Assembly (NCBI RefSeq): GCF_001044395.1 | Contig: NZ_JANU01000002.1 | Coordinates: forward strand, 62,001 to 126,000 | Source of the DNA: Caenimonas sp. SL110 | Lineage (GTDB): Bacteria > Pseudomonadota > Gammaproteobacteria > Burkholderiales > Burkholderiaceae_C | DNA: 64,000 bases | Direction: 5' to 3' | Shown: positions 1-64,000 of the stretch, piece by piece | Layout: every line of letters starts with the position of its first letter | Position numbering within the stretch: the first letter of the stretch is position 1 | Program-made: the position numbers and the translations under genes | Notes under the pieces: generated by a model | What the model saw: only the letters and a program-made list of their open reading frames with translations | What the model was told of the DNA's origin: nothing | The model's database searches: none

Positions 1-1012
1 CCGTCAATGACAAATTCCTGCGGGCCGCCGCATCGGGTCGACACCACCGGAACGCCGCAGGCCATCGCTTCGAGCGCGGCGATGCACAGGCCTTCCTGGT
101 GGGACGGCAGGGCGAACACATCGAGCGTCTGCATCAGGTGCGCCAGTTCCGTGCGCGAGAGCTGTGCGGGCAGCACAACCTGTTGCCCAATGCCGAGGCT
201 TTCAATGGCATCCAGGATCGGCTGGCTGGCAGCGTCTCCCATGAGGACCAGTGTGGCGTCGTGTCCTTGTTGCCGCAGCAGCGCCACGCTTTCCAGAAGA
301 AGGCCGATGTTCTTGCGTGGGTCGGTGAAGCGGCCCGCGAAGCCGATCCGGCCGACGGTGGCAGGCGCGGGCGAAAGCGAGAACAGCGTCGTGTCGACTG
401 GAACCGGCAGCAAGGTCGTCTGGAATGCCGTGCCGACAATCTCGGCCAGGCGCTGCGCGGTGTACTCGCTGAGCGACAGGACGTTGGCTGCGGTCAGCAG
501 GCGTTTTTCCAGTCGGCGGATCACCGGTCCGTTGACGCTTGCATCCAGGCATCGGCGCACCATCGGGAAGCCTTTGACGCGGTCCTTGCGGTCGCCGTCC
601 CAGTCGGTCGCGACCCAGGCGAGGTAGCGCCTGTCCGTTTGCTGGAAAGGCGTCGCAGCGAGCACGTTTCCAGAGACGGATATCTGCGCATCGCAACTGT
701 CCATCAACGCCTTCCACTGCGCCGTTGCTGCGTAATGAGTGAACTCCAGCTCGGGCAGCCACGCGCCGAAGGCATGCGTTTCAATGCCCGCGTAGGACTC
801 GGTGCGGCTGGAGCCGATGCCCCGCTGCCCGAGGCGATACAAGGGCACCGAGAGCTGCGGGTGTGTGCTGTAGGGCGCGTAATGCGCAAGGACGGGCTCC
901 ATGCCGTTGCGTGAGAGGCAATCCACCGCAAACCGGGTCATGGCATCCACGCCGCCCAATCCGGGGGCGGCAGTCGACACCAGGACCCTGGGTCGCGCAG
1001 CCGGTGCGTTGC

Positions 1013-1016
<4 letters not shown>
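1..1016 (-). CDS. Glycosyltransferase family 4 (GT-B), C-terminus beyond window
   Basis: The reverse frame is open from 1016 to the window edge, 338 codons, so the 3' end is missing. The start is taken as TTG at 1016, which overlaps the upstream stop codon as TTGA; no ATG or GTG lies earlier in the frame. A glycine-rich N-terminal turn ([12 protein letters not shown]) is followed near residue 225 by [12 protein letters not shown], the donor-binding half of GT-B enzymes. Near residue 306 comes the E-x7-E motif ([14 protein letters not shown]). Such enzymes transfer a nucleotide-activated sugar at the cytoplasmic face of the inner membrane. Cotranscription with two sugar-nucleotide synthases suggests it builds the same surface glycan, perhaps using xylose or fucose. 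Family is secure; donor and acceptor are unknown. Confidence 0.85.
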
Positions 1017-1972
<956 letters not shown>

Positions 1973-2033
1973 GGTGGGTGCCTGGGTGCCTGGTGTGGTC
2001 GGGGTACTGCGGTGCTGCTGTTGCTGCCGGCGG

Positions 2034-2993
2034 CTATCGGGCGGTTCCGGCCATGAAGTCCGCGTATGCCAGGGCAAGGCCGCGTTCAAGGTCGACTTGC
2101 GGTTGCCAGCCCAGCGCATGCAGTCGGGTGCTGTCGATGAGTTTTCGCGGTGCGCCGTCGGGGCGTGTGGCGTCGAATTCGACCTGGCCGGTGTAGCCCA
2201 CGACGCGCGCCACGGTGTGCGCCAGCTGCGCAATGCTCACGTCCGATCCGTAGCCGACGTTGAGCAGCGCCTGCATGGGGCGGGTGCTGGCCTTCCAGTC
2301 GTCGGGCGCGAGATTCATGACGTGCACAGACGCTGCGGCCATGTCGTCCACGTAGAGGAACTCGCGGCGCGGCGTGCCGGTGCCCCACACCGCAACGCTG
2401 GGCGCGGCGGCCAGCTTGGCTTCGTGGAAGCGGCGCAGCATGGCCGGCACGACGTGGCTGTTTTCAGGGTGGTAGTTGTCGCCGGGGCCGTAGAGGTTGG
2501 TCGGCATGACGCTGCGATAGTCGGTGCCGTATTGCCGGTTGTAGCTTTCGCACAACTTGATGCCCGCGATCTTGGCGACGGCGTACGGCTCGTTGGTGGG
2601 TTCGAGCGCGCCGGTGAGCAGGGCGTCTTCGGTCATCGGCTGCGGCGCGAGCTTGGGGTAGATGCAGCTGGACCCCAGAAACAGGAGCTTGTTCACGCCG
2701 TGGGTGTAGGCCGCGTGGATCACGTTGGCCTGCACCATCAGGTTGCTGTAGATGAATTCGGCCGGATAGGTGTTGTTGGCATGGATGCCGCCCACGCGCG
2801 CGGCTGCCAGATAGACCTGGTCGGGGCGTTCGGCCGCGAAGAAGTCCATGACGGCGCGTTGGTCGGTGAGGTCGAGTTCGGCGCGCGGCTTGACCACGAA
2901 GTTGCTCCGGCCTTGCGCCTTGAGCCTGCGCAAAATGGCGCTGCCGACCATCCCGTTGTGACCTGCTACAAAAATCTTGGGTTGGGATGTCAT
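2034..2993 (-). CDS. fcl: GDP-L-fucose synthase
   Basis: This 319-residue SDR epimerase/reductase begins [20 protein letters not shown]; GHxGMVGSA is diagnostic for the WcaG/Fcl family. The segment [19 protein letters not shown], then [10 protein letters not shown], supplies the Ser and the Tyr-x3-Lys catalytic residues. The product converts GDP-4-keto-6-deoxy-D-mannose to GDP-L-fucose with NADPH. It is first in a three-gene reverse-strand operon with the UDP-xylose synthase and a glycosyltransferase, so the glycan probably contains fucose and xylose. Its partner GDP-mannose 4,6-dehydratase (gmd), often adjacent, is not in this window. The start at 2993 lies 120 bp from the start of the divergent membrane protein. 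Confidence 0.92.
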
Positions 2994-3112
2994 CGAATTT
3001 CACTTTATTACACTACCCGGCCTGCCGCAACGACGAGGCTTGGCAGGCGACTGATTGCCCCCAGTGTGGCGGATTCCCACAACACAAGCTCAAGCCGACT
3101 ATATTGCCAGCA

Positions 3113-4489
3113 ATGCCGCCAAACCCCGCACTGGTCCGCGCACTTGCCATCGCGCTGGTCGCCGCCGCCGTGCTGAATGGTCTGGGCTTCTATCTCAAGC
3201 GAGTCGGCTTGATGGATTACGACAAGTACCGCGGCTTCTGGTCGGTGCATTGCCATTTCGATGTCGATCATCCTTCGCTGGCAAGAGAGCGCCAGTGCGC
3301 TCACCACACAACGCCACCCGAGATCCTGGCGGCGCGCAATTGGCACGACGGCGATGACCACTATCGCCACGTTTATGAGGTGCCGCCTTCCCAGCGATGG
3401 TTGAAGCTTGCGAAGGATCTGTTTTTTGTCACGCTGGTGGGTCTGGGGGTTTGGTTCGCAACGCGATCGGGCGAGTTGCGCAGGCGCATCGCGCAGCCGG
3501 CGTTCGTGTTGTTCGTGTCGTATCTCTCGCTGCTGCTTGTGACATCCCTTCTGGTCAATGGCCTTGTGCCGGCTGCGGCGGGTTTCAGGTCGCTGTTTTT
3601 CGTGGGCGTTGCGCTGACTGCCGGCTGGCTGGTGCCACGCCTGCATGTGTTTGCAGTCGCTGCGGCGGCACTGATCGCGGTGGAACTCGCTGCCGTCCCG
3701 TTCGAGCTCTGGAGGGGCATCCACCTGTTTGGCCAGTGGTCGTTCCTGGACCTGGCTCGTCGGGCCTCGGGCACGCTGGTGCAGCCCAACAGCCTGGGCG
3801 TTTTTGCGGTTTGTTCGCTCGCGTTCTACTTCTGCTTTGCGCGCGGCAGGCGGGCGGTCGTCACGGCGCTGTTGTGCGCAACTGCGCTATTGCTGGTGCT
3901 GGCAAGCGGCTCCGGCACGGGCCTGGCGTGCTTTGTCGCCACAGCCTTGTTGATGGGCTGGCTGAAGATGCCCGGGCGCCTGCGCATTCCGGCTGCGGTG
4001 GCTGGGGTCCTGCTGGCGTTCGCGGCGGCGTTGGCGCTGCCTTCCATCACCGGCCGCATCGACATTTTTGATTCGCTCTGGGGACCGGAGGGCCGTGTCG
4101 AAGGCCTTGCCGTGGCGCTCTTTGATCGGGGCTGGGTGCAAACAGCGTTTGGCAGCGGCATCGGGATCAACACGAATTTCGTGCGCAATGTCCTGGATGC
4201 TGGCGGCCCTGTTGCGGCGGGGCTGGTTCCGGTTGTGGCGGCGCTGCCTTTCGATTCGACACTCACCGCGTTGCTCTTTCAGGGCGGACTCGCTGGCGCG
4301 GTGATGTTTTATGTCACGCTGCTGTGGGCATCGCGCCGCGACCCGGTGGCCATGCCGTTTTATGCGGCGGTCGCGATTTGCAGCCTGACGATGAATGTGA
4401 TGGAGCTGTTTCCCGTCAATGCGCTTTTGGGCCTGGCGCTGGCGCACAGTGCGGCGGCCGTCCGGTCACGAGGCACTGCGCCGGCATGA
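3113..4489 (+). CDS. O-antigen ligase/polymerase-like membrane protein (WaaL/Wzy type)
   Basis: This 458-residue protein has roughly ten hydrophobic segments and a large soluble loop after the first one, at about residues 30-90. The central part (ASGSGTGLACFVATALLMGW) matches the Wzy_C/O-antigen ligase fold, which joins polysaccharide repeat units or ligates them to lipid A-core at the periplasmic face. The ATG at 3113 is chosen because the earlier frame start at 2987 would overlap the divergent fcl gene and add 42 hydrophilic residues before the first membrane helix. The stop overlaps the flippase start (ATGA), consistent with a polymerase-flippase pair. Ligase and polymerase cannot be told apart from sequence alone. 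Confidence 0.75.
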   Translation: MPPNPALVRALAIALVAAAVLNGLGFYLKRVGLMDYDKYRGFWSVHCHFDVDHPSLARERQCAHHTTPPEILAARNWHDGDDHYRHVYEVPPSQRWLKLAKDLFFVTLVGLGVWFATRSGELRRRIAQPAFVLFVSYLSLLLVTSLLVNGLVPAAAGFRSLFFVGVALTAGWLVPRLHVFAVAAAALIAVELAAVPFELWRGIHLFGQWSFLDLARRASGTLVQPNSLGVFAVCSLAFYFCFARGRRAVVTALLCATALLLVLASGSGTGLACFVATALLMGWLKMPGRLRIPAAVAGVLLAFAAALALPSITGRIDIFDSLWGPEGRVEGLAVALFDRGWVQTAFGSGIGINTNFVRNVLDAGGPVAAGLVPVVAALPFDSTLTALLFQGGLAGAVMFYVTLLWASRRDPVAMPFYAAVAICSLTMNVMELFPVNALLGLALAHSAAAVRSRGTAPA

Positions 4490-6039
4490 CGGCCGAGCGC
4501 AGTCTTGTGCCTGCGCGGGCTGCGACGTTCGCGGTGGTTTCGCGCGTGCTCAGCATGGCGCTCGGCCTGCTGACGCTGCCTTTTCTGATTCGCTATCTGG
4601 GCGGCGATGGCTTTGCGGCGTGGGCCCTGCTGCTGGCAGTGGCTGCGGGTTGTTCGCTGTTCGAGATCGGGCTGGGCCTGCCTTCAACGCTGCTGCGTTT
4701 TTTGAACGGACCCCGGCATAGTCGCAATCCCCAGGAGCTGCGGCGGCTGTTCGGATCGTTCTGGGTCCTGCTTGCGATTTCGATGTTGCTGGGGGCGCTG
4801 GTCGTCATCGGCATCGCCGGGCCTTTTGCGCACTGGCTCGGCATTCCCGCGAGCCCGCTGTTCGCACCTCATGAGCTGGTTTATGTCGTCTTTGTCGCGG
4901 TCGCCCTGCGGGCATTCCTGCAGACGTCGACCCTGGCCTTGATCGCCGACGAGCGGTTTGCGCTGGCGTCGGGCGTCTCGATGGCCATCCCGCTCGGCTC
5001 CAATATTGCTGCCATCCTGGCGGCCCAGCAGACGGGGCGCCTGGACCTGACGCTGCTGGCGTTCTGGGGTGCGCAGCTGGCGGTGCTGGTGGTCGTCTTC
5101 GTCCGTGCGCGCGCCCTGGCAACGCCGATGTTCACCAGGGCCGCATTTTCCGCGTCACGGATGCGGGAGATCGCCATCTATTCCATCGCGAACCAGATGG
5201 ATGGATGGGCGCACTTCATCAACTTCCAGTTCGACAAGTTCATCGTGGCAGGTCTTGTCGGCCTGTGGGGTGTGGCGCCTTATGAGGTTGCCAACCGGGC
5301 CGTGGCGGCGCTGCGCAGTGTGCCGGCCAGCGGCGCGGAGACCTTGCTGCCCACAGCCATTGCGCAGGGCCTTCAGGGCGATCATGCGTGGGGCTGGTAC
5401 CTGACGAGCACGCGTGTTGTTGCCTACGGTGTCTGCCTGTTCCTGCTGGCGCCCCTGGCGGTTTCGCCCGTCTTCCTGTACGCCTGGACCGGCGAGATGG
5501 GTTACGTGGCGCGTGGTGTTTTTGTTGCGCTGTGCCTGGGGGCCGTCACCAGTGTGCTGGCGCTTCCGGCCGCCACGATGGCGCAGGCCGCGCGTCGGCC
5601 GGACTTCCAGGCGCGCGCGGCCTTGCTGTCCATTGCGCTGAACGTGCCGCTCAGCCTGTACCTGGTGCTCAACTGGGGGTTGCTGGGCGCGGCGATCGGC
5701 ACGGCCACGGCCATGTCGGCCAGTGCGATCCGGCTGGTGGGCTCGGTGCATCTGCACTTTGGCCGTCCGCTGCGCGAAACCCTCATCCTGCTGTCCGGGT
5801 TCTGGCCGCTGGTGCTGGTCTGCCTGTGCTGGGGTGGGGTGACCTGGTGGGCTTTCGACGCGTGGTTTGGCACGCTGGACAGGGCGAGCCGCTTCGCCCG
5901 CGCCACGCGCATCCATCCGGGCATGGTGGCCGTGCTGTCTTATGGCGCGCTCGTGACCGCATTGATCGCCATCGAGTTCATGCGCGGACGGATATCCCGG
6001 GAGCATCGGGAGGCTGTCCGCCGCCTGCTGTTGCCATGA
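4486..6039 (+). CDS. Oligosaccharide flippase, Wzx/MATE-like
   Basis: This 517-residue, strongly hydrophobic protein has about twelve to fourteen membrane segments. The N-terminal pattern (RVLSMALGLLTLPFLIRYLG followed by a short loop and another helix) is typical of the polysaccharide-export branch of the MOP superfamily. It should flip undecaprenyl-linked repeat units across the inner membrane for the neighbouring polymerase-like protein. The ATG at 4486 overlaps the previous stop, and its product lines up with the family start; the frame upstream is shadow. A hairpin at 6057-6077 lies 18 bp after the stop, before the next glycosyltransferase. Confidence 0.85.
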   Translation: MTAERSLVPARAATFAVVSRVLSMALGLLTLPFLIRYLGGDGFAAWALLLAVAAGCSLFEIGLGLPSTLLRFLNGPRHSRNPQELRRLFGSFWVLLAISMLLGALVVIGIAGPFAHWLGIPASPLFAPHELVYVVFVAVALRAFLQTSTLALIADERFALASGVSMAIPLGSNIAAILAAQQTGRLDLTLLAFWGAQLAVLVVVFVRARALATPMFTRAAFSASRMREIAIYSIANQMDGWAHFINFQFDKFIVAGLVGLWGVAPYEVANRAVAALRSVPASGAETLLPTAIAQGLQGDHAWGWYLTSTRVVAYGVCLFLLAPLAVSPVFLYAWTGEMGYVARGVFVALCLGAVTSVLALPAATMAQAARRPDFQARAALLSIALNVPLSLYLVLNWGLLGAAIGTATAMSASAIRLVGSVHLHFGRPLRETLILLSGFWPLVLVCLCWGGVTWWAFDAWFGTLDRASRFARATRIHPGMVAVLSYGALVTALIAIEFMRGRISREHREAVRRLLLP

Positions 6040-6056
6040 GCCTTTTGGCTTGAGGG

Positions 6057-6077
6057 GGGTACCGTTCTGCGGTACCC
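6057..6077. other. Perfect 8-bp inverted repeat between flippase and glycosyltransferase genes
   Basis: GGGTACCG and CGGTACCC are separated by the five bases TTCTG. There is no T-tract, so it is not an ordinary intrinsic terminator. It may attenuate, protect the flippase mRNA 3' end or act in the 5' leader of the following glycosyltransferase, whose start is unusual. Confidence 0.6.
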
Positions 6078-6110
6078 TGCAAGCTGTTTGCCCGGCCGCT
6101 GGAGCTTTCG

Positions 6111-7151
6111 ATCAACCCCGCCATTACCGTACTTGTCTGCACCCGCGACCGACCGGTGGAGCTCGACCGCTGCCTGGCGTCGGTGCGGTGCCAGGACTTT
6201 GATGACTTCGAGGTACTGGTGGTCGACAGCGCCTCGCTGGGCGCAGAGGCGCGCGACATTGCGCAGCGCTGGGGCGCCCGCTACATCCGGGAACCGCTGC
6301 CAGGGGTCAGCCGGGCCCGCAACCGTGGCGTGGGAGCGAGCCAGGCACCGTTGATCGCGATGATCGACGACGAGGCGGTGGCCGATCCCTCATGGCTGAC
6401 CCAGCTGCTGCGCGAGTTCGCGGACCCGCAGGTCATGGCAGTCGCAGGCAGGATCAAGGCGTTCGAGCCATCCACGGATGAAGAGCGCATTTGCGCTGTG
6501 CTCGGCGGCGCGGATGGCGGGCTGGAGCGCCAGGTGCTGGACCGCTCATGCCCCCAGTGGTTCGAACGCGCCTGTTTCGGCGGTGTGGGTTGCGGTGCCA
6601 ACCTCGCCTTCCGGCGCGAGGCGTTCGCGGTCTGGCCCGGTTTCTGCGAATCGCTGGGCGCGGGCGCCCGCATTGTCGGGGGCGAGGAGCATTACGCATT
6701 CTTTGGCGTGGTCGAGCGCGGATACAGCGTGGTGTATTCGCCCACCGCTGTCGTGAGCCACCCTGTGCCCACGTCGATGCAGGCCCTGCAGCAACGGCAT
6801 CTGCGCTATCTGTCGGCCTCGGTCGGCTACATCGCACTGCTCTTTGCGCAGCAGCCGCTCTACAGGCGCAAGGTCGCAACGTATCTGGTCGAGGCCCTGC
6901 GGGGTACGCCCAGAACGTGGCGGTCTGGCGGGGCCGCCCCGCGTGTTCGTCTTGCGCCGCGCTGGAAGTCGGCCCTGGCCGTCTTGTCGGGGCTGCGGAG
7001 TTTTCTGCTCGACCGCCTGGACCGGTCGGCACCGCCGCTGAAGCCGGGCGGAGCGCGGCCGGCGGTGTCTCCTGCAGCCAGCAGCAACGCCGACCCTCAT
7101 GAACCAGTGGACCGTCGGCGTTCCGACGTGGCAACGATCAAAGGCGCTTGA
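6111..7151 (+). CDS. Glycosyltransferase family 2, apparent non-canonical start codon
   Basis: This GT-A glycosyltransferase opens with the donor-binding strand INPAITVLVCTRDRPVELDR, followed by VLVVDS and the acidic motif IAMIDDEAVADPSW. The C-terminal half has the acceptor-side helix found in family 2 enzymes. The frame is open from 6054, but it holds no ATG, GTG or TTG before GTG at 6156, which would delete the first beta strand. ATC at 6111 sits six bases after a GGAG Shine-Dalgarno element (6101-6104) and is my preferred start, giving 346 residues; CTG at 6099 is an alternative. The stop overlaps the deacetylase start (TTGA). It probably extends the glycan made by the neighbouring genes. 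Confidence 0.75.
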   Translation: MNPAITVLVCTRDRPVELDRCLASVRCQDFDDFEVLVVDSASLGAEARDIAQRWGARYIREPLPGVSRARNRGVGASQAPLIAMIDDEAVADPSWLTQLLREFADPQVMAVAGRIKAFEPSTDEERICAVLGGADGGLERQVLDRSCPQWFERACFGGVGCGANLAFRREAFAVWPGFCESLGAGARIVGGEEHYAFFGVVERGYSVVYSPTAVVSHPVPTSMQALQQRHLRYLSASVGYIALLFAQQPLYRRKVATYLVEALRGTPRTWRSGGAAPRVRLAPRWKSALAVLSGLRSFLLDRLDRSAPPLKPGGARPAVSPAASSNADPHEPVDRRRSDVATIKGA

Positions 7152-7933
7152 GCGTGTTGCACGCGCTGGGCGGTCACGCTGCTTGCCTGGTCGCGCTGCA
7201 CAGCTTGTCGCAGCCGCAGACGCCTCGGGAAGCAAGGTTCTATCTGCCGGCTCCACGCTTGCGCCAGTTTTTGCGCACGGCCGGTTGGCTGGGCATGCGG
7301 CACGCGCATCCCGATGCCTTCCTGGCGGGCAAGCTGCCGCGCAGGAGTCTCATCCTGACGTTCGACGATTGCTACGACGATCTGCATCAGGAGCTATTGC
7401 CGATCATGCGCGAGGAGGGCTTCTCGCCGCTGCTGTTTGCGGTGGCCGGCCAGCTCGGTGGCTCCAATGTCTGGGACCAGGAAACGGGCATGCGGCCCCG
7501 GTCGCTCATGACGGTGGCGCAGCTTCGGGAGATGCAGCAGGCCGGGGCCGTGATCGGCGCGCATTCGGTGTCGCATGCGGCGCTGCCCACGCTTGGCGTT
7601 GACGCGATCACGCGCGAGGTGCAAGACTCCAAGTCGCGCCTTGAAGACGCCCTGGGCAGCCGCGTTGACTGGTTTGCCTATCCCTATGGCGAAGTCGATA
7701 GCCGGGTGCGTGCGGCTGTTGAAGAGGCCGGCTTCAAGGCCGCCGTGACGCTGGCGCCCGGGCTCGATACGGGCGGCGACAGGCTCGGCATCCGGCGCGT
7801 GGAGTTGACCTCGAACGACACCTTGCCCGACATGGTGAGCAAGGTGCTGACCGGCAAGGACATCCGGCGGGGCCTGCAGCGCAGGGCGCGTGCGCAGTGG
7901 CTCAGGCTGTCCGGCCGCGCATCAACCTCTTGA
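7148..7933 (+). CDS. Polysaccharide deacetylase (NodB/CE4 family)
   Basis: This 261-residue protein has the NodB-homology motifs in order: LILTFDDCYDD (catalytic Asp and metal Asp), IGAHSVSHA (the H-x3-H metal ligands) and FAYPYGEVD. CE4 enzymes remove N- or O-acetyl groups from carbohydrates using a divalent metal. No clear signal peptide is visible, so it may act on lipid-linked precursor in the cytoplasm, or its start may be elsewhere. The TTG start at 7148 overlaps the upstream stop, implying coupling with the glycosyltransferase. Its last 32 bases overlap the convergent gene ending at 7902. Confidence 0.82.
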   Translation: MSVLHALGGHAACLVALHSLSQPQTPREARFYLPAPRLRQFLRTAGWLGMRHAHPDAFLAGKLPRRSLILTFDDCYDDLHQELLPIMREEGFSPLLFAVAGQLGGSNVWDQETGMRPRSLMTVAQLREMQQAGAVIGAHSVSHAALPTLGVDAITREVQDSKSRLEDALGSRVDWFAYPYGEVDSRVRAAVEEAGFKAAVTLAPGLDTGGDRLGIRRVELTSNDTLPDMVSKVLTGKDIRRGLQRRARAQWLRLSGRASTS

Positions 7934-8813
7934 GCGGCCGGGCACGGCTGCGAAGCGCCCGATACAGCCGCCACGCCAGCGGGTGACGATAGCGCCAGGT
8001 CGCTGATCTGGTTTGCCGTTGCAGGTGCGCGTCGTTCAGGCCGTTCGAGCGCATGTAGTGGTCGAACCATGCAAAGAAGTATTCCCGCACCGCCTCCTGC
8101 TTCTCGTCTTGCAGCAGGCGAGCCGACATGGACCGGGAGTGGATGCGGTATCGGTCCCAGCATTGGTCCGTGACGTGCACGGGATAGCGCATGAAGATTC
8201 GGGAAAGAAAGGCGATGTCTTCCCAGGCCGAGTTGTCGCCGCTGAATTCCTCGGCAAAGCCGCCAACGGCGCGGGCGGCATCCACCCGGATCATCAGGTT
8301 GGACGGGCAGGGCGAGCCGCAGGGGCCGAATGGGTAGGTCAGCCGCCTGAGTTCGGGTGGGGCATAGGTTTTGGGTCCAGGCGCCAGAGTGGGTGTCGAG
8401 TCGGGCTCGGGGTCGTCCGGGTTCCAGCTGCGCCAGTACTCGCTCGGCCCCATGAGCATGGCGGCTTGCGGATGCTGGTCCAGCAGCTCGACCTGCCGAG
8501 CCAGTTTGTCCGAATGCCACACATCGTCTGCGTCGAGCAGGGCGATGTATGGGCCGCGCGCCTCTTGCAGGCCGAGGTTGCGGCTGGCGGGCAGGCCGCG
8601 ATTGATGCGTCCTTCATGCGAGAGCACGCGAACACGCAGCGGGTCGGATGCGCGTGCGCGCTCGATGATGCCGGTGCTCGCATCGGTCGATCCGTCATCG
8701 ATCAGCAGCAGCTCCCAGGCATCGAATGTCTGCGCCTTCACGCTCGCTATCGTTTCTTCGAGGAAGGGCGCGGCGTTGAAAACCGGAACGATGATGGACA
8801 CGCGTGGGTTCAT
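7902..8813 (-). CDS. Glycosyltransferase family 2
   Basis: This 303-residue GT-A enzyme starts MNPRVSIIVPVFNAAPFLEE, then has LLLIDDGSTDAS (nucleotide binding) and ALLDADDVWHSDKLARQVE (the DxD-type metal motif). ATG at 8813 is chosen because it puts the canonical SIIVPVFN strand at the N-terminus and overlaps the stop of the upstream gene by 4 bp (8810-8813). It is the last gene of a three-gene reverse-strand operon with a methyltransferase-glycosyltransferase fusion and an ABC exporter. It converges on the deacetylase gene with a 32-bp overlap. The sugar specificity is not predictable. Confidence 0.88.
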   Translation of the reverse strand: MNPRVSIIVPVFNAAPFLEETIASVKAQTFDAWELLLIDDGSTDASTGIIERARASDPLRVRVLSHEGRINRGLPASRNLGLQEARGPYIALLDADDVWHSDKLARQVELLDQHPQAAMLMGPSEYWRSWNPDDPEPDSTPTLAPGPKTYAPPELRRLTYPFGPCGSPCPSNLMIRVDAARAVGGFAEEFSGDNSAWEDIAFLSRIFMRYPVHVTDQCWDRYRIHSRSMSARLLQDEKQEAVREYFFAWFDHYMRSNGLNDAHLQRQTRSATWRYRHPLAWRLYRALRSRARPLKRLMRGRTA

Positions 8814-10573
8814 TGCAGGCTGCGCGGCGTGTGGGTGTCTGGTTTGAACAGTCGTGCGAATTCGCTCCAGCGGCCGGCTTCGCGAAGCGCGCCGTGCAGC
8901 GCGAACAGCGCGACCTTCGCCGACTGGAGCTGCTGCTCGCGGCGGGCCGCCTTGTCCGATGAGGCGACGAGCCTTGCAGCCAGCATCAGCGCGTCGATGG
9001 ACCATCCGGTCAGGCGCGGAAAGTTCGACGCCGCCGCCGACATCCTGCGTTTCCAGGGCGGGGCGGCCAGCAGCTTGCCGAACGTAGGGCGCACACCGAT
9101 GAGTTCGGGGTGCTTGCGATGCAGGCGCACCAGCGCCGCGCCGCCTTCGATCCAGTCGTGGCGCATCTGCACGGCGCCCTTTTGCCATGCGTGCGATGTC
9201 TGCGCGTCGGGCGCAAACACAAAGCGGACTGCGCTGCGCCACAGGCGCAGGCCCAGTTCCTCGTCGAACCTGCGCCGCGCGAAGTTGGCTGTGTCGAATC
9301 CGCCGACTGACGCAAACAGCTCGCGTGAGAGCGAGGTGTTGGGCATCAGCACGGCATCGCCCGGCCAGATGGGTGTCGGGTCGTTCATCAGGCGGCTGAA
9401 CTTCACATCGAAGCTGGCGGCCAGCTGGCTGGAAGAGAAATCTTCGCCCGGTCCCGATGCGAGGATCGGGCCGAAGACGACGCTCGCGTCGCTGCGTTGC
9501 GCATGCGCGGCAAGGTGAGCGGACAGCAGCGTCGGTGGGCAGTGCATGTCATCGTCGATGAACAGCACGATGCGCCCGGTGGCGGCCCGCACGCCCGCAT
9601 TCATGGATGTGGCCTGCCCCAGATTTTCTGGTTGCTCCACCACGGTGAGCCGGCAGGCGGTGTTCAGGCCCTTCAGCATAGCCCCGGTGCCATCGGTGGA
9701 GCCATCGACGACGACGACGATTTCATGGCGATGCGCATCCAGGTCTTGTGCGCATAGCGATGTGATGCATTTCGCCAGGGCATGACTGCGGTTGTAGGTC
9801 GGTATCACCACCGAGATGTCCACGGGCTTGCGCTCGGGGTCTGCCTTCACCGCGCGGATCGTGATGAGCATTGGAAACGCGTCGTCCACATGATTGAGTT
9901 CGCGCGTCGACAGCTCTTGCGCCGCCATGCCCGCAAGGAATGCGATGCAGGTCAGGACATTGCCATGACCTTGCACGCTGACCTGGCCGGGCCCAAAAAC
10001 TTCCGTGAACAGCCGTTCGGCCGAGGCAGGTGTCATGCGCCACTGGTCTGCCTTGCTGTCCGGGTCGATCCGGCTGACCGCAGGAATCGTGGCGAGCAGC
10101 ACGCCCCCGGGCTTGAGCATGCGGTGCGCGTGGTGCAGGGCGCCGCGCAGGTCGTGGATCAGGTGCAGCGTCTGGGTGAGCACGAAGCAATCCATCGCGT
10201 CGGATGGCAGTGCATCTGCAGCGGCGAGGTCGGCGACCAGCGTTGCCAGCGGATTGGCCGCGGCTATGTCGAGCACGTCGGAGCGGGTGACTGCGGTGCC
10301 GAACCTCTGCGTGTATGCCGGGCTTTGCACCTCCAGCACCCGGCCTGTGATATCGCTTCGGTGCTGCGCCAGGAAGCGCTCGATGTAGAAGCGATCGACG
10401 GCGTTGCCGCGGTCAAAGCCCCAGATCGGGCTGATCGGTGTCGTGCGGCGAAGCGTGCCCATGAAGGCGGGGCGGATCACGCGGCGTATCCGGTGCCGGG
10501 TGCTCACGCTGAAGGTGCGCCGAATCCATTGGCGAATCCATTGGCGAAGAGGTTGCATGGACGGAGAGGGCAC
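8810..10573 (-). CDS. Bifunctional SAM methyltransferase-glycosyltransferase family 2 fusion
   Basis: This 587-residue protein has two parts. Residues about 60-245 resemble a class I methyltransferase: GRVLEVQSPAYTQRFG, DVLDIAAANPLATLV, CFVLTQTLHLIHDL and HRMLKPGGVLLATIPAVS follow the order of methyltransferase motifs. From about residue 252 a GT2 domain begins (ISVVIPTYNRSHALAKCI), with EIVVVVDGSTDGT and VLFIDDDMHCPP. It could both methylate and extend a glycan. The first SAM motif is degenerate compared with GxGxG, so the methyltransferase may act on lipid-linked sugar or be weakened. A 12-bp tandem duplication (10521-10544) encodes a repeated IRQW near the N-terminus. Confidence 0.83.
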   Translation of the reverse strand: MPSPSMQPLRQWIRQWIRRTFSVSTRHRIRRVIRPAFMGTLRRTTPISPIWGFDRGNAVDRFYIERFLAQHRSDITGRVLEVQSPAYTQRFGTAVTRSDVLDIAAANPLATLVADLAAADALPSDAMDCFVLTQTLHLIHDLRGALHHAHRMLKPGGVLLATIPAVSRIDPDSKADQWRMTPASAERLFTEVFGPGQVSVQGHGNVLTCIAFLAGMAAQELSTRELNHVDDAFPMLITIRAVKADPERKPVDISVVIPTYNRSHALAKCITSLCAQDLDAHRHEIVVVVDGSTDGTGAMLKGLNTACRLTVVEQPENLGQATSMNAGVRAATGRIVLFIDDDMHCPPTLLSAHLAAHAQRSDASVVFGPILASGPGEDFSSSQLAASFDVKFSRLMNDPTPIWPGDAVLMPNTSLSRELFASVGGFDTANFARRRFDEELGLRLWRSAVRFVFAPDAQTSHAWQKGAVQMRHDWIEGGAALVRLHRKHPELIGVRPTFGKLLAAPPWKRRMSAAASNFPRLTGWSIDALMLAARLVASSDKAARREQQLQSAKVALFALHGALREAGRWSEFARLFKPDTHTPRSLQ

Positions 10574-10576
10574 GGG

Positions 10577-12247
10577 TCATTCTGGCGCAGTGCGCGCACC
10601 CTGCGTGATGGAGCAGATCCTGGAGTCATGCATGGCGACGATGCGGTCGGCCAGTGCGAGGCTGGCGGGCCGGTGCGTGATGAGAATGACGGTGCGGTTG
10701 GCCAGCGCCGCTTCGCAATCGCTGATGAACGCCTGCTCGCCCGCAGGATCGAACATGGCGGTGGCTTCGTCGAGCACGAGGATGCGCGGGTCCTTGAGCA
10801 GCGCGCGCGCAAGGGCAATGCGCTGGCGCTGGCCGCCCGACAGGCGCACGCCCTGGTCGCCGATGAGTGTGTCGTAGCCTTGCGGCAGCTGCGCGATGAA
10901 GGTGTGGGCTTGCGCAACCTCGGCTGCATGCGCGATGGCCGCTGCAGTGGCTTCGGGCCGGCCGTAAGCGATGTTCTCGCGCACGGTGCCATTGAACAGC
11001 AGGACGTGCTGGGGAACGACCCCGATCTGGCTTCGCAGGCTCTTGAGGCTGACCGTTGCGATGTCGATGCCGTCCACCAGGATCTCGCCGGATTGGGGTT
11101 CGTGCAGGCGCATCAGCAGGTGCGTGAGGGTGCTCTTGCCGGCGCCATTTGCACCGGTGATGGCGATGCGCTCGCCGGCTGCGATTTTCAGGTCGATGCC
11201 ACTGAGGGCAGCGGGCCGTCCGGGGTAGCTGAAGCTGACGTTGCGAAATTCAATGTCGCCGTGCAGTGGCGGCACGTCGTGCCCCGCCTGGGCGATGGCT
11301 TCGGGCTTTTCGGTGAGCACGTGCATCAGGCGCGCGAGCGTTCCGCGTGCCATCTGGAACTGGCCCCACACGCCCGCCAGCGACGACACCGGCCGCACGA
11401 TGAGCGCGCCGTAAAGCAGGAAGCTCACCAGTTGCGCCGCGTCCATCCGCGCTGTGCCCAGCCGTTCACCTGCGACCCACAGCAGCAGCACGACAGAGGC
11501 CGCTGCCATGATCTGGACCAAGGGTTCGAGCGCAGAGTAGATGCGCAGTTCTTTCAGCCCCAGCGATCGCACGCGTTCGACCTGGCGTGCGTACCGATCC
11601 GATTCGTGCAGCTCTCGCGTGAACGTCTTGATGGCCGGGAGCATGACCAGGTTTTCTCCGGCGACGGAGATCGCCTGTGCATCGGCGCGCTGGATTTCGC
11701 GAGCCAGCGGACGCAGGCGCCGCCCAACGATCTTGGCCACGAGAAAAAAGCCTGGCACAAGGAACGCCACGAGCGCCGCGAGCAGGGGATCGACCCTGAA
11801 CATCAGGATCAACGCGCCCGTCACGGTCAGCAGCAGCGCAGGAATCGACAGCAGCGTCTGGGTGATGAAGCCGGCCAGCTGCGCTGCTTCGTAAGTCAGG
11901 AGCGCAAGGATGTCGCCCTGGTTGCGCTTGTGATGGAACTGCAACGGCAGCGCCTGCAGGTGGTCATAGACGCGTGTTCGCAATTCGGCGAGCACGCCTG
12001 CAGCCGCCGCGCCCGAGACGTAGTTGCTGGCAAATTTGAGCAGCGCCTGAACGACCAGGACGCCCAGCAGTGCGAGCAGGATCGGGCCGGTGGACGCCGG
12101 CGCATCGGACAGCATGAGCGCGGCGTAGCGCCCGCCCAGCCACGGAATGCACAGGGACGCCGCCGTATCCAGCAGCGTCAACATGACAGCAAGGGACAGC
12201 TGGAAGCGATAGGGGGCGGCATGGCCGACGATTGCGCGAAGCGTCAT
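10577..12247 (-). CDS. ABC exporter, fused permease and ATPase (MsbA-like)
   Basis: This 556-residue half-transporter has six membrane segments in residues 15-300, then a nucleotide-binding domain. Walker A (GANGAGKST) is at about 365-373, followed by the signature LSGGQRQRIALARAL, Walker B (RILVLDEATAMFD) and the H-loop (ITHRP). It should work as a homodimer exporting a lipid, lipid-linked glycan or peptide. The stop is 3 bp upstream of the next gene's start, so it leads an operon with two glycosyltransferases and may export their product. It is divergent from the glycosyltransferase at 12386; the 138 bp between presumably holds both promoters. Substrate is unknown. Confidence 0.88.
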   Translation of the reverse strand: MTLRAIVGHAAPYRFQLSLAVMLTLLDTAASLCIPWLGGRYAALMLSDAPASTGPILLALLGVLVVQALLKFASNYVSGAAAAGVLAELRTRVYDHLQALPLQFHHKRNQGDILALLTYEAAQLAGFITQTLLSIPALLLTVTGALILMFRVDPLLAALVAFLVPGFFLVAKIVGRRLRPLAREIQRADAQAISVAGENLVMLPAIKTFTRELHESDRYARQVERVRSLGLKELRIYSALEPLVQIMAAASVVLLLWVAGERLGTARMDAAQLVSFLLYGALIVRPVSSLAGVWGQFQMARGTLARLMHVLTEKPEAIAQAGHDVPPLHGDIEFRNVSFSYPGRPAALSGIDLKIAAGERIAITGANGAGKSTLTHLLMRLHEPQSGEILVDGIDIATVSLKSLRSQIGVVPQHVLLFNGTVRENIAYGRPEATAAAIAHAAEVAQAHTFIAQLPQGYDTLIGDQGVRLSGGQRQRIALARALLKDPRILVLDEATAMFDPAGEQAFISDCEAALANRTVILITHRPASLALADRIVAMHDSRICSITQGARTAPE

Positions 12248-12385
12248 CAGGTCACTGGGCGGATTCGTTGGCGGCGGCGTGCAGCATGTTCAGGGGTGGC
12301 GTGTGGGTCGGGTGAGTCTGGGAACTGGGCTAGAGTACGCCAATGTTGACGGGCCGGTAAAGAGTCCGCGGCTGCGAAACGAACA

Positions 12386-13369
12386 GTGAGCCCACTCCCC
12401 TCATCACCCCCTCCGATTTCTCCAGTCCCGCAGGGCGTGGAGCGGCCGCAGTGGTCGGTGATGATTCCCGCCTTCAATGCGGGGCGCTATCTGGGCGGTA
12501 CGCTGCAATCGGTTCTCGCGCAGGCACCGCCGGCCGACCAGATGCAGATCTGCGTGGTGGACGACGCGAGCACCGATATCGATGTGCGCCAGCTGGTGAG
12601 CGAAATGGGGCAGGGCCGCATCGAGTATGTCCGCCAGCCTCACAACGTGGGCAGCGTCGCCAATTACAACAAGTGCGTCGAGCTGGCGCGTGGTCACTGG
12701 GTACACCTGTTGCACGCCGACGATCGGGTGCAGCCAGGCTTCTATGCTGGCCTGGGAGACCTCTTTGTTCGATACCCGGAGGCGGGCGCTGCGTTCTGCA
12801 GGCACCGGCACATCGACTCGGATGGCAATGAGGGCTACGTCACCGAAGCGGAACTGCCGGTCGAGGGTCTGGTTCCGCACTGGCTGCAAACGCTTGCGAC
12901 GGAGCAGCGCCTGCAATTTGTCTGCATCGCGATTCGACGCAGCGTGTATGAGGCGCTGGGCGGATTCTTCGGCGCAGAGGTGGGTGTTGACTGGGAGATG
13001 TGGGTGCGAATCGCGAGCAGGTACCCGTTTGCGTACACCCCGCGCACGCTCGCCGATTACCGTGTGCACGGCGCCTCCATCACCGGTGCCAAGCTGGTCT
13101 CTGGCCAGAACGTCGAGGAGTTGTTGTGGGCGGTGAAGGCGACTGCGCGTTACCTGCCGCCCGACGTCCGGGATTCGGTCGCGAAACAGGCCGTCGCCCT
13201 GATCGCGCTGGATGCGGTGCGCTCAGCCGGCAACCTCTGGAGATGGGGTTTTGACGCAAAGTCCGTCAGGTCGCTGCTGGCCCAGGCCCTGTCGCTCAGT
13301 CGCGCACCACGGCTGTGCTGGTGGGCGGTCAAGCTCTACATCAAGACCGTACTGAACATCCGCAGGTGA
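12386..13369 (+). CDS. Glycosyltransferase family 2
   Basis: This 327-residue GT-A enzyme has [20 protein letters not shown] near residue 24, [11 protein letters not shown] and [15 protein letters not shown] (DxD-type). The start is uncertain: GTG at 12386 gives a proline-rich N-terminal extension, while GTG at 12437 begins just before the first strand. It stands alone between the divergent exporter operon and mnmG. A TAAAAT element lies 9 bp after its stop. It probably belongs to the same polysaccharide locus. Confidence 0.83.
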
Positions 13370-13377
13370 CCGCCCGG

Positions 13378-13383
13378 TAAAAT
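13378..13383 (+). promoter_or_regulatory. Candidate -10 element of mnmG-rsmG promoter
   Basis: TAAAAT lies 47 bp before the mnmG ATG, in the short space after the glycosyltransferase stop. No good -35 hexamer is visible, so this is tentative. Confidence 0.35.
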
Positions 13384-13430
13384 TGCGCGCTCCCCCCTCT
13401 GGAATGACTCGCGGTCTACGCGGGACCCCT

Positions 13431-15395
13431 ATGCTCTATCCCCAGGAATTCGACGTCATCGTCGTCGGCGGCGGCCATGCCGGTACCGAGGCCGCCCTGG
13501 CTTCGGCGCGGATGGGCTGCAAGACGCTGCTGCTCACCCACAACATCGAGACCCTCGGGCAGATGAGCTGCAACCCGTCCATTGGCGGGATCGGCAAGGG
13601 TCACTTGGTCAAGGAGGTCGATGCGCTTGGTGGCGCCATGGCGATTGCGACCGATGAGGCGGGCATCCAGTTTCGCATCCTCAACAGTTCCAAAGGCCCT
13701 GCCGTCAGGGCGACGCGCGCGCAAGCCGACCGCATTCTCTACAAGGCGGCCATCCGGCACCGCCTGGAAAACCAGCCCAACCTCACGCTCTTTCAGCAGG
13801 CCGTCGATGACCTGATGGTGGAAGGCGACCGGGTGGTGGGTGCTGTAACGCAAGTTGGTATTCGCTTCCGTTCTCGAACAGTCGTTCTCACGGCCGGGAC
13901 CTTCCTTGACGGACGCATCCATGTGGGGCTCAACAATTACCAGGCGGGGCGGGCGGGCGATCCGCCGGCGATTTCGCTGTCGGCCCGGCTCAAGGAACTC
14001 AAGCTGCCCCAGGCCCGGCTCAAGACTGGGACGCCGCCGCGACTGGACGGGCGGACCATCGATTTTTCGAAGTGCGAGATTCAGCCGGGTGACACCGATC
14101 CGGTGCCGGTGTTCAGCTTCATGGGTACCGCGGCGATGCATCCGCGGCAAGTGCCGTGCTGGGCCACCCACACCAACGAGCGGACGCACGACATCATCCG
14201 ATCTGGCTTTGACCGTAGCCCGATGTTCACGGGGAAGATCGAGGGGGTCGGCCCGCGTTATTGCCCGAGCGTCGAAGACAAGATCAACCGCTTCGCAGGC
14301 AAGGACAGTCACCAGATTTTCCTGGAGCCGGAAGGGCTCACGACCAACGAGATCTATCCCAACGGGATTTCGACCAGCCTGCCGTTTGACATTCAATACG
14401 ACCTGGTCCGCTCGATGGTCGGCCTGGAGAATGCGCACATCCTGCGACCGGGCTACGCCATCGAGTACGACTACTTCGATCCGCGTTCGCTCAAGAGCAG
14501 CTTCGAGACGCGGTCAATCGCGGGACTGTTCTTTGCGGGGCAGATCAATGGCACCACCGGCTATGAAGAGGCAGCGGCCCAGGGGCTGTTCGCCGGGATC
14601 AATGCCGCGCTTCAATGCAGGGGCGAAGAGGCCTGGCTCCCGGGCCGCGACGAGGCCTATCTCGGCGTGCTCGTGGACGACCTCATCAGCAAGGGTGTGA
14701 CTGAGCCGTATCGCATGTTCACGAGCCGCGCCGAGTTCAGGCTGCAATTGCGTGAAGACAATGCCGACATGCGCTTGACGGAAGCAGGGCGCAAGATGGG
14801 CCTGGTGGACGATGCCCGTTGGGATGCCTTCAACCGCAAGCGCGATGCTGTTTCACGTGAAACACAACGGCTGCGGTCGATCTGGATCAGCCCGCAGAAT
14901 TTGCCTGCAGCTGAGTCCGAGCGGGTGCTGGGCAAGGCCATCGATCATGAATACAACCTGGCCGAGTTACTGCGCCGCCCCGAGATCAGTTACGCGGCCT
15001 TGATGTCGCTGGACGGCGGGGCGCTCGCCAGCTCGGCTGTTTCGCGCGAGGCATTGGGTGCGCTGTTCGAGCCGGTGGTTGAGCAGCTGGAGATTGCTGC
15101 CAAGTACTCCGGGTATATCGAGCGCCAGAAGGGTGAGATCGAGCGCTCGGCCCATTACGAGAACCTCAAATTGCCGGAAGACCTCAACTATCTGGAGGTT
15201 CCTGCGCTTTCCATCGAGGTTCGGCAGAAGCTCCAAAAGCACAGGCCTGAAACGTTGGGCCTGGCATCTCGTGTCTCTGGCGTCACACCGGCCGCGATTT
15301 CGCTGTTGCTGGTGTACTTGAAGAAGCGCCGAGCCAAGGGTTTCGACGGCCAGAAGCGCCGGGACGAGACCCCTGTCAACGACGCGGCAACATGA
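13431..15395 (+). CDS. mnmG: tRNA uridine-5-carboxymethylaminomethyl synthesis enzyme MnmG (GidA)
   Basis: This 654-residue FAD protein starts [20 protein letters not shown] with the dinucleotide-binding glycines. It carries the GidA signatures [28 protein letters not shown], and [17 protein letters not shown]. With MnmE it modifies U34 of tRNAs reading two-codon boxes. The ATG at 13431 matches the family start; an in-frame extension from 13383 is rejected. The gene carries a perfect 16-bp parS site at 14849-14864, read through as AVSRETQ. It overlaps rsmG by 4 bp, the classic gidAB arrangement near bacterial origins. Confidence 0.97.
14849..14864. other. parS: parS centromere site (perfect 16-bp palindrome) inside mnmG
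   Basis: TGTTTCACGTGAAACA matches the chromosomal parS consensus exactly and is fully palindromic. It lies 3.2 kb upstream of parB in this window, the usual proximity. It should nucleate ParB loading. Confidence 0.93.
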
Positions 15396-16030
15396 GAGCT
15401 GAGCTGGAAGCCCGACTACGGGCAGGGCTCGTTGCCCTTGAGCTGGCGTTGACGGATCAGCAGGTCACGCGGCTGCTCGACTACCTGGAGCAGATCGGGA
15501 AGTGGAACAAGGTCTACAACCTGACGGCTGTCCGCGACCCGGCCCAGATGCTGACCCATCACTTGCTGGACAGCCTGGCCGTGATTGCTCCGTTGCGCCG
15601 GTTTGCCCAGGGGCGGGCGATCAGGCTTCTGGATGTCGGGTCTGGCGCGGGCCTGCCGGGCGCAGTCATCGCCATCTGCTGCCCCGAGATCCAGGTGGAT
15701 TGCGTGGACACGGTTGCCAAGAAGGCGGCTTTCATCCAGCAGGCGGCATTGACCTTGAAGCTGGGCAACCTGCGCGGTGTCCATGATCGGGTCGAAAATC
15801 TGACCGGTCCCTACGATGTGATCGTATCTCGTGCATTCGCCTCGCTGGTCGATTTCGTCACTTGGTCCGCCGGCGCGCTGGCAGAGCAGGGCGTCTGGAT
15901 GGCGATGAAGGGCAAGTCACCTGATGAGGAAGTGGCCGCCCTTCCACCGGGCGTCACTGTGTTTCACGTGGAACAACTCCAGGTGCCTGAGCTGCACGCC
16001 GACCGCTGCCTGCTGTGGATTCGCCGCTGA
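15392..16030 (+). CDS. rsmG: 16S rRNA (guanine527-N7)-methyltransferase RsmG (GidB)
   Basis: This 212-residue class I methyltransferase has the GidB N-terminal helix region ([20 protein letters not shown]) and the SAM-binding motif [18 protein letters not shown], then [13 protein letters not shown]. It methylates G527 of 16S rRNA. The ATG overlaps the mnmG stop. A second parS site lies at 15960-15975 within the last 25 codons. A 43-bp gap separates it from the LysE-family gene. Confidence 0.96.
15960..15975. other. parS: parS centromere site inside rsmG
   Basis: TGTTTCACGTGGAACA is the reverse complement of TGTTCCACGTGAAACA, the other common form of the parS consensus. It lies 1.1 kb from the mnmG site and 0.7 kb before parA, so the two could form one ParB loading cluster. 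Confidence 0.9.
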
Positions 16031-16073
16031 CGCCGTAACGTAAACTCGGTCTTCCAAGACCCCGGGGAAATTC

Positions 16074-16688
16074 ATGTTTGGCGTTGCAGACTACGGCGCA
16101 TTCGTTGCCGCAATCATCATTTTTCTGGCTATTCCCGGCCCGGGGAACCTGGCATTGATCACTTCGACCAGCAAGGGCGGCGTGGCTGGCGGCTTGGGCG
16201 CCACGATGGGCGTCATCGCGGGTGACCAGGTGTTGATGTGGGCCGCCGTTGCCGGCGTTGCGACCTTGCTGGCAACCTATCCCGCCGCTTTTCATGCGGT
16301 CCAATGGATGGGCGCTGCCTACCTGGCCTACCTCGGCGTCCGCATGTTGTTGGCCAAACCCGGCGCTGCGCCCATCCTTAACATCGAGCCGCGCCACTAT
16401 TTCAAGCAGAGCGCGCTCATCACGCTGCTCAACCCCAAGGCCATCGTTTTCTACATGGCGTTCTTCCCGCTGTTCGTGGACCCGGCGCGTCATCAGGGCA
16501 TGCTGACTTTCGCCGTGATGGCCGCAACCATTGCGGTGCTCACTTTTGCGTACGGCCTCGTCGTCGTGCTGCTGACCCATCATCTGGCTGAACGCATGCG
16601 CGCCAACCCGATGATCGGACGTGTGCTCGAAAAAGTGGCGGGCATCTTCCTGCTGGGCTTCGGCATCAAACTGGCGATCTCCAAGTGA
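16074..16688 (+). CDS. LysE/RhtB family amino-acid exporter
   Basis: This 204-residue protein has about six hydrophobic helices. The N-terminal IFLAIPGPGNLALIT is the conserved proline/glycine motif of the family, and ITLLNPKAIVFYMAFFPLFV is the mid-protein NPK motif. Members export basic amino acids, homoserine lactones or threonine. Its stop overlaps the GTG start of parA, so it is cotranscribed with the partition genes, an insertion into the usual rsmG-parA order. The substrate is not predictable. Confidence 0.88.
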   Translation: MFGVADYGAFVAAIIIFLAIPGPGNLALITSTSKGGVAGGLGATMGVIAGDQVLMWAAVAGVATLLATYPAAFHAVQWMGAAYLAYLGVRMLLAKPGAAPILNIEPRHYFKQSALITLLNPKAIVFYMAFFPLFVDPARHQGMLTFAVMAATIAVLTFAYGLVVVLLTHHLAERMRANPMIGRVLEKVAGIFLLGFGIKLAISK

Positions 16689-17458
16689 GCGCAAGAATCT
16701 TTTGCGTCGCCAACCAGAAGGGCGGCGTTGGCAAGACAACCACCACCGTCAACCTCGCAGCCGGCCTGGCCAAAGTCGGCCAGCGCGTCTTGATGATCGA
16801 CCTGGACCCGCAGGGCAATGCGACCATGGGTTCGGGCATCGACAAGCGCAAGCTTGAAATGAGCGTGTACGACGTGCTGCTCGAATCGGCATCCATCACC
16901 GAAGCTCGGGTGCGCAGCGAGAAGTGCGGCTACGACGTGCTCGGCTCCAACCGCGACCTGGCCGGTGCCGAGGTCGAACTGGTCGAAGTCGAGCGGCGCG
17001 ACAAGCGGTTGAAAGAAGCCATCGCTGCGGTCGCGGCTGAATATGACTTCGTGCTGATCGACTGCCCACCCTCACTGTCGATGCTCACGCTCAACGGTCT
17101 GTGTTCTGCGCATGGAGTCGTCGTGCCGATGCAGTGCGAGTACTTTGCCCTCGAAGGCCTCACCGACCTGGTCAACACGATCAAGCAGGTGCACGCCAAC
17201 ATGAACAAGGACCTGCAGATCATCGGCCTGCTGCGCGTCATGTTCGATCCACGCATCACGCTGCAGCAGCAAGTCAGCGAGCAGCTCAAGGCGCACTTTG
17301 GCGACAAGGTTTTCAATACCGTGATCCCGCGCAATGTGCGACTGGCCGAAGCGCCCAGCTATGGCTTGCCGGGCGTCGTCTTCGACCCCAATGCACGGGG
17401 CAGCCAGGCCTATGTCGAGTTTGCCAAAGAGATGGTCGATCGCATCAAGAAATTGTAG
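16685..17458 (+). CDS. parA: Chromosome partitioning ATPase ParA (Soj)
   Basis: This 257-residue deviant Walker ATPase begins ARIFCVANQKGGVGKTTTTV, with the KGGVGKTT motif at about residue 11. It continues with VLMIDLDPQGNATMG and FVLIDCPPSLSMLTLNG. ParA binds DNA non-specifically and is relocated by ParB-parS complexes to segregate replicated origins. The GTG start overlaps the LysE stop by 4 bp. It is separated from parB by a small hydrolase gene, an unusual order. Confidence 0.95.
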   Translation: MSARIFCVANQKGGVGKTTTTVNLAAGLAKVGQRVLMIDLDPQGNATMGSGIDKRKLEMSVYDVLLESASITEARVRSEKCGYDVLGSNRDLAGAEVELVEVERRDKRLKEAIAAVAAEYDFVLIDCPPSLSMLTLNGLCSAHGVVVPMQCEYFALEGLTDLVNTIKQVHANMNKDLQIIGLLRVMFDPRITLQQQVSEQLKAHFGDKVFNTVIPRNVRLAEAPSYGLPGVVFDPNARGSQAYVEFAKEMVDRIKKL

Positions 17459-17492
17459 TCATCTGCCGCTAAAGCCTTATGAATACTGACTC

Positions 17493-17502
17493 GATAGCTA
17501 TC
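17493..17502. repeat. GATAGCTATC palindrome between parA and the hydrolase gene
   Basis: A 10-bp perfect palindrome, followed by AAATAAAG and the hydrolase start 13 bp further on. From memory, the motif recurs in intergenic regions of Comamonadaceae genomes, often near small hairpins. It supports the taxonomic placement; its role is unknown. Confidence 0.5.
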
Positions 17503-17514
17503 AAATAAAGAGCA

Positions 17515-18054
17515 ATGAAGCCATCCAACGTCCTCGTCCTGCCCGGCTGGTTCAACAGCGGCGCGCAACACTGGCAGACCCTGTGGGAAAAGCGCCATGG
17601 CTACGTGCGCGTCGAGCAGCACGACTGGGACAAGCCGCTGCGGGGCGACTGGCTCGCGCGTCTTGAAGAAATGGTGTTGTCGCGTGATGAGCCGGTGGTG
17701 CTGGTCGCCCACAGCCTGGGGTGCATCCTGACGGCCGCATGGTCGCAGCGCTCGCTCAACACGCACCGGGTGAAGGGCGCATTGCTCGTTGCGCCCGGCG
17801 ACATCGAACATCCCGACGCGCGCGATGTCATCCCGACCTGGTCGCCCATCGACCTGAGCGCGCTGGCGTTCCCGAGCGTCATGGTCGCGAGCCGTAACGA
17901 CCCTTATTGCGAGTTCGAGCGTGCGCGCCTGTTTGCCCATGCCTGGGGTTCGCAGTTCATCGACTACGGCGATTGCGGCCACATCAACGCCGACTCCGGC
18001 CTGGCGAGCTGGCCCGAAGGCCATGTCCTGCTCCAGGACTTAATGAAAGACTAG
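17515..18054 (+). CDS. Small serine hydrolase, RBBP9/YdeN family
   Basis: This 179-residue alpha/beta hydrolase has the nucleophile elbow VLVAHSLGC (Ser near residue 64), a probable acid in VASRNDPYCEFE and the His in YGDCGHINAD. The short length, lack of a lid domain and the start NVLVLPGWFNSGAQHWQ are typical of the RBBP9/YdeN group. Physiological substrates of this family are mostly unknown. It lies between parA and parB, 57 bp after parA and 7 bp before parB, so it must share their transcript. Confidence 0.85.
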   Translation: MKPSNVLVLPGWFNSGAQHWQTLWEKRHGYVRVEQHDWDKPLRGDWLARLEEMVLSRDEPVVLVAHSLGCILTAAWSQRSLNTHRVKGALLVAPGDIEHPDARDVIPTWSPIDLSALAFPSVMVASRNDPYCEFERARLFAHAWGSQFIDYGDCGHINADSGLASWPEGHVLLQDLMKD

Positions 18055-18061
18055 AAAAACA

Positions 18062-18979
18062 ATGGCGACGAAGAAACCCAAGGGCCTCGGACGCGGCCTG
18101 GAAGCATTGCTCGGCCCCACGGCCAGCGAATCCGCACACGAAGCCGAGGCGGCCAGTCCCGGCCAGCCCGCATCGCTTTTGCTGGCTGACATGGTGCCCG
18201 GCATCTACCAGCCGCGCACGCGCATGGACGAGGGCGCGCTCTACGAACTCGCCGAGAGCATCAAGGCCCAGGGCATCATGCAGCCCATCCTTGTGCGGCG
18301 CGTCGCCAACGGCCCCAACAGCGGCAAGTACGAAATCATTGCCGGCGAGCGGCGCTTTCGTGCGGCAAAGCTGGCTGGCCTGGACAGCGTGCCGGTGCTG
18401 GTGCGCGATGTGCCTGACGAAGCAGCGGCCGCGATGTCGCTCATCGAGAACATCCAGCGCGAGGACCTCAACCCGCTGGAAGAGGCGCACGGACTGCAGC
18501 GCCTGGTCAAGGAATTCGGACTCACGCATGAGCAAGCTGCCCAGGCGGTGGGCCGATCACGCAGTGCCGCGAGCAATCTGCTGCGCCTGCTCAATCTCGC
18601 CGACCCGGTGCAGACGATGCTGATGGCAGGCGACATCGACATGGGACACGCGCGCGCGCTGCTGGCGCTGGAACGTGCATCGCAGATCACGGCGGCCAAC
18701 CAGATCGCGGCGAAGAAACTGTCGGTGCGCGAAGCCGAGGGCCTGGTCAAGAAACTCAGCGCCGAGTTCAACCTGGTCTCGCCCAAACCCAAGAACGAAA
18801 AGTCGCGTGACCTGCGGCGCGTGGAAGAAGAGCTTTCCGACCTGCTCACCGCAGAAGTCGAAGTGCGCGTGAAAAAGCGCGTGAAGCGCCACGGCCGCGT
18901 CGAGGAGATGGGCGAGCTCGCGATCCAGTTCGGCTCGCTCGAAGAGTTGAACGGGTTGATCGACCGGCTGCGCAGCTGA
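18062..18979 (+). CDS. parB: Chromosome partitioning protein ParB (Spo0J)
   Basis: This 305-residue protein has the N-terminal ParA-interacting stretch (KPKGLGRGLEALLG). The ParB/Srx CTP-binding domain includes GIMQPILVRRV, the GERRFRAAKLA box and LIENIQREDLNPLEEA. A helix-turn-helix follows (LTHEQAAQAVGRSRSAASNL), then a C-terminal dimerisation region. It would bind the two parS sites seen in mnmG and rsmG and slide as a CTP clamp. The ATG follows the hydrolase stop by 7 bp. Confidence 0.96.
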   Translation: MATKKPKGLGRGLEALLGPTASESAHEAEAASPGQPASLLLADMVPGIYQPRTRMDEGALYELAESIKAQGIMQPILVRRVANGPNSGKYEIIAGERRFRAAKLAGLDSVPVLVRDVPDEAAAAMSLIENIQREDLNPLEEAHGLQRLVKEFGLTHEQAAQAVGRSRSAASNLLRLLNLADPVQTMLMAGDIDMGHARALLALERASQITAANQIAAKKLSVREAEGLVKKLSAEFNLVSPKPKNEKSRDLRRVEEELSDLLTAEVEVRVKKRVKRHGRVEEMGELAIQFGSLEELNGLIDRLRS

Positions 18980-19040
18980 CGCGGCGCGCCCGGGGCTGGC
19001 CAGCGTCTTGATGACTGTCAGGGTGCGCTTCAAGTGCCGT

Positions 19041-19060
19041 ATTGGGTGTTATTGGGTGTT
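19041..19060 (+). repeat. 10-bp tandem repeat (ATTGGGTGTT x2) at the Fic promoter/start
   Basis: Two exact copies of ATTGGGTGTT are followed by ATATTGG, a partial third copy, giving a TATATT element at 19060-19065 just before the GTG start. The spacing suggests an operator for the winged helix in the Fic protein or for another repressor, but this is inferred. Confidence 0.5.
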
Positions 19061-19071
19061 ATATTGGAACG

Positions 19072-20151
19072 GTGCCCCTCCCCAACACCATTCCTATCAC
19101 CCTGGAAATCCTGAGTCTCATCGCGAGCATCGATGAGTTCAAGGGTGCGTGGCGCGCTCTGGGCACGTTGGCGCCAGACCGACTCTCGGCACTGCGTCGC
19201 GTGGCCACGATCGAGAGCATTGGCTCATCCACCCGCATCGAGGGCAGCCGACTTTCCGATCGGGAGGTCGAGCGTTTGCTCTCCAATCTCAGGATCAAGT
19301 CGTTCGCCACACGCGACGAGCAGGAAGTGGCGGGCTACGCCGAGGTCATGGAACTGGTGTTCTCGTCCTGGGCGGACATTGCGCTGACCGAGAATCACGT
19401 CAGGCAATTGCATCGAGACTTGCTCGTGTACAGCGAGAAGGACACATGGCACCGCGGCAACTACAAGACATCATCAAATAGCGTCGTTGCGTTCGACGAA
19501 GAAGGCAAGCCACTGGGTGTGGTGTTTGAGACCGCAACGCCGTTCGACACCCCGCGTTTGATGGCAGAGTTGGTGGCCTGGTTCAATGGCGGGAGTGGCG
19601 ATTCGCTTGCAGAACGCCTGCACCCGCTGCTGCGCATTGGCATATGCATCGTGGTGTTCCTGGAGATTCACCCCTTCCAGGATGGCAACGGCCGCCTTAG
19701 CCGTGTTCTCACCACATTGCTGCTTTTGCAGGCCGGCTACGCCTACGTGCCTTACAGCTCACTTGAAAGCGTCATCGAGCAAAGCAAGGAAGCCTATTAC
19801 CTCGCATTGCGGCAGACGCAGGGAACAATCCGCACTGATGCCGCCAACTGGCAACCCTGGCTGATTTATTTTTTGCGGGCGCTGGCGGAGCAGGTACGCC
19901 GTCTCAACCGGAAGGTCGAGCGCGAAAAGCTGGTATTGGCTGCGTTGCCCGAGTTGTCGCTACAGATCGTCGAGTTCGCCCGCGAACATGGGCGTGTCAC
20001 GATGGGCGATGCGATGCGCTTGACCGGTGGCAATCGCAACACGCTCAAGCAACATTTCCGGGCATTGATGGAGCGTGGTCACCTGCAGCTGCATGGTGCC
20101 GGCCGCGGTGTCTGGTACGAGCTCGCAGCCCCGCCCGCGCGCAGTGCCTGA
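19072..20151 (+). CDS. Class II Fic-domain AMPylase-like protein with C-terminal winged helix
   Basis: This protein has the Fic core motif HPFQDGNGRLSR at about residue 200, with catalytic His and phosphate-binding Asn/Arg, so it should transfer AMP or another nucleotide phosphate to a protein hydroxyl. Near residue 52 the inhibitory motif SSTRIEG, matching (S/T)xxxE(G/N), marks class II: the Glu would block productive ATP binding. The last 70 residues (RVTMGDAMRLTGGNRNTLKQ) look like a winged helix. GTG at 19072 is chosen over TTG at 19042, which would read the tandem repeat; neither has a good ribosome-binding site. Some lines are near 50 % G+C, lower than the parAB flank, so it may be acquired. 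No separate antitoxin is visible. Confidence 0.85.
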   Translation: MPLPNTIPITLEILSLIASIDEFKGAWRALGTLAPDRLSALRRVATIESIGSSTRIEGSRLSDREVERLLSNLRIKSFATRDEQEVAGYAEVMELVFSSWADIALTENHVRQLHRDLLVYSEKDTWHRGNYKTSSNSVVAFDEEGKPLGVVFETATPFDTPRLMAELVAWFNGGSGDSLAERLHPLLRIGICIVVFLEIHPFQDGNGRLSRVLTTLLLLQAGYAYVPYSSLESVIEQSKEAYYLALRQTQGTIRTDAANWQPWLIYFLRALAEQVRRLNRKVEREKLVLAALPELSLQIVEFAREHGRVTMGDAMRLTGGNRNTLKQHFRALMERGHLQLHGAGRGVWYELAAPPARSA

Positions 20152-20158
20152 CTGATCG

Positions 20159-20192
20159 AAAAAAAAGGGGCGGGCAATTGCTTGCCCGCCCC
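20159..20192 (-). terminator. Intrinsic terminator of the lipoprotein gene
   Basis: On the reverse strand an 11-bp perfect stem (GGGGCGGGCAA paired with TTGCCCGCCCC, loop of four) is followed by eight T residues. It lies 52 bp after the lipoprotein stop. A second 7-bp hairpin (GGGGACG-TGG-CGTCCCC) lies at 20205-20221. Confidence 0.92.
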
Positions 20193-20243
20193 CTGGAAGT
20201 CGCTGGGGACGTGGCGTCCCCAACCGATGTTGTCGCCGCGAAC

Positions 20244-21248
20244 TTACTGGTAGTTCACCGTCACCAGCGCACCCGAGCAGTCACCGGCCGCGTAGGCATA
20301 GGTGTAGTTCAGCGAGTAACCTGCGCCCGGTGTCGATCCCGCGGCTGCGAGCGAGTTCAGGTTGGCATTGCCGGCGCTGCAGGTGCCGGCAGGAACGCCG
20401 GTGATGCAGATCTTCGTGGGTGGCAGGTTGACCGGGATGGTCAGGCCGTTGGTGGTGACGGTGCCGCTGGCCGACACGGTGATGCCACACGACTCGGTGC
20501 CGCCGGTGCTGCTGCCAGGAATGCCCGTACCTGTGAAGGTGAAGGTGATGCCGTTACCGTTGATGGTGACGTAGGCGCTCGAGTAAGCGGCGGCGAACGA
20601 GGACGGGTTGGCCCAGGTCACGAAGGCTGCGAACGAGCCGCCGTTGGCCACGTACTTCGAAAATGCCTGCAGCGCCTTGCCGTAGGCATTGGCAGCCGCG
20701 CCGAACGTCGGCGCGAGCGTGGCAACGTTCACGCCGGTTCCAAGCTGGAACTGCGTCGCGACCGTCGATGAAGCCGTGCCGAAGTTGGCGCTGCTCACGC
20801 CGCCCGTCAAGCCCTTGGAGATGCTGTACGCGACCGAGGTGAGCGGCGTCACCATGCCGGTGGTGGCGCTGCCGTTGCTGGCAATCACGACCTGCAGCGG
20901 GGTGGACAGCGGGGTGGAAACGTTGGTGGCTTCGTCGATGTACGTGCCGCCGCTGGCTTCGATCACCACGTCGCCCATGTATTCGAGGTTGAGCGTGTAG
21001 CCGCCGGTCGAGTTGGTCGTCGTGCAGGCGAGCTGGTCGCCCTTGCCGGCGGCCACGGCCTTGAAGGCGCAAACATTGGCGCCGTTGACAGGGCCCTTGA
21101 TCACGGAACCGGAGACCGCGGTGGTGGCTACGGGCGCAGGGGTTGCCGGGGTTGAAGTACCGCCGCCATCGCTGCAGGCCGCAATCAGGCCGACAGCGGC
21201 AAGCGCCGCACACAAAAGCAGGACAGGTCGTTTGGTAACTGCTGACAT
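20244..21248 (-). CDS. Secreted lipoprotein of unknown function
   Basis: This 334-residue protein has a signal peptide ending in a lipobox, LIAAC with lipidated Cys25, followed by a Gly/Ser/Thr/Pro linker. After this, residues 45-90 (VSGSVIKGPVNGANVCAFKA) resemble the carboxypeptidase-regulatory/Cna-B-like beta fold often seen in bacterial outer-membrane lipoproteins. The rest is low in charge and rich in Thr, Ser, Gly and Ala, with six or so Cys that could form disulfides. It has its own terminator. A long inverted repeat lies just upstream of its start. No specific function can be assigned. Confidence 0.75.
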   Translation of the reverse strand: MSAVTKRPVLLLCAALAAVGLIAACSDGGGTSTPATPAPVATTAVSGSVIKGPVNGANVCAFKAVAAGKGDQLACTTTNSTGGYTLNLEYMGDVVIEASGGTYIDEATNVSTPLSTPLQVVIASNGSATTGMVTPLTSVAYSISKGLTGGVSSANFGTASSTVATQFQLGTGVNVATLAPTFGAAANAYGKALQAFSKYVANGGSFAAFVTWANPSSFAAAYSSAYVTINGNGITFTFTGTGIPGSSTGGTESCGITVSASGTVTTNGLTIPVNLPPTKICITGVPAGTCSAGNANLNSLAAAGSTPGAGYSLNYTYAYAAGDCSGALVTVNYQ

Positions 21249-21272
21249 CAGGGTACTCCGCTAGGTTGGAAA

Positions 21273-21299
21273 TGTGACCAGAGGTTACTGGTGGTCACA
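21273..21299. promoter_or_regulatory. 8-bp inverted repeat TGTGACCA-N11-TGGTCACA upstream of lipoprotein gene
   Basis: The arms are perfect, 25 bp upstream of the lipoprotein start and 29 bp after the FAD oxidoreductase stop on the same strand. It can be read as an operator (CRP-like half-sites TGTGA/TCACA but with wider spacing) or as a weak terminator hairpin followed by ATTTCC for the FAD gene. Confidence 0.45.
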
Positions 21300-21327
21300 C
21301 TCTACGGATACCCCTCGATCACGGGGG

Positions 21328-22752
21328 CTAGATTGAGAAGATTTTCCCGGGATTCATGATGTTTTTGGGGTCCAGCGCGCGTTTGATCGTGCGCATCACG
21401 TCCACCGCACCGGCACCTGTTTCGGCCACCAGAAAGCCCATCTTGTGCAGGCCCACGCCATGTTCACCCGTACAAGTTCCTTCCAGGCTCAAGGCACGCG
21501 CCACCAGCTGATGGTTGAGCTTCTCGGCGACCTCGCGCTCTTTCGGGTCATCGGGGTTCAGCAGGTAGCCAAAATGGAAGTTGCCGTCGCCGACATGGCC
21601 CACCAGGAAGTAAGGGATGCCGCTTTCGTCGGCTTCTTTCACCGAGTCGAGCAGGCAATCGGCCAGGCGCGAGATCGGCACGCAGGTGTCGGTCGAAATC
21701 GCTCGGCAGCCGGGGCGCGACTGGATCGCCGCAAAGTACGCGTTGTGCCGGGCCGCCCACAGGCGCGTGCGTTCTTCGGGTGTGCTGGCCCATTCGAATG
21801 CGTTGCCGCCGAACTCGGTGGCGATCTCCTGCACGGTCTCGGCCTGCTCTTTCACGCTGGCGGGCGAGCCGTGAAACTCCATCAGCAGCATGGGCTCTTC
21901 ACGCAGCCCGAGCTTGCTGTGCGCATTGACCATGCGCACGGTGTTGTCGTCGATCAGCTCCACCCGCGCGATCGGCACGCCCAGCTGGATGACCTGGATG
22001 GTGGTGCGCACAGCGGCCTCGATGCTCGGGAAAGAGCAGATCGCCGCCGAGATGGCCTCGGGCAGGGGATAGAGCTTGATCGTGACTTCGGTGATGACAC
22101 CGAGGGTGCCTTCGCTGCCGACAAACAGGCGGGTGAGGTCGTAGCCTGCGCTGGACTTCCGGGCGCGCGTACCGGTGCGGATGATTTCGCCGCTGGCGGT
22201 GACGACTTCGAGGGCCAGCACGTTTTCGCGCATCGTGCCGTAACGAACCGCATTGGTGCCGCTGGCGCGCGTGGCGCTCATGCCGCCGATGGAGGCGTCG
22301 GCGCCGGGGTCGATGGGAAAGAACAGGCCGGTGCTCTTGACGGCCTCGTTGACCTGCTTGCGCGTCACGCCGGGCTGCACCGTGACGGTCAGGTCTTCAG
22401 CGTTGATCGAGAGCACCTTGTTCATGCGCGACACGTCGATGCTGATGCCGCCTTGCACCGCGAGCAGGTGACCTTCGAGCGAAGAGCCGACACCGAATGC
22501 GATGACGGGGACTTCGTAGTCACCCGCGAGCTTGATCGCATCGGACACATCCTGCGTGCTCTCGGCGAAGACGACGGCGGAGGGGGGCGGCGCCGCGAAT
22601 GACGACTCATCGCGGCCGTGCTGCTCGCGCACCGCCATGGCGGTGGAACAGTTGGCGCCAAAGCGCGCCTTGAGCGCGTCTATGAGGGCTTGCGGTACGT
22701 CACGCTGGTTGATCTCAGGAACCAGGTGCGCGAAATCGGTGGGGGCGTTCAT
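21328..22752 (-). CDS. FAD-linked oxidoreductase, GlcD / D-lactate dehydrogenase type
   Basis: This 474-residue protein has an N-terminal FAD-binding type 4 domain (VIAFGVGSSLEGHLLAVQGG, DPGADASIGGMSATRASGTN) and a C-terminal FAD-oxidase domain ending in GTCTGEHGVGLHKMGFL and DPKNIMNPGKIF. Members oxidise D-lactate, glycolate or D-2-hydroxyglutarate and pass electrons to quinone or cytochrome. The ATG at 22752 has a GGAGAC ribosome-binding site; the in-frame extension to 22821 is not needed. No glcE or glcF partner is adjacent, favouring a single-subunit D-lactate-type enzyme. Substrate is not certain. Confidence 0.85.
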   Translation of the reverse strand: MNAPTDFAHLVPEINQRDVPQALIDALKARFGANCSTAMAVREQHGRDESSFAAPPPSAVVFAESTQDVSDAIKLAGDYEVPVIAFGVGSSLEGHLLAVQGGISIDVSRMNKVLSINAEDLTVTVQPGVTRKQVNEAVKSTGLFFPIDPGADASIGGMSATRASGTNAVRYGTMRENVLALEVVTASGEIIRTGTRARKSSAGYDLTRLFVGSEGTLGVITEVTIKLYPLPEAISAAICSFPSIEAAVRTTIQVIQLGVPIARVELIDDNTVRMVNAHSKLGLREEPMLLMEFHGSPASVKEQAETVQEIATEFGGNAFEWASTPEERTRLWAARHNAYFAAIQSRPGCRAISTDTCVPISRLADCLLDSVKEADESGIPYFLVGHVGDGNFHFGYLLNPDDPKEREVAEKLNHQLVARALSLEGTCTGEHGVGLHKMGFLVAETGAGAVDVMRTIKRALDPKNIMNPGKIFSI

Positions 22753-22908
22753 GCTTGTCTCCGGGAGCCGGGCCAGTTTAAGGCCTGCGCCCAGGGCCGT
22801 CACTTGGGGCGAGCGCCGCAAACCTTTGGCTTAGCGCTGGGAAGGCGGATGGGGTTTGGGGCAATCCGTTCAAGCACAATGAGGCGAAGCACACAGCAGA
22901 GGTTTGGC

Positions 22909-23478
22909 ATGGGCAAGCGACTGACACAGATCGCCACTCGCACGGGCGATGACGGCACGACAGGGTTGGGTGACAACACGCGCGTATCCAAGGGCAGCCT
23001 TCGCGTCCATGCGATGGGCGAAGTGGACGAGCTCAATTCGCACATCGGTGTGCTGCTGTGCGAAGAACTGCCTGAAGGCGTGAGCGATGTGCTGGTGGAG
23101 ATCCAGCACCAGCTCTTCAATCTGGGCGGCGAGTTGTCGATACCCGGGTTCGAGTTGCTGAAGGCCGAGGCCGTCGAGGCGCTCGACGACGCGCTCGCGC
23201 ACTACAACGCGCAGCTACCCAAGCTGCAGGAATTCATATTGCCCGCAGGCAACCGCGCTGCATCGCAGGCTCACGTGTGCCGCACGGTTGCCAGGCGTGC
23301 GGAGAGAGCCGTGGTGACCTTGGGCACAGAAGAATCGCTGCGCGATGCGCCGCGCCAATACCTCAATCGCCTGAGCGATCTGATGTTTGTGCTGGCACGC
23401 GTGTGCAACCGTATCAATGGCGGCGACGACGTCTACTGGAAAAGCGAGCGGCTCGCGCGTTCGCAATCGCAGGAGTGA
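22909..23478 (+). CDS. Cob(I)yrinic acid a,c-diamide adenosyltransferase, PduO type
   Basis: This 189-residue protein begins GKRLTQIATRTGDDGTTGLG, the ATP-binding motif of PduO-type adenosyltransferases, followed by VHAMGEVDELNSHIG and the C-terminal RRAERAVV and YLNRLSDLMFVLAR motifs. It transfers the adenosyl group from ATP to cob(I)alamin, making coenzyme B12. ATG at 22909 is chosen from homology; the frame is open further upstream. It is divergent from the FAD oxidoreductase. The window also encodes B12-dependent methionine synthase, which uses methylcobalamin instead. Confidence 0.92.
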   Translation: MGKRLTQIATRTGDDGTTGLGDNTRVSKGSLRVHAMGEVDELNSHIGVLLCEELPEGVSDVLVEIQHQLFNLGGELSIPGFELLKAEAVEALDDALAHYNAQLPKLQEFILPAGNRAASQAHVCRTVARRAERAVVTLGTEESLRDAPRQYLNRLSDLMFVLARVCNRINGGDDVYWKSERLARSQSQE

Positions 23479-23486
23479 CAGTCTGG

Positions 23487-23933
23487 CTACAGTTTCAACA
23501 CCGCCAGCGTCAGCCGTGACACGCACGTCGGCCGGCCTTCATCGTCATGCAGGTCGATGTGCCAGACCTGCGTGCTGCGCCCGATGTGCACCGGTCGCGT
23601 GATGCCGGTGACCCAACCCGACTTCGCGCCGCGCAGGTGATTGGCGTTGATGTCCAGGCCCACGACGCGATAGCCCACATCGCTGGAATACATGCCGCCG
23701 CACGAACCCAGCGTCTCGGCCAGCACCACCGACACCCCGCCGTGCATCAGGCCGTAGGGCTGCTTCGTGCGCGAGTCCACCGGCATGCGGCCACGGATGA
23801 AATCATCACCGACTTCCAGGAACTCCATGCCCAGGTGTTCGGGTGCCGTGCCGATGTGCGACTTTGCGAGTAGCTCGATGGAGATCGGCTTCTTCCAGAT
23901 GCGAGAGGATGTTGAAGGGGTCGTGGAGGTCAT
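23487..23933 (-). CDS. Hotdog-fold thioesterase (PaaI/MenI-like)
   Basis: This 148-residue protein shows the hotdog motif PYGLMHGGVSVVLAETLGS, with the catalytic Glu in the long helix, and the strand GRSTQVWHIDLHDDEGR. Family members cleave acyl- or aroyl-CoA thioesters such as 1,4-dihydroxy-2-naphthoyl-CoA. Its start overlaps the permease stop by 4 bp, so the two are cotranscribed. It converges on the adenosyltransferase gene with an 8-bp gap. The exact substrate is unknown. Confidence 0.85.
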   Translation of the reverse strand: MTSTTPSTSSRIWKKPISIELLAKSHIGTAPEHLGMEFLEVGDDFIRGRMPVDSRTKQPYGLMHGGVSVVLAETLGSCGGMYSSDVGYRVVGLDINANHLRGAKSGWVTGITRPVHIGRSTQVWHIDLHDDEGRPTCVSRLTLAVLKL

Positions 23934-25270
23934 CGGTCGATTTTAGGAGCGATGGTTTCGCCGCGTTCACTGACACCTCCACGGCTCAGCAGCGCATGCA
24001 GCAAGATGGCGCCGAACGTTGCGGTCCCGATGCCGCCGAGCGCAAAGGCAGACGGGCCCGAGCCGAACTTGAGCGTGAAGTCGGCGGTGCCGATCACGAG
24101 CGTGATGGCCGCGACGATCAGGTTCTTGTTCTGCGAAAAATCCACGCGGTTGTCGACCCAGATCTTTGCGCCAGCCACTGCGATGAGCCCGAACACCACG
24201 ATGGATACGCCCCCCATCACCGGCAGCGGAATCGCCTGGATCACCGCGCCGAACTTGGGCGAGAAGCCCAGCACGATCGCGATCACTGCAGCCACGACGA
24301 ACACCGCAGTCGAATAGATCTTGGTCGCCGCCATCACGCCGATGTTCTCCGCGTACGTCGTGACGCCGGTGCCGCCGCCCGCGCCGCTGACCATCGTTGC
24401 AACACCATCACCGATGAAGGCGCGGCCGATGTAGGGGTCGAGGTTGCGACCGGTCATCGCCGTGACGGCCTTGATGTGGCCCAGGTTCTCTGCCACCAGG
24501 ATGATGGCCACCGGTGCGATGAGCAGCATGGCGTTGGCACTGAAAACAGGCGCTGCAAATGCGGGTGCGCCGAACCAGGCCGCATTGGCAATGCCCGAGA
24601 AATCCATCGGCTTGCCCCAACCCAATCCATTGGTCAGCACCGCATAGATCACCGATGCAACGATCAGTCCGACCAGGATCAAAAGGCGCTGCACCATGCC
24701 GCGCGTGAACACCGCGACCACGGCCACCGACACGAAGGTCACGGCCTGCATCCATGAATCGAAATTGCTGGCTGCCATGTTCTTGACCGGTATGCCGGCG
24801 AGGTTCAGGCCGATCACCGCGACGACTGCGCCAGTGACAACCGGAGGCATCAGTCGCTCGACCCAGTTCGTGCCGACAGCCTGCACGATCGCACCGATGA
24901 TGGTGTAGACGGCACCGCACGCGATGATGCCGCCGAGTGCGACGCCCAGATTCGCGTTCGGGCCCTTGCCCGCATAGGCGCTGGCTGCGATGACCACGCC
25001 GATGAAAGCAAAGCTGGAACCCAGGTAGCTGGGCACCTTGCCGCCGGTGATGAAAAAGAAGATGAGCGTGCCGATGCCGCTCATGAGAATGGCGATGTTG
25101 GGATCGAACCCCATGAGAATGGGCGCCAGCACGGTAGCACCGAACATCGCGATCACATGCTGCACGCCCATCACCGCCGTCTGCGGCCAGGGCAGGCGTT
25201 CATCGGGAGCGATGACCCCGCCCTGGTTCAACACCTCGGAAGACTTCTCGGTCCAGTCGAACATGCCCAT
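23930..25270 (-). CDS. uraA: Uracil/xanthine permease, NCS2 family (UraA-like)
   Basis: This 446-residue transporter has about fourteen hydrophobic segments. The signature TTYAENIGVMAATKIYS matches the NAT motif of UraA, and the N-terminal MGVQHVIAMFGATVLAPILM is conserved in the family. It should import uracil with protons. ATG at 25270 is preceded by GGAG at 8 bp; the longer frame upstream translates a REP-like repeat and is rejected. It leads a two-gene operon with the thioesterase. Confidence 0.87.
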   Translation of the reverse strand: MGMFDWTEKSSEVLNQGGVIAPDERLPWPQTAVMGVQHVIAMFGATVLAPILMGFDPNIAILMSGIGTLIFFFITGGKVPSYLGSSFAFIGVVIAASAYAGKGPNANLGVALGGIIACGAVYTIIGAIVQAVGTNWVERLMPPVVTGAVVAVIGLNLAGIPVKNMAASNFDSWMQAVTFVSVAVVAVFTRGMVQRLLILVGLIVASVIYAVLTNGLGWGKPMDFSGIANAAWFGAPAFAAPVFSANAMLLIAPVAIILVAENLGHIKAVTAMTGRNLDPYIGRAFIGDGVATMVSGAGGGTGVTTYAENIGVMAATKIYSTAVFVVAAVIAIVLGFSPKFGAVIQAIPLPVMGGVSIVVFGLIAVAGAKIWVDNRVDFSQNKNLIVAAITLVIGTADFTLKFGSGPSAFALGGIGTATFGAILLHALLSRGGVSERGETIAPKIDR

Positions 25271-25343
25271 ATCCCCGCTCCTTCGCTTTTTTGGTGAAGC
25301 GATGCTAGGGGCAATGGCGGGACTGCACAAGGCTTTGAAAGTC

Positions 25344-25422
25344 ATGCCGGACTCGATCCGGCATCCACCGCGAAGCGCAAGCGGCGCTTGATCACAGATG
25401 GATTGCGGGTCAAGCCCGCAAT
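25344..25422. repeat. REP-like paired palindromes, locus A
   Basis: Two 8-bp stems with 5-base loops: ATGCCGGA-CTCGA-TCCGGCAT (25344-25364) and ATTGCGGG-TCAAG-CCCGCAAT (25402-25422), separated by 37 bp. They sit between the divergent permease and acetoacetyl-CoA synthetase genes. The same two palindromes recur at 53.6 kb and 63.1 kb. Confidence 0.85.
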
Positions 25423-25520
25423 GACAGGCAGAGTGGCAATGACAACCGTCGTGCTCGCGATCACATCCGTCAGGGTAAGTCGCGAAGGTCACCTCGCGCT
25501 TGCGCTGCTACGCTGCGCCA

Positions 25521-27533
25521 ATGACCGCCGCGTTCATTCCCCAGATCCGCCTCTACCAGCAGTGGCTGCAGGACAAGCGAGGTTTGTCCTTTCCCGACTA
25601 CGACGCGCTGTGGCGCTGGTCCACCACCGACCTTGACGCCTTCTGGCAAAGCATCTGGGACTACTTCGAACTGCAGTCGCCCACGCCGCACCGCGCGGTA
25701 TTGGCCAACCCGAAGATGCCCGGCGCGCAATGGTTCGAGGGCGCGCAGTTCAACTATGCAAGGCAGGTGTTTCGCCATGTCGATGCGGCCAGCGAAGCGC
25801 AACTGCCAGCCATCGTGAGCCGCAATGAAAAAGGCGATCACCGCGAGATCGGCTGGCGCGAGTTGCGCCACCAGGTCGCTGCGTTGGCGCTGCACCTGCA
25901 GGCGCAAGGCGTCGTGCCCGGCGACCGGGTGGCGGCCTACATGCCCAACATCCCGGAAACCATCATCGCTTTCCTGGCCGTGGTCAGCATCGGCGGCGTG
26001 TGGAGCCTGTGCGCGCCTGACATGGGCACCCATGCGGTGCTCGACCGCTTCAAACAGATCGCGCCCAAGGTGCTGATCGCGACCGATGGCGTGACCTATG
26101 GACACCGCGAGTTCGATCGCGTGGAGGTGATTGGCGAGATGCGGGCGGCGCTGCCTTCGGTCGAACACCTGATCGTGCTTCGCAACCTGGGTGCGCCGGA
26201 TGAGCCGTTGACACAGCTGGCGCCATGGACGGACTTCACCCGTGCGCTGCAAGCGCAGCCGCAAGACACTGCGGCCTTCGAGCCCGTCTGGTTGCCATTC
26301 GACCATCCCCTGTGGATCGTTTATTCAAGCGGCACCACCGGCCTGCCCAAACCCATCGTTCACGGACACGGCGGCACCGTCATCGTCGGCATGGCGCTGA
26401 ACATCCTGCACAACGATGTCGGATGCAGCTATCACGCCAACAGTTTCGGCGAGCGGTTCCACTGGTACAGCTCGACCGGCTGGGTGATGTGGAACCTGCA
26501 GGCCGGAAGCCTCTTGAACGGAACGACGGCGTGCATCTACGACGGCAACCCCGCAGGCACCAAAGACAATCCCGACTGGACCGTGCTGTGGCGGTTCGCT
26601 GCCGAAACCGGCGTGACGTTCTTCGGCGCGGGGGCGGCGTTTTTTTCCAGTTGCATGAAGGCGGGGCTGGAGCTATCTGCCATCGGCGACCTCACGGCGA
26701 TTCGCTCGCTCGGCACGACAGGCTCGCCGCTCAGCGCCGACGTGCAGGCCTGGGGCACGAGCCAGTTTGAAAGGGCAGGCACGCCCGATATCTGGTGGTG
26801 CAACATCTCTGGCGGAACCGACTTTGCGGGTGCCTTCATCGGGGGAAACCGCGAACTGCCGATGGAGCCGGGCGTGATGCAGTGCCGGTTGCTCGGGTGT
26901 GCGGTTGAAGCGTGGAACGAACAGGGTGAGCCGGTTATCGGCGAAGTGGGCGAGCTGGTCTGCACAAAGCCGATTCCGTCGATGCCGCTCTACTTCTGGG
27001 GCGACGAAGGCAACAAGCGCTATCTCTCGTCGTACTTCGATACCTGGCCCGGCATCTGGCGCCACGGTGACTGGCTCAAGGTCGCGCCGACTGGTGGCTG
27101 CGTGATCTACGGCCGCAGCGATGCGACTATCAACCGTCACGGACTGCGCATGGGAACCAGCGAGCTGTACAGCGCGGTGGAAGCGTTGCCCGAAGTGCTC
27201 GACTCGATGGTGGTCGATCTGGAATATCTGGGGCGCGAAAGCTACATGCCGCTGTTCGTGGTGCTGCGCCCGGGCATTGCGCTCGATGACGCGATGCGCG
27301 GACGCATCAACAACGCCATTCGCACTGCGCTTTCACCGCGATTCATGCCCGACGAAATTTTCAGCGTGGCTGAAATTCCGCGAACGATGTCCGGCAAGAA
27401 ACAGGAGCTGCCGATCAAGAAACTCTTGCTCGGTCAGCCCCTGGAGAAAGTGGTCAACAAGGAAGCGATGGCCAACCCCGCATGCCTGGACTGGTATGTG
27501 GAGCTGGCCTCGCGCCGCCTGCGTCAGCCCTGA
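25521..27533 (+). CDS. Acetoacetate-CoA ligase (acetoacetyl-CoA synthetase)
   Basis: This 670-residue ANL-superfamily enzyme has IVYSSGTTGLPKPIVHGHGG (AMP-binding P-loop), an acetoacetyl-CoA-synthetase-type N-terminus (FPDYDALWRWSTTDLDAFW) and the late motif YGRSDATINRHGLRMGTSEL. Near the C-terminus, RTMSGKKQELPIKKLL holds the catalytic Lys. It activates acetoacetate to acetoacetyl-CoA with ATP, as in polyhydroxybutyrate or ketone-body use. ATG at 25521 fits the family. Its last 10 bases overlap a convergent gene. Propionyl- or acetyl-CoA ligase is less likely given the N-terminus. Confidence 0.9.
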   Translation: MTAAFIPQIRLYQQWLQDKRGLSFPDYDALWRWSTTDLDAFWQSIWDYFELQSPTPHRAVLANPKMPGAQWFEGAQFNYARQVFRHVDAASEAQLPAIVSRNEKGDHREIGWRELRHQVAALALHLQAQGVVPGDRVAAYMPNIPETIIAFLAVVSIGGVWSLCAPDMGTHAVLDRFKQIAPKVLIATDGVTYGHREFDRVEVIGEMRAALPSVEHLIVLRNLGAPDEPLTQLAPWTDFTRALQAQPQDTAAFEPVWLPFDHPLWIVYSSGTTGLPKPIVHGHGGTVIVGMALNILHNDVGCSYHANSFGERFHWYSSTGWVMWNLQAGSLLNGTTACIYDGNPAGTKDNPDWTVLWRFAAETGVTFFGAGAAFFSSCMKAGLELSAIGDLTAIRSLGTTGSPLSADVQAWGTSQFERAGTPDIWWCNISGGTDFAGAFIGGNRELPMEPGVMQCRLLGCAVEAWNEQGEPVIGEVGELVCTKPIPSMPLYFWGDEGNKRYLSSYFDTWPGIWRHGDWLKVAPTGGCVIYGRSDATINRHGLRMGTSELYSAVEALPEVLDSMVVDLEYLGRESYMPLFVVLRPGIALDDAMRGRINNAIRTALSPRFMPDEIFSVAEIPRTMSGKKQELPIKKLLLGQPLEKVVNKEAMANPACLDWYVELASRRLRQP

Positions 27534-28867
27534 CGCTGGAACAGGACCAGTGTGGACTCGGACTTCAGGTTGCCGCGTGTGGATGTCATCTCGACGTCGT
27601 AACGCGTGCCGGGCAGCGGGAACTTCGGCGAGAAGCTGAACGAGAAGTTGCCGTTGCCGTCAGCCTGAATGCGCTGCGACAGCACTTCCTGGTTGATGCC
27701 CAGGCCCACCACCGAAGCGCTGGCCAACACCCGCACATCGACTGTCGCGCCCGGCAGCGTGCGGCCTTGCACCAGCGTCGCGCCCGGAGGAATCTGCGCG
27801 TTGTTGGCATGGCTGGTCACCTGCAGCGGCAGCACCGTGGGTGCTGGCGCCACGACGGTCACCACCTCGAAGTCCCAGGCGCGGCGCACGGTGTTGCCAC
27901 CGAGATCGCTGGCCGTCACTTCAACGCTGTGGCGGCCTGGCGGCAGGTCGGCGCGGTAGGTGAAGTGCTGCGGCGTGATCTCGCTTTGCGCCGTCACGTT
28001 GCGGCCCGAGACAACGATGCGAACGCTTCGCGGGTCCACGCCCACGCCACCGGCATCGTCGAAGGTGCCCGTGATGGATGCGCCCCGGCCGATGATGGCT
28101 TCGCCGTCACGCGGCGCGGTGTGACGAATCACAGGCGGGCGCGCATCGGCGATCAGCGGCTGGGTCAACGCTTGCGTCACGACACGGTCGCCGATGCGCA
28201 GGGTTGCGACGACTGGGCGCGAAGGCGCGAAGTTGTCCATGCGGCGGATCGTGTAGCTGCCTTCATAAACGCCGGGACGCACTTCGCGCATCGCGACGTT
28301 TTGCACGACGCCCGGAATGTCGAATTCGGCGCGGGCACCCGGCATGCCGGTCAGGGAGAAGGCCAGCTCGGCGCCGGGCTCCAGCCGATTGATCGGGGTG
28401 ACGACAAATCGCTCGATGCGCAGCGGTGCCGGTTGAACCACCGGGGGCAGGGGACGCGTCACGACCGGGCGGTCGATGTTGGCCGGAAAGTTGAAGACGG
28501 TGCTGGTCGTCACGTTGCGCGCGCGCAGCGATGCGCGAATCGCGCTCTCTTCGTTGATGCGGTCGGTGCGGCGGATGGTGTAGGTGCCGGTGTAGATGCC
28601 GCGATCGGTTTCCTTGAGCACGATCAGGCGCTGCACGCCGCGGATGCGCAGCGTGACCTGTGCACGTGGGGCGCCTTCTACCTTGAAGCTCAGCTCCGAC
28701 CCAGGGGCGAGGCCGTTATCGGCAGCGACATCGAACGAGTCGAGTTGGGGCGCGACGCGCTGCGCTTGCGCGGTAGCGGGCAGGGCCATCAGCGTTGCGG
28801 CGACGGGCATCAGCAGGAATGCTGCGGCGATATGGTTGCGAAGATTGCGAGTTTGTGTGGTCATCAT
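27524..28867 (-). CDS. Secreted multi-domain beta-sandwich protein of unknown function
   Basis: This 447-residue protein has a signal peptide ending at about residue 35 (LPATAQAQ). Two homologous modules follow at about 40-125 and 150-235; compare GIYTGTYTIRRTDRINEESA with GVYEGSYTIRRMDNFAPSRP. They are followed by two Ig/Big-like domains at about 240-340 and 350-447 (RHSVEVTASDLGGNTVRRAW). It presumably works in the periplasm or at the surface. It lies 111 bp downstream of another secreted-protein gene on the same strand; its 3' end overlaps the convergent ligase gene. No catalytic motif is visible. Confidence 0.72.
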   Translation of the reverse strand: MMTTQTRNLRNHIAAAFLLMPVAATLMALPATAQAQRVAPQLDSFDVAADNGLAPGSELSFKVEGAPRAQVTLRIRGVQRLIVLKETDRGIYTGTYTIRRTDRINEESAIRASLRARNVTTSTVFNFPANIDRPVVTRPLPPVVQPAPLRIERFVVTPINRLEPGAELAFSLTGMPGARAEFDIPGVVQNVAMREVRPGVYEGSYTIRRMDNFAPSRPVVATLRIGDRVVTQALTQPLIADARPPVIRHTAPRDGEAIIGRGASITGTFDDAGGVGVDPRSVRIVVSGRNVTAQSEITPQHFTYRADLPPGRHSVEVTASDLGGNTVRRAWDFEVVTVVAPAPTVLPLQVTSHANNAQIPPGATLVQGRTLPGATVDVRVLASASVVGLGINQEVLSQRIQADGNGNFSFSFSPKFPLPGTRYDVEMTSTRGNLKSESTLVLFQRQG

Positions 28868-28978
28868 GACGAAGCCTTTTGGAGAGATTCAACGATACCT
28901 CTGTAACGCGCGAAGCTCATGTACAAAGGGTCAGCGCGGGACCCACCCGCGTGTAGGACGCGGGCGGATGCTGCTCAT

Positions 28979-29440
28979 TTAGCGGCGATACGGGTTGTCG
29001 GGGAAGCGGTCATTGCGGTTGCGAATGCCGTCGCCGTCACGATCGCGGTCATCCTGGTTGCGGATGCCGTCGCGGTCGATGTCACCCCACGGACCGGTGT
29101 CGCGTGCATGGCGATGTTCGCGTTCCCAGCGCTGCGAGCGCCAGTCATTGCCATATGCAGGCTGGACGTACGCAGGCTGGGCATAGACCGGCTGCGCATA
29201 GACCGGCTGCGCATAGACAGGCTGCGGCTGGCTGTACACCGGGCGCGGCTGCACGTAGGCGGGTGCGTTGTTGTAGTAGACCGGAGCCGGTTCGTAGTAA
29301 ACCGGTGCGGGCTGGATGCCAATGCTGAACACCACGTCGCTGCGTGCCTGCGCGGCGGTGGCTGCGCCGAGGATGCCCAGCGCCAGGGCGGCAGTGGCTG
29401 CAAAGCGGGGAGAGATTCGGGGAGAGATGAAGCGGTTCAT
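28979..29440 (-). CDS. Secreted protein with Tyr/Pro repeats and TSP3-like calcium motif
   Basis: This 153-residue protein has a signal peptide cleaved near AAQARS, a region of imperfect PVYxQP repeats at about residues 45-95, and a C-terminal Asp-rich tail. The tail reads DIDRDGIRNQDDRDRDGDG, like the D-x-D-G-x-x-N calcium-binding repeats of thrombospondin type 3. It is probably a surface or matrix protein. Its promoter has the same TGAAC direct repeat, at the same distance, as the PepSY gene beyond the phoPQ-like operon, so it is likely a direct target of that system. Start ATG 29440 has a GGAG element 5 bp before. Confidence 0.75.
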   Translation of the reverse strand: MNRFISPRISPRFAATAALALGILGAATAAQARSDVVFSIGIQPAPVYYEPAPVYYNNAPAYVQPRPVYSQPQPVYAQPVYAQPVYAQPAYVQPAYGNDWRSQRWEREHRHARDTGPWGDIDRDGIRNQDDRDRDGDGIRNRNDRFPDNPYRR

Positions 29441-29466
29441 GAGAGCTCCTTGGTTGGGATGGCTTC

Positions 29467-29503
29467 ATGATGCTGCTGGGTGCATGAACGCAACCTGAAC
29501 CGA
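29467..29503 (-). promoter_or_regulatory. PhoP-box-like operator and promoter of the TSP3-like secreted protein
   Basis: On the reverse strand GGTTCA-N5-CGTTCA (29485-29501) forms a direct repeat with 11-bp period. A -10-like CATCAT (29467-29472) follows after nine bases, with the ATG 42 bp beyond the repeat. The layout matches the PhoP box, (T/G)GTTTA-N5-(T/G)GTTTA. The same arrangement recurs at 31.9 kb. Confidence 0.6.
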
Positions 29504-29528
29504 TTGCAGATTCTTCGCCAGCCGCGAA

Positions 29529-30860
29529 TCAGGCGGCAGGCAGTGCGAAATCGACCTGTCCGCCACCCAGTGATGAGCGCGAAAGCGCGAGCGTGCCGTG
29601 GTGGCTCGCCACCAGGTCGTTGACCACGGCGAGACCCACGCCATGCCCCGGCACCTGCTCGTCCATGCGCACATGGATCTGCAGTATGGCCTGGGTATCG
29701 GTGAAGCCGGGACCGTCGTCTTCCACGCGAACGTGCAGCTGTTTTTCTTCGCGCCATGCACGCACCGTCACGCGATGTCGCGCCCACTTGGATGCGTTGT
29801 CCATCACGTTGCCGAACATCTCGAATGCGTCGCCTTCGTCGATGCGCCAGGCCAGGTCATCCGGGCAGTCGATCGTGACGGCGAGTTGCTTGTCGGCATA
29901 CACCTTGGCGAGCGAATCGCGAATGCGGCCCAGCACCGGCGCGATCGGCAGCAGCGGCGCAAACCGAGCAGCGCCGCTCGCGGCTGCGCGGCCGAGCTGG
30001 TGCTGCACGATCGCATCCATTCGCGCGACCTGATGGGTGACGGTGTCCGCCAGCTGCGCCGGCTCCGACAGGGCGTTCTTCAGCACGGCCAGCGGCGTCT
30101 TCAGGCTGTGCGCGAGATAGCTCAGCGCTTCCTTGTAGCGGGTCTGCCGCACGCGCTCCTGGGCGATCAGCGTGTTGAGGTTGCCGGTGAGTTGCGCGAT
30201 CTCCGCCGGGTAGCTGCCTTCGACCTGCCCCTGTTCGCCGGCTTCAATGCGGCTCAGTTCCTGTGCCACGCGGCGCAGCGGTGACAGGCCCCATTGCAAG
30301 AGGATGGTTTGCGACAGCAGCAGCAAGGCGGCTGCCGCGCCCAGCCAGCTCCACATCGTGCGTTCGAAGACCCGGATCTCGCGGTTGAACCCGGCCTTGT
30401 TTTCAAGAACCGAAACCACGAGCGGCGCCTGCACGCCCGGGCCTGCCCATCGCACGCCGTAGGCGACTGCGAGGTAGCTCGCGCCCGAGTCCGTGACGGT
30501 GTCGTATTCCCACTTGCCCACGGCCACATCGCGCTTGAACGCCGGGCTCATGCCCACAGCGGAGGGCGAGCGCCACTGCTCACTCCGGTTGATGTTGAAG
30601 ATGCTGGCGTAGAGGCCCGATCCGGGCAGGGAGAGCCTGGGCTCGGCAAACGATTCGGGCATGGACAGCTTGCCGGCCGCATCGATCTCGGTGCCTGCGA
30701 GCAGCAGGTAGACGGTGCCCTGCAGGCGCGCCAGATGGGCTGCCTGCACGCTGTCCGCATGTGCGCGCTGTACAGCGACGCCAGCGCCCGCGATGAAGGC
30801 CAGCAACACCACGGCGGCACCGACGATGAGCCGGGTGCGAATGGAGCCGCGCGGCGTCAT
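29529..30860 (-). CDS. phoQ: Sensor histidine kinase, PhoQ-like
   Basis: This 443-residue kinase has membrane helices at about 10-30 and 170-192 enclosing a 130-residue periplasmic sensor, then HAMP. The H-box YLAHSLKTPLAVL (His near 251) is nearly the E. coli PhoQ sequence. ATP-binding motifs follow: DNASKWA, VEDDGPGF and GHGVGLAVV. The sensor lacks the long acidic cluster of enterobacterial PhoQ, so it may sense different signals such as cationic peptides, metal or envelope stress. The start overlaps the response regulator stop by 4 bp. Confidence 0.88.
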   Translation of the reverse strand: MTPRGSIRTRLIVGAAVVLLAFIAGAGVAVQRAHADSVQAAHLARLQGTVYLLLAGTEIDAAGKLSMPESFAEPRLSLPGSGLYASIFNINRSEQWRSPSAVGMSPAFKRDVAVGKWEYDTVTDSGASYLAVAYGVRWAGPGVQAPLVVSVLENKAGFNREIRVFERTMWSWLGAAAALLLLSQTILLQWGLSPLRRVAQELSRIEAGEQGQVEGSYPAEIAQLTGNLNTLIAQERVRQTRYKEALSYLAHSLKTPLAVLKNALSEPAQLADTVTHQVARMDAIVQHQLGRAAASGAARFAPLLPIAPVLGRIRDSLAKVYADKQLAVTIDCPDDLAWRIDEGDAFEMFGNVMDNASKWARHRVTVRAWREEKQLHVRVEDDGPGFTDTQAILQIHVRMDEQVPGHGVGLAVVNDLVASHHGTLALSRSSLGGGQVDFALPAA

Positions 30861-31528
30861 CCGAGCGTCAGGCGATAGCCTCGCCCGCGCAGTGTTTCGA
30901 TGGGAGCGAGCGTGCCGTCCGGGTCCAGCTTGCGACGCAGGCGGCCTACCAGGACTTCCAGCACGTTGCTGTCACGGTCTTCGTCGTGCGGATAGAGATA
31001 GTCCGACAGTTCCTGCTTGCTCACCACGCGCGCGCGTTCGCGTGCGAGGAACTCCAGCACGCGGTACTCGAAACCGGTGAGCTCCAGAGCAACGCCATTC
31101 ATCGCCGCCGACTGCGCCGAGAAGTCGATGGCCAGCGGTCCCAGTGTGAGCACATCGGACGCGGCCTTCAGCGAGCGGCGAAGCAGCGCCTTCACGCGCG
31201 CAGCCAGCTCGGGGTACTCGAAGGGCTTGACCAGGTAGTCGTCCGCGCCGGATTCCAGGCCCACCACCTTGTCCTGCCAGGTGCTTCGCGCGGTGAGGAT
31301 CAGGATAGGGACGGTGCGACCGTTCGCGCGCAGTTGCTCCACCACCTTCAGCCCGCTCAGGCGTGGCAGGCCCAGGTCAACGATGGCCAGATCGAATGGA
31401 TACTCGCTCGCCTGAAAGAGGCCGTCTTCGCCATCGACGGCCTGATCGACCCGATAGCCGTCGGCTTCGAGCTTGCGCGCCAGCCCCAGCCGCAGCGCGG
31501 CGTCGTCTTCGATGAGGAGCAGGCGCAT
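30857..31528 (-). CDS. phoP: Response regulator, PhoP-like (OmpR family)
   Basis: This 223-residue regulator has the receiver acidic pair IEDD and phospho-acceptor Asp51 in DLAIVDLGLP. It continues with ILTARSTWQDKVVGLESGAD (the WQDKV segment is PhoP-like) and DYLVKPF, followed by an OmpR-type winged helix (ELTGFEYRVLEFLARE, RLRRKLDPDG). It should bind tandem direct repeats with 11-bp period, exactly the kind found upstream of two flanking genes. It overlaps the kinase gene and follows the PepSY gene by 13 bp. Confidence 0.9.
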   Translation of the reverse strand: MRLLLIEDDAALRLGLARKLEADGYRVDQAVDGEDGLFQASEYPFDLAIVDLGLPRLSGLKVVEQLRANGRTVPILILTARSTWQDKVVGLESGADDYLVKPFEYPELAARVKALLRRSLKAASDVLTLGPLAIDFSAQSAAMNGVALELTGFEYRVLEFLARERARVVSKQELSDYLYPHDEDRDSNVLEVLVGRLRRKLDPDGTLAPIETLRGRGYRLTLG

Positions 31529-31541
31529 GCGGGGTGTCGTC

Positions 31542-31850
31542 CTAGAGCGGTTTTCCGGTGATGGCGTCGATGAGGATGACGCGCACCTCGCCCTGGGCCG
31601 TCACCAGCTTGACGCGCCATACCGGGCGCTGCGCAGCCTCTGCCTTTTCAACCGAGAGCACGCGCCCGCTGCTGACTCGCGCGGCGGCTGCGACAGCTTC
31701 GTCACGGCTGAGGTCCGCCCACGCGGGCGTCGCCAGCACGACGAGCGCGGCGAGGATTGGCAGGATGAACAGGTTCATTCGCAAGGGCGTCAACCAGGGA
31801 CGTGACAACGAGATGGGGCGGATGGTACTACCCGGGTGCACGTGTTTCAT
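31542..31850 (-). CDS. PepSY-domain secreted protein
   Basis: This short protein has a signal peptide (MNLFILPILAALVVLATPAW) and one PepSY domain (LSRDEAVAAAARVSSGRVLS, VWRVKLVTAQGEVRVILIDA). PepSY proteins often accompany two-component systems and may modulate peptidases or the sensor. Two starts compete. ATG at 31850 gives 102 residues with a long n-region, has GGGAG seven bases before, and lies 42 bp from the operator as in the 29.4-kb gene; ATG at 31778 gives a standard signal peptide but a poor ribosome site. I favour 31850. It is first in a likely operon with phoP and phoQ. Confidence 0.82.
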   Translation of the reverse strand: MKHVHPGSTIRPISLSRPWLTPLRMNLFILPILAALVVLATPAWADLSRDEAVAAAARVSSGRVLSVEKAEAAQRPVWRVKLVTAQGEVRVILIDAITGKPL

Positions 31851-31876
31851 TCAAAAGCTCCCATGAGTGATAGCCC

Positions 31877-31921
31877 ACTATGCATGCAGGCGCATGAACG
31901 AATGCTGAACGGATGGTGAAC
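31877..31921 (-). promoter_or_regulatory. PhoP-box-like operator (three repeats) and promoter of PepSY-phoP-phoQ
   Basis: TGAAC occurs at 31895, 31906 and 31917 with exact 11-bp spacing; on the reverse strand this reads CGTTCA-N5-CGTTCA with a third box upstream. A -10-like CATAGT (31877-31882) follows nine bases later, at the same position as in the 29.4-kb promoter. It implies autoregulation of the operon. The divergent Rieske oxygenase gene starts 46 bp beyond the last repeat and might also be affected. Confidence 0.65.
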
Positions 31922-31966
31922 AGTGCTGTGTTGCCATACGATCACGCCTTGCAAACCGGAGTTGCG

Positions 31967-33067
31967 ATGTTCCTGAAAAACTGCTGGTACGTGGCCGCCT
32001 GGGACCACGAGTTGATCGATGGAAAATTGCTGGCACGCACGCTGCTCGAAGAACGCGTCGTGCTCTACAAGGGCGATAGCGGCGACGTCGTTGCGCTGAA
32101 AGATCGCTGCTGCCATCGGGGCGCGCCGTTGTCACTGGGCCGGCGTGAAGGCGATTGCATACGCTGCATGTACCACGGCCTGAAGTTCGACCAGACCGGC
32201 AAGTGCGTGCAGATTCCTGGACAGGACAACATCCCGGCCAAACTTGGCGTGCGCAGTTATCCGGTGGTCCTGCGCGACCATCTGGTGTGGATCTGGATGG
32301 GCGAGCCCGAGCTGGCCAATCCCGATGACATCCTGGACTTTCCGTATCTGCGCGATCCGCAGTGGAAGGGCATTCCGGGCTATCTGCACTACGACGCGAA
32401 CTGGCTGCTCATCGTGGACAACCTGTCGGACTTCGCGCACCTTGCGTTCGTGCACACCAAGACACTCGGCGGATCGGAAGAGTACGCATACGTGACCAAG
32501 CCGGTCACGATGGAGCGGCTGGAGCGCGGCTTTCGGGTCGAGCGCTGGCACATGAATGCCGCGCCGCCGCCGTTTCACAAGAAGGTGTTGCCTGCGGCAG
32601 AGCGTGTGCAGAACGTGGATCGCCGCAACATCGGGCACATGCACATCCCTGGCAACTTCTTTCTGTTCACCCTGTTCTCGCCTGCCGGCAGTGGCGCGGA
32701 GAAGGGCAACCTGCAAGGCGCGCGCGAGTACCGCAATTGCCAGTTCATGACGCCGGAGACGCGCAGCACCTCGCACCACTTCTGGATCTACCTGAACAAC
32801 TTCGAGGGTGACGACACGACGATTTCGCGCTCACTGCATGCGAGCCTGATCGAAGGCTTCATGGAAGACAAGCACATCATCGAAGCGCAGCAAAAGGCAA
32901 TGGAAGAAGACCCGGACTTCAAGCTGCTGGCGGTGGTGGCCGATGCGCCACTGGTCCACTTTCGCCGGGTGTTCGACGCACTGGTCGCGCAAGAGCAGGC
33001 CGATCAGGCCCTGCGGTTGACCAGGACGATACCGATTGCCACGCCGCAAAGCGCCAGCACCAGCTGA
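31967..33067 (+). CDS. Rieske non-heme iron oxygenase, alpha subunit (VanA-like)
   Basis: This 366-residue protein has a Rieske [2Fe-2S] site, CCHRGAPLSLG followed by CIRCMYHGLKF, and the mononuclear iron motif DNLSDFAHLAFVHTKTLG with D-x2-H-x4-H. These enzymes hydroxylate or O-demethylate aromatics with O2 and electrons from a reductase. No ferredoxin-type reductase (VanB) is adjacent; a flavin reductase of another type lies 1.3 kb away. ATG at 31967 has a GGAG five bases upstream. Its 3' end overlaps the convergent EamA gene by 64 bp. Vanillate demethylase is one possibility only. Confidence 0.88.
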   Translation: MFLKNCWYVAAWDHELIDGKLLARTLLEERVVLYKGDSGDVVALKDRCCHRGAPLSLGRREGDCIRCMYHGLKFDQTGKCVQIPGQDNIPAKLGVRSYPVVLRDHLVWIWMGEPELANPDDILDFPYLRDPQWKGIPGYLHYDANWLLIVDNLSDFAHLAFVHTKTLGGSEEYAYVTKPVTMERLERGFRVERWHMNAAPPPFHKKVLPAAERVQNVDRRNIGHMHIPGNFFLFTLFSPAGSGAEKGNLQGAREYRNCQFMTPETRSTSHHFWIYLNNFEGDDTTISRSLHASLIEGFMEDKHIIEAQQKAMEEDPDFKLLAVVADAPLVHFRRVFDALVAQEQADQALRLTRTIPIATPQSASTS

Positions 33068-33897
33068 AGGGTGAGCGGTTCGTTCAGCAGCACCACGCCG
33101 AACACGAGCGCGAACACCGGCGTCAGAAAAGTGAACGACGACATCTTCGTCGCGGGGTAGTGCCGCAGCAGCCACATCCAGGCGAGATAACTGGCGAATG
33201 CACCGATGGCGGTCTGCAGGCCGATCGAGGTCCACGCCTGCGTCGAGTAATTGAACGACCATGTTTCACCGAGCGCGAGTGAGACGAATGGCGCGACAGC
33301 GGCGGTTACTGCCACCTGGTAGAAGAGCGTTTTTTCGGCGCTGACCGTCCCCATCTTGCTGCTGCGAATCACCAGCGTGGTCATGCCCCACAGCACGCCA
33401 CCCGCCAGCGCGAGCGCGTCACCGCGAAGTTGCCGCGCAGTGGTGGTGCCGGAGAAGCCCTCGCTGAACGCAATGGCCACCGCGATGAATGCAATCGCAA
33501 GGCCAGCCCACTGGATGGGCCGCAACTTCTCGGACGGCACCAGGCGCGGCAAGGCCAGCGCCACCACGAATGGCGAGGTGTAGAGAAACACGGTGAGGCG
33601 CGATGCCGTGGTGTCGCGCAGGCCCAGGTAGATACAGGTGAACTCACCCGCGAAAAGCAGCCCGGCCAGAAGACCCGCCTTGAGCGTGCCGTCGCGCTCG
33701 AACAGCTTCACGCCTCGAATGGAGCACCACAGCATGAGCAGCGCGGTCGCACCCACGAAGCGGATCGAAGCCTGCCACAGCGGCGGCACTTCACCGACGG
33801 TGGACTTGATCAGGATCTGTTGGTAGCCCCAGAAAATGCATGACACCAGCAAGAGGGAAACGGCCAGGGAATCGAGATGCTCTTTGCGTTGTCGCAT
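33004..33897 (-). CDS. EamA/DMT-superfamily transporter
   Basis: This 297-residue protein has ten predicted membrane helices in two homologous EamA halves. Typical stretches are FWGYQQILIKSTVGEVPPLW at the start and SSFTFLTPVFALVFGVVLLN near the end. DMT permeases export or import metabolites such as amino acids and small aromatics. It converges on the Rieske gene with 64 bp overlap and probably shares a transcript with the marR and flavin reductase genes upstream (21-bp and 11-bp gaps). Substrate unknown, perhaps linked to the catabolic genes nearby. Confidence 0.87.
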   Translation of the reverse strand: MRQRKEHLDSLAVSLLLVSCIFWGYQQILIKSTVGEVPPLWQASIRFVGATALLMLWCSIRGVKLFERDGTLKAGLLAGLLFAGEFTCIYLGLRDTTASRLTVFLYTSPFVVALALPRLVPSEKLRPIQWAGLAIAFIAVAIAFSEGFSGTTTARQLRGDALALAGGVLWGMTTLVIRSSKMGTVSAEKTLFYQVAVTAAVAPFVSLALGETWSFNYSTQAWTSIGLQTAIGAFASYLAWMWLLRHYPATKMSSFTFLTPVFALVFGVVLLNEPLTLQLVLALCGVAIGIVLVNRRA

Positions 33898-33918
33898 GTT
33901 GTGGGGGGCGGGTGGCGG

Positions 33919-34347
33919 TCAGCCGCGTGAGCCGAGCTTTTGCAGCAACCGGCGCAGCGCTGTTTTTTCGGTGGCGCCCAGCGGTTGCAGGATGATGGCC
34001 TCGTGCCTGCGAGCCTGCCGCACCAGCGGGCGCACGAGTCGCTTGCCAGCGGCAGTCACGGTGACCAGTGTGCGCCTGTGGTCGGTCGCGTCGGCGTGCA
34101 ACGCGAGCCAGCCTTGATCGCACATGCGCTGCACGAGCTTGGTGACGGTGGGCTGCTTGGACAGTGCTTCCTGCGCGAGCTGGCTGATGGTGAGCGGCTC
34201 GCCATCGTGCAGCGTGGCGAGCACGCGCCATTCGATGGAGCTCAGGCCGGCAGCACGCACGTGCGCATCGAAGTCCTTGTAGAGCGCGTGATTCGCCTGC
34301 CCCAGCAGGTAGCCGAGATAGTCATCGACAAAGCGCGGGGCGGCCAT
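33919..34347 (-). CDS. MarR family transcriptional regulator
   Basis: This 142-residue protein has the MarR winged helix with EWRVLATLHDGEPLTISQLA and recognition helix SKQPTVTKLVQRMCDQGWLA, then the wing DATDHRRTLVTVTAAG. Members usually repress catabolic or efflux genes and release DNA on binding a phenolic or aromatic ligand. ATG at 34347 is chosen from the family start. A CATGAA/TTCATG palindrome in the divergent promoter 0.5 kb upstream is the likely operator. Confidence 0.9.
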   Translation of the reverse strand: MAAPRFVDDYLGYLLGQANHALYKDFDAHVRAAGLSSIEWRVLATLHDGEPLTISQLAQEALSKQPTVTKLVQRMCDQGWLALHADATDHRRTLVTVTAAGKRLVRPLVRQARRHEAIILQPLGATEKTALRRLLQKLGSRG

Positions 34348-34358
34348 GGCGGGTCGGC

Positions 34359-34892
34359 CTAGAAGGGCGTTTCGGTGAAGAAGCGTCCGCCGTGATACAG
34401 CAGCGGAGACGCACCCGGGCGCAGGCTGCACCGCTCGACCTCGCCCACGAAGATGACGTGATCGCCCTCGTCGTAACGGCTGCGGTTGAAACACTCGAAC
34501 GTGGCGCATGCGCCTTCCAGCAGCGGCGCGCCGCCCATGCCTTCGGTGAAGCTCACGCCGGTCCAGCGGTCGCCACCCTTGAGGGCGAAACGCTCGGCCA
34601 GTGGTTTCTGGTCAGCAGCAAGAACATGGATGGCGTAGTGCGAGCCGGCGCGAAAGTGCGCCAGCGAAGCGGCCGCGTGCGACAAGCTCCACAGCACCAG
34701 CGGTGGGTCGAGCGAGACCGAGTTGAATGAGTTGGCGGTGAGCCCGACGGTTTCGCCCTGGGCCGTGCGCGTCGTCACGATGGTGACGCCGGTGGCAAAG
34801 GTGCCAAGCGCGGTGCGAAACTCTTTGGAGGAGAAGCTCGGCGGAAGGGCTTTTCGGGGCGGGTTCACGAGTGGGGTTGCATGAATTTTCAT
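34359..34892 (-). CDS. Flavin reductase domain protein (DIM6/NTAB family)
   Basis: This 177-residue protein has the flavin reductase-like fold: FRTALGTFATGVTIVTTRT, GLTANSFNSVSLDPPLVLWS and FECFNRSRYDEGDHVIFVGE. It supplies reduced FMN or FAD to a two-component monooxygenase, or acts as an NADH:flavin oxidoreductase. ATG at 34892 overlaps the divergent dioxygenase frame; GTG at 34868 is an alternative start giving 169 residues and avoids the operator. Its divergence from NicX-like and flavoprotein genes suggests it feeds the ACAD-like protein at 36.8 kb. Confidence 0.88.
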   Translation of the reverse strand: MKIHATPLVNPPRKALPPSFSSKEFRTALGTFATGVTIVTTRTAQGETVGLTANSFNSVSLDPPLVLWSLSHAAASLAHFRAGSHYAIHVLAADQKPLAERFALKGGDRWTGVSFTEGMGGAPLLEGACATFECFNRSRYDEGDHVIFVGEVERCSLRPGASPLLYHGGRFFTETPF

Positions 34893-34902
34893 GTATTATG
34901 AA
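34880..34902. promoter_or_regulatory. Overlapping palindromes at the divergent flavin reductase / dioxygenase starts
   Basis: CATGAA-TT-TTCATG (34880-34893) overlaps TTCAT-GTATT-ATGAA (34888-34902). This is a compact inverted-repeat cluster suited to a MarR dimer and placed over both translation starts. A TATTAT element (34894-34899) could be the -10 for the forward operon. The binding protein is inferred. Confidence 0.55.
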
Positions 34903-34917
34903 TCGGAAGCAAAAACC

Positions 34918-35955
34918 ATGTTGCAGGACACACTGGAGCCCTTGTGGCTCGATTCCTTCCAGGCCGTGCTGTCGCGTTGCGGACTCGTCCCCGGCGACAC
35001 GGTCGCCGTTCTCAGCGAAAGCCAGAGCCGTCCGGTGCTCGCTCAGCTTGCCCTGCTGGCCGCCGCCCGCCTGGGCTGCAAACCCTTTTCAATTTGTCTT
35101 CCCACCCCCTTTGAAGCCGCCGGCCCGGTCGTGCGATCGACAGGTGCATCCACCGCGCTCCAGGGCATTGCGCCGGTTGTCGGCGCGCTGGCTGCGAGCA
35201 CGCTGGTTGTCGACTGCACGGTTGAAGGTCTCATGCATGCACCTGAGCTGCCCGCCATCCTCGCCGGCGGCGCACGCGTGATCTACGTGAGCAACGAGCA
35301 TCCCGAAGCATTAGCGCGGCTCGTTCCCGGCGATGCGCTGGAGCCGCTGGTCAAGGCGCATATCAAGCGCCTGCGCGGCGCGCGCGACATGCGCGTCACC
35401 TCCGCAGCGGGAAGCGACCTCACGATCTCGCTGGCGGGCGCGACCTGCGGCGGCAACTGGGGCTACACCACGAGGCCCGGCACCATGACGCACTGGCCCG
35501 GCGGCCTCGCGCTGGCGTTTCCTGCAGCGGGGTGCGTCAACGGCACGCTGGTGCTGGCCGAAGGCGATGTCAATCTCACCTTCAAGCGCTACATCGAGCG
35601 ACCCATCACCCTCAGAATCGAAGATGACTACATCCGCGCCATCGAAGGCAGTGGTGTCGATGCCGACCTGATGCGCAGCTACATCGCGGCATGGGGCGAT
35701 CGCGATGCCTACGCCGTGAGCCACGTCGGTTACGGCCTCAATGCACACGCGCGATGGGACAGCATGGCGCTGTACGACAAGCGCGATTTCAACGGCACCG
35801 AGCTGCGCGCCTTTTCTGGCAACTTCCTGTACAGCACCGGCGCCAATGAGGTGGCCGGACGCTACACACGCGGTCACTTCGACCTGCCGATGCGCAACTG
35901 CACGGTGGCACTCGATGGCGTCGTCGTTGTGAACCAGGGGCAGGTCGAAACATGA
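34918..35955 (+). CDS. NicX-like dioxygenase (2,5-dihydroxypyridine 5,6-dioxygenase family)
   Basis: This 345-residue protein matches the M29-peptidase-like NicX family across its length. Examples are GSDLTISLAG, YTTRPGTMTHWPGGLALAFP, YAVSHVGYGLNAHARWDSM and RAFSGNFLYSTGANEVAG. The iron ligands known for NicX are present: His269 in SHVGYG, and His320/Asp322 in GHFDLPMRN. Such enzymes open 2,5-dihydroxypyridine to N-formylmaleamate. ATG at 34918 is preferred (GGAAG upstream) over ATG at 34891, which lies in the operator. It overlaps the next hydrolase gene by 4 bp. The true substrate could be a substituted pyridine. Confidence 0.8.
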   Translation: MLQDTLEPLWLDSFQAVLSRCGLVPGDTVAVLSESQSRPVLAQLALLAAARLGCKPFSICLPTPFEAAGPVVRSTGASTALQGIAPVVGALAASTLVVDCTVEGLMHAPELPAILAGGARVIYVSNEHPEALARLVPGDALEPLVKAHIKRLRGARDMRVTSAAGSDLTISLAGATCGGNWGYTTRPGTMTHWPGGLALAFPAAGCVNGTLVLAEGDVNLTFKRYIERPITLRIEDDYIRAIEGSGVDADLMRSYIAAWGDRDAYAVSHVGYGLNAHARWDSMALYDKRDFNGTELRAFSGNFLYSTGANEVAGRYTRGHFDLPMRNCTVALDGVVVVNQGQVET

Positions 35956-36737
35956 TCGTTCCAACCTTTACCGTGCTGGGCAGCGGGCCCACGGTGCTGA
36001 TGCTGCATGGCATCGGCGGCGGGCATCTCGCGTTCGCGCCGCAGGTCGAGACATTTGCGTCGCTCGGGTACCGCGCAGTCGCCTGGAACATGCCCGGCTA
36101 CGGACACAGCGCGCCCATCGAGCCCTACAACTTCAAGGGGCTCGCGCAGAGCTGCATCGCCCTCATCGAAAGCCTCAACTGCGGCCATGTCACGTTGGTG
36201 GGTCACAGCATGGGCGGCATGGTGGCGCAGGAGGTGGTGGCGCGGCGGCCCGAGCTGGTGGACAAGCTGGTTTTGTCGGGTACCTCGCCTTCCTTTGGCA
36301 AAGCCGATGGCAGCTGGCAACGTGACTTCATTGCCAGTCGCACTGCGCCGCTGGACGCCGGCAAGACCATGGCCGACCTCGCGCAGATGCTGGTGCCGCA
36401 GATGATTGGAAGCCAGGCGCTGCCAGAAGGCGTGCAGCTCGCCATGCACTGCATGAGCCAGATACCGGCATCCACCTATCGCCGCGCGCTGGAAGCACTG
36501 GTCACGTTCGACCGACGCGCCGACCTTGCGCGCATCCGCGTTCCGACACTGGTGATCGCGGGTAGCGAAGACAAGGTTGCACCGCCTGCGGTCATGAAGA
36601 AGATGGCCGATGCGATTGCGGACAGCACCTATATCGAGCTGCGCGGTGCGGGGCACCTGGCCAACCTGGAAAAGCCCGATGACTTCGATGGGCTGGTCCT
36701 GAACTTCCTGGCGCTGCCTCGCGCGCTCTTGCATTGA
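35952..36737 (+). CDS. Alpha/beta hydrolase, NicD-like (N-formylmaleamate deformylase?)
   Basis: This 261-residue alpha/beta hydrolase has the oxyanion segment MLHGIGGGHLAFAPQ, nucleophile elbow LVGHSMGGMVAQ (Ser86), acid in VIAGSEDKVAPP and catalytic His in GAGHLANLEKP. Immediately following a NicX-like dioxygenase and translationally coupled to it, it is a good candidate for the deformylase (NicD) that removes formate from the ring-cleavage product. A 3-oxoadipate enol-lactonase-like role is the alternative. Confidence 0.82.
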   Translation: MIVPTFTVLGSGPTVLMLHGIGGGHLAFAPQVETFASLGYRAVAWNMPGYGHSAPIEPYNFKGLAQSCIALIESLNCGHVTLVGHSMGGMVAQEVVARRPELVDKLVLSGTSPSFGKADGSWQRDFIASRTAPLDAGKTMADLAQMLVPQMIGSQALPEGVQLAMHCMSQIPASTYRRALEALVTFDRRADLARIRVPTLVIAGSEDKVAPPAVMKKMADAIADSTYIELRGAGHLANLEKPDDFDGLVLNFLALPRALLH

Positions 36738-36759
36738 CGCTGACGACAGAGCCCATCAC

Positions 36760-38001
36760 ATGAACTTCACACCCGCAGTCGGCGATCTGCCGCTGACCGA
36801 CAAGCAGCAATCGCTGTTGACGCTGGTCCATGAACTGGGCCGCACGAAGTTCGCGCCGCGCGCGCCGCAAGTGGACGAGACGGCCACTTTCCCGTTCGCC
36901 AACTACGAGGACTTGCGCGCCAATCGCCTGCTGGCCCTGTGCGTGCCCGAAGCCAACGGCGGTTTGGGCGCGGACTATGCGACCTACATGATGATGGCTG
37001 CGGAGATCGGGCGCTTTTGCGGTGCCACTGCGCTGACCTACAACATGCACATCTGCTCGACGATGTGGACCGGCGTGCTGGCCGACGGCATCGCCATGAC
37101 CGACGAACAGCGGGCCGAACATGCGCGCCGCCGTGAGATTCATTTCAGGCGCGTGGTTGATGAAGGCGCGATCTACGCGCAGCCGTTCTCCGAAGGCAGC
37201 GCGGCCGCAGCGGGCCGCGCGCCCTTCGGCACGACAGCGCGCAAGGTCGATGGCGGCTGGCTGGTCAACGGCCGGAAGATCTTTGCGTCGCTGTCCGGCG
37301 CGGCCAACTACTACGGCGTGCTGTGCACCGAAGACAAGGGCGACGAAAAGCCCGATGCCCGCGATACGCTTTATCTGGCGGTGCCGGCCAGCAGCGAGGG
37401 TTTCGCGATCAGTGGCGACTGGAATCCGCTGGGGATGCGCGGCACGGTCAGCCGCAATCTCACCTTCAAGGACGTGTTTGTTTCGGACGATGAGCAGCTC
37501 ATGCCGCGCGGCGTGTATTTCAAGGGCGCACAGACCTGGCCGGCCATGTTCTTCACGCTCTCACCGACTTACCTCGGGCTGGCAACCGCCGCCTACGATT
37601 TCACGGTGAGTTACCTGCGCGGTGAGGTTGCGGGCGAGCCACCCATCAAGCGCCGCATGTATCCGACCAAGCAGATTGCAGTTGCGCAAATGCGCATACA
37701 GCTGGAGGCCATGAAGAGCCTGTTCGCCCGCGCGATCCAGGAGGCAGGACCCAACCCCTCGAAAGACGTGCGCATGCGCCTGTACGCCGCGCATTACAGC
37801 GTGATGGAAGGCGCCAATGACATCGCGCGCCTGGCGATCCGAACCTGCGGCGGGCAGGGCATGATGAAACACCTGCCGCTGGAGCGCATCTACCGCGACA
37901 GCCGCTGCGGCTCGCTCATGCTGCCGTGGACAGCCGAACTTGTGCTCGACCGCATGGGACGCGAGACACTTTATGAATCCGGCGAAAGGGACGACGCCTG
38001 A
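36760..38001 (+). CDS. Acyl-CoA-dehydrogenase-like flavoprotein, possibly flavin monooxygenase
   Basis: This 413-residue protein has the ACAD N-terminal helical region, FAD-binding middle domain (AAGRAPFGTTARKVDGGWLV, NGRKIFASLSGAANYY) and C-terminal RTCGGQGMMKHLPLERIYRD. At the place where many ACADs have the catalytic Glu in an EGT motif, this protein reads MLPWTAE, so that Glu is missing. Together with a divergent flavin reductase and ring-cleavage genes, this suggests a group D two-component monooxygenase rather than a dehydrogenase. Some true ACADs place Glu elsewhere, so both remain possible. Its stop overlaps the next gene by one base. Confidence 0.78.
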   Translation: MNFTPAVGDLPLTDKQQSLLTLVHELGRTKFAPRAPQVDETATFPFANYEDLRANRLLALCVPEANGGLGADYATYMMMAAEIGRFCGATALTYNMHICSTMWTGVLADGIAMTDEQRAEHARRREIHFRRVVDEGAIYAQPFSEGSAAAAGRAPFGTTARKVDGGWLVNGRKIFASLSGAANYYGVLCTEDKGDEKPDARDTLYLAVPASSEGFAISGDWNPLGMRGTVSRNLTFKDVFVSDDEQLMPRGVYFKGAQTWPAMFFTLSPTYLGLATAAYDFTVSYLRGEVAGEPPIKRRMYPTKQIAVAQMRIQLEAMKSLFARAIQEAGPNPSKDVRMRLYAAHYSVMEGANDIARLAIRTCGGQGMMKHLPLERIYRDSRCGSLMLPWTAELVLDRMGRETLYESGERDDA

Positions 38002-38909
38002 TGCGGCTGGATCGGACACTGCTCGCGGTCGCGGCGATCTTCGCAGCCGGCATGAGCCTCGCGCAGCCGCCTGCGAAGCCTGCAAGTGCGGCTGCAAGTG
38101 CGGCTGCAGGCGCGAGCGCCTTCACGCCTGCAGCCCATCACTGCATCGACTTCGTGCGCAGGCTTCCGCATGTGAACAAGCAGCTGTGCGAGCAAGCGCA
38201 ATTGCGCGCGAGCGGCGTGAAGTCCGTGCGCGGCTACCCGATCTATGTGCGCGATGTGGACCCCGGCCAGGCGAAGCTTCGGGTGTTGGTGACGGGCGCG
38301 ATTCATGGCGACGAGCTTTCTTCGACATCGGTGGCGCTGCACTGGTTACGCCTGGCCCAGGTCGAGACGCTGCAGACTGCGCAGCCGGTGCATTGGCGCT
38401 TCATCCCCATGCTCAACCCGGACGGCGTGCTGTCCACTCCGCCCAGGCGCGTCAATGCCAGGGGCGTCGACCTCAACCGCAATTTTCCGACGCCGAACTG
38501 GGAGCGCGACGCCGCCATTTACTGGGAAAAGCGCACGCGCAAAGACCCGCGTCGCTGGCCCGGCCCCAAGCCGCTGTCAGAGCCGGAGAGCCGGTTCCTG
38601 CATGAGCAGATGCAGTCGTTCAAGCCCAACCTGATCGTGGCGATTCATGCGCCGTATGGCGTGCTCGATTTCGACGGCCCGTCGGTGCCGCCGTCGCGGC
38701 TGGGTCGCCTCTACCTGGATCAGGTCGGCATCTTTCCGGGATCGCTGGGCAACTACGGCGGCGTACACAAGGGTGTGCCGGTGGTGACGATTGAACTGGC
38801 CAACTCGATGCGCGCACCGCTGGATTCCGAGATGCGCCAGATGTGGCTGGACCTGCACCGGTGGATGGGCGAGCGCATGGCGGGTGGGGCCGGTTCACAC
38901 GCGAAGTGA
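38001..38909 (+). CDS. Secreted M14-family zinc carboxypeptidase (MpaA-like)
   Basis: This 302-residue protein has a signal peptide, then an Ala/Ser-rich linker encoded by a 12-bp tandem repeat (around 38084-38110). The zinc ligands are His102 and Glu105 (HGDE) and the His of VAIHAPYG; NARGVDLNRNFP is the M14 substrate Arg/Asn region, and Glu in VTIELANS is catalytic. It could trim murein peptides or free amino-acid conjugates in the periplasm. It is the last gene of the run starting at 34.9 kb, though its link to that pathway is doubtful. It converges on dadA with a 15-bp overlap. Confidence 0.85.
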   Translation: MRLDRTLLAVAAIFAAGMSLAQPPAKPASAAASAAAGASAFTPAAHHCIDFVRRLPHVNKQLCEQAQLRASGVKSVRGYPIYVRDVDPGQAKLRVLVTGAIHGDELSSTSVALHWLRLAQVETLQTAQPVHWRFIPMLNPDGVLSTPPRRVNARGVDLNRNFPTPNWERDAAIYWEKRTRKDPRRWPGPKPLSEPESRFLHEQMQSFKPNLIVAIHAPYGVLDFDGPSVPPSRLGRLYLDQVGIFPGSLGNYGGVHKGVPVVTIELANSMRAPLDSEMRQMWLDLHRWMGERMAGGAGSHAK

Positions 38910-40226
38910 TGCCCGGCGTTCGATGCCGTAGAAGTTGAACGCCATCTCCGGCTGCCGCCCCGCGATCAGCTCGGCGATCGCCTTGCCCGAACCGGCGCCG
39001 TGCGTCCAGCCGAGCGTGCCGTGGCCGGCATTCACCCACAACCCCTGCACGGCGGTGCGCCCGATGTACGGAATGTTGGTCGGTGTCGCGGGCCGCAGGC
39101 CCGTCCAGTAGCGCGGGTTGCCACCTTCGGCGTCGGCTCGCGTATCGCAAACGCCCGGCAGGACTTGTTCGATTCGCGCGGCCAGCATGCGGCAACGGGC
39201 TCGCGCCGCCGGTGTGGTGAGCGATGTGTCGAACCCGGCCAGCTCGATCGTTCCTGCGACGCGCAGTTCATCGCCCAGGCGTGTCATTGCGCACTTCACT
39301 TCATCGTCGATGGTGCTCACGAAGGGCGCGCGGCCCGGCTCTTTCAATCTGAAGGTCGCGCTGTAGCCCTTGCCCGGATAGATCGGCAAATCGACGCCAA
39401 CCGTGCGCAGCAGTGGCGCCGAATACGAGCCGCAGGCCACCACGACGGCATCGGCCTTGAGAGCGCTTGATGCGTGCGCGGTGGGCGTTTCGCGCGTCCT
39501 GCGATCCCGGACCAGGACGCTTTCGAGCCGGCCGCCCGCGACCTGCAGCCGTTCGATGTCATGGCCGTACAGAAACTGCACACCGCGCGCTGCGCATCGC
39601 TGCGCGAGCTGCTCGGTGAAGGTGCGCGCATCGCCGCTCTCGTCGCTCGCTGTGAAGGTGCCGCCAACGATGCGGTGCGCGAACGACTGGAAGGCTGGCT
39701 CGATTTTCAGCAGCTCATCGCGGCTCACCAGTTTGCGCTCGACGCCGTATTTCTGCATCAGGTTCGCCGCCTGCGCTGCGCCGTCGAACGACGCTTCATC
39801 GGTGAAGTAGTGCGCGATGCCGCGCTCCAGCCGGTGGTAGTCGATGCCGGTCGTGCGCACGACATCCTTCAACGCGAGATGGCTGTAGGCGCCGAGCGCG
39901 ACGAGCTGCTGCAAGTTGCGCTCGAACGCGGCGTCGTTGCACTGCGCGAGAAACTTCAGACCCCAGCGCCACTGCTGCCAATCCATCTGCGGGCGAAACA
40001 GCAGCGGCGCGTCATTGCGAAACATCCACTTGAGCAGCTTGGCTGGTGCGTGCCGGCTGGCCCAGGGCTCGCAGTAGCTCACCGAGATCTGCCCGGCGTT
40101 GGCAAAACTGGTTTCCTGCGCAGCGCCGTCCTGGCGTTCGACGACAGTTACTTCATGGCCCAGCACGCTCAGGTGCCAGGCGGTGCTGATGCCGATGATG
40201 CCAGCGCCAAGAACGAGGAGTTGCAT
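38895..40226 (-). CDS. dadA: D-amino acid dehydrogenase, DadA family
   Basis: This 443-residue FAD protein has the dinucleotide motif LLVLGAGIIGISTAWHLS and the DAO-type C-terminus WTGLRPATPTNIPYIGRT followed by LWVNAGHGTLGWTHGAGSGK. It oxidises D-amino acids, mainly D-alanine, to 2-oxoacids and feeds electrons to the respiratory chain. ATG at 40226 is chosen from the family start. It is divergent from an ArgP-type LysR gene 90 bp away, which may control it. Alanine racemase (dadX) is not adjacent. Confidence 0.9.
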   Translation of the reverse strand: MQLLVLGAGIIGISTAWHLSVLGHEVTVVERQDGAAQETSFANAGQISVSYCEPWASRHAPAKLLKWMFRNDAPLLFRPQMDWQQWRWGLKFLAQCNDAAFERNLQQLVALGAYSHLALKDVVRTTGIDYHRLERGIAHYFTDEASFDGAAQAANLMQKYGVERKLVSRDELLKIEPAFQSFAHRIVGGTFTASDESGDARTFTEQLAQRCAARGVQFLYGHDIERLQVAGGRLESVLVRDRRTRETPTAHASSALKADAVVVACGSYSAPLLRTVGVDLPIYPGKGYSATFRLKEPGRAPFVSTIDDEVKCAMTRLGDELRVAGTIELAGFDTSLTTPAARARCRMLAARIEQVLPGVCDTRADAEGGNPRYWTGLRPATPTNIPYIGRTAVQGLWVNAGHGTLGWTHGAGSGKAIAELIAGRQPEMAFNFYGIERRASLRV

Positions 40227-40315
40227 GGAAGCCAAGTATGCGTATTCCAGGCCAGCTGAACAGTGAAATTAAACTCTCGCAAAAAGCATCAGCTTGACTA
40301 ATGAACGAGGGATGA

Positions 40316-41224
40316 ATGAGCACTTTTGATCCGGACGCGCTGGAATGCCTGGCGGCCATCGTGGAAGAGGGCGGCTTCGAGCGCGCGGCGCAGCGGCTGT
40401 CCATCACGCAATCAGCCGTGTCGCAGCGCCTGCGCGCGCTGGAGGCGCAGGTGGGAACGGTGCTCATCGTGCGCAGCAGGCCGCTCAAGCCCACATCAGC
40501 CGGGCATCTGCTGCTCAAGCACACCCGCCAGATCCGCTTGCTGCGCGCCGACCTGGAGCGCGACCTGAAAGAGCTGGCGCCCAGCTCGATAGGCGGCGGG
40601 CGCGAAGAAGAGCGCGTCTCCATCGCCATCAATGCCGACAGCATCGCGACCTGGGCCCTGCCTGCACTGGGTGAGCTGGCACGGCAGGGACTGCCGATGG
40701 AGATCATTGCGGACGACCAGGACTTCACGCAGGAGTGGCTTCGCGAAGGGCAGGTGCTGGGCTGCGTGACCACGCTCAGGCAGGCGCTGCGCGGATGCAA
40801 GGTCTTGCCCCTGGGCGCGATGCGCTATGTGGCGGTCGCTCACGCGGAGTTTGCGAAGGCCAGGTTGTCCAGGGGCCTGGACGCCCACAATTTCCGGGAA
40901 GTGCCATTCATCGCGTTCAATCGCAAGGACGACATGCAGTGCGAGTTCGTCAGCCACGCGTTCGGCCTGAAGCGCGTTGCATTGCACCAGGTGTTCGTGC
41001 CGAGTTCCGAGGGGCAGGTGCGTGCCGTCTTGGCCGGCTGGGGCGTGAGCGTGGTGCCCGAGTTGCTCGCCAGCGGATTGATCCAGCAGGGGCAGCTGGT
41101 CAACGTGGCACCGGAGCACGCGCTACCGATCCAGCTGTACTGGCACTGCTGGAATCTCGAATCGGACGTGCTGGATGTGTTGACCGCTGCGCTGGTCCAG
41201 GCGGCGCGCGAGGCGCTGGCCTGA
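40316..41224 (+). CDS. argP: LysR-type regulator ArgP (IciA)
   Basis: This 302-residue regulator begins FDPDALECLAAIVEEGGFER, AAQRLSITQSAVSQRLRALE, typical of ArgP/IciA rather than generic LysR proteins. The effector domain follows. ArgP usually senses lysine and arginine and activates an argO/lysE exporter; here the divergent neighbour is dadA instead. The 90-bp spacer presumably holds the shared operator. Confidence 0.87.
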   Translation: MSTFDPDALECLAAIVEEGGFERAAQRLSITQSAVSQRLRALEAQVGTVLIVRSRPLKPTSAGHLLLKHTRQIRLLRADLERDLKELAPSSIGGGREEERVSIAINADSIATWALPALGELARQGLPMEIIADDQDFTQEWLREGQVLGCVTTLRQALRGCKVLPLGAMRYVAVAHAEFAKARLSRGLDAHNFREVPFIAFNRKDDMQCEFVSHAFGLKRVALHQVFVPSSEGQVRAVLAGWGVSVVPELLASGLIQQGQLVNVAPEHALPIQLYWHCWNLESDVLDVLTAALVQAAREALA

Positions 41225-41242
41225 AACGGCCACCGCGCGGGT

Positions 41243-41800
41243 TCAGTCGTTGCGGGCGAGCAGCGTTTCGCGCAACGCCTGCGCCTTGGCTTCGTCGTAG
41301 TGGCCCTCGGCGCGCGCAAGCACCTTGCCTTCGCGGTTGAGCACAAGAACCGACGCATGGTCGCTGCTGGAGATGCCGGCTGCGCGGATGAATGCTTCGC
41401 GATTGGTGAAGACCGGCACGAGTCGGCTGCGGTCCCTGGGCGTGGGATGCCGCTCCAGCAGGGTGTTCTCGATGGCGGCTCGCTTGGTCTCGTCACCGGG
41501 GTCATTGATGACGGGCATGCGAATCCACGCGATGCTGGAGTTACTGTCGAGTTGCAGCCCCTTGATCCAGCTGTTGATCTCTTCGCGCTGGTTGCGGGTG
41601 TAGGCCACCAATGCCAGCGTGCGATCGGCAGAAAGGCCGCTGGGCACGACGACGCGCGTCTGGTCGAGGCGCTTTGCCGTGAATGAAGGCACTTGCCCCA
41701 TGACGATGGTTTCTGAAGGCCCGGCAACGGCGAGCACGAGCGCGGCTGACGCGGCCGCGAGCCAGGCCAGCGTCGGTGTCCACATTGTTCTTTTCATCAT
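41243..41800 (-). CDS. Periplasmic thioredoxin-fold protein lacking CxxC, unknown function
   Basis: This 185-residue protein has a signal peptide or N-terminal anchor (LAWLAAASAALVLAVA). The rest resembles a redoxin/ATP10-like thioredoxin fold (TLALVAYTRNQREEINSWIK; DHASVLVLNREGKVLARAEG), but no cysteine pair is present, so it is not a classical disulfide reductase. ATG at 41800 has an AGG site; the longer open frame has no support. It is convergent with argP with an 18-bp gap. It may be a chaperone-like or non-redox relative. Confidence 0.6.
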   Translation of the reverse strand: MMKRTMWTPTLAWLAAASAALVLAVAGPSETIVMGQVPSFTAKRLDQTRVVVPSGLSADRTLALVAYTRNQREEINSWIKGLQLDSNSSIAWIRMPVINDPGDETKRAAIENTLLERHPTPRDRSRLVPVFTNREAFIRAAGISSSDHASVLVLNREGKVLARAEGHYDEAKAQALRETLLARND

Positions 41801-41943
41801 CGCCTCACTGATCCACAGTGTTTCACGGGGCTTGCGAAAAGGTGCATCGCGCTTGTAAAGACCACAACCGATTTGTAGGTGGAGGTAACGCGAATGGTGC
41901 ACCCGGCTCGCACTGCTCGCCGCACGCAAGATGCGCGCCGCGT

Positions 41944-42804
41944 TCAGTTGGGGGCGGCTGTGGATGAGCTGACGTTGGCGGTTGCCTGCGGCACTTCGAT
42001 GAGCAGTTGTTCCCGAAATCCCGCCTGCTCGCCTTTGGCTGCATAGCCCAGCGTGTTGGCCACCACGCGGCATCCTCCCGCGACGTAGTCGTGCTGGCAG
42101 TGCAGATGGCCGTGAAGCCACAGCTGTGCCCTGGGCAGCAGGTCGTCCAGCGCATTGCAAAAACCGGCAGTGCCAGGTGTGAGCCCGTAGCGCGGATCGG
42201 CGCTCTGCAGCGTCGGCGCGAAATGCGTCACCACCACGGTGGTGCCATCGAAGGGCGATTGCAGTGCGCTGCGCAGCCAGGCTTGTGACTCAAGGGCGAC
42301 CTCGCGCCATTGTTCAGCAAGCAGGGGCTCGCCGCGCCGCGTGCTCGCCGCCTTGCGCAGATAGAAGTTGGCTGCGCGAAACGCCTTGTCCCGCTTGCGC
42401 AGGATGGCGGCCGGACCGGGCTGGGCGCGGTCTTCGTCGGTCACCAGCGCGTCGAAGTCGGCCCACAGCGTGGTGCCGATGAAGCGCACCTTGTCCACCT
42501 GCACGACTTCCTTCTCCAGCCAGGTGATCCCCAGCCGTTCGCAGGTCTGGCGAAGCCGTGCATGCGTCTCGTCGAAGTCGAGCCCGTCGTACTCGTGATT
42601 GCCGGGGACGAACAGGACGGGGACGGGCCATCCGTTCTCGGGCGAGAAGCGCCCAAGGCCGAAATCGGCGTCGGCGAGCAGGCTGCCGTTTTGATACGAG
42701 CCGATGTCACCGGCCAGCACGAGCAACTGCGCCCCCGGCGCTGGGTGCGGCACGAAATGCGGGTGCACTTCGAGGTGAAGGTCGGAGAGAAGCTGGATCT
42801 TCAT
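41944..42804 (-). CDS. Calcineurin-like metallophosphoesterase
   Basis: This 286-residue protein starts MKIQLLSDLHLEVHPHF (DxH metal motif), with LLVLAGDIGSYQN (GDxx), VPGNHEYDGLD (GNHE), VVVTHFAPTLQS and WLHGHLHCQHDY (GHxH). All five dinuclear-metal motifs are intact. Targets of this family range from nucleotides to phosphoproteins. ATG at 42804 lies 2 bp downstream of the histidine kinase stop, so it is in the kinase operon. Substrate unknown. Confidence 0.87.
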   Translation of the reverse strand: MKIQLLSDLHLEVHPHFVPHPAPGAQLLVLAGDIGSYQNGSLLADADFGLGRFSPENGWPVPVLFVPGNHEYDGLDFDETHARLRQTCERLGITWLEKEVVQVDKVRFIGTTLWADFDALVTDEDRAQPGPAAILRKRDKAFRAANFYLRKAASTRRGEPLLAEQWREVALESQAWLRSALQSPFDGTTVVVTHFAPTLQSADPRYGLTPGTAGFCNALDDLLPRAQLWLHGHLHCQHDYVAGGCRVVANTLGYAAKGEQAGFREQLLIEVPQATANVSSSTAAPN

Positions 42805-42806
42805 CG

Positions 42807-43967
42807 TCACTGGCCTGCGGCAATGGGTGCGTGCAGCCTGACGCGAAAGGTGGTGCCGGCGCCTGCGCTGCTGTCGATCTCGATGGCGCCGCGATGCAGG
42901 TCCACACACTCCTTCACGATGTGCAGCCCGATCCCGGTGCCCTGGATGTTGCCGACGTTGGTGCCCCGGTGAAAACTCTCGAAGAGCCGCGGCAGGTCCG
43001 CCGCCGGAATCCCTATGCCGCGATCGGTGACGGCCAGGTGCAGGCTATCCCCCTGGGCGCTGACGACGCAGGTCACTTCGCTGTCGGCGGCTGAATATTT
43101 CAGCGCGTTGCCCAGCAGGTTGACCAGGATGTGGCTCACCAGCTCTTCATCGACCAGCCGGCGCTGCTCGACGCCTTCGCATTGCATGGCGATCCGCCGG
43201 GCCTGCGGGTGGGCCTGGTCCATCCCGGATGCAACTCTCACGAGCAGTTGCGACACATCGTGCGGACGCGGCTCGAACTCGAACTTGCCCGATTCGAGGC
43301 GACTCGTCAGCAGTACCTGCTCGACCATCTGGTTGAGCCGGCCGACTGCGCTCTTGACCTGCTCCGCGATCTCCTTGCGCTCCTCGTCAGGCAAGCGCGA
43401 GCCGTAGTCGCCCAACAGCTCGACCGAAGACAGGATGGCCGCCAGCGGGGTGCGGAACTCATGCGAGGCGACCGCGACAAAGCGTGACTTCAACTCCGAC
43501 AGTTCGCGCTCGCGCGCCAGGGCAGCCCGCATTTCCTGGTCGATGCGCCTGCGCTCGGTGACATCGGTCAGGAAGTTCAGCGTCGCCGGCGCGTCCTGCC
43601 ACCGGAAGACCACCGCGCTGATCTCCAGCCAGCGGACGCTGTCATCGCGATGGATCACGCGAAACTGGTAGTAGTTCTCCACCGGCTCGCCGCGCAGGCG
43701 CTTGAGATGGTTGCCCAGCACACGCTCCCGGTCGTCAGGATGGATGAACTCGATGAACGGCCGGGATCGCGCCGTCTCGTCATCCAGGCCGGTGAGTGCG
43801 AGCGCCTTCGGATTGGCGTAAAGAATGCGCCCCGCCGCGGTGACCAGGATGCCTTCGTTGACGTTCTCCACCACCTGGCGGTACTTGGCTTCTGACTCGG
43901 CCAGCGCGCGTTCGGCTGCCTCGCGGCGCGAAATATCTGATCCGGGAGCCGATGCGAGAGCTGTCAT
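42807..43967 (-). CDS. PAS-domain soluble histidine kinase
   Basis: This 386-residue kinase has one PAS domain at about 28-140 (YRQVVENVNEGILVTAAGRI), a PAC-like segment, then H-box FVAVASHEFRTPLAAIL and the ATPase motifs LLGNALKYS, VTDRGIGIPA and QGTGIGLHIV. No membrane helix is present, so it is cytoplasmic. No response regulator lies next to it, an orphan arrangement. ATG at 43967 is chosen because the first 21 residues of the longer frame are unlike the family. Confidence 0.87.
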   Translation of the reverse strand: MTALASAPGSDISRREAAERALAESEAKYRQVVENVNEGILVTAAGRILYANPKALALTGLDDETARSRPFIEFIHPDDRERVLGNHLKRLRGEPVENYYQFRVIHRDDSVRWLEISAVVFRWQDAPATLNFLTDVTERRRIDQEMRAALARERELSELKSRFVAVASHEFRTPLAAILSSVELLGDYGSRLPDEERKEIAEQVKSAVGRLNQMVEQVLLTSRLESGKFEFEPRPHDVSQLLVRVASGMDQAHPQARRIAMQCEGVEQRRLVDEELVSHILVNLLGNALKYSAADSEVTCVVSAQGDSLHLAVTDRGIGIPAADLPRLFESFHRGTNVGNIQGTGIGLHIVKECVDLHRGAIEIDSSAGAGTTFRVRLHAPIAAGQ

Positions 43968-44119
43968 CCAGCGAGCATACCGGCAGCGATCACATGCCAG
44001 CCCCCGGTCCAACCCATGCCGGACCGGCATGACCGATCGCCCGAATTCGGCTTGAAAGCCTAGGGAAAACCCTTATTCTTTGGGCATCTATCCGAAAGCG
44101 CCTTCCCGCGCGACACAGC

Positions 44120-44296
44120 ATGTACTCCCTGATTGCCCAGATTTTCCGCAAGATTCCCATCACCAAGAACAAGTCCCGCAAAGGCGGAGTGCCGCGCTCC
44201 TTATTGGAAAGCGCAGAAGCGCGCGCTGGCTTCGGTTCCGCCCAAGTCAACGAAATGCGGCAAGCGGCATTCGCCTACCTGCGCGTGGTCCGCTAA
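44120..44296 (+). CDS. Small basic protein of unknown function (58 aa)
   Basis: The frame reads MYSLIAQIFRKIPITKNKSR and ends in AFAYLRVVR. It is net positive and predicted partly helical. Upstream, at 44061-44074, the sequence AGGGAAAACCCTTA is an AGGG...CCCT repeat followed by AT-rich bases, a possible promoter element. Its stop overlaps the convergent LysR stop by 4 bp, which supports real coding. No function can be assigned. Confidence 0.5.
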   Translation: MYSLIAQIFRKIPITKNKSRKGGVPRSLLESAEARAGFGSAQVNEMRQAAFAYLRVVR

Positions 44297-45261
44297 TCCC
44301 CGACGGCTCCAAACGCACCCATCGCCGCAGCGGCGACGGCCAGCCGCAGCCATGCGTGGTCGCTTCGGGTGCCTTGCCGGCGATGCCAGAGCGAGTCGAC
44401 ATGCACAGGCGGCACCTCGAACGGCAGGTCGCGCAGGACCAGGTCGTTGGCCATTCCGGTCACCGATACAAAGTGCCTCGGCAGCACCGTGAGCAGGTCC
44501 GACGCCGCCACTACGCGGCCGGCGGTGAAGAACTGGTTCACCGTCAGAACGATCCGCCGGGTGCGTCCGAGCGACGCCAGTGCCTCATCAATGAACCCGA
44601 ACGGCTTGCCCGAAAAGCTCACCAGCAGGTGGTGCGCCTCGCAGTAGCGTTTGAGCGTCATCGGGCCGCGAGCCAGGGGATGGCCGGTGCGCATCACGCA
44701 GACATATTCCCCGCTGTAGAGCCTCTGGTGGTCGAAAGCCGACATCCCGGCCTGCTGTTCCTGCGAAGTCAGGTCGGCGAGCACGGCCGGGAAATACCCG
44801 ACGGCCAGGTCCATCTGCCCCTCGTCAAGCAACGCGCGCGGGTCGCGGGTCAGCAGGGGCAGCACGCGCATCGAGACGCCCGGTGCGTCGCGCTCGATGA
44901 TTTCCACCAGGCCCGGCATCAGCTTGGCCGCTGTGGCGTCTGCCATCGCCAGCACAAAGGTGTTGTTGGCCTCGGAGGCGGTGAAATTGCCCGGCGTGAG
45001 CGACGCCTCCATCTGGCGCAGCGCCTCTGCAATGGCCGGCCAGAGCGACATGGCCCGGGGCGTCGGCTCCACGCCGTAGCCGCTGCGCACCACCAGCTTG
45101 TCGCCAACGGCATCGCGCAGGCGGCTGAGCGCATTGCTCACCGCCGGCTGCGTCATGTGGAGGTTGCGCGCGGCGCGCGTGAGGTTGCGCTCGGACATGA
45201 CTTCGTCGAAGACGCGAAGCAGATTGAGGTCCAGTGTCCTGAAGTTGGGGCTATTAATCAC
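44293..45261 (-). CDS. LysR-family transcriptional regulator
   Basis: This 322-residue protein has the N-terminal LysR helix-turn-helix (LDLNLLRVFDEVMSERNLTR, AARNLHMTQPAVSNALSRLR) and a substrate-binding domain; the LDLNLL opening resembles the NodD/LinR group. GTG at 45261 is used since no ATG exists upstream in frame. It is divergent from a three-gene cluster of small proteins. Inverted repeats containing ATCACT/AGTGAT and TCAC/GTGA lie between, as expected for auto- and cross-regulation. Confidence 0.88.
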   Translation of the reverse strand: MINSPNFRTLDLNLLRVFDEVMSERNLTRAARNLHMTQPAVSNALSRLRDAVGDKLVVRSGYGVEPTPRAMSLWPAIAEALRQMEASLTPGNFTASEANNTFVLAMADATAAKLMPGLVEIIERDAPGVSMRVLPLLTRDPRALLDEGQMDLAVGYFPAVLADLTSQEQQAGMSAFDHQRLYSGEYVCVMRTGHPLARGPMTLKRYCEAHHLLVSFSGKPFGFIDEALASLGRTRRIVLTVNQFFTAGRVVAASDLLTVLPRHFVSVTGMANDLVLRDLPFEVPPVHVDSLWHRRQGTRSDHAWLRLAVAAAAMGAFGAVGD

Positions 45262-45311
45262 TGTGGTGAATGATAGCCATCACTAATCTAAATTGGATAT
45301 ATATCAGTGAT
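45258..45311. promoter_or_regulatory. Likely LysR operator region between LysR and small-protein genes
   Basis: TCAC-TGTG-GTGA (45258-45269) overlaps the LysR start; ATCACT (45279-45284) and AGTGAT (45306-45311) form a second inverted repeat. An AT-rich stretch with TATATAT (45298-45304) lies between the arms. These suit a LysR tetramer. Confidence 0.45.
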
Positions 45312-45371
45312 AACCCTAGTATTGCCGAACGCGATTGGTAATTTCACCTCGCGAACGAAGGGAAAGAAACC

Positions 45372-45812
45372 ATGACTGCATTTGCCCATGTGGACCATCC
45401 CGCCGAACATCCCGGCGTGATTCGCGCCGAGCGTGTCGCCGAAAGCGTGAAGAACATCGCCAATCGGCTGGACAGCGCCCGCGCCAACGCCAGCATGCTG
45501 CTCGCAGCAATCGTCGCCGCCTTGCTGGTGGCTGCCAACCAGGTCGTCGACACCTGGACCGAAGGTCACCTGCTGGGTGCCTGGATCGTGATGTGGACCC
45601 TGGCTTTTGCGGCGCTTGCCCTGCTGGCCGGACCCGCTCAGCGTGCCGCTCTCTCGATGCGCGCCGGTTACGCTGGCTTCAAGGCCGCCCGCAAGCAAGC
45701 TGCCGAAGACCAGAAGCTCTGGGATGTCGCACTGACCGATGCCCGCGTCATGGCTGACATCAGCCGGGCGATGTCCGCAGGCGCGTCGCGCGACCTGAAG
45801 AACTATTTCTGA
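45372..45812 (+). CDS. Small membrane protein with HPGV-ERVA N-terminal motif
   Basis: This 146-residue protein has the cytoplasmic N-terminus EHPGVIRAERVAESVKNI, two membrane helices at about 42-58 and 68-88, and a charged C-terminal helix. The N-terminal motif recurs in the third gene of this cluster. An AAGGGAAAG ribosome site precedes ATG at 45372. No known function is recognised. It leads a three-gene cluster divergent from a LysR regulator, which probably controls it. Confidence 0.65.
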   Translation: MTAFAHVDHPAEHPGVIRAERVAESVKNIANRLDSARANASMLLAAIVAALLVAANQVVDTWTEGHLLGAWIVMWTLAFAALALLAGPAQRAALSMRAGYAGFKAARKQAAEDQKLWDVALTDARVMADISRAMSAGASRDLKNYF

Positions 45813-45827
45813 AACCAGGCCGACGAA

Positions 45828-46016
45828 ATGACTGCCGCAGTCCACATCTCCTGGTTTGCCGGCGTCGTGCGGCTGATGCCTGCGACGCTGCGAAGCGCGC
45901 TTGACGCCTGGTCCTATCGCATCGCGATGGAGCATGCAGAACGCCGTCGCAACGCGGGCAAGGCCCCCGTCGTTCCACCGCCGACCGACTACCAGGTCCG
46001 GCCCTGGCGCGATTGA
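45828..46016 (+). CDS. Small protein, unknown (62 aa)
   Basis: This 62-residue frame (start MTAAVHISWFAGVVRLMPAT) lies 15 bp after the previous stop and 52 bp before the next start. It has one amphipathic or membrane-associated helix and a basic middle. The ribosome-binding site is weak. It is probably translated with its neighbours. No homology is recognised. Confidence 0.5.
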   Translation: MTAAVHISWFAGVVRLMPATLRSALDAWSYRIAMEHAERRRNAGKAPVVPPPTDYQVRPWRD

Positions 46017-46068
46017 ATCCGCCGCTGAACAACTGACTGAACCGAATCAAATCTCGAAGGAAAACATC

Positions 46069-46275
46069 ATGACCACTCTTTCACACAGCAATCGCATCGC
46101 CCAGCATCCCGGCGTCGCCCGCTTCGAGCGCGTGGCCTTTGCGGCCAAGGCACTCGCCCACGACATTGGCGGCATCTTCACGAACTGGACTGCCGCCCGT
46201 CGCGAACTGACCGAAGTCAGCCGCAAGGCGAAGCTGGCTCAACGCTCGCAGCGCCTGATTCGCACGGCCATCTGA
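46069..46275 (+). CDS. Small protein with HPGV-ERVA motif (68 aa)
   Basis: This 68-residue protein carries QHPGVARFERVAFAAKALAH, matching the N-terminus of the cluster's first gene, and ends in a basic helix. A strong AAGGA precedes the ATG by eight bases. It is the last gene before a bidirectional terminator. The function is unknown; the shared motif suggests interaction with a common partner. Confidence 0.62.
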   Translation: MTTLSHSNRIAQHPGVARFERVAFAAKALAHDIGGIFTNWTAARRELTEVSRKAKLAQRSQRLIRTAI

Positions 46276-46315
46276 ACCTGCTGACCCAGGGGCAGCACAG
46301 GTTGCGCCCCAATTG

Positions 46316-46343
46316 AAAAAGCCACCGCATGCGGTGGCTTTTT
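46316..46343. terminator. Bidirectional intrinsic terminator
   Basis: AAAAA, then GCCACCGC-AT-GCGGTGGC, then TTTTT: a perfect 8-bp stem flanked by A and T tracts. It would stop both the small-protein cluster and pckG. Confidence 0.95.
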
Positions 46344-46368
46344 GCATGGCGCGAGGCCGCGCAGGCGG

Positions 46369-48219
46369 TCAGGCGGCCAGGCGCTTTTCGATGCGGGTCA
46401 GCGTCTCGTCGAGCTCGCGCGGCAGGCGGTGTTCCAGCTGCTTGAAGAGCTCCGCGTGCAGCTCCAGTTCTTTCTCCCAGACTTCCTTGTCCAGGCTGAT
46501 GACGCTGTCGAACTGGCTGGCAGTGAATTCCAGGCCGGCCCAGTTCAGGTCTTCGTAAGCGGGGCTCACGCCAAACACGTGATCGGTGCCGCTGGCGGTG
46601 TCTTCAATGCGGTCGATCATCCACTTGAGTACGCGCATGTTCTCGCCGTAGCCCGGCCAGACAAACTTGCCATCTTCGCCCTTGCGGAACCAGTTGCTGG
46701 TGTAGATGCGCGGCAGTGTGGCGCCTGTCTCTTCGAGCTTCTTGCCCATGTTGAGCCAGTGCTGGAAGTAGTCGGACATGTTGTAGCCGGCGAACGCAAT
46801 CATCGCGAACGGATCGCGGCGCACGACGCCCACCTGGCCGGTGATGGCGGCCGTGGTTTCCGAGCCCATGGTCGCGGCCATGTAAACGCCTTCGACCCAG
46901 TTGCGTGCCTCGGTAATCAGCGGCACGGTGGTGGAGCGTCGGCCACCAAAAATGAAGGCATCGATCGGCACGCCGGCCGGGTCGTCCCATTGCGGGTCGA
47001 GCGCCGGGTTGTTGGTGGCGGCCACCGTGAAACGGGCGTTGGGGTGCGCAGCCTTGGCGCCGGTTGCCTTGGCGATCTCCGGCGTCCAGTCCTTGCCTTG
47101 CCAGTCGATCGCGTGTGCAGGCGGCTCGCCCATGCCTTCCCACCAGACATCGCCGTCATCGGTGAGCGCGACGTTGGTGAAGATGACGTCCTTGTTCAGG
47201 CTCGCCATGCAATTGGGATTGGTCAGCGTATTGGTGCCCGGTGCCACGCCAAAATAGCCTGCTTCGGGGTTGATCGCATACAGGCGGCCATCGGCGCCCG
47301 GCTTGATCCAGGCGATGTCGTCGCCGATCGTGGTGACCTTCCAGCCGTCGAACCCAGCCGGCGGAATCAGCATCGCGAAGTTGGTCTTGCCGCATGCCGA
47401 AGGGAATGCCGCCGCGACGTGGTACTTCTTGCCCGCCGGGTTGGTGACACCCAGGATCAGCATGTGCTCGGCGAGCCAGCCTTCATCGCGGCCCATGTTG
47501 GACGCGATGCGCAGCGCGAAGCACTTCTTGCCCAGCAAGGCATTGCCGCCGTAGCCGGAGCCATACGACCAGATCTCGCGCGTCTCGGGGTAGTGAACGA
47601 TGTACTTGGTCTTGTTGCAGGGCCAGCTGACGCTTTTTTCGCCAGGTTGCAGCGGCGCACCGACGGTGTGCACGCAGGGCACGAAATCGCCATCGACGCC
47701 CAGCACGTCATACACGGCCTTGCCCATGCGCGTCATGATCTTCATGTTGACCGCGACGTAGGCGCTGTCGGAGAGTTCGATGCCGATGTGGGCGATGGGC
47801 GAGCCGAGCGGACCCATCGAGAACGGCACCACATACATCGTGCGGCCACGCATGCAGCCGTCAAAAAGCGGTTGCAGCGTTGCGCGCATTTCGGCGGGCG
47901 CCATCCAGTTGTTGGTCGGGCCGGCTTCTTCGCGCTTTTCGCTGCAGATGTAGGTGCGGTCTTCGACGCGGGCCACGTCCGACGGGTCGGAGCAGGCCAG
48001 GAAGGAGTTGGGGCGCTTGGCCTCGTTGAGCTTCTTGAAGGTTCCGGCGTCCACCAGCAACTGGCACAGGCGGTTGTATTCCTCGTCGCTGCCGTCGCAC
48101 CAGTGAATGCTGTCGGGTTTGCAAAGGGCGGCCATGTCGGCTACCCACGCGATCAGTTTCGCGTTCTTCACGTAGGCGGGCGTGCTCAAGTTCAGCCCCT
48201 GCATCACGGGAGAGTTCAT
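46369..48219 (-). CDS. pckG: Phosphoenolpyruvate carboxykinase (GTP)
   Basis: This 616-residue enzyme has the kinase P-loop [16 protein letters not shown], the substrate motif [15 protein letters not shown] and the GTP-type N-terminus with [20 protein letters not shown]. It makes phosphoenolpyruvate from oxaloacetate at the start of gluconeogenesis. ATG at 48219 has AGGAG seven bases upstream. The 334 bp upstream hold a cluster of TTGCAT/ATGCAA half-sites. The gene ends at a bidirectional terminator. Confidence 0.97.
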
Positions 48220-48444
48220 CCAAAGCTCCTAAAGTAAAAACCTGATTTCAGGAGGACGCAGGGCTCGGGACGGCTGTGACGAGCGCGCGCCCTTTTGAAA
48301 TCGGGCTTGGCGCAGTCGGCGGGCGGGTGCTGCAGGGTGAGCAGCATGAGGATCGTGAAGGATGTTCCACGGGTCCGCGGGTCGGCTGGGAAACTGATTT
48401 TAGGGACGCCGCAGGGGTCCTGCCTTACGCTTTGGCGGAAAACA

Positions 48445-48475
48445 ATGCAAAACTTGCATAGGGTTATGCATGCAA
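48445..48475. promoter_or_regulatory. Cluster of TTGCAT/ATGCAA half-sites upstream of pckG
   Basis: ATGCAA-AAC-TTGCAT (48445-48459) overlaps TGCATA-GGGT-TATGCA (48455-48470), followed by TGCAA. Four half-sites in 31 bp suggest an operator for a dimeric regulator. The rest of the 334-bp stretch between pckG and the 51-aa gene (48220-48553) shows only the hairpin at 48496-48519 and the pckG ribosome site. Confidence 0.5.
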
Positions 48476-48495
48476 GCGTATGACCCCAAAACGCC

Positions 48496-48519
48496 GAAAG
48501 CCGCCCGAAGGCGGCTTTC
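48496..48519 (-). terminator. Hairpin terminator of the 51-aa membrane protein gene
   Basis: A 10-bp perfect stem GAAAGCCGCC/GGCGGCTTTC with CGAA tetraloop lies 35 bp after the stop. The T-run on the reverse strand is short and begins after GGCG (four T), so termination may be partial. Confidence 0.6.
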
Positions 48520-48553
48520 AGTGGCGTTGGCGGCTAGCCGCCGGGCTGCGGCT

Positions 48554-48709
48554 TCAGGCCATGTAAACAGCAATAAACGCCAGCAGGAACATCAGGACGC
48601 CGCCCATCAGGGGCAGCACGATGGGCATCATCGGAACGATGGCTTCGACGCCATCCTGGGGCTCGGGCTTTTCTTCGCCGTGGCTGTGGCGCGCTTCGGG
48701 GCTGGACAT
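48554..48709 (-). CDS. Small single-pass membrane protein (51 aa)
   Basis: The frame starts MSSPEARHSHGEEKPEPQDG and ends in a hydrophobic helix (LPLMGGVLMFLLAFIAVYMA). AAGGA lies seven bases before ATG at 48709, and a hairpin follows the stop. The acidic/His-rich N-terminus precedes one membrane helix. It is likely a small inner-membrane subunit or regulator; function unknown. The strong translation signals support expression. Confidence 0.6.
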   Translation of the reverse strand: MSSPEARHSHGEEKPEPQDGVEAIVPMMPIVLPLMGGVLMFLLAFIAVYMA

Positions 48710-48765
48710 GGTGCTTCCTTGAGGATTCTTCGGGGTTGCGGGATTTTAGCGTGTGAACGGCACGG

Positions 48766-49197
48766 TCAAAGAAGCGCGTAGGTCACGCTGGCCCGGCTCA
48801 CGCTCTTGCCGTCGTCGGCACCCCTCAGGTCGATTTCGCCGAAAGCCAGCGACTTGCCGGCGCGGATCACCCGGGCCTGCACCAGCGCGTCCTGGTTGGA
48901 CAGGGGCTTGAGGAAGCTGCTGTTCATCTGCACCGTCGTGCAAGGGCGAAACTCGCCGAACTGGTTGATCAGCGCCAGCACCATCGCCGTGTCCGCCGCC
49001 GCCATCATGGCCTGGCCGCACAGCATCCCGCCGACACGCGAGAGCTGGTCGTTGCTTGGAAGCCGTAGCGTCACGCTGTCGGTGTCGAACGATTCCACCG
49101 CCAGCCCCAGCGCCTGCACCCACGGCGCGAAATATTGCGCCAACGCGCCTTGCAACACTTCAATGTTCATCTGCTCATTCATTTGCTGACCCATCAT
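48766..49197 (-). CDS. Hotdog-fold thioesterase, PaaI/YigI type
   Basis: This 143-residue protein shows the hotdog pattern RVGGMLCGQAMMAAADTAMVLA and later NSSFLKPLSNQDALVQARVI and GKSLAFGEIDLRG. It would hydrolyse medium-chain or aromatic acyl-CoA esters. Its start overlaps the ilvA stop by 4 bp, so the pair is cotranscribed. The usual HGG sequence is replaced by CGQ, a mild divergence. No metabolic link to threonine deaminase is obvious. Confidence 0.8.
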   Translation of the reverse strand: MMGQQMNEQMNIEVLQGALAQYFAPWVQALGLAVESFDTDSVTLRLPSNDQLSRVGGMLCGQAMMAAADTAMVLALINQFGEFRPCTTVQMNSSFLKPLSNQDALVQARVIRAGKSLAFGEIDLRGADDGKSVSRASVTYALL

Positions 49198-50393
49198 TGC
49201 TCCTCGGCCTGAAAGCCGCCTTCATGCAGGGCATCCAGCACGGCGCGGATGTGATCCCGCCCTCGCGTCTGGATCACGAGTTCAATCTCGACGTTTTGTG
49301 CTGCCAGCACGGTGAAGGCGCGCTGGTGATGCACCTCGTCAATATTGGCGCCTGCTTCGCTCACGATAGCCGTGATGCGAGCGAGCGACCCCGGCACATC
49401 GCGCGCGCTGACCCGCACCCGTGCCAGTCGCCCGGCCCGCACCATCCCGCGCTCCAGGATCGCCGCCAGCAGCAAGGGGTCGATGTTGCCCCCGCCCAGC
49501 ACCAGCCCCACCCGCTTGCCGCGAAACCGCTCGGGGTATTTCAGCATCGCGGCAAGGCCCGCAGCCCCCGCGCCTTCGACCAGCGTCTTTTCGATCTCCA
49601 GCAGCATCACGATGGATTGCTCGATGTCGCCCTCATCGACCAGCACCAGGTCGTCCACCAGCTTCTCGATGATCTCCTGCGTGATCTTGCCGGGCGTGCC
49701 CACGGCAATGCCCTCGGCGATGGTGCTGCCGCCCTGGGGAAACGACTCGTGCTTGACCGCGTTGAACATGTTGGGAAAGCGCAGTGTCTGCACGCCGATG
49801 ACCTCGATGCCCGGCTTGAGCGCCTTGACCGCAACCGCGATGCCTGCGATCAGGCCGCCACCCCCCACCGCGACAACGATCGTGTCCAGCTCGGGCACCG
49901 CGCGCAGCATCTCGATGCCCACGGTTCCCTGGCCGGCGACGATGGCCTCGTCGTCATAGGGGTGCACAAATGTGAGGTCGTCGCGCGCGGCCAGTTCAAG
50001 CGCATGCGAGCGCGCTTCGTCCAGCGTGTCGCCATGCAGCACGACCTCGGGGCCGAAACTGCGGGTGCGCTCCACCTTCACGCCGGGCGTGAAGCGTGGC
50101 ATCACGATGGTGGCCTTCATGCCCAGGCGTTGCGCGTGATATGCCACGCCCTGCGCGTGATTGCCGGCGCTCATCGCAATCACGCCGCGCGCCTTTTCTG
50201 CATCGCTCAGCTGGACCAGCTTGTTGCACGCCCCGCGTTCCTTGAACGATGCGGTGAACTGCAGGTTCTCGAACTTCAGGAAGACCTGCGCGCCGGTGAT
50301 CTGCGAGAGCGTGCGTGACTCCACGCAGGGCGTGTCGAGCACCTGGCCTTCCAGGCGTTGGGCAGCGGCGCGGACGTGGGACAGATCGATCAT
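49194..50393 (-). CDS. ilvA: Threonine ammonia-lyase (PLP)
   Basis: This 399-residue enzyme has the PLP-Lys motif ENLQFTASFKERGACN, AMSAGNHAQGVA, the phosphate-binding VGGGGLIAGIA and one C-terminal ACT domain (VRVSARDVPGSLARITAIV). The single ACT domain and length fit the shorter IlvA/TdcB-like class. It converts threonine to 2-oxobutanoate and ammonia for isoleucine synthesis or catabolism. Start ATG 50393; it leads a two-gene operon with the thioesterase and is divergent from the AAA+ ATPase. Confidence 0.92.
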   Translation of the reverse strand: MIDLSHVRAAAQRLEGQVLDTPCVESRTLSQITGAQVFLKFENLQFTASFKERGACNKLVQLSDAEKARGVIAMSAGNHAQGVAYHAQRLGMKATIVMPRFTPGVKVERTRSFGPEVVLHGDTLDEARSHALELAARDDLTFVHPYDDEAIVAGQGTVGIEMLRAVPELDTIVVAVGGGGLIAGIAVAVKALKPGIEVIGVQTLRFPNMFNAVKHESFPQGGSTIAEGIAVGTPGKITQEIIEKLVDDLVLVDEGDIEQSIVMLLEIEKTLVEGAGAAGLAAMLKYPERFRGKRVGLVLGGGNIDPLLLAAILERGMVRAGRLARVRVSARDVPGSLARITAIVSEAGANIDEVHHQRAFTVLAAQNVEIELVIQTRGRDHIRAVLDALHEGGFQAEEQ

Positions 50394-50515
50394 GGGCCGT
50401 GATTGTCCGCGCTAAAAAGCGGGGAAAGCCATGTTTTCGCACAATGCACGTCTTCCATGTAGCATGAAGCCGCGTTATCGTCATCATGCGCCGTCAGGTG
50501 CTGGAGGCTTTCCGG

Positions 50516-52816
50516 ATGGTCAAGCGATCGGCCGATTTGCAGCTACTCCCCTCACCGGGCCTCAAGGGCGCGCCGGTGCTGGACCTGATGTGTTCGCACT
50601 TTGTGTTGACGCTCGCGGCCAAGCAGGGCGGCAAGTTCAATGTGCGGCGCGACTTGAACGGCCTGTTGTCGCTCGCAGGGCGGCATCTGGTCTGGCCCGC
50701 ACCGGCCCTGGCAAGGCTGCGAGAGTTTCTCGGGCGGCGGTGCAAGGACAACGAGTTCTGGCGCAACCATGAGCAACTGGACACGCAGGAGTTTCTCGAC
50801 CGGCACGGCGTCTGGCGCGGCCCGTATGAAGAGGGCACGCTCTTTTTCTATCTGGACGAATACGCCAAGGACCAACCCAAGGATCTGCTGTCGGTGCTCT
50901 CGGTCACTGGCGACTGGCTCACCAATGCGCTGAAGAAGCATTCGACCCTGGTCGAGAAAAACATCGACGCGCTTTCGGGCCTGCTGCAACTCAACAAGGC
51001 CGAGCGCGCGCTGCTGCTGTACGGCACGCTCGCGCGCTACCAGCGCGACCTGCGAAGCATCCTGGTTGAATTCAAGGTGAACAACGCCCCCGAAGCCTAT
51101 GCGGCCATCGCGGAAATCGCCGGTGTGAATGCGACCGAGGTGGGCGAAGCCTTGCGCGCAGGCTCACGGCTGGAACGCATCGGCCTGGTAGAAAACCTGA
51201 TCTCCGAGCACAACATCACCGACCTGGCCGACCTGATGAAGGTCAGCGAAAAACTGCCGCCGGTGCTGATGCGCGAATACCGCGACCAGAATGAATTGAT
51301 GGCGGTGTTCACGCGGCCGTCCGCCAAGAGTGCGCTCGCATTGAACGACTTCAGTTTTGTCGATGAAGACGCGCAGGTGCTGTGCTCGCTGTTGCGCAAT
51401 GCGGTCGCGCGCAAGGAGGCCGGCGTCAACGTGCTGCTGTACGGGCCGCCCGGCACCGGCAAGACAGAACTGGCCAAGGTGGTCGCGCAGGCGGCGAACC
51501 TGGAACTATTCGAAGTGGAATATGCAGACCGCGACGGCAACTCGCTATCGGGCCGCGACCGCTATCGCTCGCTGCAGATCGCGCAGGTGTTCCTCAAGGG
51601 CAGCGCACAGGCTGCGTTGCTGTTCGACGAAGTGGAAGATGTCTTCCCTCCGATCTCCAGCGAGGCCGCGCAGATCATGGCGCGCGCCGAGCAGGTCGCC
51701 ATGCCGCAAAGCAGCAGCGTGAGCGGCAAGGCATGGGTCAACCAGATCCTCGAATCGAATGCGGTGCCCACGATCTGGGTCACCAACCGCATCGAGCAGA
51801 TCGATCCGGCGTTCCGGCGGCGTTTCGCCTATCACCTCGAACTGAAATCGCCGCCGCCAGGCGCGCGCGAAGGGCTGGTGCGCAAGACGCTGGAAGGTGT
51901 GCACGTCTCCGATGCGTTCGTGGACAAGCTCACGGCCCGCAAGGGGCTCACGCCGGCGCAGATCCGCACGGCGGTTCGATTCGCGGGCCTCGCGAGTGAC
52001 GAGCCTGCAACGATGGAGAGCCTGATCGAGCGGCAGTTGCGCAACTCCGATGAAGCGTTGGGCAACCGCCCGCAAGATGCGGGCGCGCGGCCTAGCGTCA
52101 CGACCTATGACCTGGACATGCTGAACGTGGAGACGCGATTCGAGATTCCGCGCATCGTGGAGGCGCTGCGCGCACGCGGCCACGGAACCTTGTGCTTCTA
52201 CGGAGCGCCCGGCACCGGCAAGACGGCGCTGGCCGAGCACATCGCAAAGAGCCTGGACAAGCCCTTGCTCATCAAGCAGGCGAGCGATCTCATGAGCAAG
52301 TTTGTCGGTGAGACCGAACAGAACATGGCTGCGATGTTCCGTGAGGCGGAGACAGAAAAAGCGGTGCTGTTGCTCGACGAGGCAGACAGCTTTTTGCAGG
52401 ACAGGCGCGGTGCGCAGCGCACCTATGAAGTAACCGAAGTCAACGAGATGCTCCAGGGCATGGAGCGATACAAGGGGATTTTTGTTTGCACCACCAACCT
52501 GCTGGACCGCATCGACCAGGCGGCGCTGCGCAGGTTCACCTTCAAGATCAAGTTCATGCCGCTGACCGCCGCGCAGCGCGAGAAGATGTTCGTGACCGAA
52601 GCGCTGGGCGGAGACGAGACGCTACTGAGCGCCGATGCCCGTGCGCGCCTGAAGCGGCTGGAGCAGCTTTGCCCGGGTGATTTTGCCGCTGTGAAGCGCC
52701 AGGTCGACATCCTCGCGGCTGAGTTCAGCGTTGATGAATTCCTCGAACAGCTGGAAGCGGAACATCGCATCAAGCCCGAGGTCCGCGAAGCGCGGAGCAT
52801 GGGTTTCGTTCAGTAG
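50516..52816 (+). CDS. Tandem AAA+ ATPase of unknown function
   Basis: This 766-residue protein has an all-alpha N-domain (about 1-265) and two AAA+ modules. Module 1 has Walker A GPPGTGKTELAK at about residue 310, Walker B ALLFDEVEDVF and arginine-finger region PAFRRRFAYHLEL; module 2 has Walker A GAPGTGKTALAE at about 563, Walker B VLLLDEADSFL and ALRRFTFKIKF. It resembles bacterial Cdc48/SpoVK-type unfoldases or remodelers. ATG at 50516 is preferred for its GGAGG ribosome site; ATG at 50486 would add 10 residues. The last 195 bp overlap an antisense gene. It stands alone, so its substrate is unknown. Confidence 0.82.
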   Translation: MVKRSADLQLLPSPGLKGAPVLDLMCSHFVLTLAAKQGGKFNVRRDLNGLLSLAGRHLVWPAPALARLREFLGRRCKDNEFWRNHEQLDTQEFLDRHGVWRGPYEEGTLFFYLDEYAKDQPKDLLSVLSVTGDWLTNALKKHSTLVEKNIDALSGLLQLNKAERALLLYGTLARYQRDLRSILVEFKVNNAPEAYAAIAEIAGVNATEVGEALRAGSRLERIGLVENLISEHNITDLADLMKVSEKLPPVLMREYRDQNELMAVFTRPSAKSALALNDFSFVDEDAQVLCSLLRNAVARKEAGVNVLLYGPPGTGKTELAKVVAQAANLELFEVEYADRDGNSLSGRDRYRSLQIAQVFLKGSAQAALLFDEVEDVFPPISSEAAQIMARAEQVAMPQSSSVSGKAWVNQILESNAVPTIWVTNRIEQIDPAFRRRFAYHLELKSPPPGAREGLVRKTLEGVHVSDAFVDKLTARKGLTPAQIRTAVRFAGLASDEPATMESLIERQLRNSDEALGNRPQDAGARPSVTTYDLDMLNVETRFEIPRIVEALRARGHGTLCFYGAPGTGKTALAEHIAKSLDKPLLIKQASDLMSKFVGETEQNMAAMFREAETEKAVLLLDEADSFLQDRRGAQRTYEVTEVNEMLQGMERYKGIFVCTTNLLDRIDQAALRRFTFKIKFMPLTAAQREKMFVTEALGGDETLLSADARARLKRLEQLCPGDFAAVKRQVDILAAEFSVDEFLEQLEAEHRIKPEVREARSMGFVQ

Positions 52817-53029
52817 CGTCATCACCTCCGTCCGCTTTCTTGCCATCACCCGCTTGTGAAGCCGCACGATGGTGCGGCTCGCAGTGTTGGTGCACAGCGA
52901 TGGAAAGACCGCGTGCACGAGCGCGGCTGCCGATCCAAGCAACATGCTGCCCGCGAACGACAGGGCGGTGCCCATGTGCTGCCAGTAGCTTTCGCCAACG
53001 CTTTTGGGGTGTCTGGTGAAGATGTTCAT
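52622..53029 (-). CDS. DUF6356-like membrane protein, C-terminus antisense to the AAA+ gene
   Basis: The N-terminal 70 residues, MNIFTRHPKSVGESYWQHMG and GSAAALVHAVFPSLCTNTAS, match the DUF6356 pattern of small membrane proteins as I remember it: a short N-terminus, one membrane helix and an RLH tail. The usual family length is about 65-90, but this frame continues to 135 residues through the last 195 bases of the AAA+ gene. The stop may have been lost, or the tail may be unneeded. ATG at 53029 is chosen from the family start. No strong ribosome site is seen. Confidence 0.55.
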   Translation of the reverse strand: MNIFTRHPKSVGESYWQHMGTALSFAGSMLLGSAAALVHAVFPSLCTNTASRTIVRLHKRVMARKRTEVMTLLNETHAPRFADLGLDAMFRFQLFEEFINAELSREDVDLALHSGKITRAKLLQPLQARTGIGAQ

Positions 53030-53111
53030 GGATGGAAGTCTAGGGACGGGGCTGGAGAAAAGGCTTGCAAAATAGTGGCTCAAACTGCCTTGAAACTAGA
53101 AAATTATTCTC

Positions 53112-53573
53112 ATGGACAAGAAAGACTTGAAGATACTTTCCATTCTGCAAAAGAATGGGGCCACGCCGATCGCGGAGCTTGCCGAGGCGGTCGGCCTGTC
53201 TTCCACGCCGTGCTGGCGGCGCGTGCAGAAGCTGCAGGACGACGGCGTGATCCGTGGCCACGTCGTGCTTTGCGATGCCGCAAAGCTGAACGTGGCGGTG
53301 ACGGTATTCGTTTCGCTGCGCACCAGCCAGCACAGCGATGCGTGGATGAAGAAGTTCATGCAAGGCACGCGCGACATCCCCGAGATCGTGGAGATCTACC
53401 GCATGAGCGGCGACATCGACTACCTGCTGAAAATCGTCGTGCCGGATATTGCGGGCTACGACGCGGTGTACAAGCGGCTGATCAAGTCGGTGGACCTGCA
53501 GGACGTGAGTTCGAGCTTTGCGATGGAGGTCCTGAAGTCCACGACGGCGTTGCCGCTGGATTACGTGCAGTAG
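53112..53573 (+). CDS. Lrp/AsnC family transcriptional regulator
   Basis: This 153-residue protein has an N-terminal helix-turn-helix (KKDLKILSILQKNGATPIAE, LAEAVGLSSTPCWRRVQKLQ) and the RAM/ACT-like ligand domain (MSGDIDYLLKIVVPDIAGYD). It should sense an amino acid and act as an octamer. It stands alone between the DUF6356-like gene and recQ; the REP-like repeat B follows its stop. Target genes are not obvious. A second Lrp gene lies at 56.9 kb. Confidence 0.92.
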   Translation: MDKKDLKILSILQKNGATPIAELAEAVGLSSTPCWRRVQKLQDDGVIRGHVVLCDAAKLNVAVTVFVSLRTSQHSDAWMKKFMQGTRDIPEIVEIYRMSGDIDYLLKIVVPDIAGYDAVYKRLIKSVDLQDVSSSFAMEVLKSTTALPLDYVQ

Positions 53574-53587
53574 CCGCTTCGCGGTGG

Positions 53588-53703
53588 ATGCCGGATCAGG
53601 TCCGGCATGACAGTCATCGGGCTGTCATTGCGGACTCGATCCGCAATCCATGACTTCGACGGCCTTGCCCGCTGCGCGGTGGATGCCGGGTCAAGTACGG
53701 CAT
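53588..53703. repeat. REP-like paired palindromes, locus B (three hairpins)
   Basis: ATGCCGGA-TCAGG-TCCGGCAT (53588-53608), ATTGCGGA-CTCGA-TCCGCAAT (53627-53647) and a degenerate third copy ATGCCGGG-TCAAG-TACGGCAT (53683-53703). They lie between the Lrp gene and the end of recQ, so they could also act as transcription attenuators. Confidence 0.85.
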
Positions 53704-53718
53704 GACAGTCATCGCAAG

Positions 53719-55587
53719 CTAGCCGACCTGCGCCACCACCCGCAGCACGTGCTGGCCATACTTCTCCAGCTTCGTCGCGCCAATCCCGCTGATCCCTTGC
53801 AGGTCGCCCAGCGACTGGGGCGACATCGCGGCGATCGCGGCCAGCGTCGCGTCGTGAAAGATCACATACGCGGGCAGGTTGTGTTCACGCGCAATTTCCG
53901 CGCGCCAGGACTTGAGCGCCGCGAACCGGTTGGCTCCGTCTACCGTGAGACCCGCTGCGGCAACCGGTGCGCGCGCCTTCTCCGTCGTCCGGCGACGACG
54001 TGATTCCGACGGCTGTGAAACCGACTCGCGCAATCGCACTGCCATCTCGCCCTTGAGCACCGCGCGCGATCCTTCGGTCAGGCGCAGCGTGTTGAATGCC
54101 TCGCTGTCCACCGACAGCGAACCCGTCGCAATCAGCTGCCTGAGCACACCGCGCAGTTGCACCTCGCTGAACTCCGCGCCGATGCCGAACGTGCTCAGGC
54201 TCTCGTGCCCGAACTGCTTGACCTTCTCGGTTGCCTTGCCGCGCAGGATGTCCATGATGTGGCCCGCGCCGAAGCTGATGCCGCTTTGCTGCTGCACCCG
54301 GTAGATGGTCGACAGCAGCTTGCGCGCGGCATCGGTGCCATCCCAGACGGCGGGAGGGGCGATGCAGTTGTCGCAATTTCCGCAGGGCGTGCTCGCCTCA
54401 CCGAAGTAGCCCAGCAGCCGCACGCGCCGGCAATCGGTTGCCTCGGCCAGCGCCAGCAGCGCATCGAGCTTGCCGCGCATCACCTGCTTGAACTCTTCGC
54501 CTGCCGGGCTCTCGTCGATCATGCGGCGCTGGTTCACCACGTCCTGCAGGCCGTACGCCATCCATGCATCGGCAGGCAAACCGTCGCGACCGCCGCGCCC
54601 CGTCTCCTGGTAGTAGCCCTCGATGTTCTTGGGCATGTCCAGGTGCGCGACAAAGCGCACATCGGGCTTGTCGATGCCCATGCCGAACGCAATCGTCGCC
54701 GACATCACGATGCCTTCTTCGCGCAGGAAGCGGTCCTGGTTTGCCTGCCGCACTTCGGGGTCGAGCCCCGCGTGATAGGGCAGGGCGCGAATGCCCTGTT
54801 CGCTCAGTGTGGCGGCAATCTCTTCGACCCGCTTGCGCGTCTGGCAATAGACGATGCCTGCATCACCTTCGTGCTCGCGCTCGATGAAGCGCAGCAGCTG
54901 CGCGGTCGCTTCCTTCTTCTCGACGATGGTGTAGCGGATGTTGGGCCGGTCGAAGCTGCTGATGAACTGGCGCGCTTGACCGAGCTGCAATCGCTCGACG
55001 ATGTCGGCGCGCGTGATGTCGTCGGCGGTGGCGGTGAGCGCCATGCGCGGCACATCGGGATAGCGCTCGTGCAGCACGGTGAGTGCGCGATATTCCGGCC
55101 GGAAGTCGTGACCCCACTGGCTCACGCAATGCGCCTCGTCGATAGCGAACAGCGCAAGCCTGCCCTTCTCGTGCATCGCCTGCAGCTGCGACAGGAACCG
55201 GGGCGTCGTCACGCGTTCAGGCGCGGCATAGACGAGCGTCACTTCGCCGCGCAACATGCGCTTTTCGACGTTGCTCGCTTCTTCCATCGAAAGCGTCGAA
55301 TTGAGAAACGCCGCATCGACGCCGGCTTCATGCAGTGCGCCGACCTGATCGTGCATCAGCGCAATCAGCGGCGACACGACGATGGTCACGCCGCGCCCGG
55401 CACGCTGGCGCGCAATGGCAGGGATCTGGTAGCACAGCGACTTGCCGCCGCCGGTGGGCATCAGCACAAGTGCATCACCCCCGGCAATGACGTGATCGAC
55501 GATGGCGGCCTGGGGACCCCTGAAGTGTTCGTAGCCGAAGACTTCGTGCAGGATCGCGGCGGGTTGGGCGTTGGCGGTTGAAGACAA
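53719..55587 (-). CDS. recQ: ATP-dependent DNA helicase RecQ
   Basis: This 622-residue helicase has Walker [20 protein letters not shown] box [20 protein letters not shown], motif VI region [19 protein letters not shown], the RQC zinc cysteines ([19 protein letters not shown]) and a C-terminal HRDC domain ([20 protein letters not shown]). It unwinds recombination and fork intermediates 3'-5'. The start is TTG at 55587, giving [20 protein letters not shown]; the 1013-residue open frame reads on through the metH gene and is artefact. It is divergent from metH, with 60 bp between. Confidence 0.9.
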
Positions 55588-55632
55588 GATGGGCCTATTG
55601 TCCGCAACTCCATGGGTGCTGGACTTTGTTCC

Positions 55633-55638
55633 TACAAT
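55633..55638 (+). promoter_or_regulatory. Candidate -10 element for metH N-terminal gene
   Basis: TACAAT ends 9 bp before the ATG at 55648, implying a very short leader. The -35 region is unclear. It lies between divergent recQ and metH starts. Confidence 0.4.
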
Positions 55639-55647
55639 GCCCTCACC

Positions 55648-56724
55648 ATGAAACCCATCGTGTACACCCGTGGCCAGGCGCTGGCCGACATCCTGGAGCA
55701 ACGCATCGCCATCCTCGACGGCGCGATGGGCACGATGATCCAGCGTTTCAAGCTCACCGAGGCCGACTACCGAGGCATGTCGAGCGCGACCCCGGCAGGG
55801 GCTCGCGACCGATTCAAGGACCATCACAAGGACCTGCGCAACAACGGCGACCTGCTGAGCCTGACGCGTCCCGACGTGATCCGCGACATCCACGAGGCGT
55901 ACCTTGCCAGCGGCGCGGACATCCTGGAAACCAACACCTTCGGTGCGACCAGCATTGCGCAGGACGACTACGACCTGGGCTACCTCGCCAAAGAGATGAA
56001 CCTGGCATCCGCCAAACTCGCGCGGGCGGCTGCCGACAAGTTTTCCACGCCAGACAAGCCGCGATTCGTGGCTGGCGCTCTCGGCCCCACACCCAAGACC
56101 GCCAGCATCAGCCCCGATGTCAACGACCCGGCCGCACGCAACGTCGATTTCGAGAAGCTGCGCGCTGCGTACTACGAGCAGGTCGAAGGCCTGGTCGAAG
56201 GCGGCTCTGACCTCCTGCTGGTGGAAACGATTTTCGACACGCTCAACGCCAAGGCGGCGCTGTTTGCCATCGACGAGTACTTCGTCAACACCGGGGAGCG
56301 GCTGCCCATCATCATCAGCGGCACCGTGACCGATGCCTCGGGCCGCATCCTGAGCGGCCAGACCGTGACGGCGTTCTGGTACAGCGTGCGGCATGCGCAG
56401 CCGCTGGCCATCGGACTGAATTGCGCGCTGGGCGCTGCGTTGATGCGACCCTATATCCAGGAGCTGGCGCGTGTTGCGCCTGACACCTTCATCAGCTGCT
56501 ACCCGAATGCGGGACTGCCCAATCCGATGAGCGAAACCGGATTCGACGAAACCCCCGAGGTGACTTCGCGCCTGTTGCGCGAGTTCGCGGCCGAGGGCCT
56601 GGTCAACATCGTCGGCGGCTGCTGCGGCACGACGCCCGATCACATCGGCGCCATTCGCGAGGCGGTGCAACCGCTGGCCGCACGCTCGCGACAGCGCGAG
56701 TTCTTCTACAAGGAAGCGGCCTGA
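55648..56724 (+). CDS. metH: Methionine synthase, homocysteine-binding subunit (N-terminal half)
   Basis: This 358-residue protein is the homocysteine S-methyltransferase domain of Met[19 protein letters not shown], the zinc Cys in [11 protein letters not shown] and the Cys pair in [16 protein letters not shown]. It binds homocysteine through zinc and takes the methyl group from cobalamin on the other half (60.3 kb). In many Burkholderiales MetH is encoded by two adjacent genes; here they are 3.6 kb apart with unrelated genes between. A hairpin terminator follows at 56768. Confidence 0.93.
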
Positions 56725-56767
56725 GGCTTTTGGCCCGGCGCCGCACCTTCTTTCGATCAATCAAGCT

Positions 56768-56803
56768 GGCTGGCGGGCGGTAACCCGCCAGCCACTTGTT
56801 TTT
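56768..56803 (+). terminator. Intrinsic terminator after metH N-terminal gene
   Basis: GGCTGGCGGG-CGGTAA-CCCGCCAGCC forms a 10-bp perfect stem, then ACTTG and five T residues. It lies 43 bp after the stop. Confidence 0.8.
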
Positions 56804-56903
56804 CCGCCTGACCGGTAGGTCCCTTGGAATGCTCCAAGTGTGGCGGTCACGCGTCCAAAAGTCTTCCCGAAGTTTCCGTGGTTTGCAACCCAAACAGCAA
56901 AAC

Positions 56904-56933
56904 TTCCTGAATTGATGGGATCAAGCAGATAAT
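56904..56933 (+). promoter_or_regulatory. Candidate promoter of the second Lrp gene
   Basis: TTCCTG (56904-56909) and GATAAT (56928-56933), 18 bp apart, precede ATG at 56942. GATGGGATC and TTGAT/ATCAA repeats overlap it, as expected for autoregulation. Confidence 0.45.
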
Positions 56934-56941
56934 CCATCGAC

Positions 56942-57391
56942 ATGGACGCAATCGACCGGAAAATATTGACAGTTCTGCAGGCCAATGCCCGCGCCAGCCT
57001 GCAGGAGATCGGGCAGGCCGTCGGCCTGTCCACTTCGCCGTGCTGGGAGCGCATCCGCAAGATGGAGCTCGGCGGCGTGATCGAGGGCTACACGGTGCGC
57101 CTGTCCGCCCAGGCGCTGGGGCTGGCGGACACCGTGCTGGTGCAGGTCACGCTCGATAGCCACTCGGACAACACGCTGGAAAAGTTCGGCGAGGTCCTGG
57201 CGGCGATCCCGGAAGTGATCGAGGCCTACCTGGTGTCGGGCGACTATGACTACCTGCTGCGCGTGGCCGTCAAAGACACGCGTGATTACGAGCGCTTGCT
57301 GCGCGAGAAGCTCTACAAGATTCGCGGCATCCGCCACAGCAAGTCGAGCTTCGTGCTGCGCACGCTCAAGAAGGCCGATCTTCCGCTGTAG
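56942..57391 (+). CDS. Lrp/AsnC family transcriptional regulator
   Basis: This 149-residue protein has an HTH (IDRKILTVLQANARASLQEI, GQAVGLSTSPCWERIRKMEL) and a RAM domain (YLVSGDYDYLLRVAVKDTRD). It is a paralogue of the 53.1-kb regulator and is about 45 % similar by eye in the HTH. It lies between the metH halves. A strong terminator at 57522 ends its transcript after 130 bp of structured 3' sequence. Confidence 0.92.
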   Translation: MDAIDRKILTVLQANARASLQEIGQAVGLSTSPCWERIRKMELGGVIEGYTVRLSAQALGLADTVLVQVTLDSHSDNTLEKFGEVLAAIPEVIEAYLVSGDYDYLLRVAVKDTRDYERLLREKLYKIRGIRHSKSSFVLRTLKKADLPL

Positions 57392-57521
57392 AGCAGCGCC
57401 AACGCAGCAAAGCGGCCCGATCAAGGGAAGTTCCTGATTTTCGGGCACGAGTCGTGCTTGTAAGCTGGGGTCTCTTCGGTTGGGCGCTTATTTGCAAGTT
57501 TCTTCTGCCCGACCCACTCGC

Positions 57522-57556
57522 ATCCCCCGGAACGGGAAGGTTCCGGGGGATTTTTT
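57522..57556 (+). terminator. Strong intrinsic terminator, 12-bp stem
   Basis: ATCCCCCGGAAC-GGGAAG-GTTCCGGGGGAT followed by TTTTT, among the strongest in the window. It ends either the lrp transcript or a short RNA beginning near 57465. The preceding bases (57478-57517) contain GGTTGGGC and GCCCGACC, which can pair over a 21-base loop. Confidence 0.92.
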
Positions 57557-58164
57557 CATGCCGCGATCGAACAGAGCGGTTTGGGGGCGCCTGCCAGGGT
57601 GCTGACAGGTGTTGCATACGGGGTGACGCTTCCCGAAAACTGCGATTCGGGACCTATCTGCCGCGAGTTGATGTGGTCTCGATTCAACAGCCGGACCAGT
57701 GACCTCTCGCTTGCCGCTATCAGTTGCGTAACACCGAGCAACCTCGCCGTTCGAAAGAGTTCGCGGTAAAGCTGCAAAGCCACTTTGGTGCCGGAGTGAT
57801 CGCCACGATTGCGACTCATAACCAAGCGGCTGACTTCTGCCGAACGCAGCGGTGCCCGTCGAATTGCGTCGAGCTCTTGTGGATAGAGCGAGCAATAGCG
57901 CAGCAGGGGAAATCCATGATTGCCGTGCAGCACCAATCTCACGGCGGCAGTGATGCACCCAGATGTGTCGACTGCACAGTAGTGGATGGAGCTGTCGTCG
58001 AATTCATCCGATTCGCGCCCTTCTGGGTAGCGGCTTGCATCCAGGAAATTGCGTTCGACGCAATACACCTGATATCGAAGCCGCTGGATCTGGTCAAAGA
58101 GGTTCGTGTCGACGTCGGCTCTGCGAATTTCCAGTGCGTGTGGTCGAGTGACAAATGTTTCCAT
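57556..58164 (-). CDS. FeeM/exosortase-associated-type N-acyltransferase (autoinducer-synthase fold)
   Basis: This 202-residue protein has the acyl-homoserine-lactone-synthase/GNAT pattern DQIQRLRYQVYCVERNFLDA, YPEGRESDEFDDSSIHYCAV, RLVLHGNHGFPLLRYCSL and AEVSRLVMSRNR. These features fit N-acyl amino acid synthases (FeeM) and the PEP-CTERM/exosortase-associated acyltransferase family, which use acyl-ACP to acylate an amino group. GGAG precedes the ATG by five bases. It is divergent from a ThiF-like enzyme with 165 bp between, and together they suggest a small acylated metabolite. No PEP-CTERM protein or exosortase is in the window. Confidence 0.75.
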   Translation of the reverse strand: METFVTRPHALEIRRADVDTNLFDQIQRLRYQVYCVERNFLDASRYPEGRESDEFDDSSIHYCAVDTSGCITAAVRLVLHGNHGFPLLRYCSLYPQELDAIRRAPLRSAEVSRLVMSRNRGDHSGTKVALQLYRELFRTARLLGVTQLIAASERSLVRLLNRDHINSRQIGPESQFSGSVTPYATPVSTLAGAPKPLCSIAA

Positions 58165-58176
58165 GGCGGCTCCGAA

Positions 58177-58192
58177 TGAACTGAAGGTGAAC
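58177..58192 (-). promoter_or_regulatory. TGAAC-N6-TGAAC direct repeat at the acyltransferase start
   Basis: TGAAC at 58177 and 58188 with 11-bp period, like the PhoP-type boxes at 29.5 and 31.9 kb, but only 13 bp from the ATG, so it would overlap the leader. It could be a repressor site, or chance. The spacer also holds GTCTC-GTC-GAGAC (58235-58247). Confidence 0.35.
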
Positions 58193-58329
58193 TCAGCCTA
58201 TCGATGCACACCCGAGCCGCGCACTTGTTCGTTCGTCTCGTCGAGACCTCTAATCACCCAATACCTTTGGCCCGCTGTCGAAGCGCACGTTCGTCCCTAC
58301 TCTTGTAGAGAACACCAGCCGAGGATGTC

Positions 58330-59190
58330 ATGAGCAGCGATTTTTCCTACGCCACGCACACAGTTCGCAATCGTGGCTACATTGCTGCGCCGACCCAGGC
58401 TTCAATACGCGAGTCGACCCTGCTCATTGCCGGCTGCGGCATTGGCAGCTCCGTGGCGGTGGCTGCGACGCGGATGGGCTTCGAAAAATTCATCCTGGCC
58501 GACGGCGATGTCGTCGATGCACACAATCTGAATCGGCAGTTTTACAGCTTCGCAGATGTGGGAAAACCAAAGGTCAAGGCTTTGGAGTCGGCGATTGTGG
58601 CCATCAATCCCGCTGCATCAGTGACAACCGTTCAGGCGCATCTGGATGCACAGAACACGAGAGCCGTCGTTGCGCAGTCCGATCTCATCGTAGACACAGT
58701 CGATTTTCTTGATCTGCCGGCCATTTTGCGGCTTCATGACGAAGCACGGGCGCAGCACAAACCGATCGTGACGGCATTGAGTGTGGGCTTCGGCGCTCTG
58801 GTCTGGTACTTCCCGTCCGGCTCTAAAACCAGTCTGCGCACGATGCTACAAGCCGACATGGACCCGCTTGACGGCACCGCTTCGTACGCAAAAGTATTCA
58901 GCAAGTTCTTCGGTCGCCTTAGCGGATCAATGGACACTGAAGTCGTTGACAACGTGAGTGAAGTGATCGTGCGGATGCGCAGCGGCGAGCCTTGTCCCGC
59001 ATCGCAGGTCGTCGTGGGTAGTTTCGGCATCGCCGCGTTGGCGCTGTCGATGATCCGGGACATTTACTCTGGCACTCCGGTGCCGCAAGCGCCAACCATG
59101 GTTTTTCATAGCTTCGGCACACATCGAACAGAGATGATCGACGTGGCTGTCCTCTCTGCCCCAGCTAGTCCTGACCTTCAACCTCGATGA
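58330..59190 (+). CDS. ThiF/E1-like adenylyltransferase (HesA/MoeB type)
   Basis: This 286-residue protein has the E1-like nucleotide-binding fold: LLIAGCGIGSSVAVAATRMG, FILADGDVVDAHNLNRQFYS (Arg of NLNRQ) and GKPKVKALESAIVAINP (Lys and catalytic region). No zinc CxxC pairs or obvious catalytic Cys after the adenylation site are seen, resembling MccB or ThiF-type enzymes that adenylate a peptide or acyl C-terminus. No ubiquitin-like or E2 protein is nearby. It is divergent from the acyltransferase, and the two may act in sequence. Function not assigned. Confidence 0.78.
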   Translation: MSSDFSYATHTVRNRGYIAAPTQASIRESTLLIAGCGIGSSVAVAATRMGFEKFILADGDVVDAHNLNRQFYSFADVGKPKVKALESAIVAINPAASVTTVQAHLDAQNTRAVVAQSDLIVDTVDFLDLPAILRLHDEARAQHKPIVTALSVGFGALVWYFPSGSKTSLRTMLQADMDPLDGTASYAKVFSKFFGRLSGSMDTEVVDNVSEVIVRMRSGEPCPASQVVVGSFGIAALALSMIRDIYSGTPVPQAPTMVFHSFGTHRTEMIDVAVLSAPASPDLQPR

Positions 59191-59452
59191 CGCCATCGCA
59201 GACGTTGTTGGTGAACGCCAGCGCGATATGGAATCCGACCCGCTTCCACTCCAGGATCTCGCGATTGGGCGCGGTCCGGCTTCGGTGGCCGGGTTTGCCG
59301 ACCAGTTTCAGGATTTCGTCGAGCGTTCGGCCCGTTAATGGTGCGAGACGCTTGAACCGGTTCTTCAGGCGGGCGGCCCGGACCGCGCAGATGAACGCGA
59401 TCATGATCGACAGGACGACGAGATAGGCCAGGAGTGCTGCGAATGTGGTCAC
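59165..59452 (-). CDS. Small membrane-anchored BamE-fold-like protein
   Basis: This 95-residue protein has an N-terminal membrane helix (LAYLVVLSIMIAFICAVRAA), then a domain similar to SmpA/BamE-like proteins: LTGRTLDEILKLVGKPGHRS, then EWKRVGFHIALAFTNNVCDG. Membrane topology is N-terminus in the membrane, domain in the cytoplasm or periplasm. Its C-terminal 26 bases overlap the ThiF gene end. No function is known. Confidence 0.6.
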   Translation of the reverse strand: MTTFAALLAYLVVLSIMIAFICAVRAARLKNRFKRLAPLTGRTLDEILKLVGKPGHRSRTAPNREILEWKRVGFHIALAFTNNVCDGVIEVEGQD

Positions 59453-59491
59453 GCCGGGCAGTTTATCCGCAGGACCTCTGACCAGCCCAAT

Positions 59492-60148
59492 CTAGTGGTG
59501 CAAGGCCTCGTGCTCCATCAGCTCATGGATCTCTTCGTTCATCGCCTGGGTCAGCTGCGAATAGAGCTTGAGCTTGTCCTGCGTGTCGCGCATACGCTGC
59601 GCAATCCGCAACGAGATCGCCATCATCAGCTTGGCCGCCGTGCGCGGGTCTTCGTCCAGCAGTTCATTGAGCGCCTCTCGCGTGAGCATGGCGCAGCGCA
59701 GGTCGTTCATCGCGATGCAGGATGCAGAACGCGGCGCGCCGTCGAGCAACCCGATCTCGCCGATGATGCTGCCGGGGCCGAGCACGGTGGCCGTGATGGG
59801 CTCGCTGCGGCTCACCACGATGTTTTCCACGGTCACTTCGCCGTGCAGCACGAGCAGCATGAAGTCGGTGTTGTGGGCATCGCCTTCGCGGATGAACGTC
59901 CGGCCCTGCGGAATGCGGCAGGGCTTCATGAATGACACCACCCGCAGCGCCTCCTGCATGCTCAGCTGCATGAGTGCACTGGGCGCGCACAGCATTTGGG
60001 CGGCGCGCTCGGCCGAATTCGACCCGGCGATCTTGCGCCGCCGGTCCCTGGCCTGGCGCGATTCCACGAAGTCCGGCGCAGGGTTGCGACCGAACAATCG
60101 CCCCAGCAAACCGGGCAGCGGATGGCGGATGGCGTCGTGGTGGTGCAT
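59492..60148 (-). CDS. Cyclic-nucleotide-binding domain protein without DNA-binding domain
   Basis: This 218-residue protein has a Crp/Fnr-type cyclic nucleotide-binding domain at about 60-180, with phosphate-binding cassette SIIGEIGLLDGAPRSASCIA. The last 35 residues are a helix without a helix-turn-helix, so it is not a Crp-type regulator. It may instead bind cAMP or c-di-GMP as a signalling module. It is divergent from the SAH-riboswitch-controlled metH gene. ATG at 60148. Confidence 0.82.
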   Translation of the reverse strand: MHHHDAIRHPLPGLLGRLFGRNPAPDFVESRQARDRRRKIAGSNSAERAAQMLCAPSALMQLSMQEALRVVSFMKPCRIPQGRTFIREGDAHNTDFMLLVLHGEVTVENIVVSRSEPITATVLGPGSIIGEIGLLDGAPRSASCIAMNDLRCAMLTREALNELLDEDPRTAAKLMMAISLRIAQRMRDTQDKLKLYSQLTQAMNEEIHELMEHEALHH

Positions 60149-60163
60149 TTAGAATGAATGCTA

Positions 60164-60232
60164 TTTCAAGGAGCGCTGCAGCCCCTAGGCCGATTGCCTA
60201 AGGGCCAGGCTTGAAAATACCTAACCGCGCTC
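60164..60232 (+). promoter_or_regulatory. S-adenosylhomocysteine (SAH) riboswitch
   Basis: P1 TTTCAAG/CTTGAAA (60164-60170, 60210-60216) encloses GGAGCGCTGCAGC and a second stem (GCCCCTAGGC/GCCTAAGGGC). The pseudoknot GAGCGC (60171-60176) pairs exactly with GCGCTC (60227-60232). Conserved GCTGCAGC, GCCAGGCTTG and CGCGCTCACC match the SAH riboswitch. It should switch on metH when SAH is high, aiding SAH recycling. Confidence 0.92.
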
Positions 60233-60290
60233 ACCTTCAGGTTTTTGTCATGGCCGGCCGCAGCCGGTTTGCAAGCAAGGTGAGACAGTC

Positions 60291-63047
<2,757 letters not shown>

Positions 63048-63079
63048 CCTCTTCGAGGGGAAGGGCCGCTGCGCGGTGG

Positions 63080-63137
63080 ATGCCGGATCGAGTCCGGCAT
63101 GACAAGTCCGGCTGTCATTGCGGACTTGATCCGCAAT
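63080..63137. repeat. REP-like paired palindromes, locus C
   Basis: ATGCCGGA-TCGAG-TCCGGCAT (63080-63100) and ATTGCGGA-CTTGA-TCCGCAAT (63117-63137), sixteen bases apart, after metH. The preceding GCGGTGG is shared with locus B. The remaining space to the next gene holds no clear terminator. Confidence 0.87.
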
Positions 63138-63241
63138 CCATGCATTCAAGGCTGCTGGCACGACAACAGGGGCGCTAGTCCTACCTCTTCGCTCGTGCTC
63201 TTCCTATGGGCGGTAGCCCAACCGGCACTTATGGTGCAACC

Positions 63242-64000
63242 ATGCCCGACATCGCCTCCCACCTTCCCGCCTGGATCCGCAACCTCGCCACGCCCGCACG
63301 CCCGCTGATTCGCGCGGGCCAGCTCTGGAGGGACGCAGGTGGTGCCCAGATGAGCGCGGCCATGTCGTTCTACGGCATCCTGAGCCTGGCGCCCTTGCTC
63401 ATCGTCATGGTTGGCATCCTGGGCTGGTGGCTCGATCGGGACGTGCTCGAACGCGGCCTGGTCGCACAGATCGCGTCCTTGGTCGGTGACCAGGGCGGCG
63501 CACTCATCAAGGACGCCCTGGCCAGCGCCAAGAAGCCTGCCGAAGGCATCGTCGCCACGCTGATCGGTTTTGCCGTGCTGCTCTTCGGTGCAACCGGGGT
63601 GTTCGGCGAACTGCAGGAAGCACTCCAGCGTCTGTGGTTGCACGGCACAGAGGCCGGCGCCAGGCAGAAGTGGTGGCACACGGCGACCCTGCGGTTGCGA
63701 GGCGTCGGCTACATCCTGGCCTTCGGCTTCATGCTGCTGGTGTCGCTGGTCATTTCCACCCTGCTGGGCCTGTTCTCCGGCTGGGCGGGCGGGATGCTGG
63801 CACTGGAAACCCTGCTGCGCGTCGTCAATGAACTGATCGCCTTCCTGGTTTGCGCGGGCCTGTTTGTTGCCCTGATGCGAATCAGCTCCGGGCCCAAGCC
63901 CCGGATGCGTTTCATCGTGATCGGCGCATTCGTCGGCGCCATCCTGTTCACCATCGGCAAGCAGTTGCTGACTGCGTATCTCTCCACCGCCGCTGTCGTT
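63242..64000 (+). CDS. YihY/BrkB family inner-membrane protein, truncated by window end
   Basis: The frame is open to the window end (253 residues visible). It has the YihY/BrkB pattern: SAAMSFYGILSLAPLLIVMV, GVFGELQEALQRLW and later helices. Earlier naming as ribonuclease BN is considered wrong; the function is unknown. ATG at 63242 follows the REP locus by 104 bp. Confidence 0.85.
   Translation, partial: MPDIASHLPAWIRNLATPARPLIRAGQLWRDAGGAQMSAAMSFYGILSLAPLLIVMVGILGWWLDRDVLERGLVAQIASLVGDQGGALIKDALASAKKPAEGIVATLIGFAVLLFGATGVFGELQEALQRLWLHGTEAGARQKWWHTATLRLRGVGYILAFGFMLLVSLVISTLLGLFSGWAGGMLALETLLRVVNELIAFLVCAGLFVALMRISSGPKPRMRFIVIGAFVGAILFTIGKQLLTAYLSTAAVV

Follow-up and report, generated by a model that had tools for sequence, protein, structure and literature searches.

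N-acylation activity is established for other members of the FeeM family, and in the OxzAB, TyzACB and TrzAS pathways an N-acyl amino acid synthase (NAS) adjoins a ThiF-type, ATP-dependent cyclase, with a flavin oxidase of the nitroreductase type either alongside or fused. As set out in the available part of PMC10404671, TyzA N-acylates tyrosine or phenylalanine, TyzB cyclises the product with ATP, and TyzC carries out the desaturation. The accessible text of PMC12856293 reports an acyl-oxazolone route with tryptophan for TrzAS, in which cyclisation precedes desaturation, and a network in which 2416 ThiF proteins fall into 24 subclusters, the majority of them lying beside an oxidase, an acyltransferase or both. 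Clusters of NAS, ThiF and nitroreductase genes have also been linked to N-acyl dehydrotyrosines (the stieleriacine, kyonggic acid and thalassotalic acid clusters), with one such cluster in the kyonggic acid producer M. kyonggiensis (available sections of PMC12479983). A NAS of N. meningitidis that is annotated as exosortase-associated gives N-acyl-ornithines and N-acyl-lysines, according to the accessible part of PMC9762135. The pairing of a NAS with a ThiF-type protein, which the first-pass annotation of the locus considered here had regarded as not being an established pathway, thus has characterised precedents in the oxazolone pathways and described ones in the dehydrotyrosine clusters. The general chemistry is known, and the pair described below represents an oxidase-free, AclA-like and often exosortase-linked branch.

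The pair lies in a stretch of 64,000 nucleotides from Caenimonas sp. SL110 (contig NZ_JANU01000002.1, positions 62,001 to 126,000), which as a whole is called the window. The features of the region are as follows.

55612-56724: metH half with the S-methyl_trans domain (domain match)
57522..57556, plus strand: intrinsic terminator, 12-pair stem and T run, at the left edge of the inserted block
57556..58164, minus strand: FeeM-type N-acyl amino acid synthase (NAS), 202 aa, with TIGR03694 and PF21926 matches
57557..59190, no strand assigned: low-G+C block of the FeeM and ThiF genes, absent at the site in genome G012, with a PhoX gene in the slot in genome G020
58165..58329, no strand assigned: divergent intergenic region, 165 bp, without a sigma-70 consensus match
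58330..59190, plus strand: AclA-like ThiF/E1-family protein, predicted ATP-dependent cyclase, 286 aa
60291-63047: metH half with the pterin-binding, B12-binding and activation domains (domain matches)

Both open reading frames were called exactly where they had been annotated, and Pfam and NCBIfam matches agree with their assignment to the FeeM-type and ThiF/E1-like families; the head-to-head layout, 165 bp apart between the halves of a split metH, was likewise confirmed by measurement. An Lrp/AsnC regulator, a 95-aa ORF, a cNMP-binding protein and the two metH halves flank the pair. The drop in G+C noted earlier is also present, with 56.8% for the FeeM gene and 57.1% for the ThiF gene compared to 64.3% and 62.9% in the two parts of metH. 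Overall, the block has 57.0%, against a window median of 64%; when 312 sliding windows of equal length were compared with it, only one was as low. Third-codon-position G+C is 0.62 and 0.64 in the NAS and ThiF genes, compared to 0.84-0.89 in the metH, Crp-like and Lrp genes.

Sequence of one relative, G012, matches the window up to 57556, continues with 19 bp and then matches again from 59526 onwards; its site holds neither the NAS and ThiF genes nor the 95-aa ORF. In a second relative, G020, the slot, bounded by the Lrp gene and the 95-aa ORF, is filled by a PhoX-family gene. Given this empty site and this alternative occupant, the slot is variable, and the foreign block consists of the NAS and ThiF genes. 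At the left boundary, the terminator's T run and the stop codon of the NAS overlap, a layout consistent with truncation or acquisition at this point.

Close relatives of the ThiF protein are rare and patchy. Within the genus of the window, one of 60 genomes carries it, namely the window genome itself, and the best other match among the 60 relatives reaches 34% identity over part of the protein. Matches at the level of the ThiF clade occur in 2 of 299 genomes of the family sample (the window genome, G000, and G121; 14 further matching genomes are only distant), in 3 of 399 genomes of the order sample, and in 1 of 398 genomes of the phylum sample, again the window genome. In another family, f8, which presumably contains Massilia, the clade is present in 13 of 245 genomes. 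A scan of genome contigs gave at least five strong ThiF matches, with L059 and L060 (31%) as weak ones among the matches listed. Of the plasmid records, 134 match ThiF; a single one of these, a Rhizobium leguminosarum plasmid, reaches clade level, and it alone among plasmid records also matches the NAS. Taken together, these samples give a lower bound for the distribution of the clade.

In all 19 examined loci of the ThiF clade (in Massilia, the Rhizobium plasmid and metagenome-assembled genomes), a FeeM-type gene adjoins the ThiF gene. The first-pass annotation had proposed conserved co-occurrence and orientation in other genomes as a check on the pairing, and a lack of co-occurrence as its refutation; this count leaves the pairing unrefuted and supports it as functional, but orientation is not conserved. 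Among 18 scored loci, the genes are convergent in 14, divergent in two (the window and the metagenome-assembled genome L054) and co-directional in two, with gaps between NAS and ThiF of -21 to 187 bp and two NAS genes in 12 of the 18. Two loci, L076 and L080, whose contigs equal those of L055 and L058 in length, were dropped as presumed duplicates, and L086, which has broken frames in a genome that is 48% complete, enters the 19-locus count and is left out of the alignments and the 18-locus orientation count; the ThiF proteins of L056 and L077 are nearly identical and hence not independent. That the pair is constant across three different arrangements speaks for a functional link between NAS and ThiF. 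The pair is real, conserved and moving horizontally.

The window ThiF protein matches Pfam ThiF PF00899 (2e-30, residues 18-209) and carries the E1 adenylation residues R13, G35/G37/G39, D58, D60, N66, N68, R69, Q70, K81, D122 and D125. The glycine loop, the Arg finger and the Asp/Asn/Arg/Lys residues, which we take to have their usual roles in E1-like adenylation, are retained in all 18 aligned clade rows, and the window protein differs from the other 17 at only four otherwise fixed positions, all conservatively (V90, V121, V147, I213). The nearest solved protein by sequence is AclA from Tenacibaculum discolor (PDB code 9egb; related entries 9egc and 9egd), with profile scores of 108 bits for AclA, 69 for E. 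coli ThiF and 62 for MoeB, although the identity between AclA and the window protein is only 25% over 241 columns. The name AclA is presumably short for acyl-cyclolysine. The title of the PDB entry describes the protein as solved with substrate. The structure model of the window ThiF has a mean pLDDT of 80.4, with residues 1-15 poorly modelled. AclA was also its best structural match in Foldseek (3.5e-18, r.m.s.d. = 2.9 Å) and scored highest in VIA (Z = 27.9, r.m.s.d. = 2.3 Å over 246 residues), with a modest lead over ThiF (Z = 25.5).

Thirteen AclA-type and clade rows have in common two one-residue deletions, one within the glycine loop and the other following NRQ, together with additional residues at 182-183 and at 222-224 and seven fixed residues, all absent from 16 contrast rows (oxidase-linked ThiF plus ThiF/MoeB, the Ensifer row being left out); the window protein also shares a Q-x-x-VGS motif with AclA. 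In a tree of 11 of the 18 clade rows, 8 of the 17 oxidase-linked rows, 8 of the 18 'O' rows and residues 20-262 of the AclA chain, the 11 clade rows and two AclA-type rows (AclA and a Riemerella protein) split from the rest at 95/95, with program warnings that long branches meet and that AclA and the Riemerella row are unusual in composition; the placement of AclA relative to the window clade is not settled by this tree. Two of the 18 'O' rows, L013 and L014, had fallen among the oxidase-linked rows in an earlier tree. Sequence, shared indels, tree and modelled structure together place the predicted ThiF protein with AclA and not with the oxidase-linked ThiF proteins. MccB, ThiF and MoeB have the E1-like fold and adenylation residues in common with it, but they score lower than AclA in sequence and structure, and by eye the window clade has no conserved CxxC; nor was a gene for a carrier protein or a precursor peptide noticed next to the window ThiF gene. 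The window clade was always found paired with a NAS, unlike the Riemerella AclA-like gene, around which no FeeM-type gene lies within roughly 7 kb; the AclA-like family is therefore not always NAS-paired.

A second difference from the Oxz, Tyz and Trz systems concerns the oxidase. We searched the 19 loci (19 kb at the window locus, and the 18 others) with a 13-row flavin oxidase profile and detected none (best E-value 1.3), in contrast to the nitroreductase that accompanies the stieleriacine, kyonggic acid and thalassotalic acid clusters in the available sections of PMC12479983. The oxidase-linked ThiF proteins form a group of their own (100/98), apart from the window clade (97/95); this group is represented here by proteins from related genomes and not by the TyzB, OxzB and TrzS sequences themselves. 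Thirteen of its 17 members have an oxidase in the stretch around them or fused to them, while none was detected for L037, L038, L041 and L045, and a NAS was detected beside only two (L024 and L026), some of the stretches being only 2.6-3.8 kb long. Because four members are without a detected oxidase and only two have a NAS beside them, the proteins can be called TyzB-like by presumption only. One of these loci, L024, lies in the window genome itself, where contig C40 carries a separate NAS–ThiF–nitroreductase run (8723-9511, 9486-10430 and 10427-11515).

The NAS of the window matches Pfam FeeM PF21926 (1e-13, 51.8 bits; cut-off 27) and NCBIfam TIGR03694, the model of PEP-CTERM/exosortase-associated acyltransferases, a group reportedly treated by Craig et al. 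in 2011. Its TIGR03694 score of 123.2 bits exceeds the cut-off of 111.95, as do the scores of seven other clade NAS proteins scanned. In an alignment of 30 NAS rows it keeps R30, D53, D56, R76, E110, S112 and R113, of which R30, D53, D56, R76 and R113 are presumably the conserved Arg and Asp residues of LuxI-type enzymes. The counterpart of the catalytic Glu, E110, in the E-x-S-R motif is essential in Nas354, according to the accessible part of PMC4897644. The AlphaFold model (mean pLDDT 86.5, confident to about residue 190) resembles LasI (1.9e-10), BjaI (1.1e-9), RpaI (1.7e-9) and FeeM (PDB code 2g0b; 3.8e-8) in Foldseek. Nevertheless, the window protein is the most reduced of the 30 aligned NAS: compared to its 29 relatives it carries G73A, W148L, M152S, Y176F and Y177S at invariant or nearly invariant positions, it has no loop of about 25 residues whose Arg is present in all 29 others, and it ends short of a conserved C-terminal Leu and Trp. 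Neither full length nor these additional clade-conserved residues are a formal requirement of the family models. A search of the other two minus-strand frames of 57001-58400 revealed no significant frameshifted remnant of the C-terminus. The loss of these residues suggests that the window NAS may be decaying or changed in specificity, and it is the weak point of the pathway proposed below, with catalytic residues and predicted fold kept and several near-invariant residues lost.

The first-pass annotation had also stated that the pair has no PEP-CTERM or exosortase partner. For the window genome this stands, with no matches to exosortase PF09721 or PEP-CTERM PF07589; it does not extend to the family of the NAS, which lies above the TIGR03694 cut-off, nor to many relatives of the pair, which are found near XrtA/PEP-CTERM genes. 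In 12 of the 19 loci two further genes lie beside the pair, one from a TPR-protein (PrsT-like) cluster and one from a cluster that includes PEP-CTERM proteins, identities that rest on single modelled members of each cluster; the members at L055 gave 851 bits for PrsT and 6.9e-8 for the PEP-CTERM motif, and those at L057 are a TPR-rich protein and a weak PEP-CTERM match. Genes for XrtA export, chain length and HPr-rel-A lie farther out. Among the 13 genomes of f8 that carry the clade, an exosortase lies 14.7-17.9 kb from the ThiF gene in eight and on a different contig in four, and in G1298 the nearest one is 2.58 Mb away. Exosortase is present in all 13 of these genomes versus 8 of 12 picked f8 genomes without the clade, and four of the seven genomes picked from the window's genus have one; as a statistic this co-occurrence is too weak and ignores kinship, and we therefore relied on physical linkage. 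Both neighbour clusters are missing from seven loci (L025, L046, L047, L054, L058, L078 and L079), although L054 has another PEP-CTERM gene nearby, and the PEP-CTERM search for the Rhizobium strain covered its plasmid. Since the pair is found in the window genome and in G121, which likewise has no exosortase or PEP-CTERM match, the NAS–ThiF module can stand alone.

The reading we favour, at a probability of roughly 0.6, is that the two genes form a two-enzyme module that produces a cyclised N-acyl amino acid. In the first step, the FeeM-type enzyme would move an acyl chain from acyl-ACP or acyl-CoA onto the alpha-amino group of an amino acid, a proposal that rests on family knowledge and the kept residues. 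In the second, which rests on the E1 residues and the relation to AclA, the AclA-like ThiF protein would bind the N-acyl amino acid and use ATP to adenylate its carboxylate, and an internal nucleophile would close the ring with release of AMP. As no flavin oxidase was found beside ThiF, the ring would be expected to stay saturated. Both reactions, the substrate and the ring type are what we infer. Because the ThiF protein groups with AclA, and the N. meningitidis NAS annotated as exosortase-associated makes N-acyl-ornithine and N-acyl-lysine, the leading candidate is a lactam (an acylamino-caprolactam from lysine or an acylamino-piperidone from ornithine), although we put the odds of this at slightly under even. 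The earlier suggestion of small-molecule carboxylate adenylation is supported, the scanned neighbours including no ubiquitin-like or E2 protein, as it had stated, and a lactam is plausible with AclA as the closest solved structure. In the Massilia-type relatives, the gene neighbourhood suggests a possible role of the product in the XrtA/PEP-CTERM exopolysaccharide system, without which it must act in the window genome.

A lactam appears more likely than an oxazolone, yet a saturated oxazolone is the main alternative product. The ThiF protein would then resemble TyzB or the cyclase domain of TrzS and act on an N-acyl (perhaps aromatic) amino acid, giving an azlactone without desaturation or sharing the oxidase of the C40 operon. 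The characterised NAS–ThiF pathways considered here do yield oxazolones and not lactams, and TrzS cyclises before desaturation (accessible text of PMC12856293), the C40 operon is at hand in the same genome, and 4 of the 17 ThiF proteins of the oxidase-linked clade also have no detected oxidase nearby. The position of the window ThiF outside that clade (97/95 and 100/98, with the indels) and the 19 loci without a detected oxidase make this reading unlikely, as does the report, in the same text, that TyzA and TyzB alone left the cyclised intermediate undetected in vivo. It is distinctly improbable that ThiF instead adenylates the N-acyl amino acid for transfer to an external acceptor (an exopolysaccharide sugar, a PEP-CTERM protein or, through the second NAS, an amine) with no cyclisation: the PrsT-cluster and PEP-CTERM-cluster genes beside 12 of the 19 pairs, the second NAS gene in 12 of 18 loci and the exosortase linkage in 8 of the 13 f8 genomes speak for such a role, but in the window genome and G121 the pair persists although neither exosortase nor PEP-CTERM gave a match, seven loci are without the two neighbour clusters, and no acceptor gene is constant across loci.

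A protein-conjugation (Ubl-E1) or defence system is by far the least probable reading. PADLOC E1-E2 models do match the ThiF domain, the best at 3.2e-19, but the matches are partial (residues 20-123 for the best) to models of 579 or more positions; they cover the E1 core only, on which ground a defence role was rejected. The NAS has no PADLOC match, the constant neighbour is a NAS, and AclA is the closer relative. A rather unlikely reading of a different kind holds that the block is a recent, horizontally acquired remnant in which the NAS is degenerating and, in the window copy, the pathway no longer operates; it is compatible with the two-enzyme module, which would then apply to the relatives. 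The ThiF gene in a single genome of the 60 in the genus, the empty site in G012, the foreign third-position G+C and the NAS shortened at the insertion boundary with loss of conserved residues all fit a remnant. Against it, both frames are open, each with a purine-rich, ribosome-binding-like stretch that ends 5 nt 5' of the ATG (by eye), the ThiF protein departs from the 17 other clade rows at just the four conservative positions, and the NAS is modelled with confidence up to about residue 190 and retains its catalytic residues.

No description of the oxidase-free, AclA-like, exosortase-linked branch was found in the literature searched, nor did a paired ThiF turn up there for the exosortase-associated NAS family; the ThiF network in the available text of PMC12856293 may contain the branch, and part of the NAS–ThiF pairing may already lie inside its data. 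The constant cyclase-type partner in one NAS branch suggests that the product is further activated, probably cyclised, and makes it directly testable by mass spectrometry; ThiF small-molecule cyclases would thereby be widened beyond the oxidase-linked oxazolone pathways. A broader proposal, possible but with the balance somewhat against it, is that the oxidase-free module of NAS and AclA-type cyclase makes saturated N-acyl lactams and is an unrecognised companion of the exosortase-associated acyltransferases. It would provide XrtA/PEP-CTERM exopolysaccharide systems with a lipid-lactam that acts as a signal or as a surface molecule, and the module would have spread horizontally to genomes without exosortase, such as that of the window.

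The 165 bp between the two genes had been described as shared promoter DNA. The divergent gap is present as stated, but a sigma-70 consensus scan of the region gave 0 matches (shuffle mean 0.8), and a shared promoter is therefore only presumed from the layout. An Rfam scan of 56700-60300 gave an SAH riboswitch as its only match.

Within the split metH gene lies a variable slot (57391-59165), bounded by an Lrp gene and a 95-aa ORF. It holds the NAS and ThiF genes in the window, a PhoX gene in the relative G020, and nothing in the relative G012, from which the 95-aa ORF is also missing. Two further features accompany the split:

57444-57556, + strand: conserved element of ~113 bp with a strong terminator at its end
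60162-60239, + strand: SAH riboswitch (RF01057; 52.8 bits, gathering threshold 37), 5' of the second metH half

Matches to the ~113-bp element adjoin, or lie close to, the S-methyl_trans half of metH in some relatives that lack the NAS-ThiF pair, and an Rfam scan of 56700-60300 returned no family for it. It might represent a small RNA or an attenuator.

Related genes occur elsewhere in the window genome and on plasmids:

L024 8723-11515 (contig C40, same genome as the window pair): NAS-ThiF-nitroreductase operon of the oxazolone/dehydrotyrosine type
L046 4360-7974 (Rhizobium plasmid): copy of the NAS-ThiF pair, preceded by a GGDEF-EAL gene
L109 6986-8493 (Riemerella plasmid): AclA-like ThiF gene, convergent with a LuxR-type (GerE) regulator
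L110 4060-9202 (Ensifer plasmid): divergent ThiF gene in a same-strand run that also encodes hypothetical proteins and one GNAT protein

A third, weaker FeeM match in the window genome (32.6 bits) is located near 9986-10366 of L027, on contig C25, which also carries a ThiF match ~52 kb away. Near the Riemerella ThiF gene, no FeeM-type gene was found. Two NAS genes accompany a single ThiF at 12 of 18 loci (L054, L055, L056, L057, L074, L075, L077, L081, L082, L083, L084 and L085), and the doubled genes are in tandem in ten of these, the exceptions being L054 and L057. According to PMC12856293, the trzAS genes of Mycobacterium tuberculosis are flanked by c-di-GMP genes, a type of neighbour that the Rhizobium pair also has.
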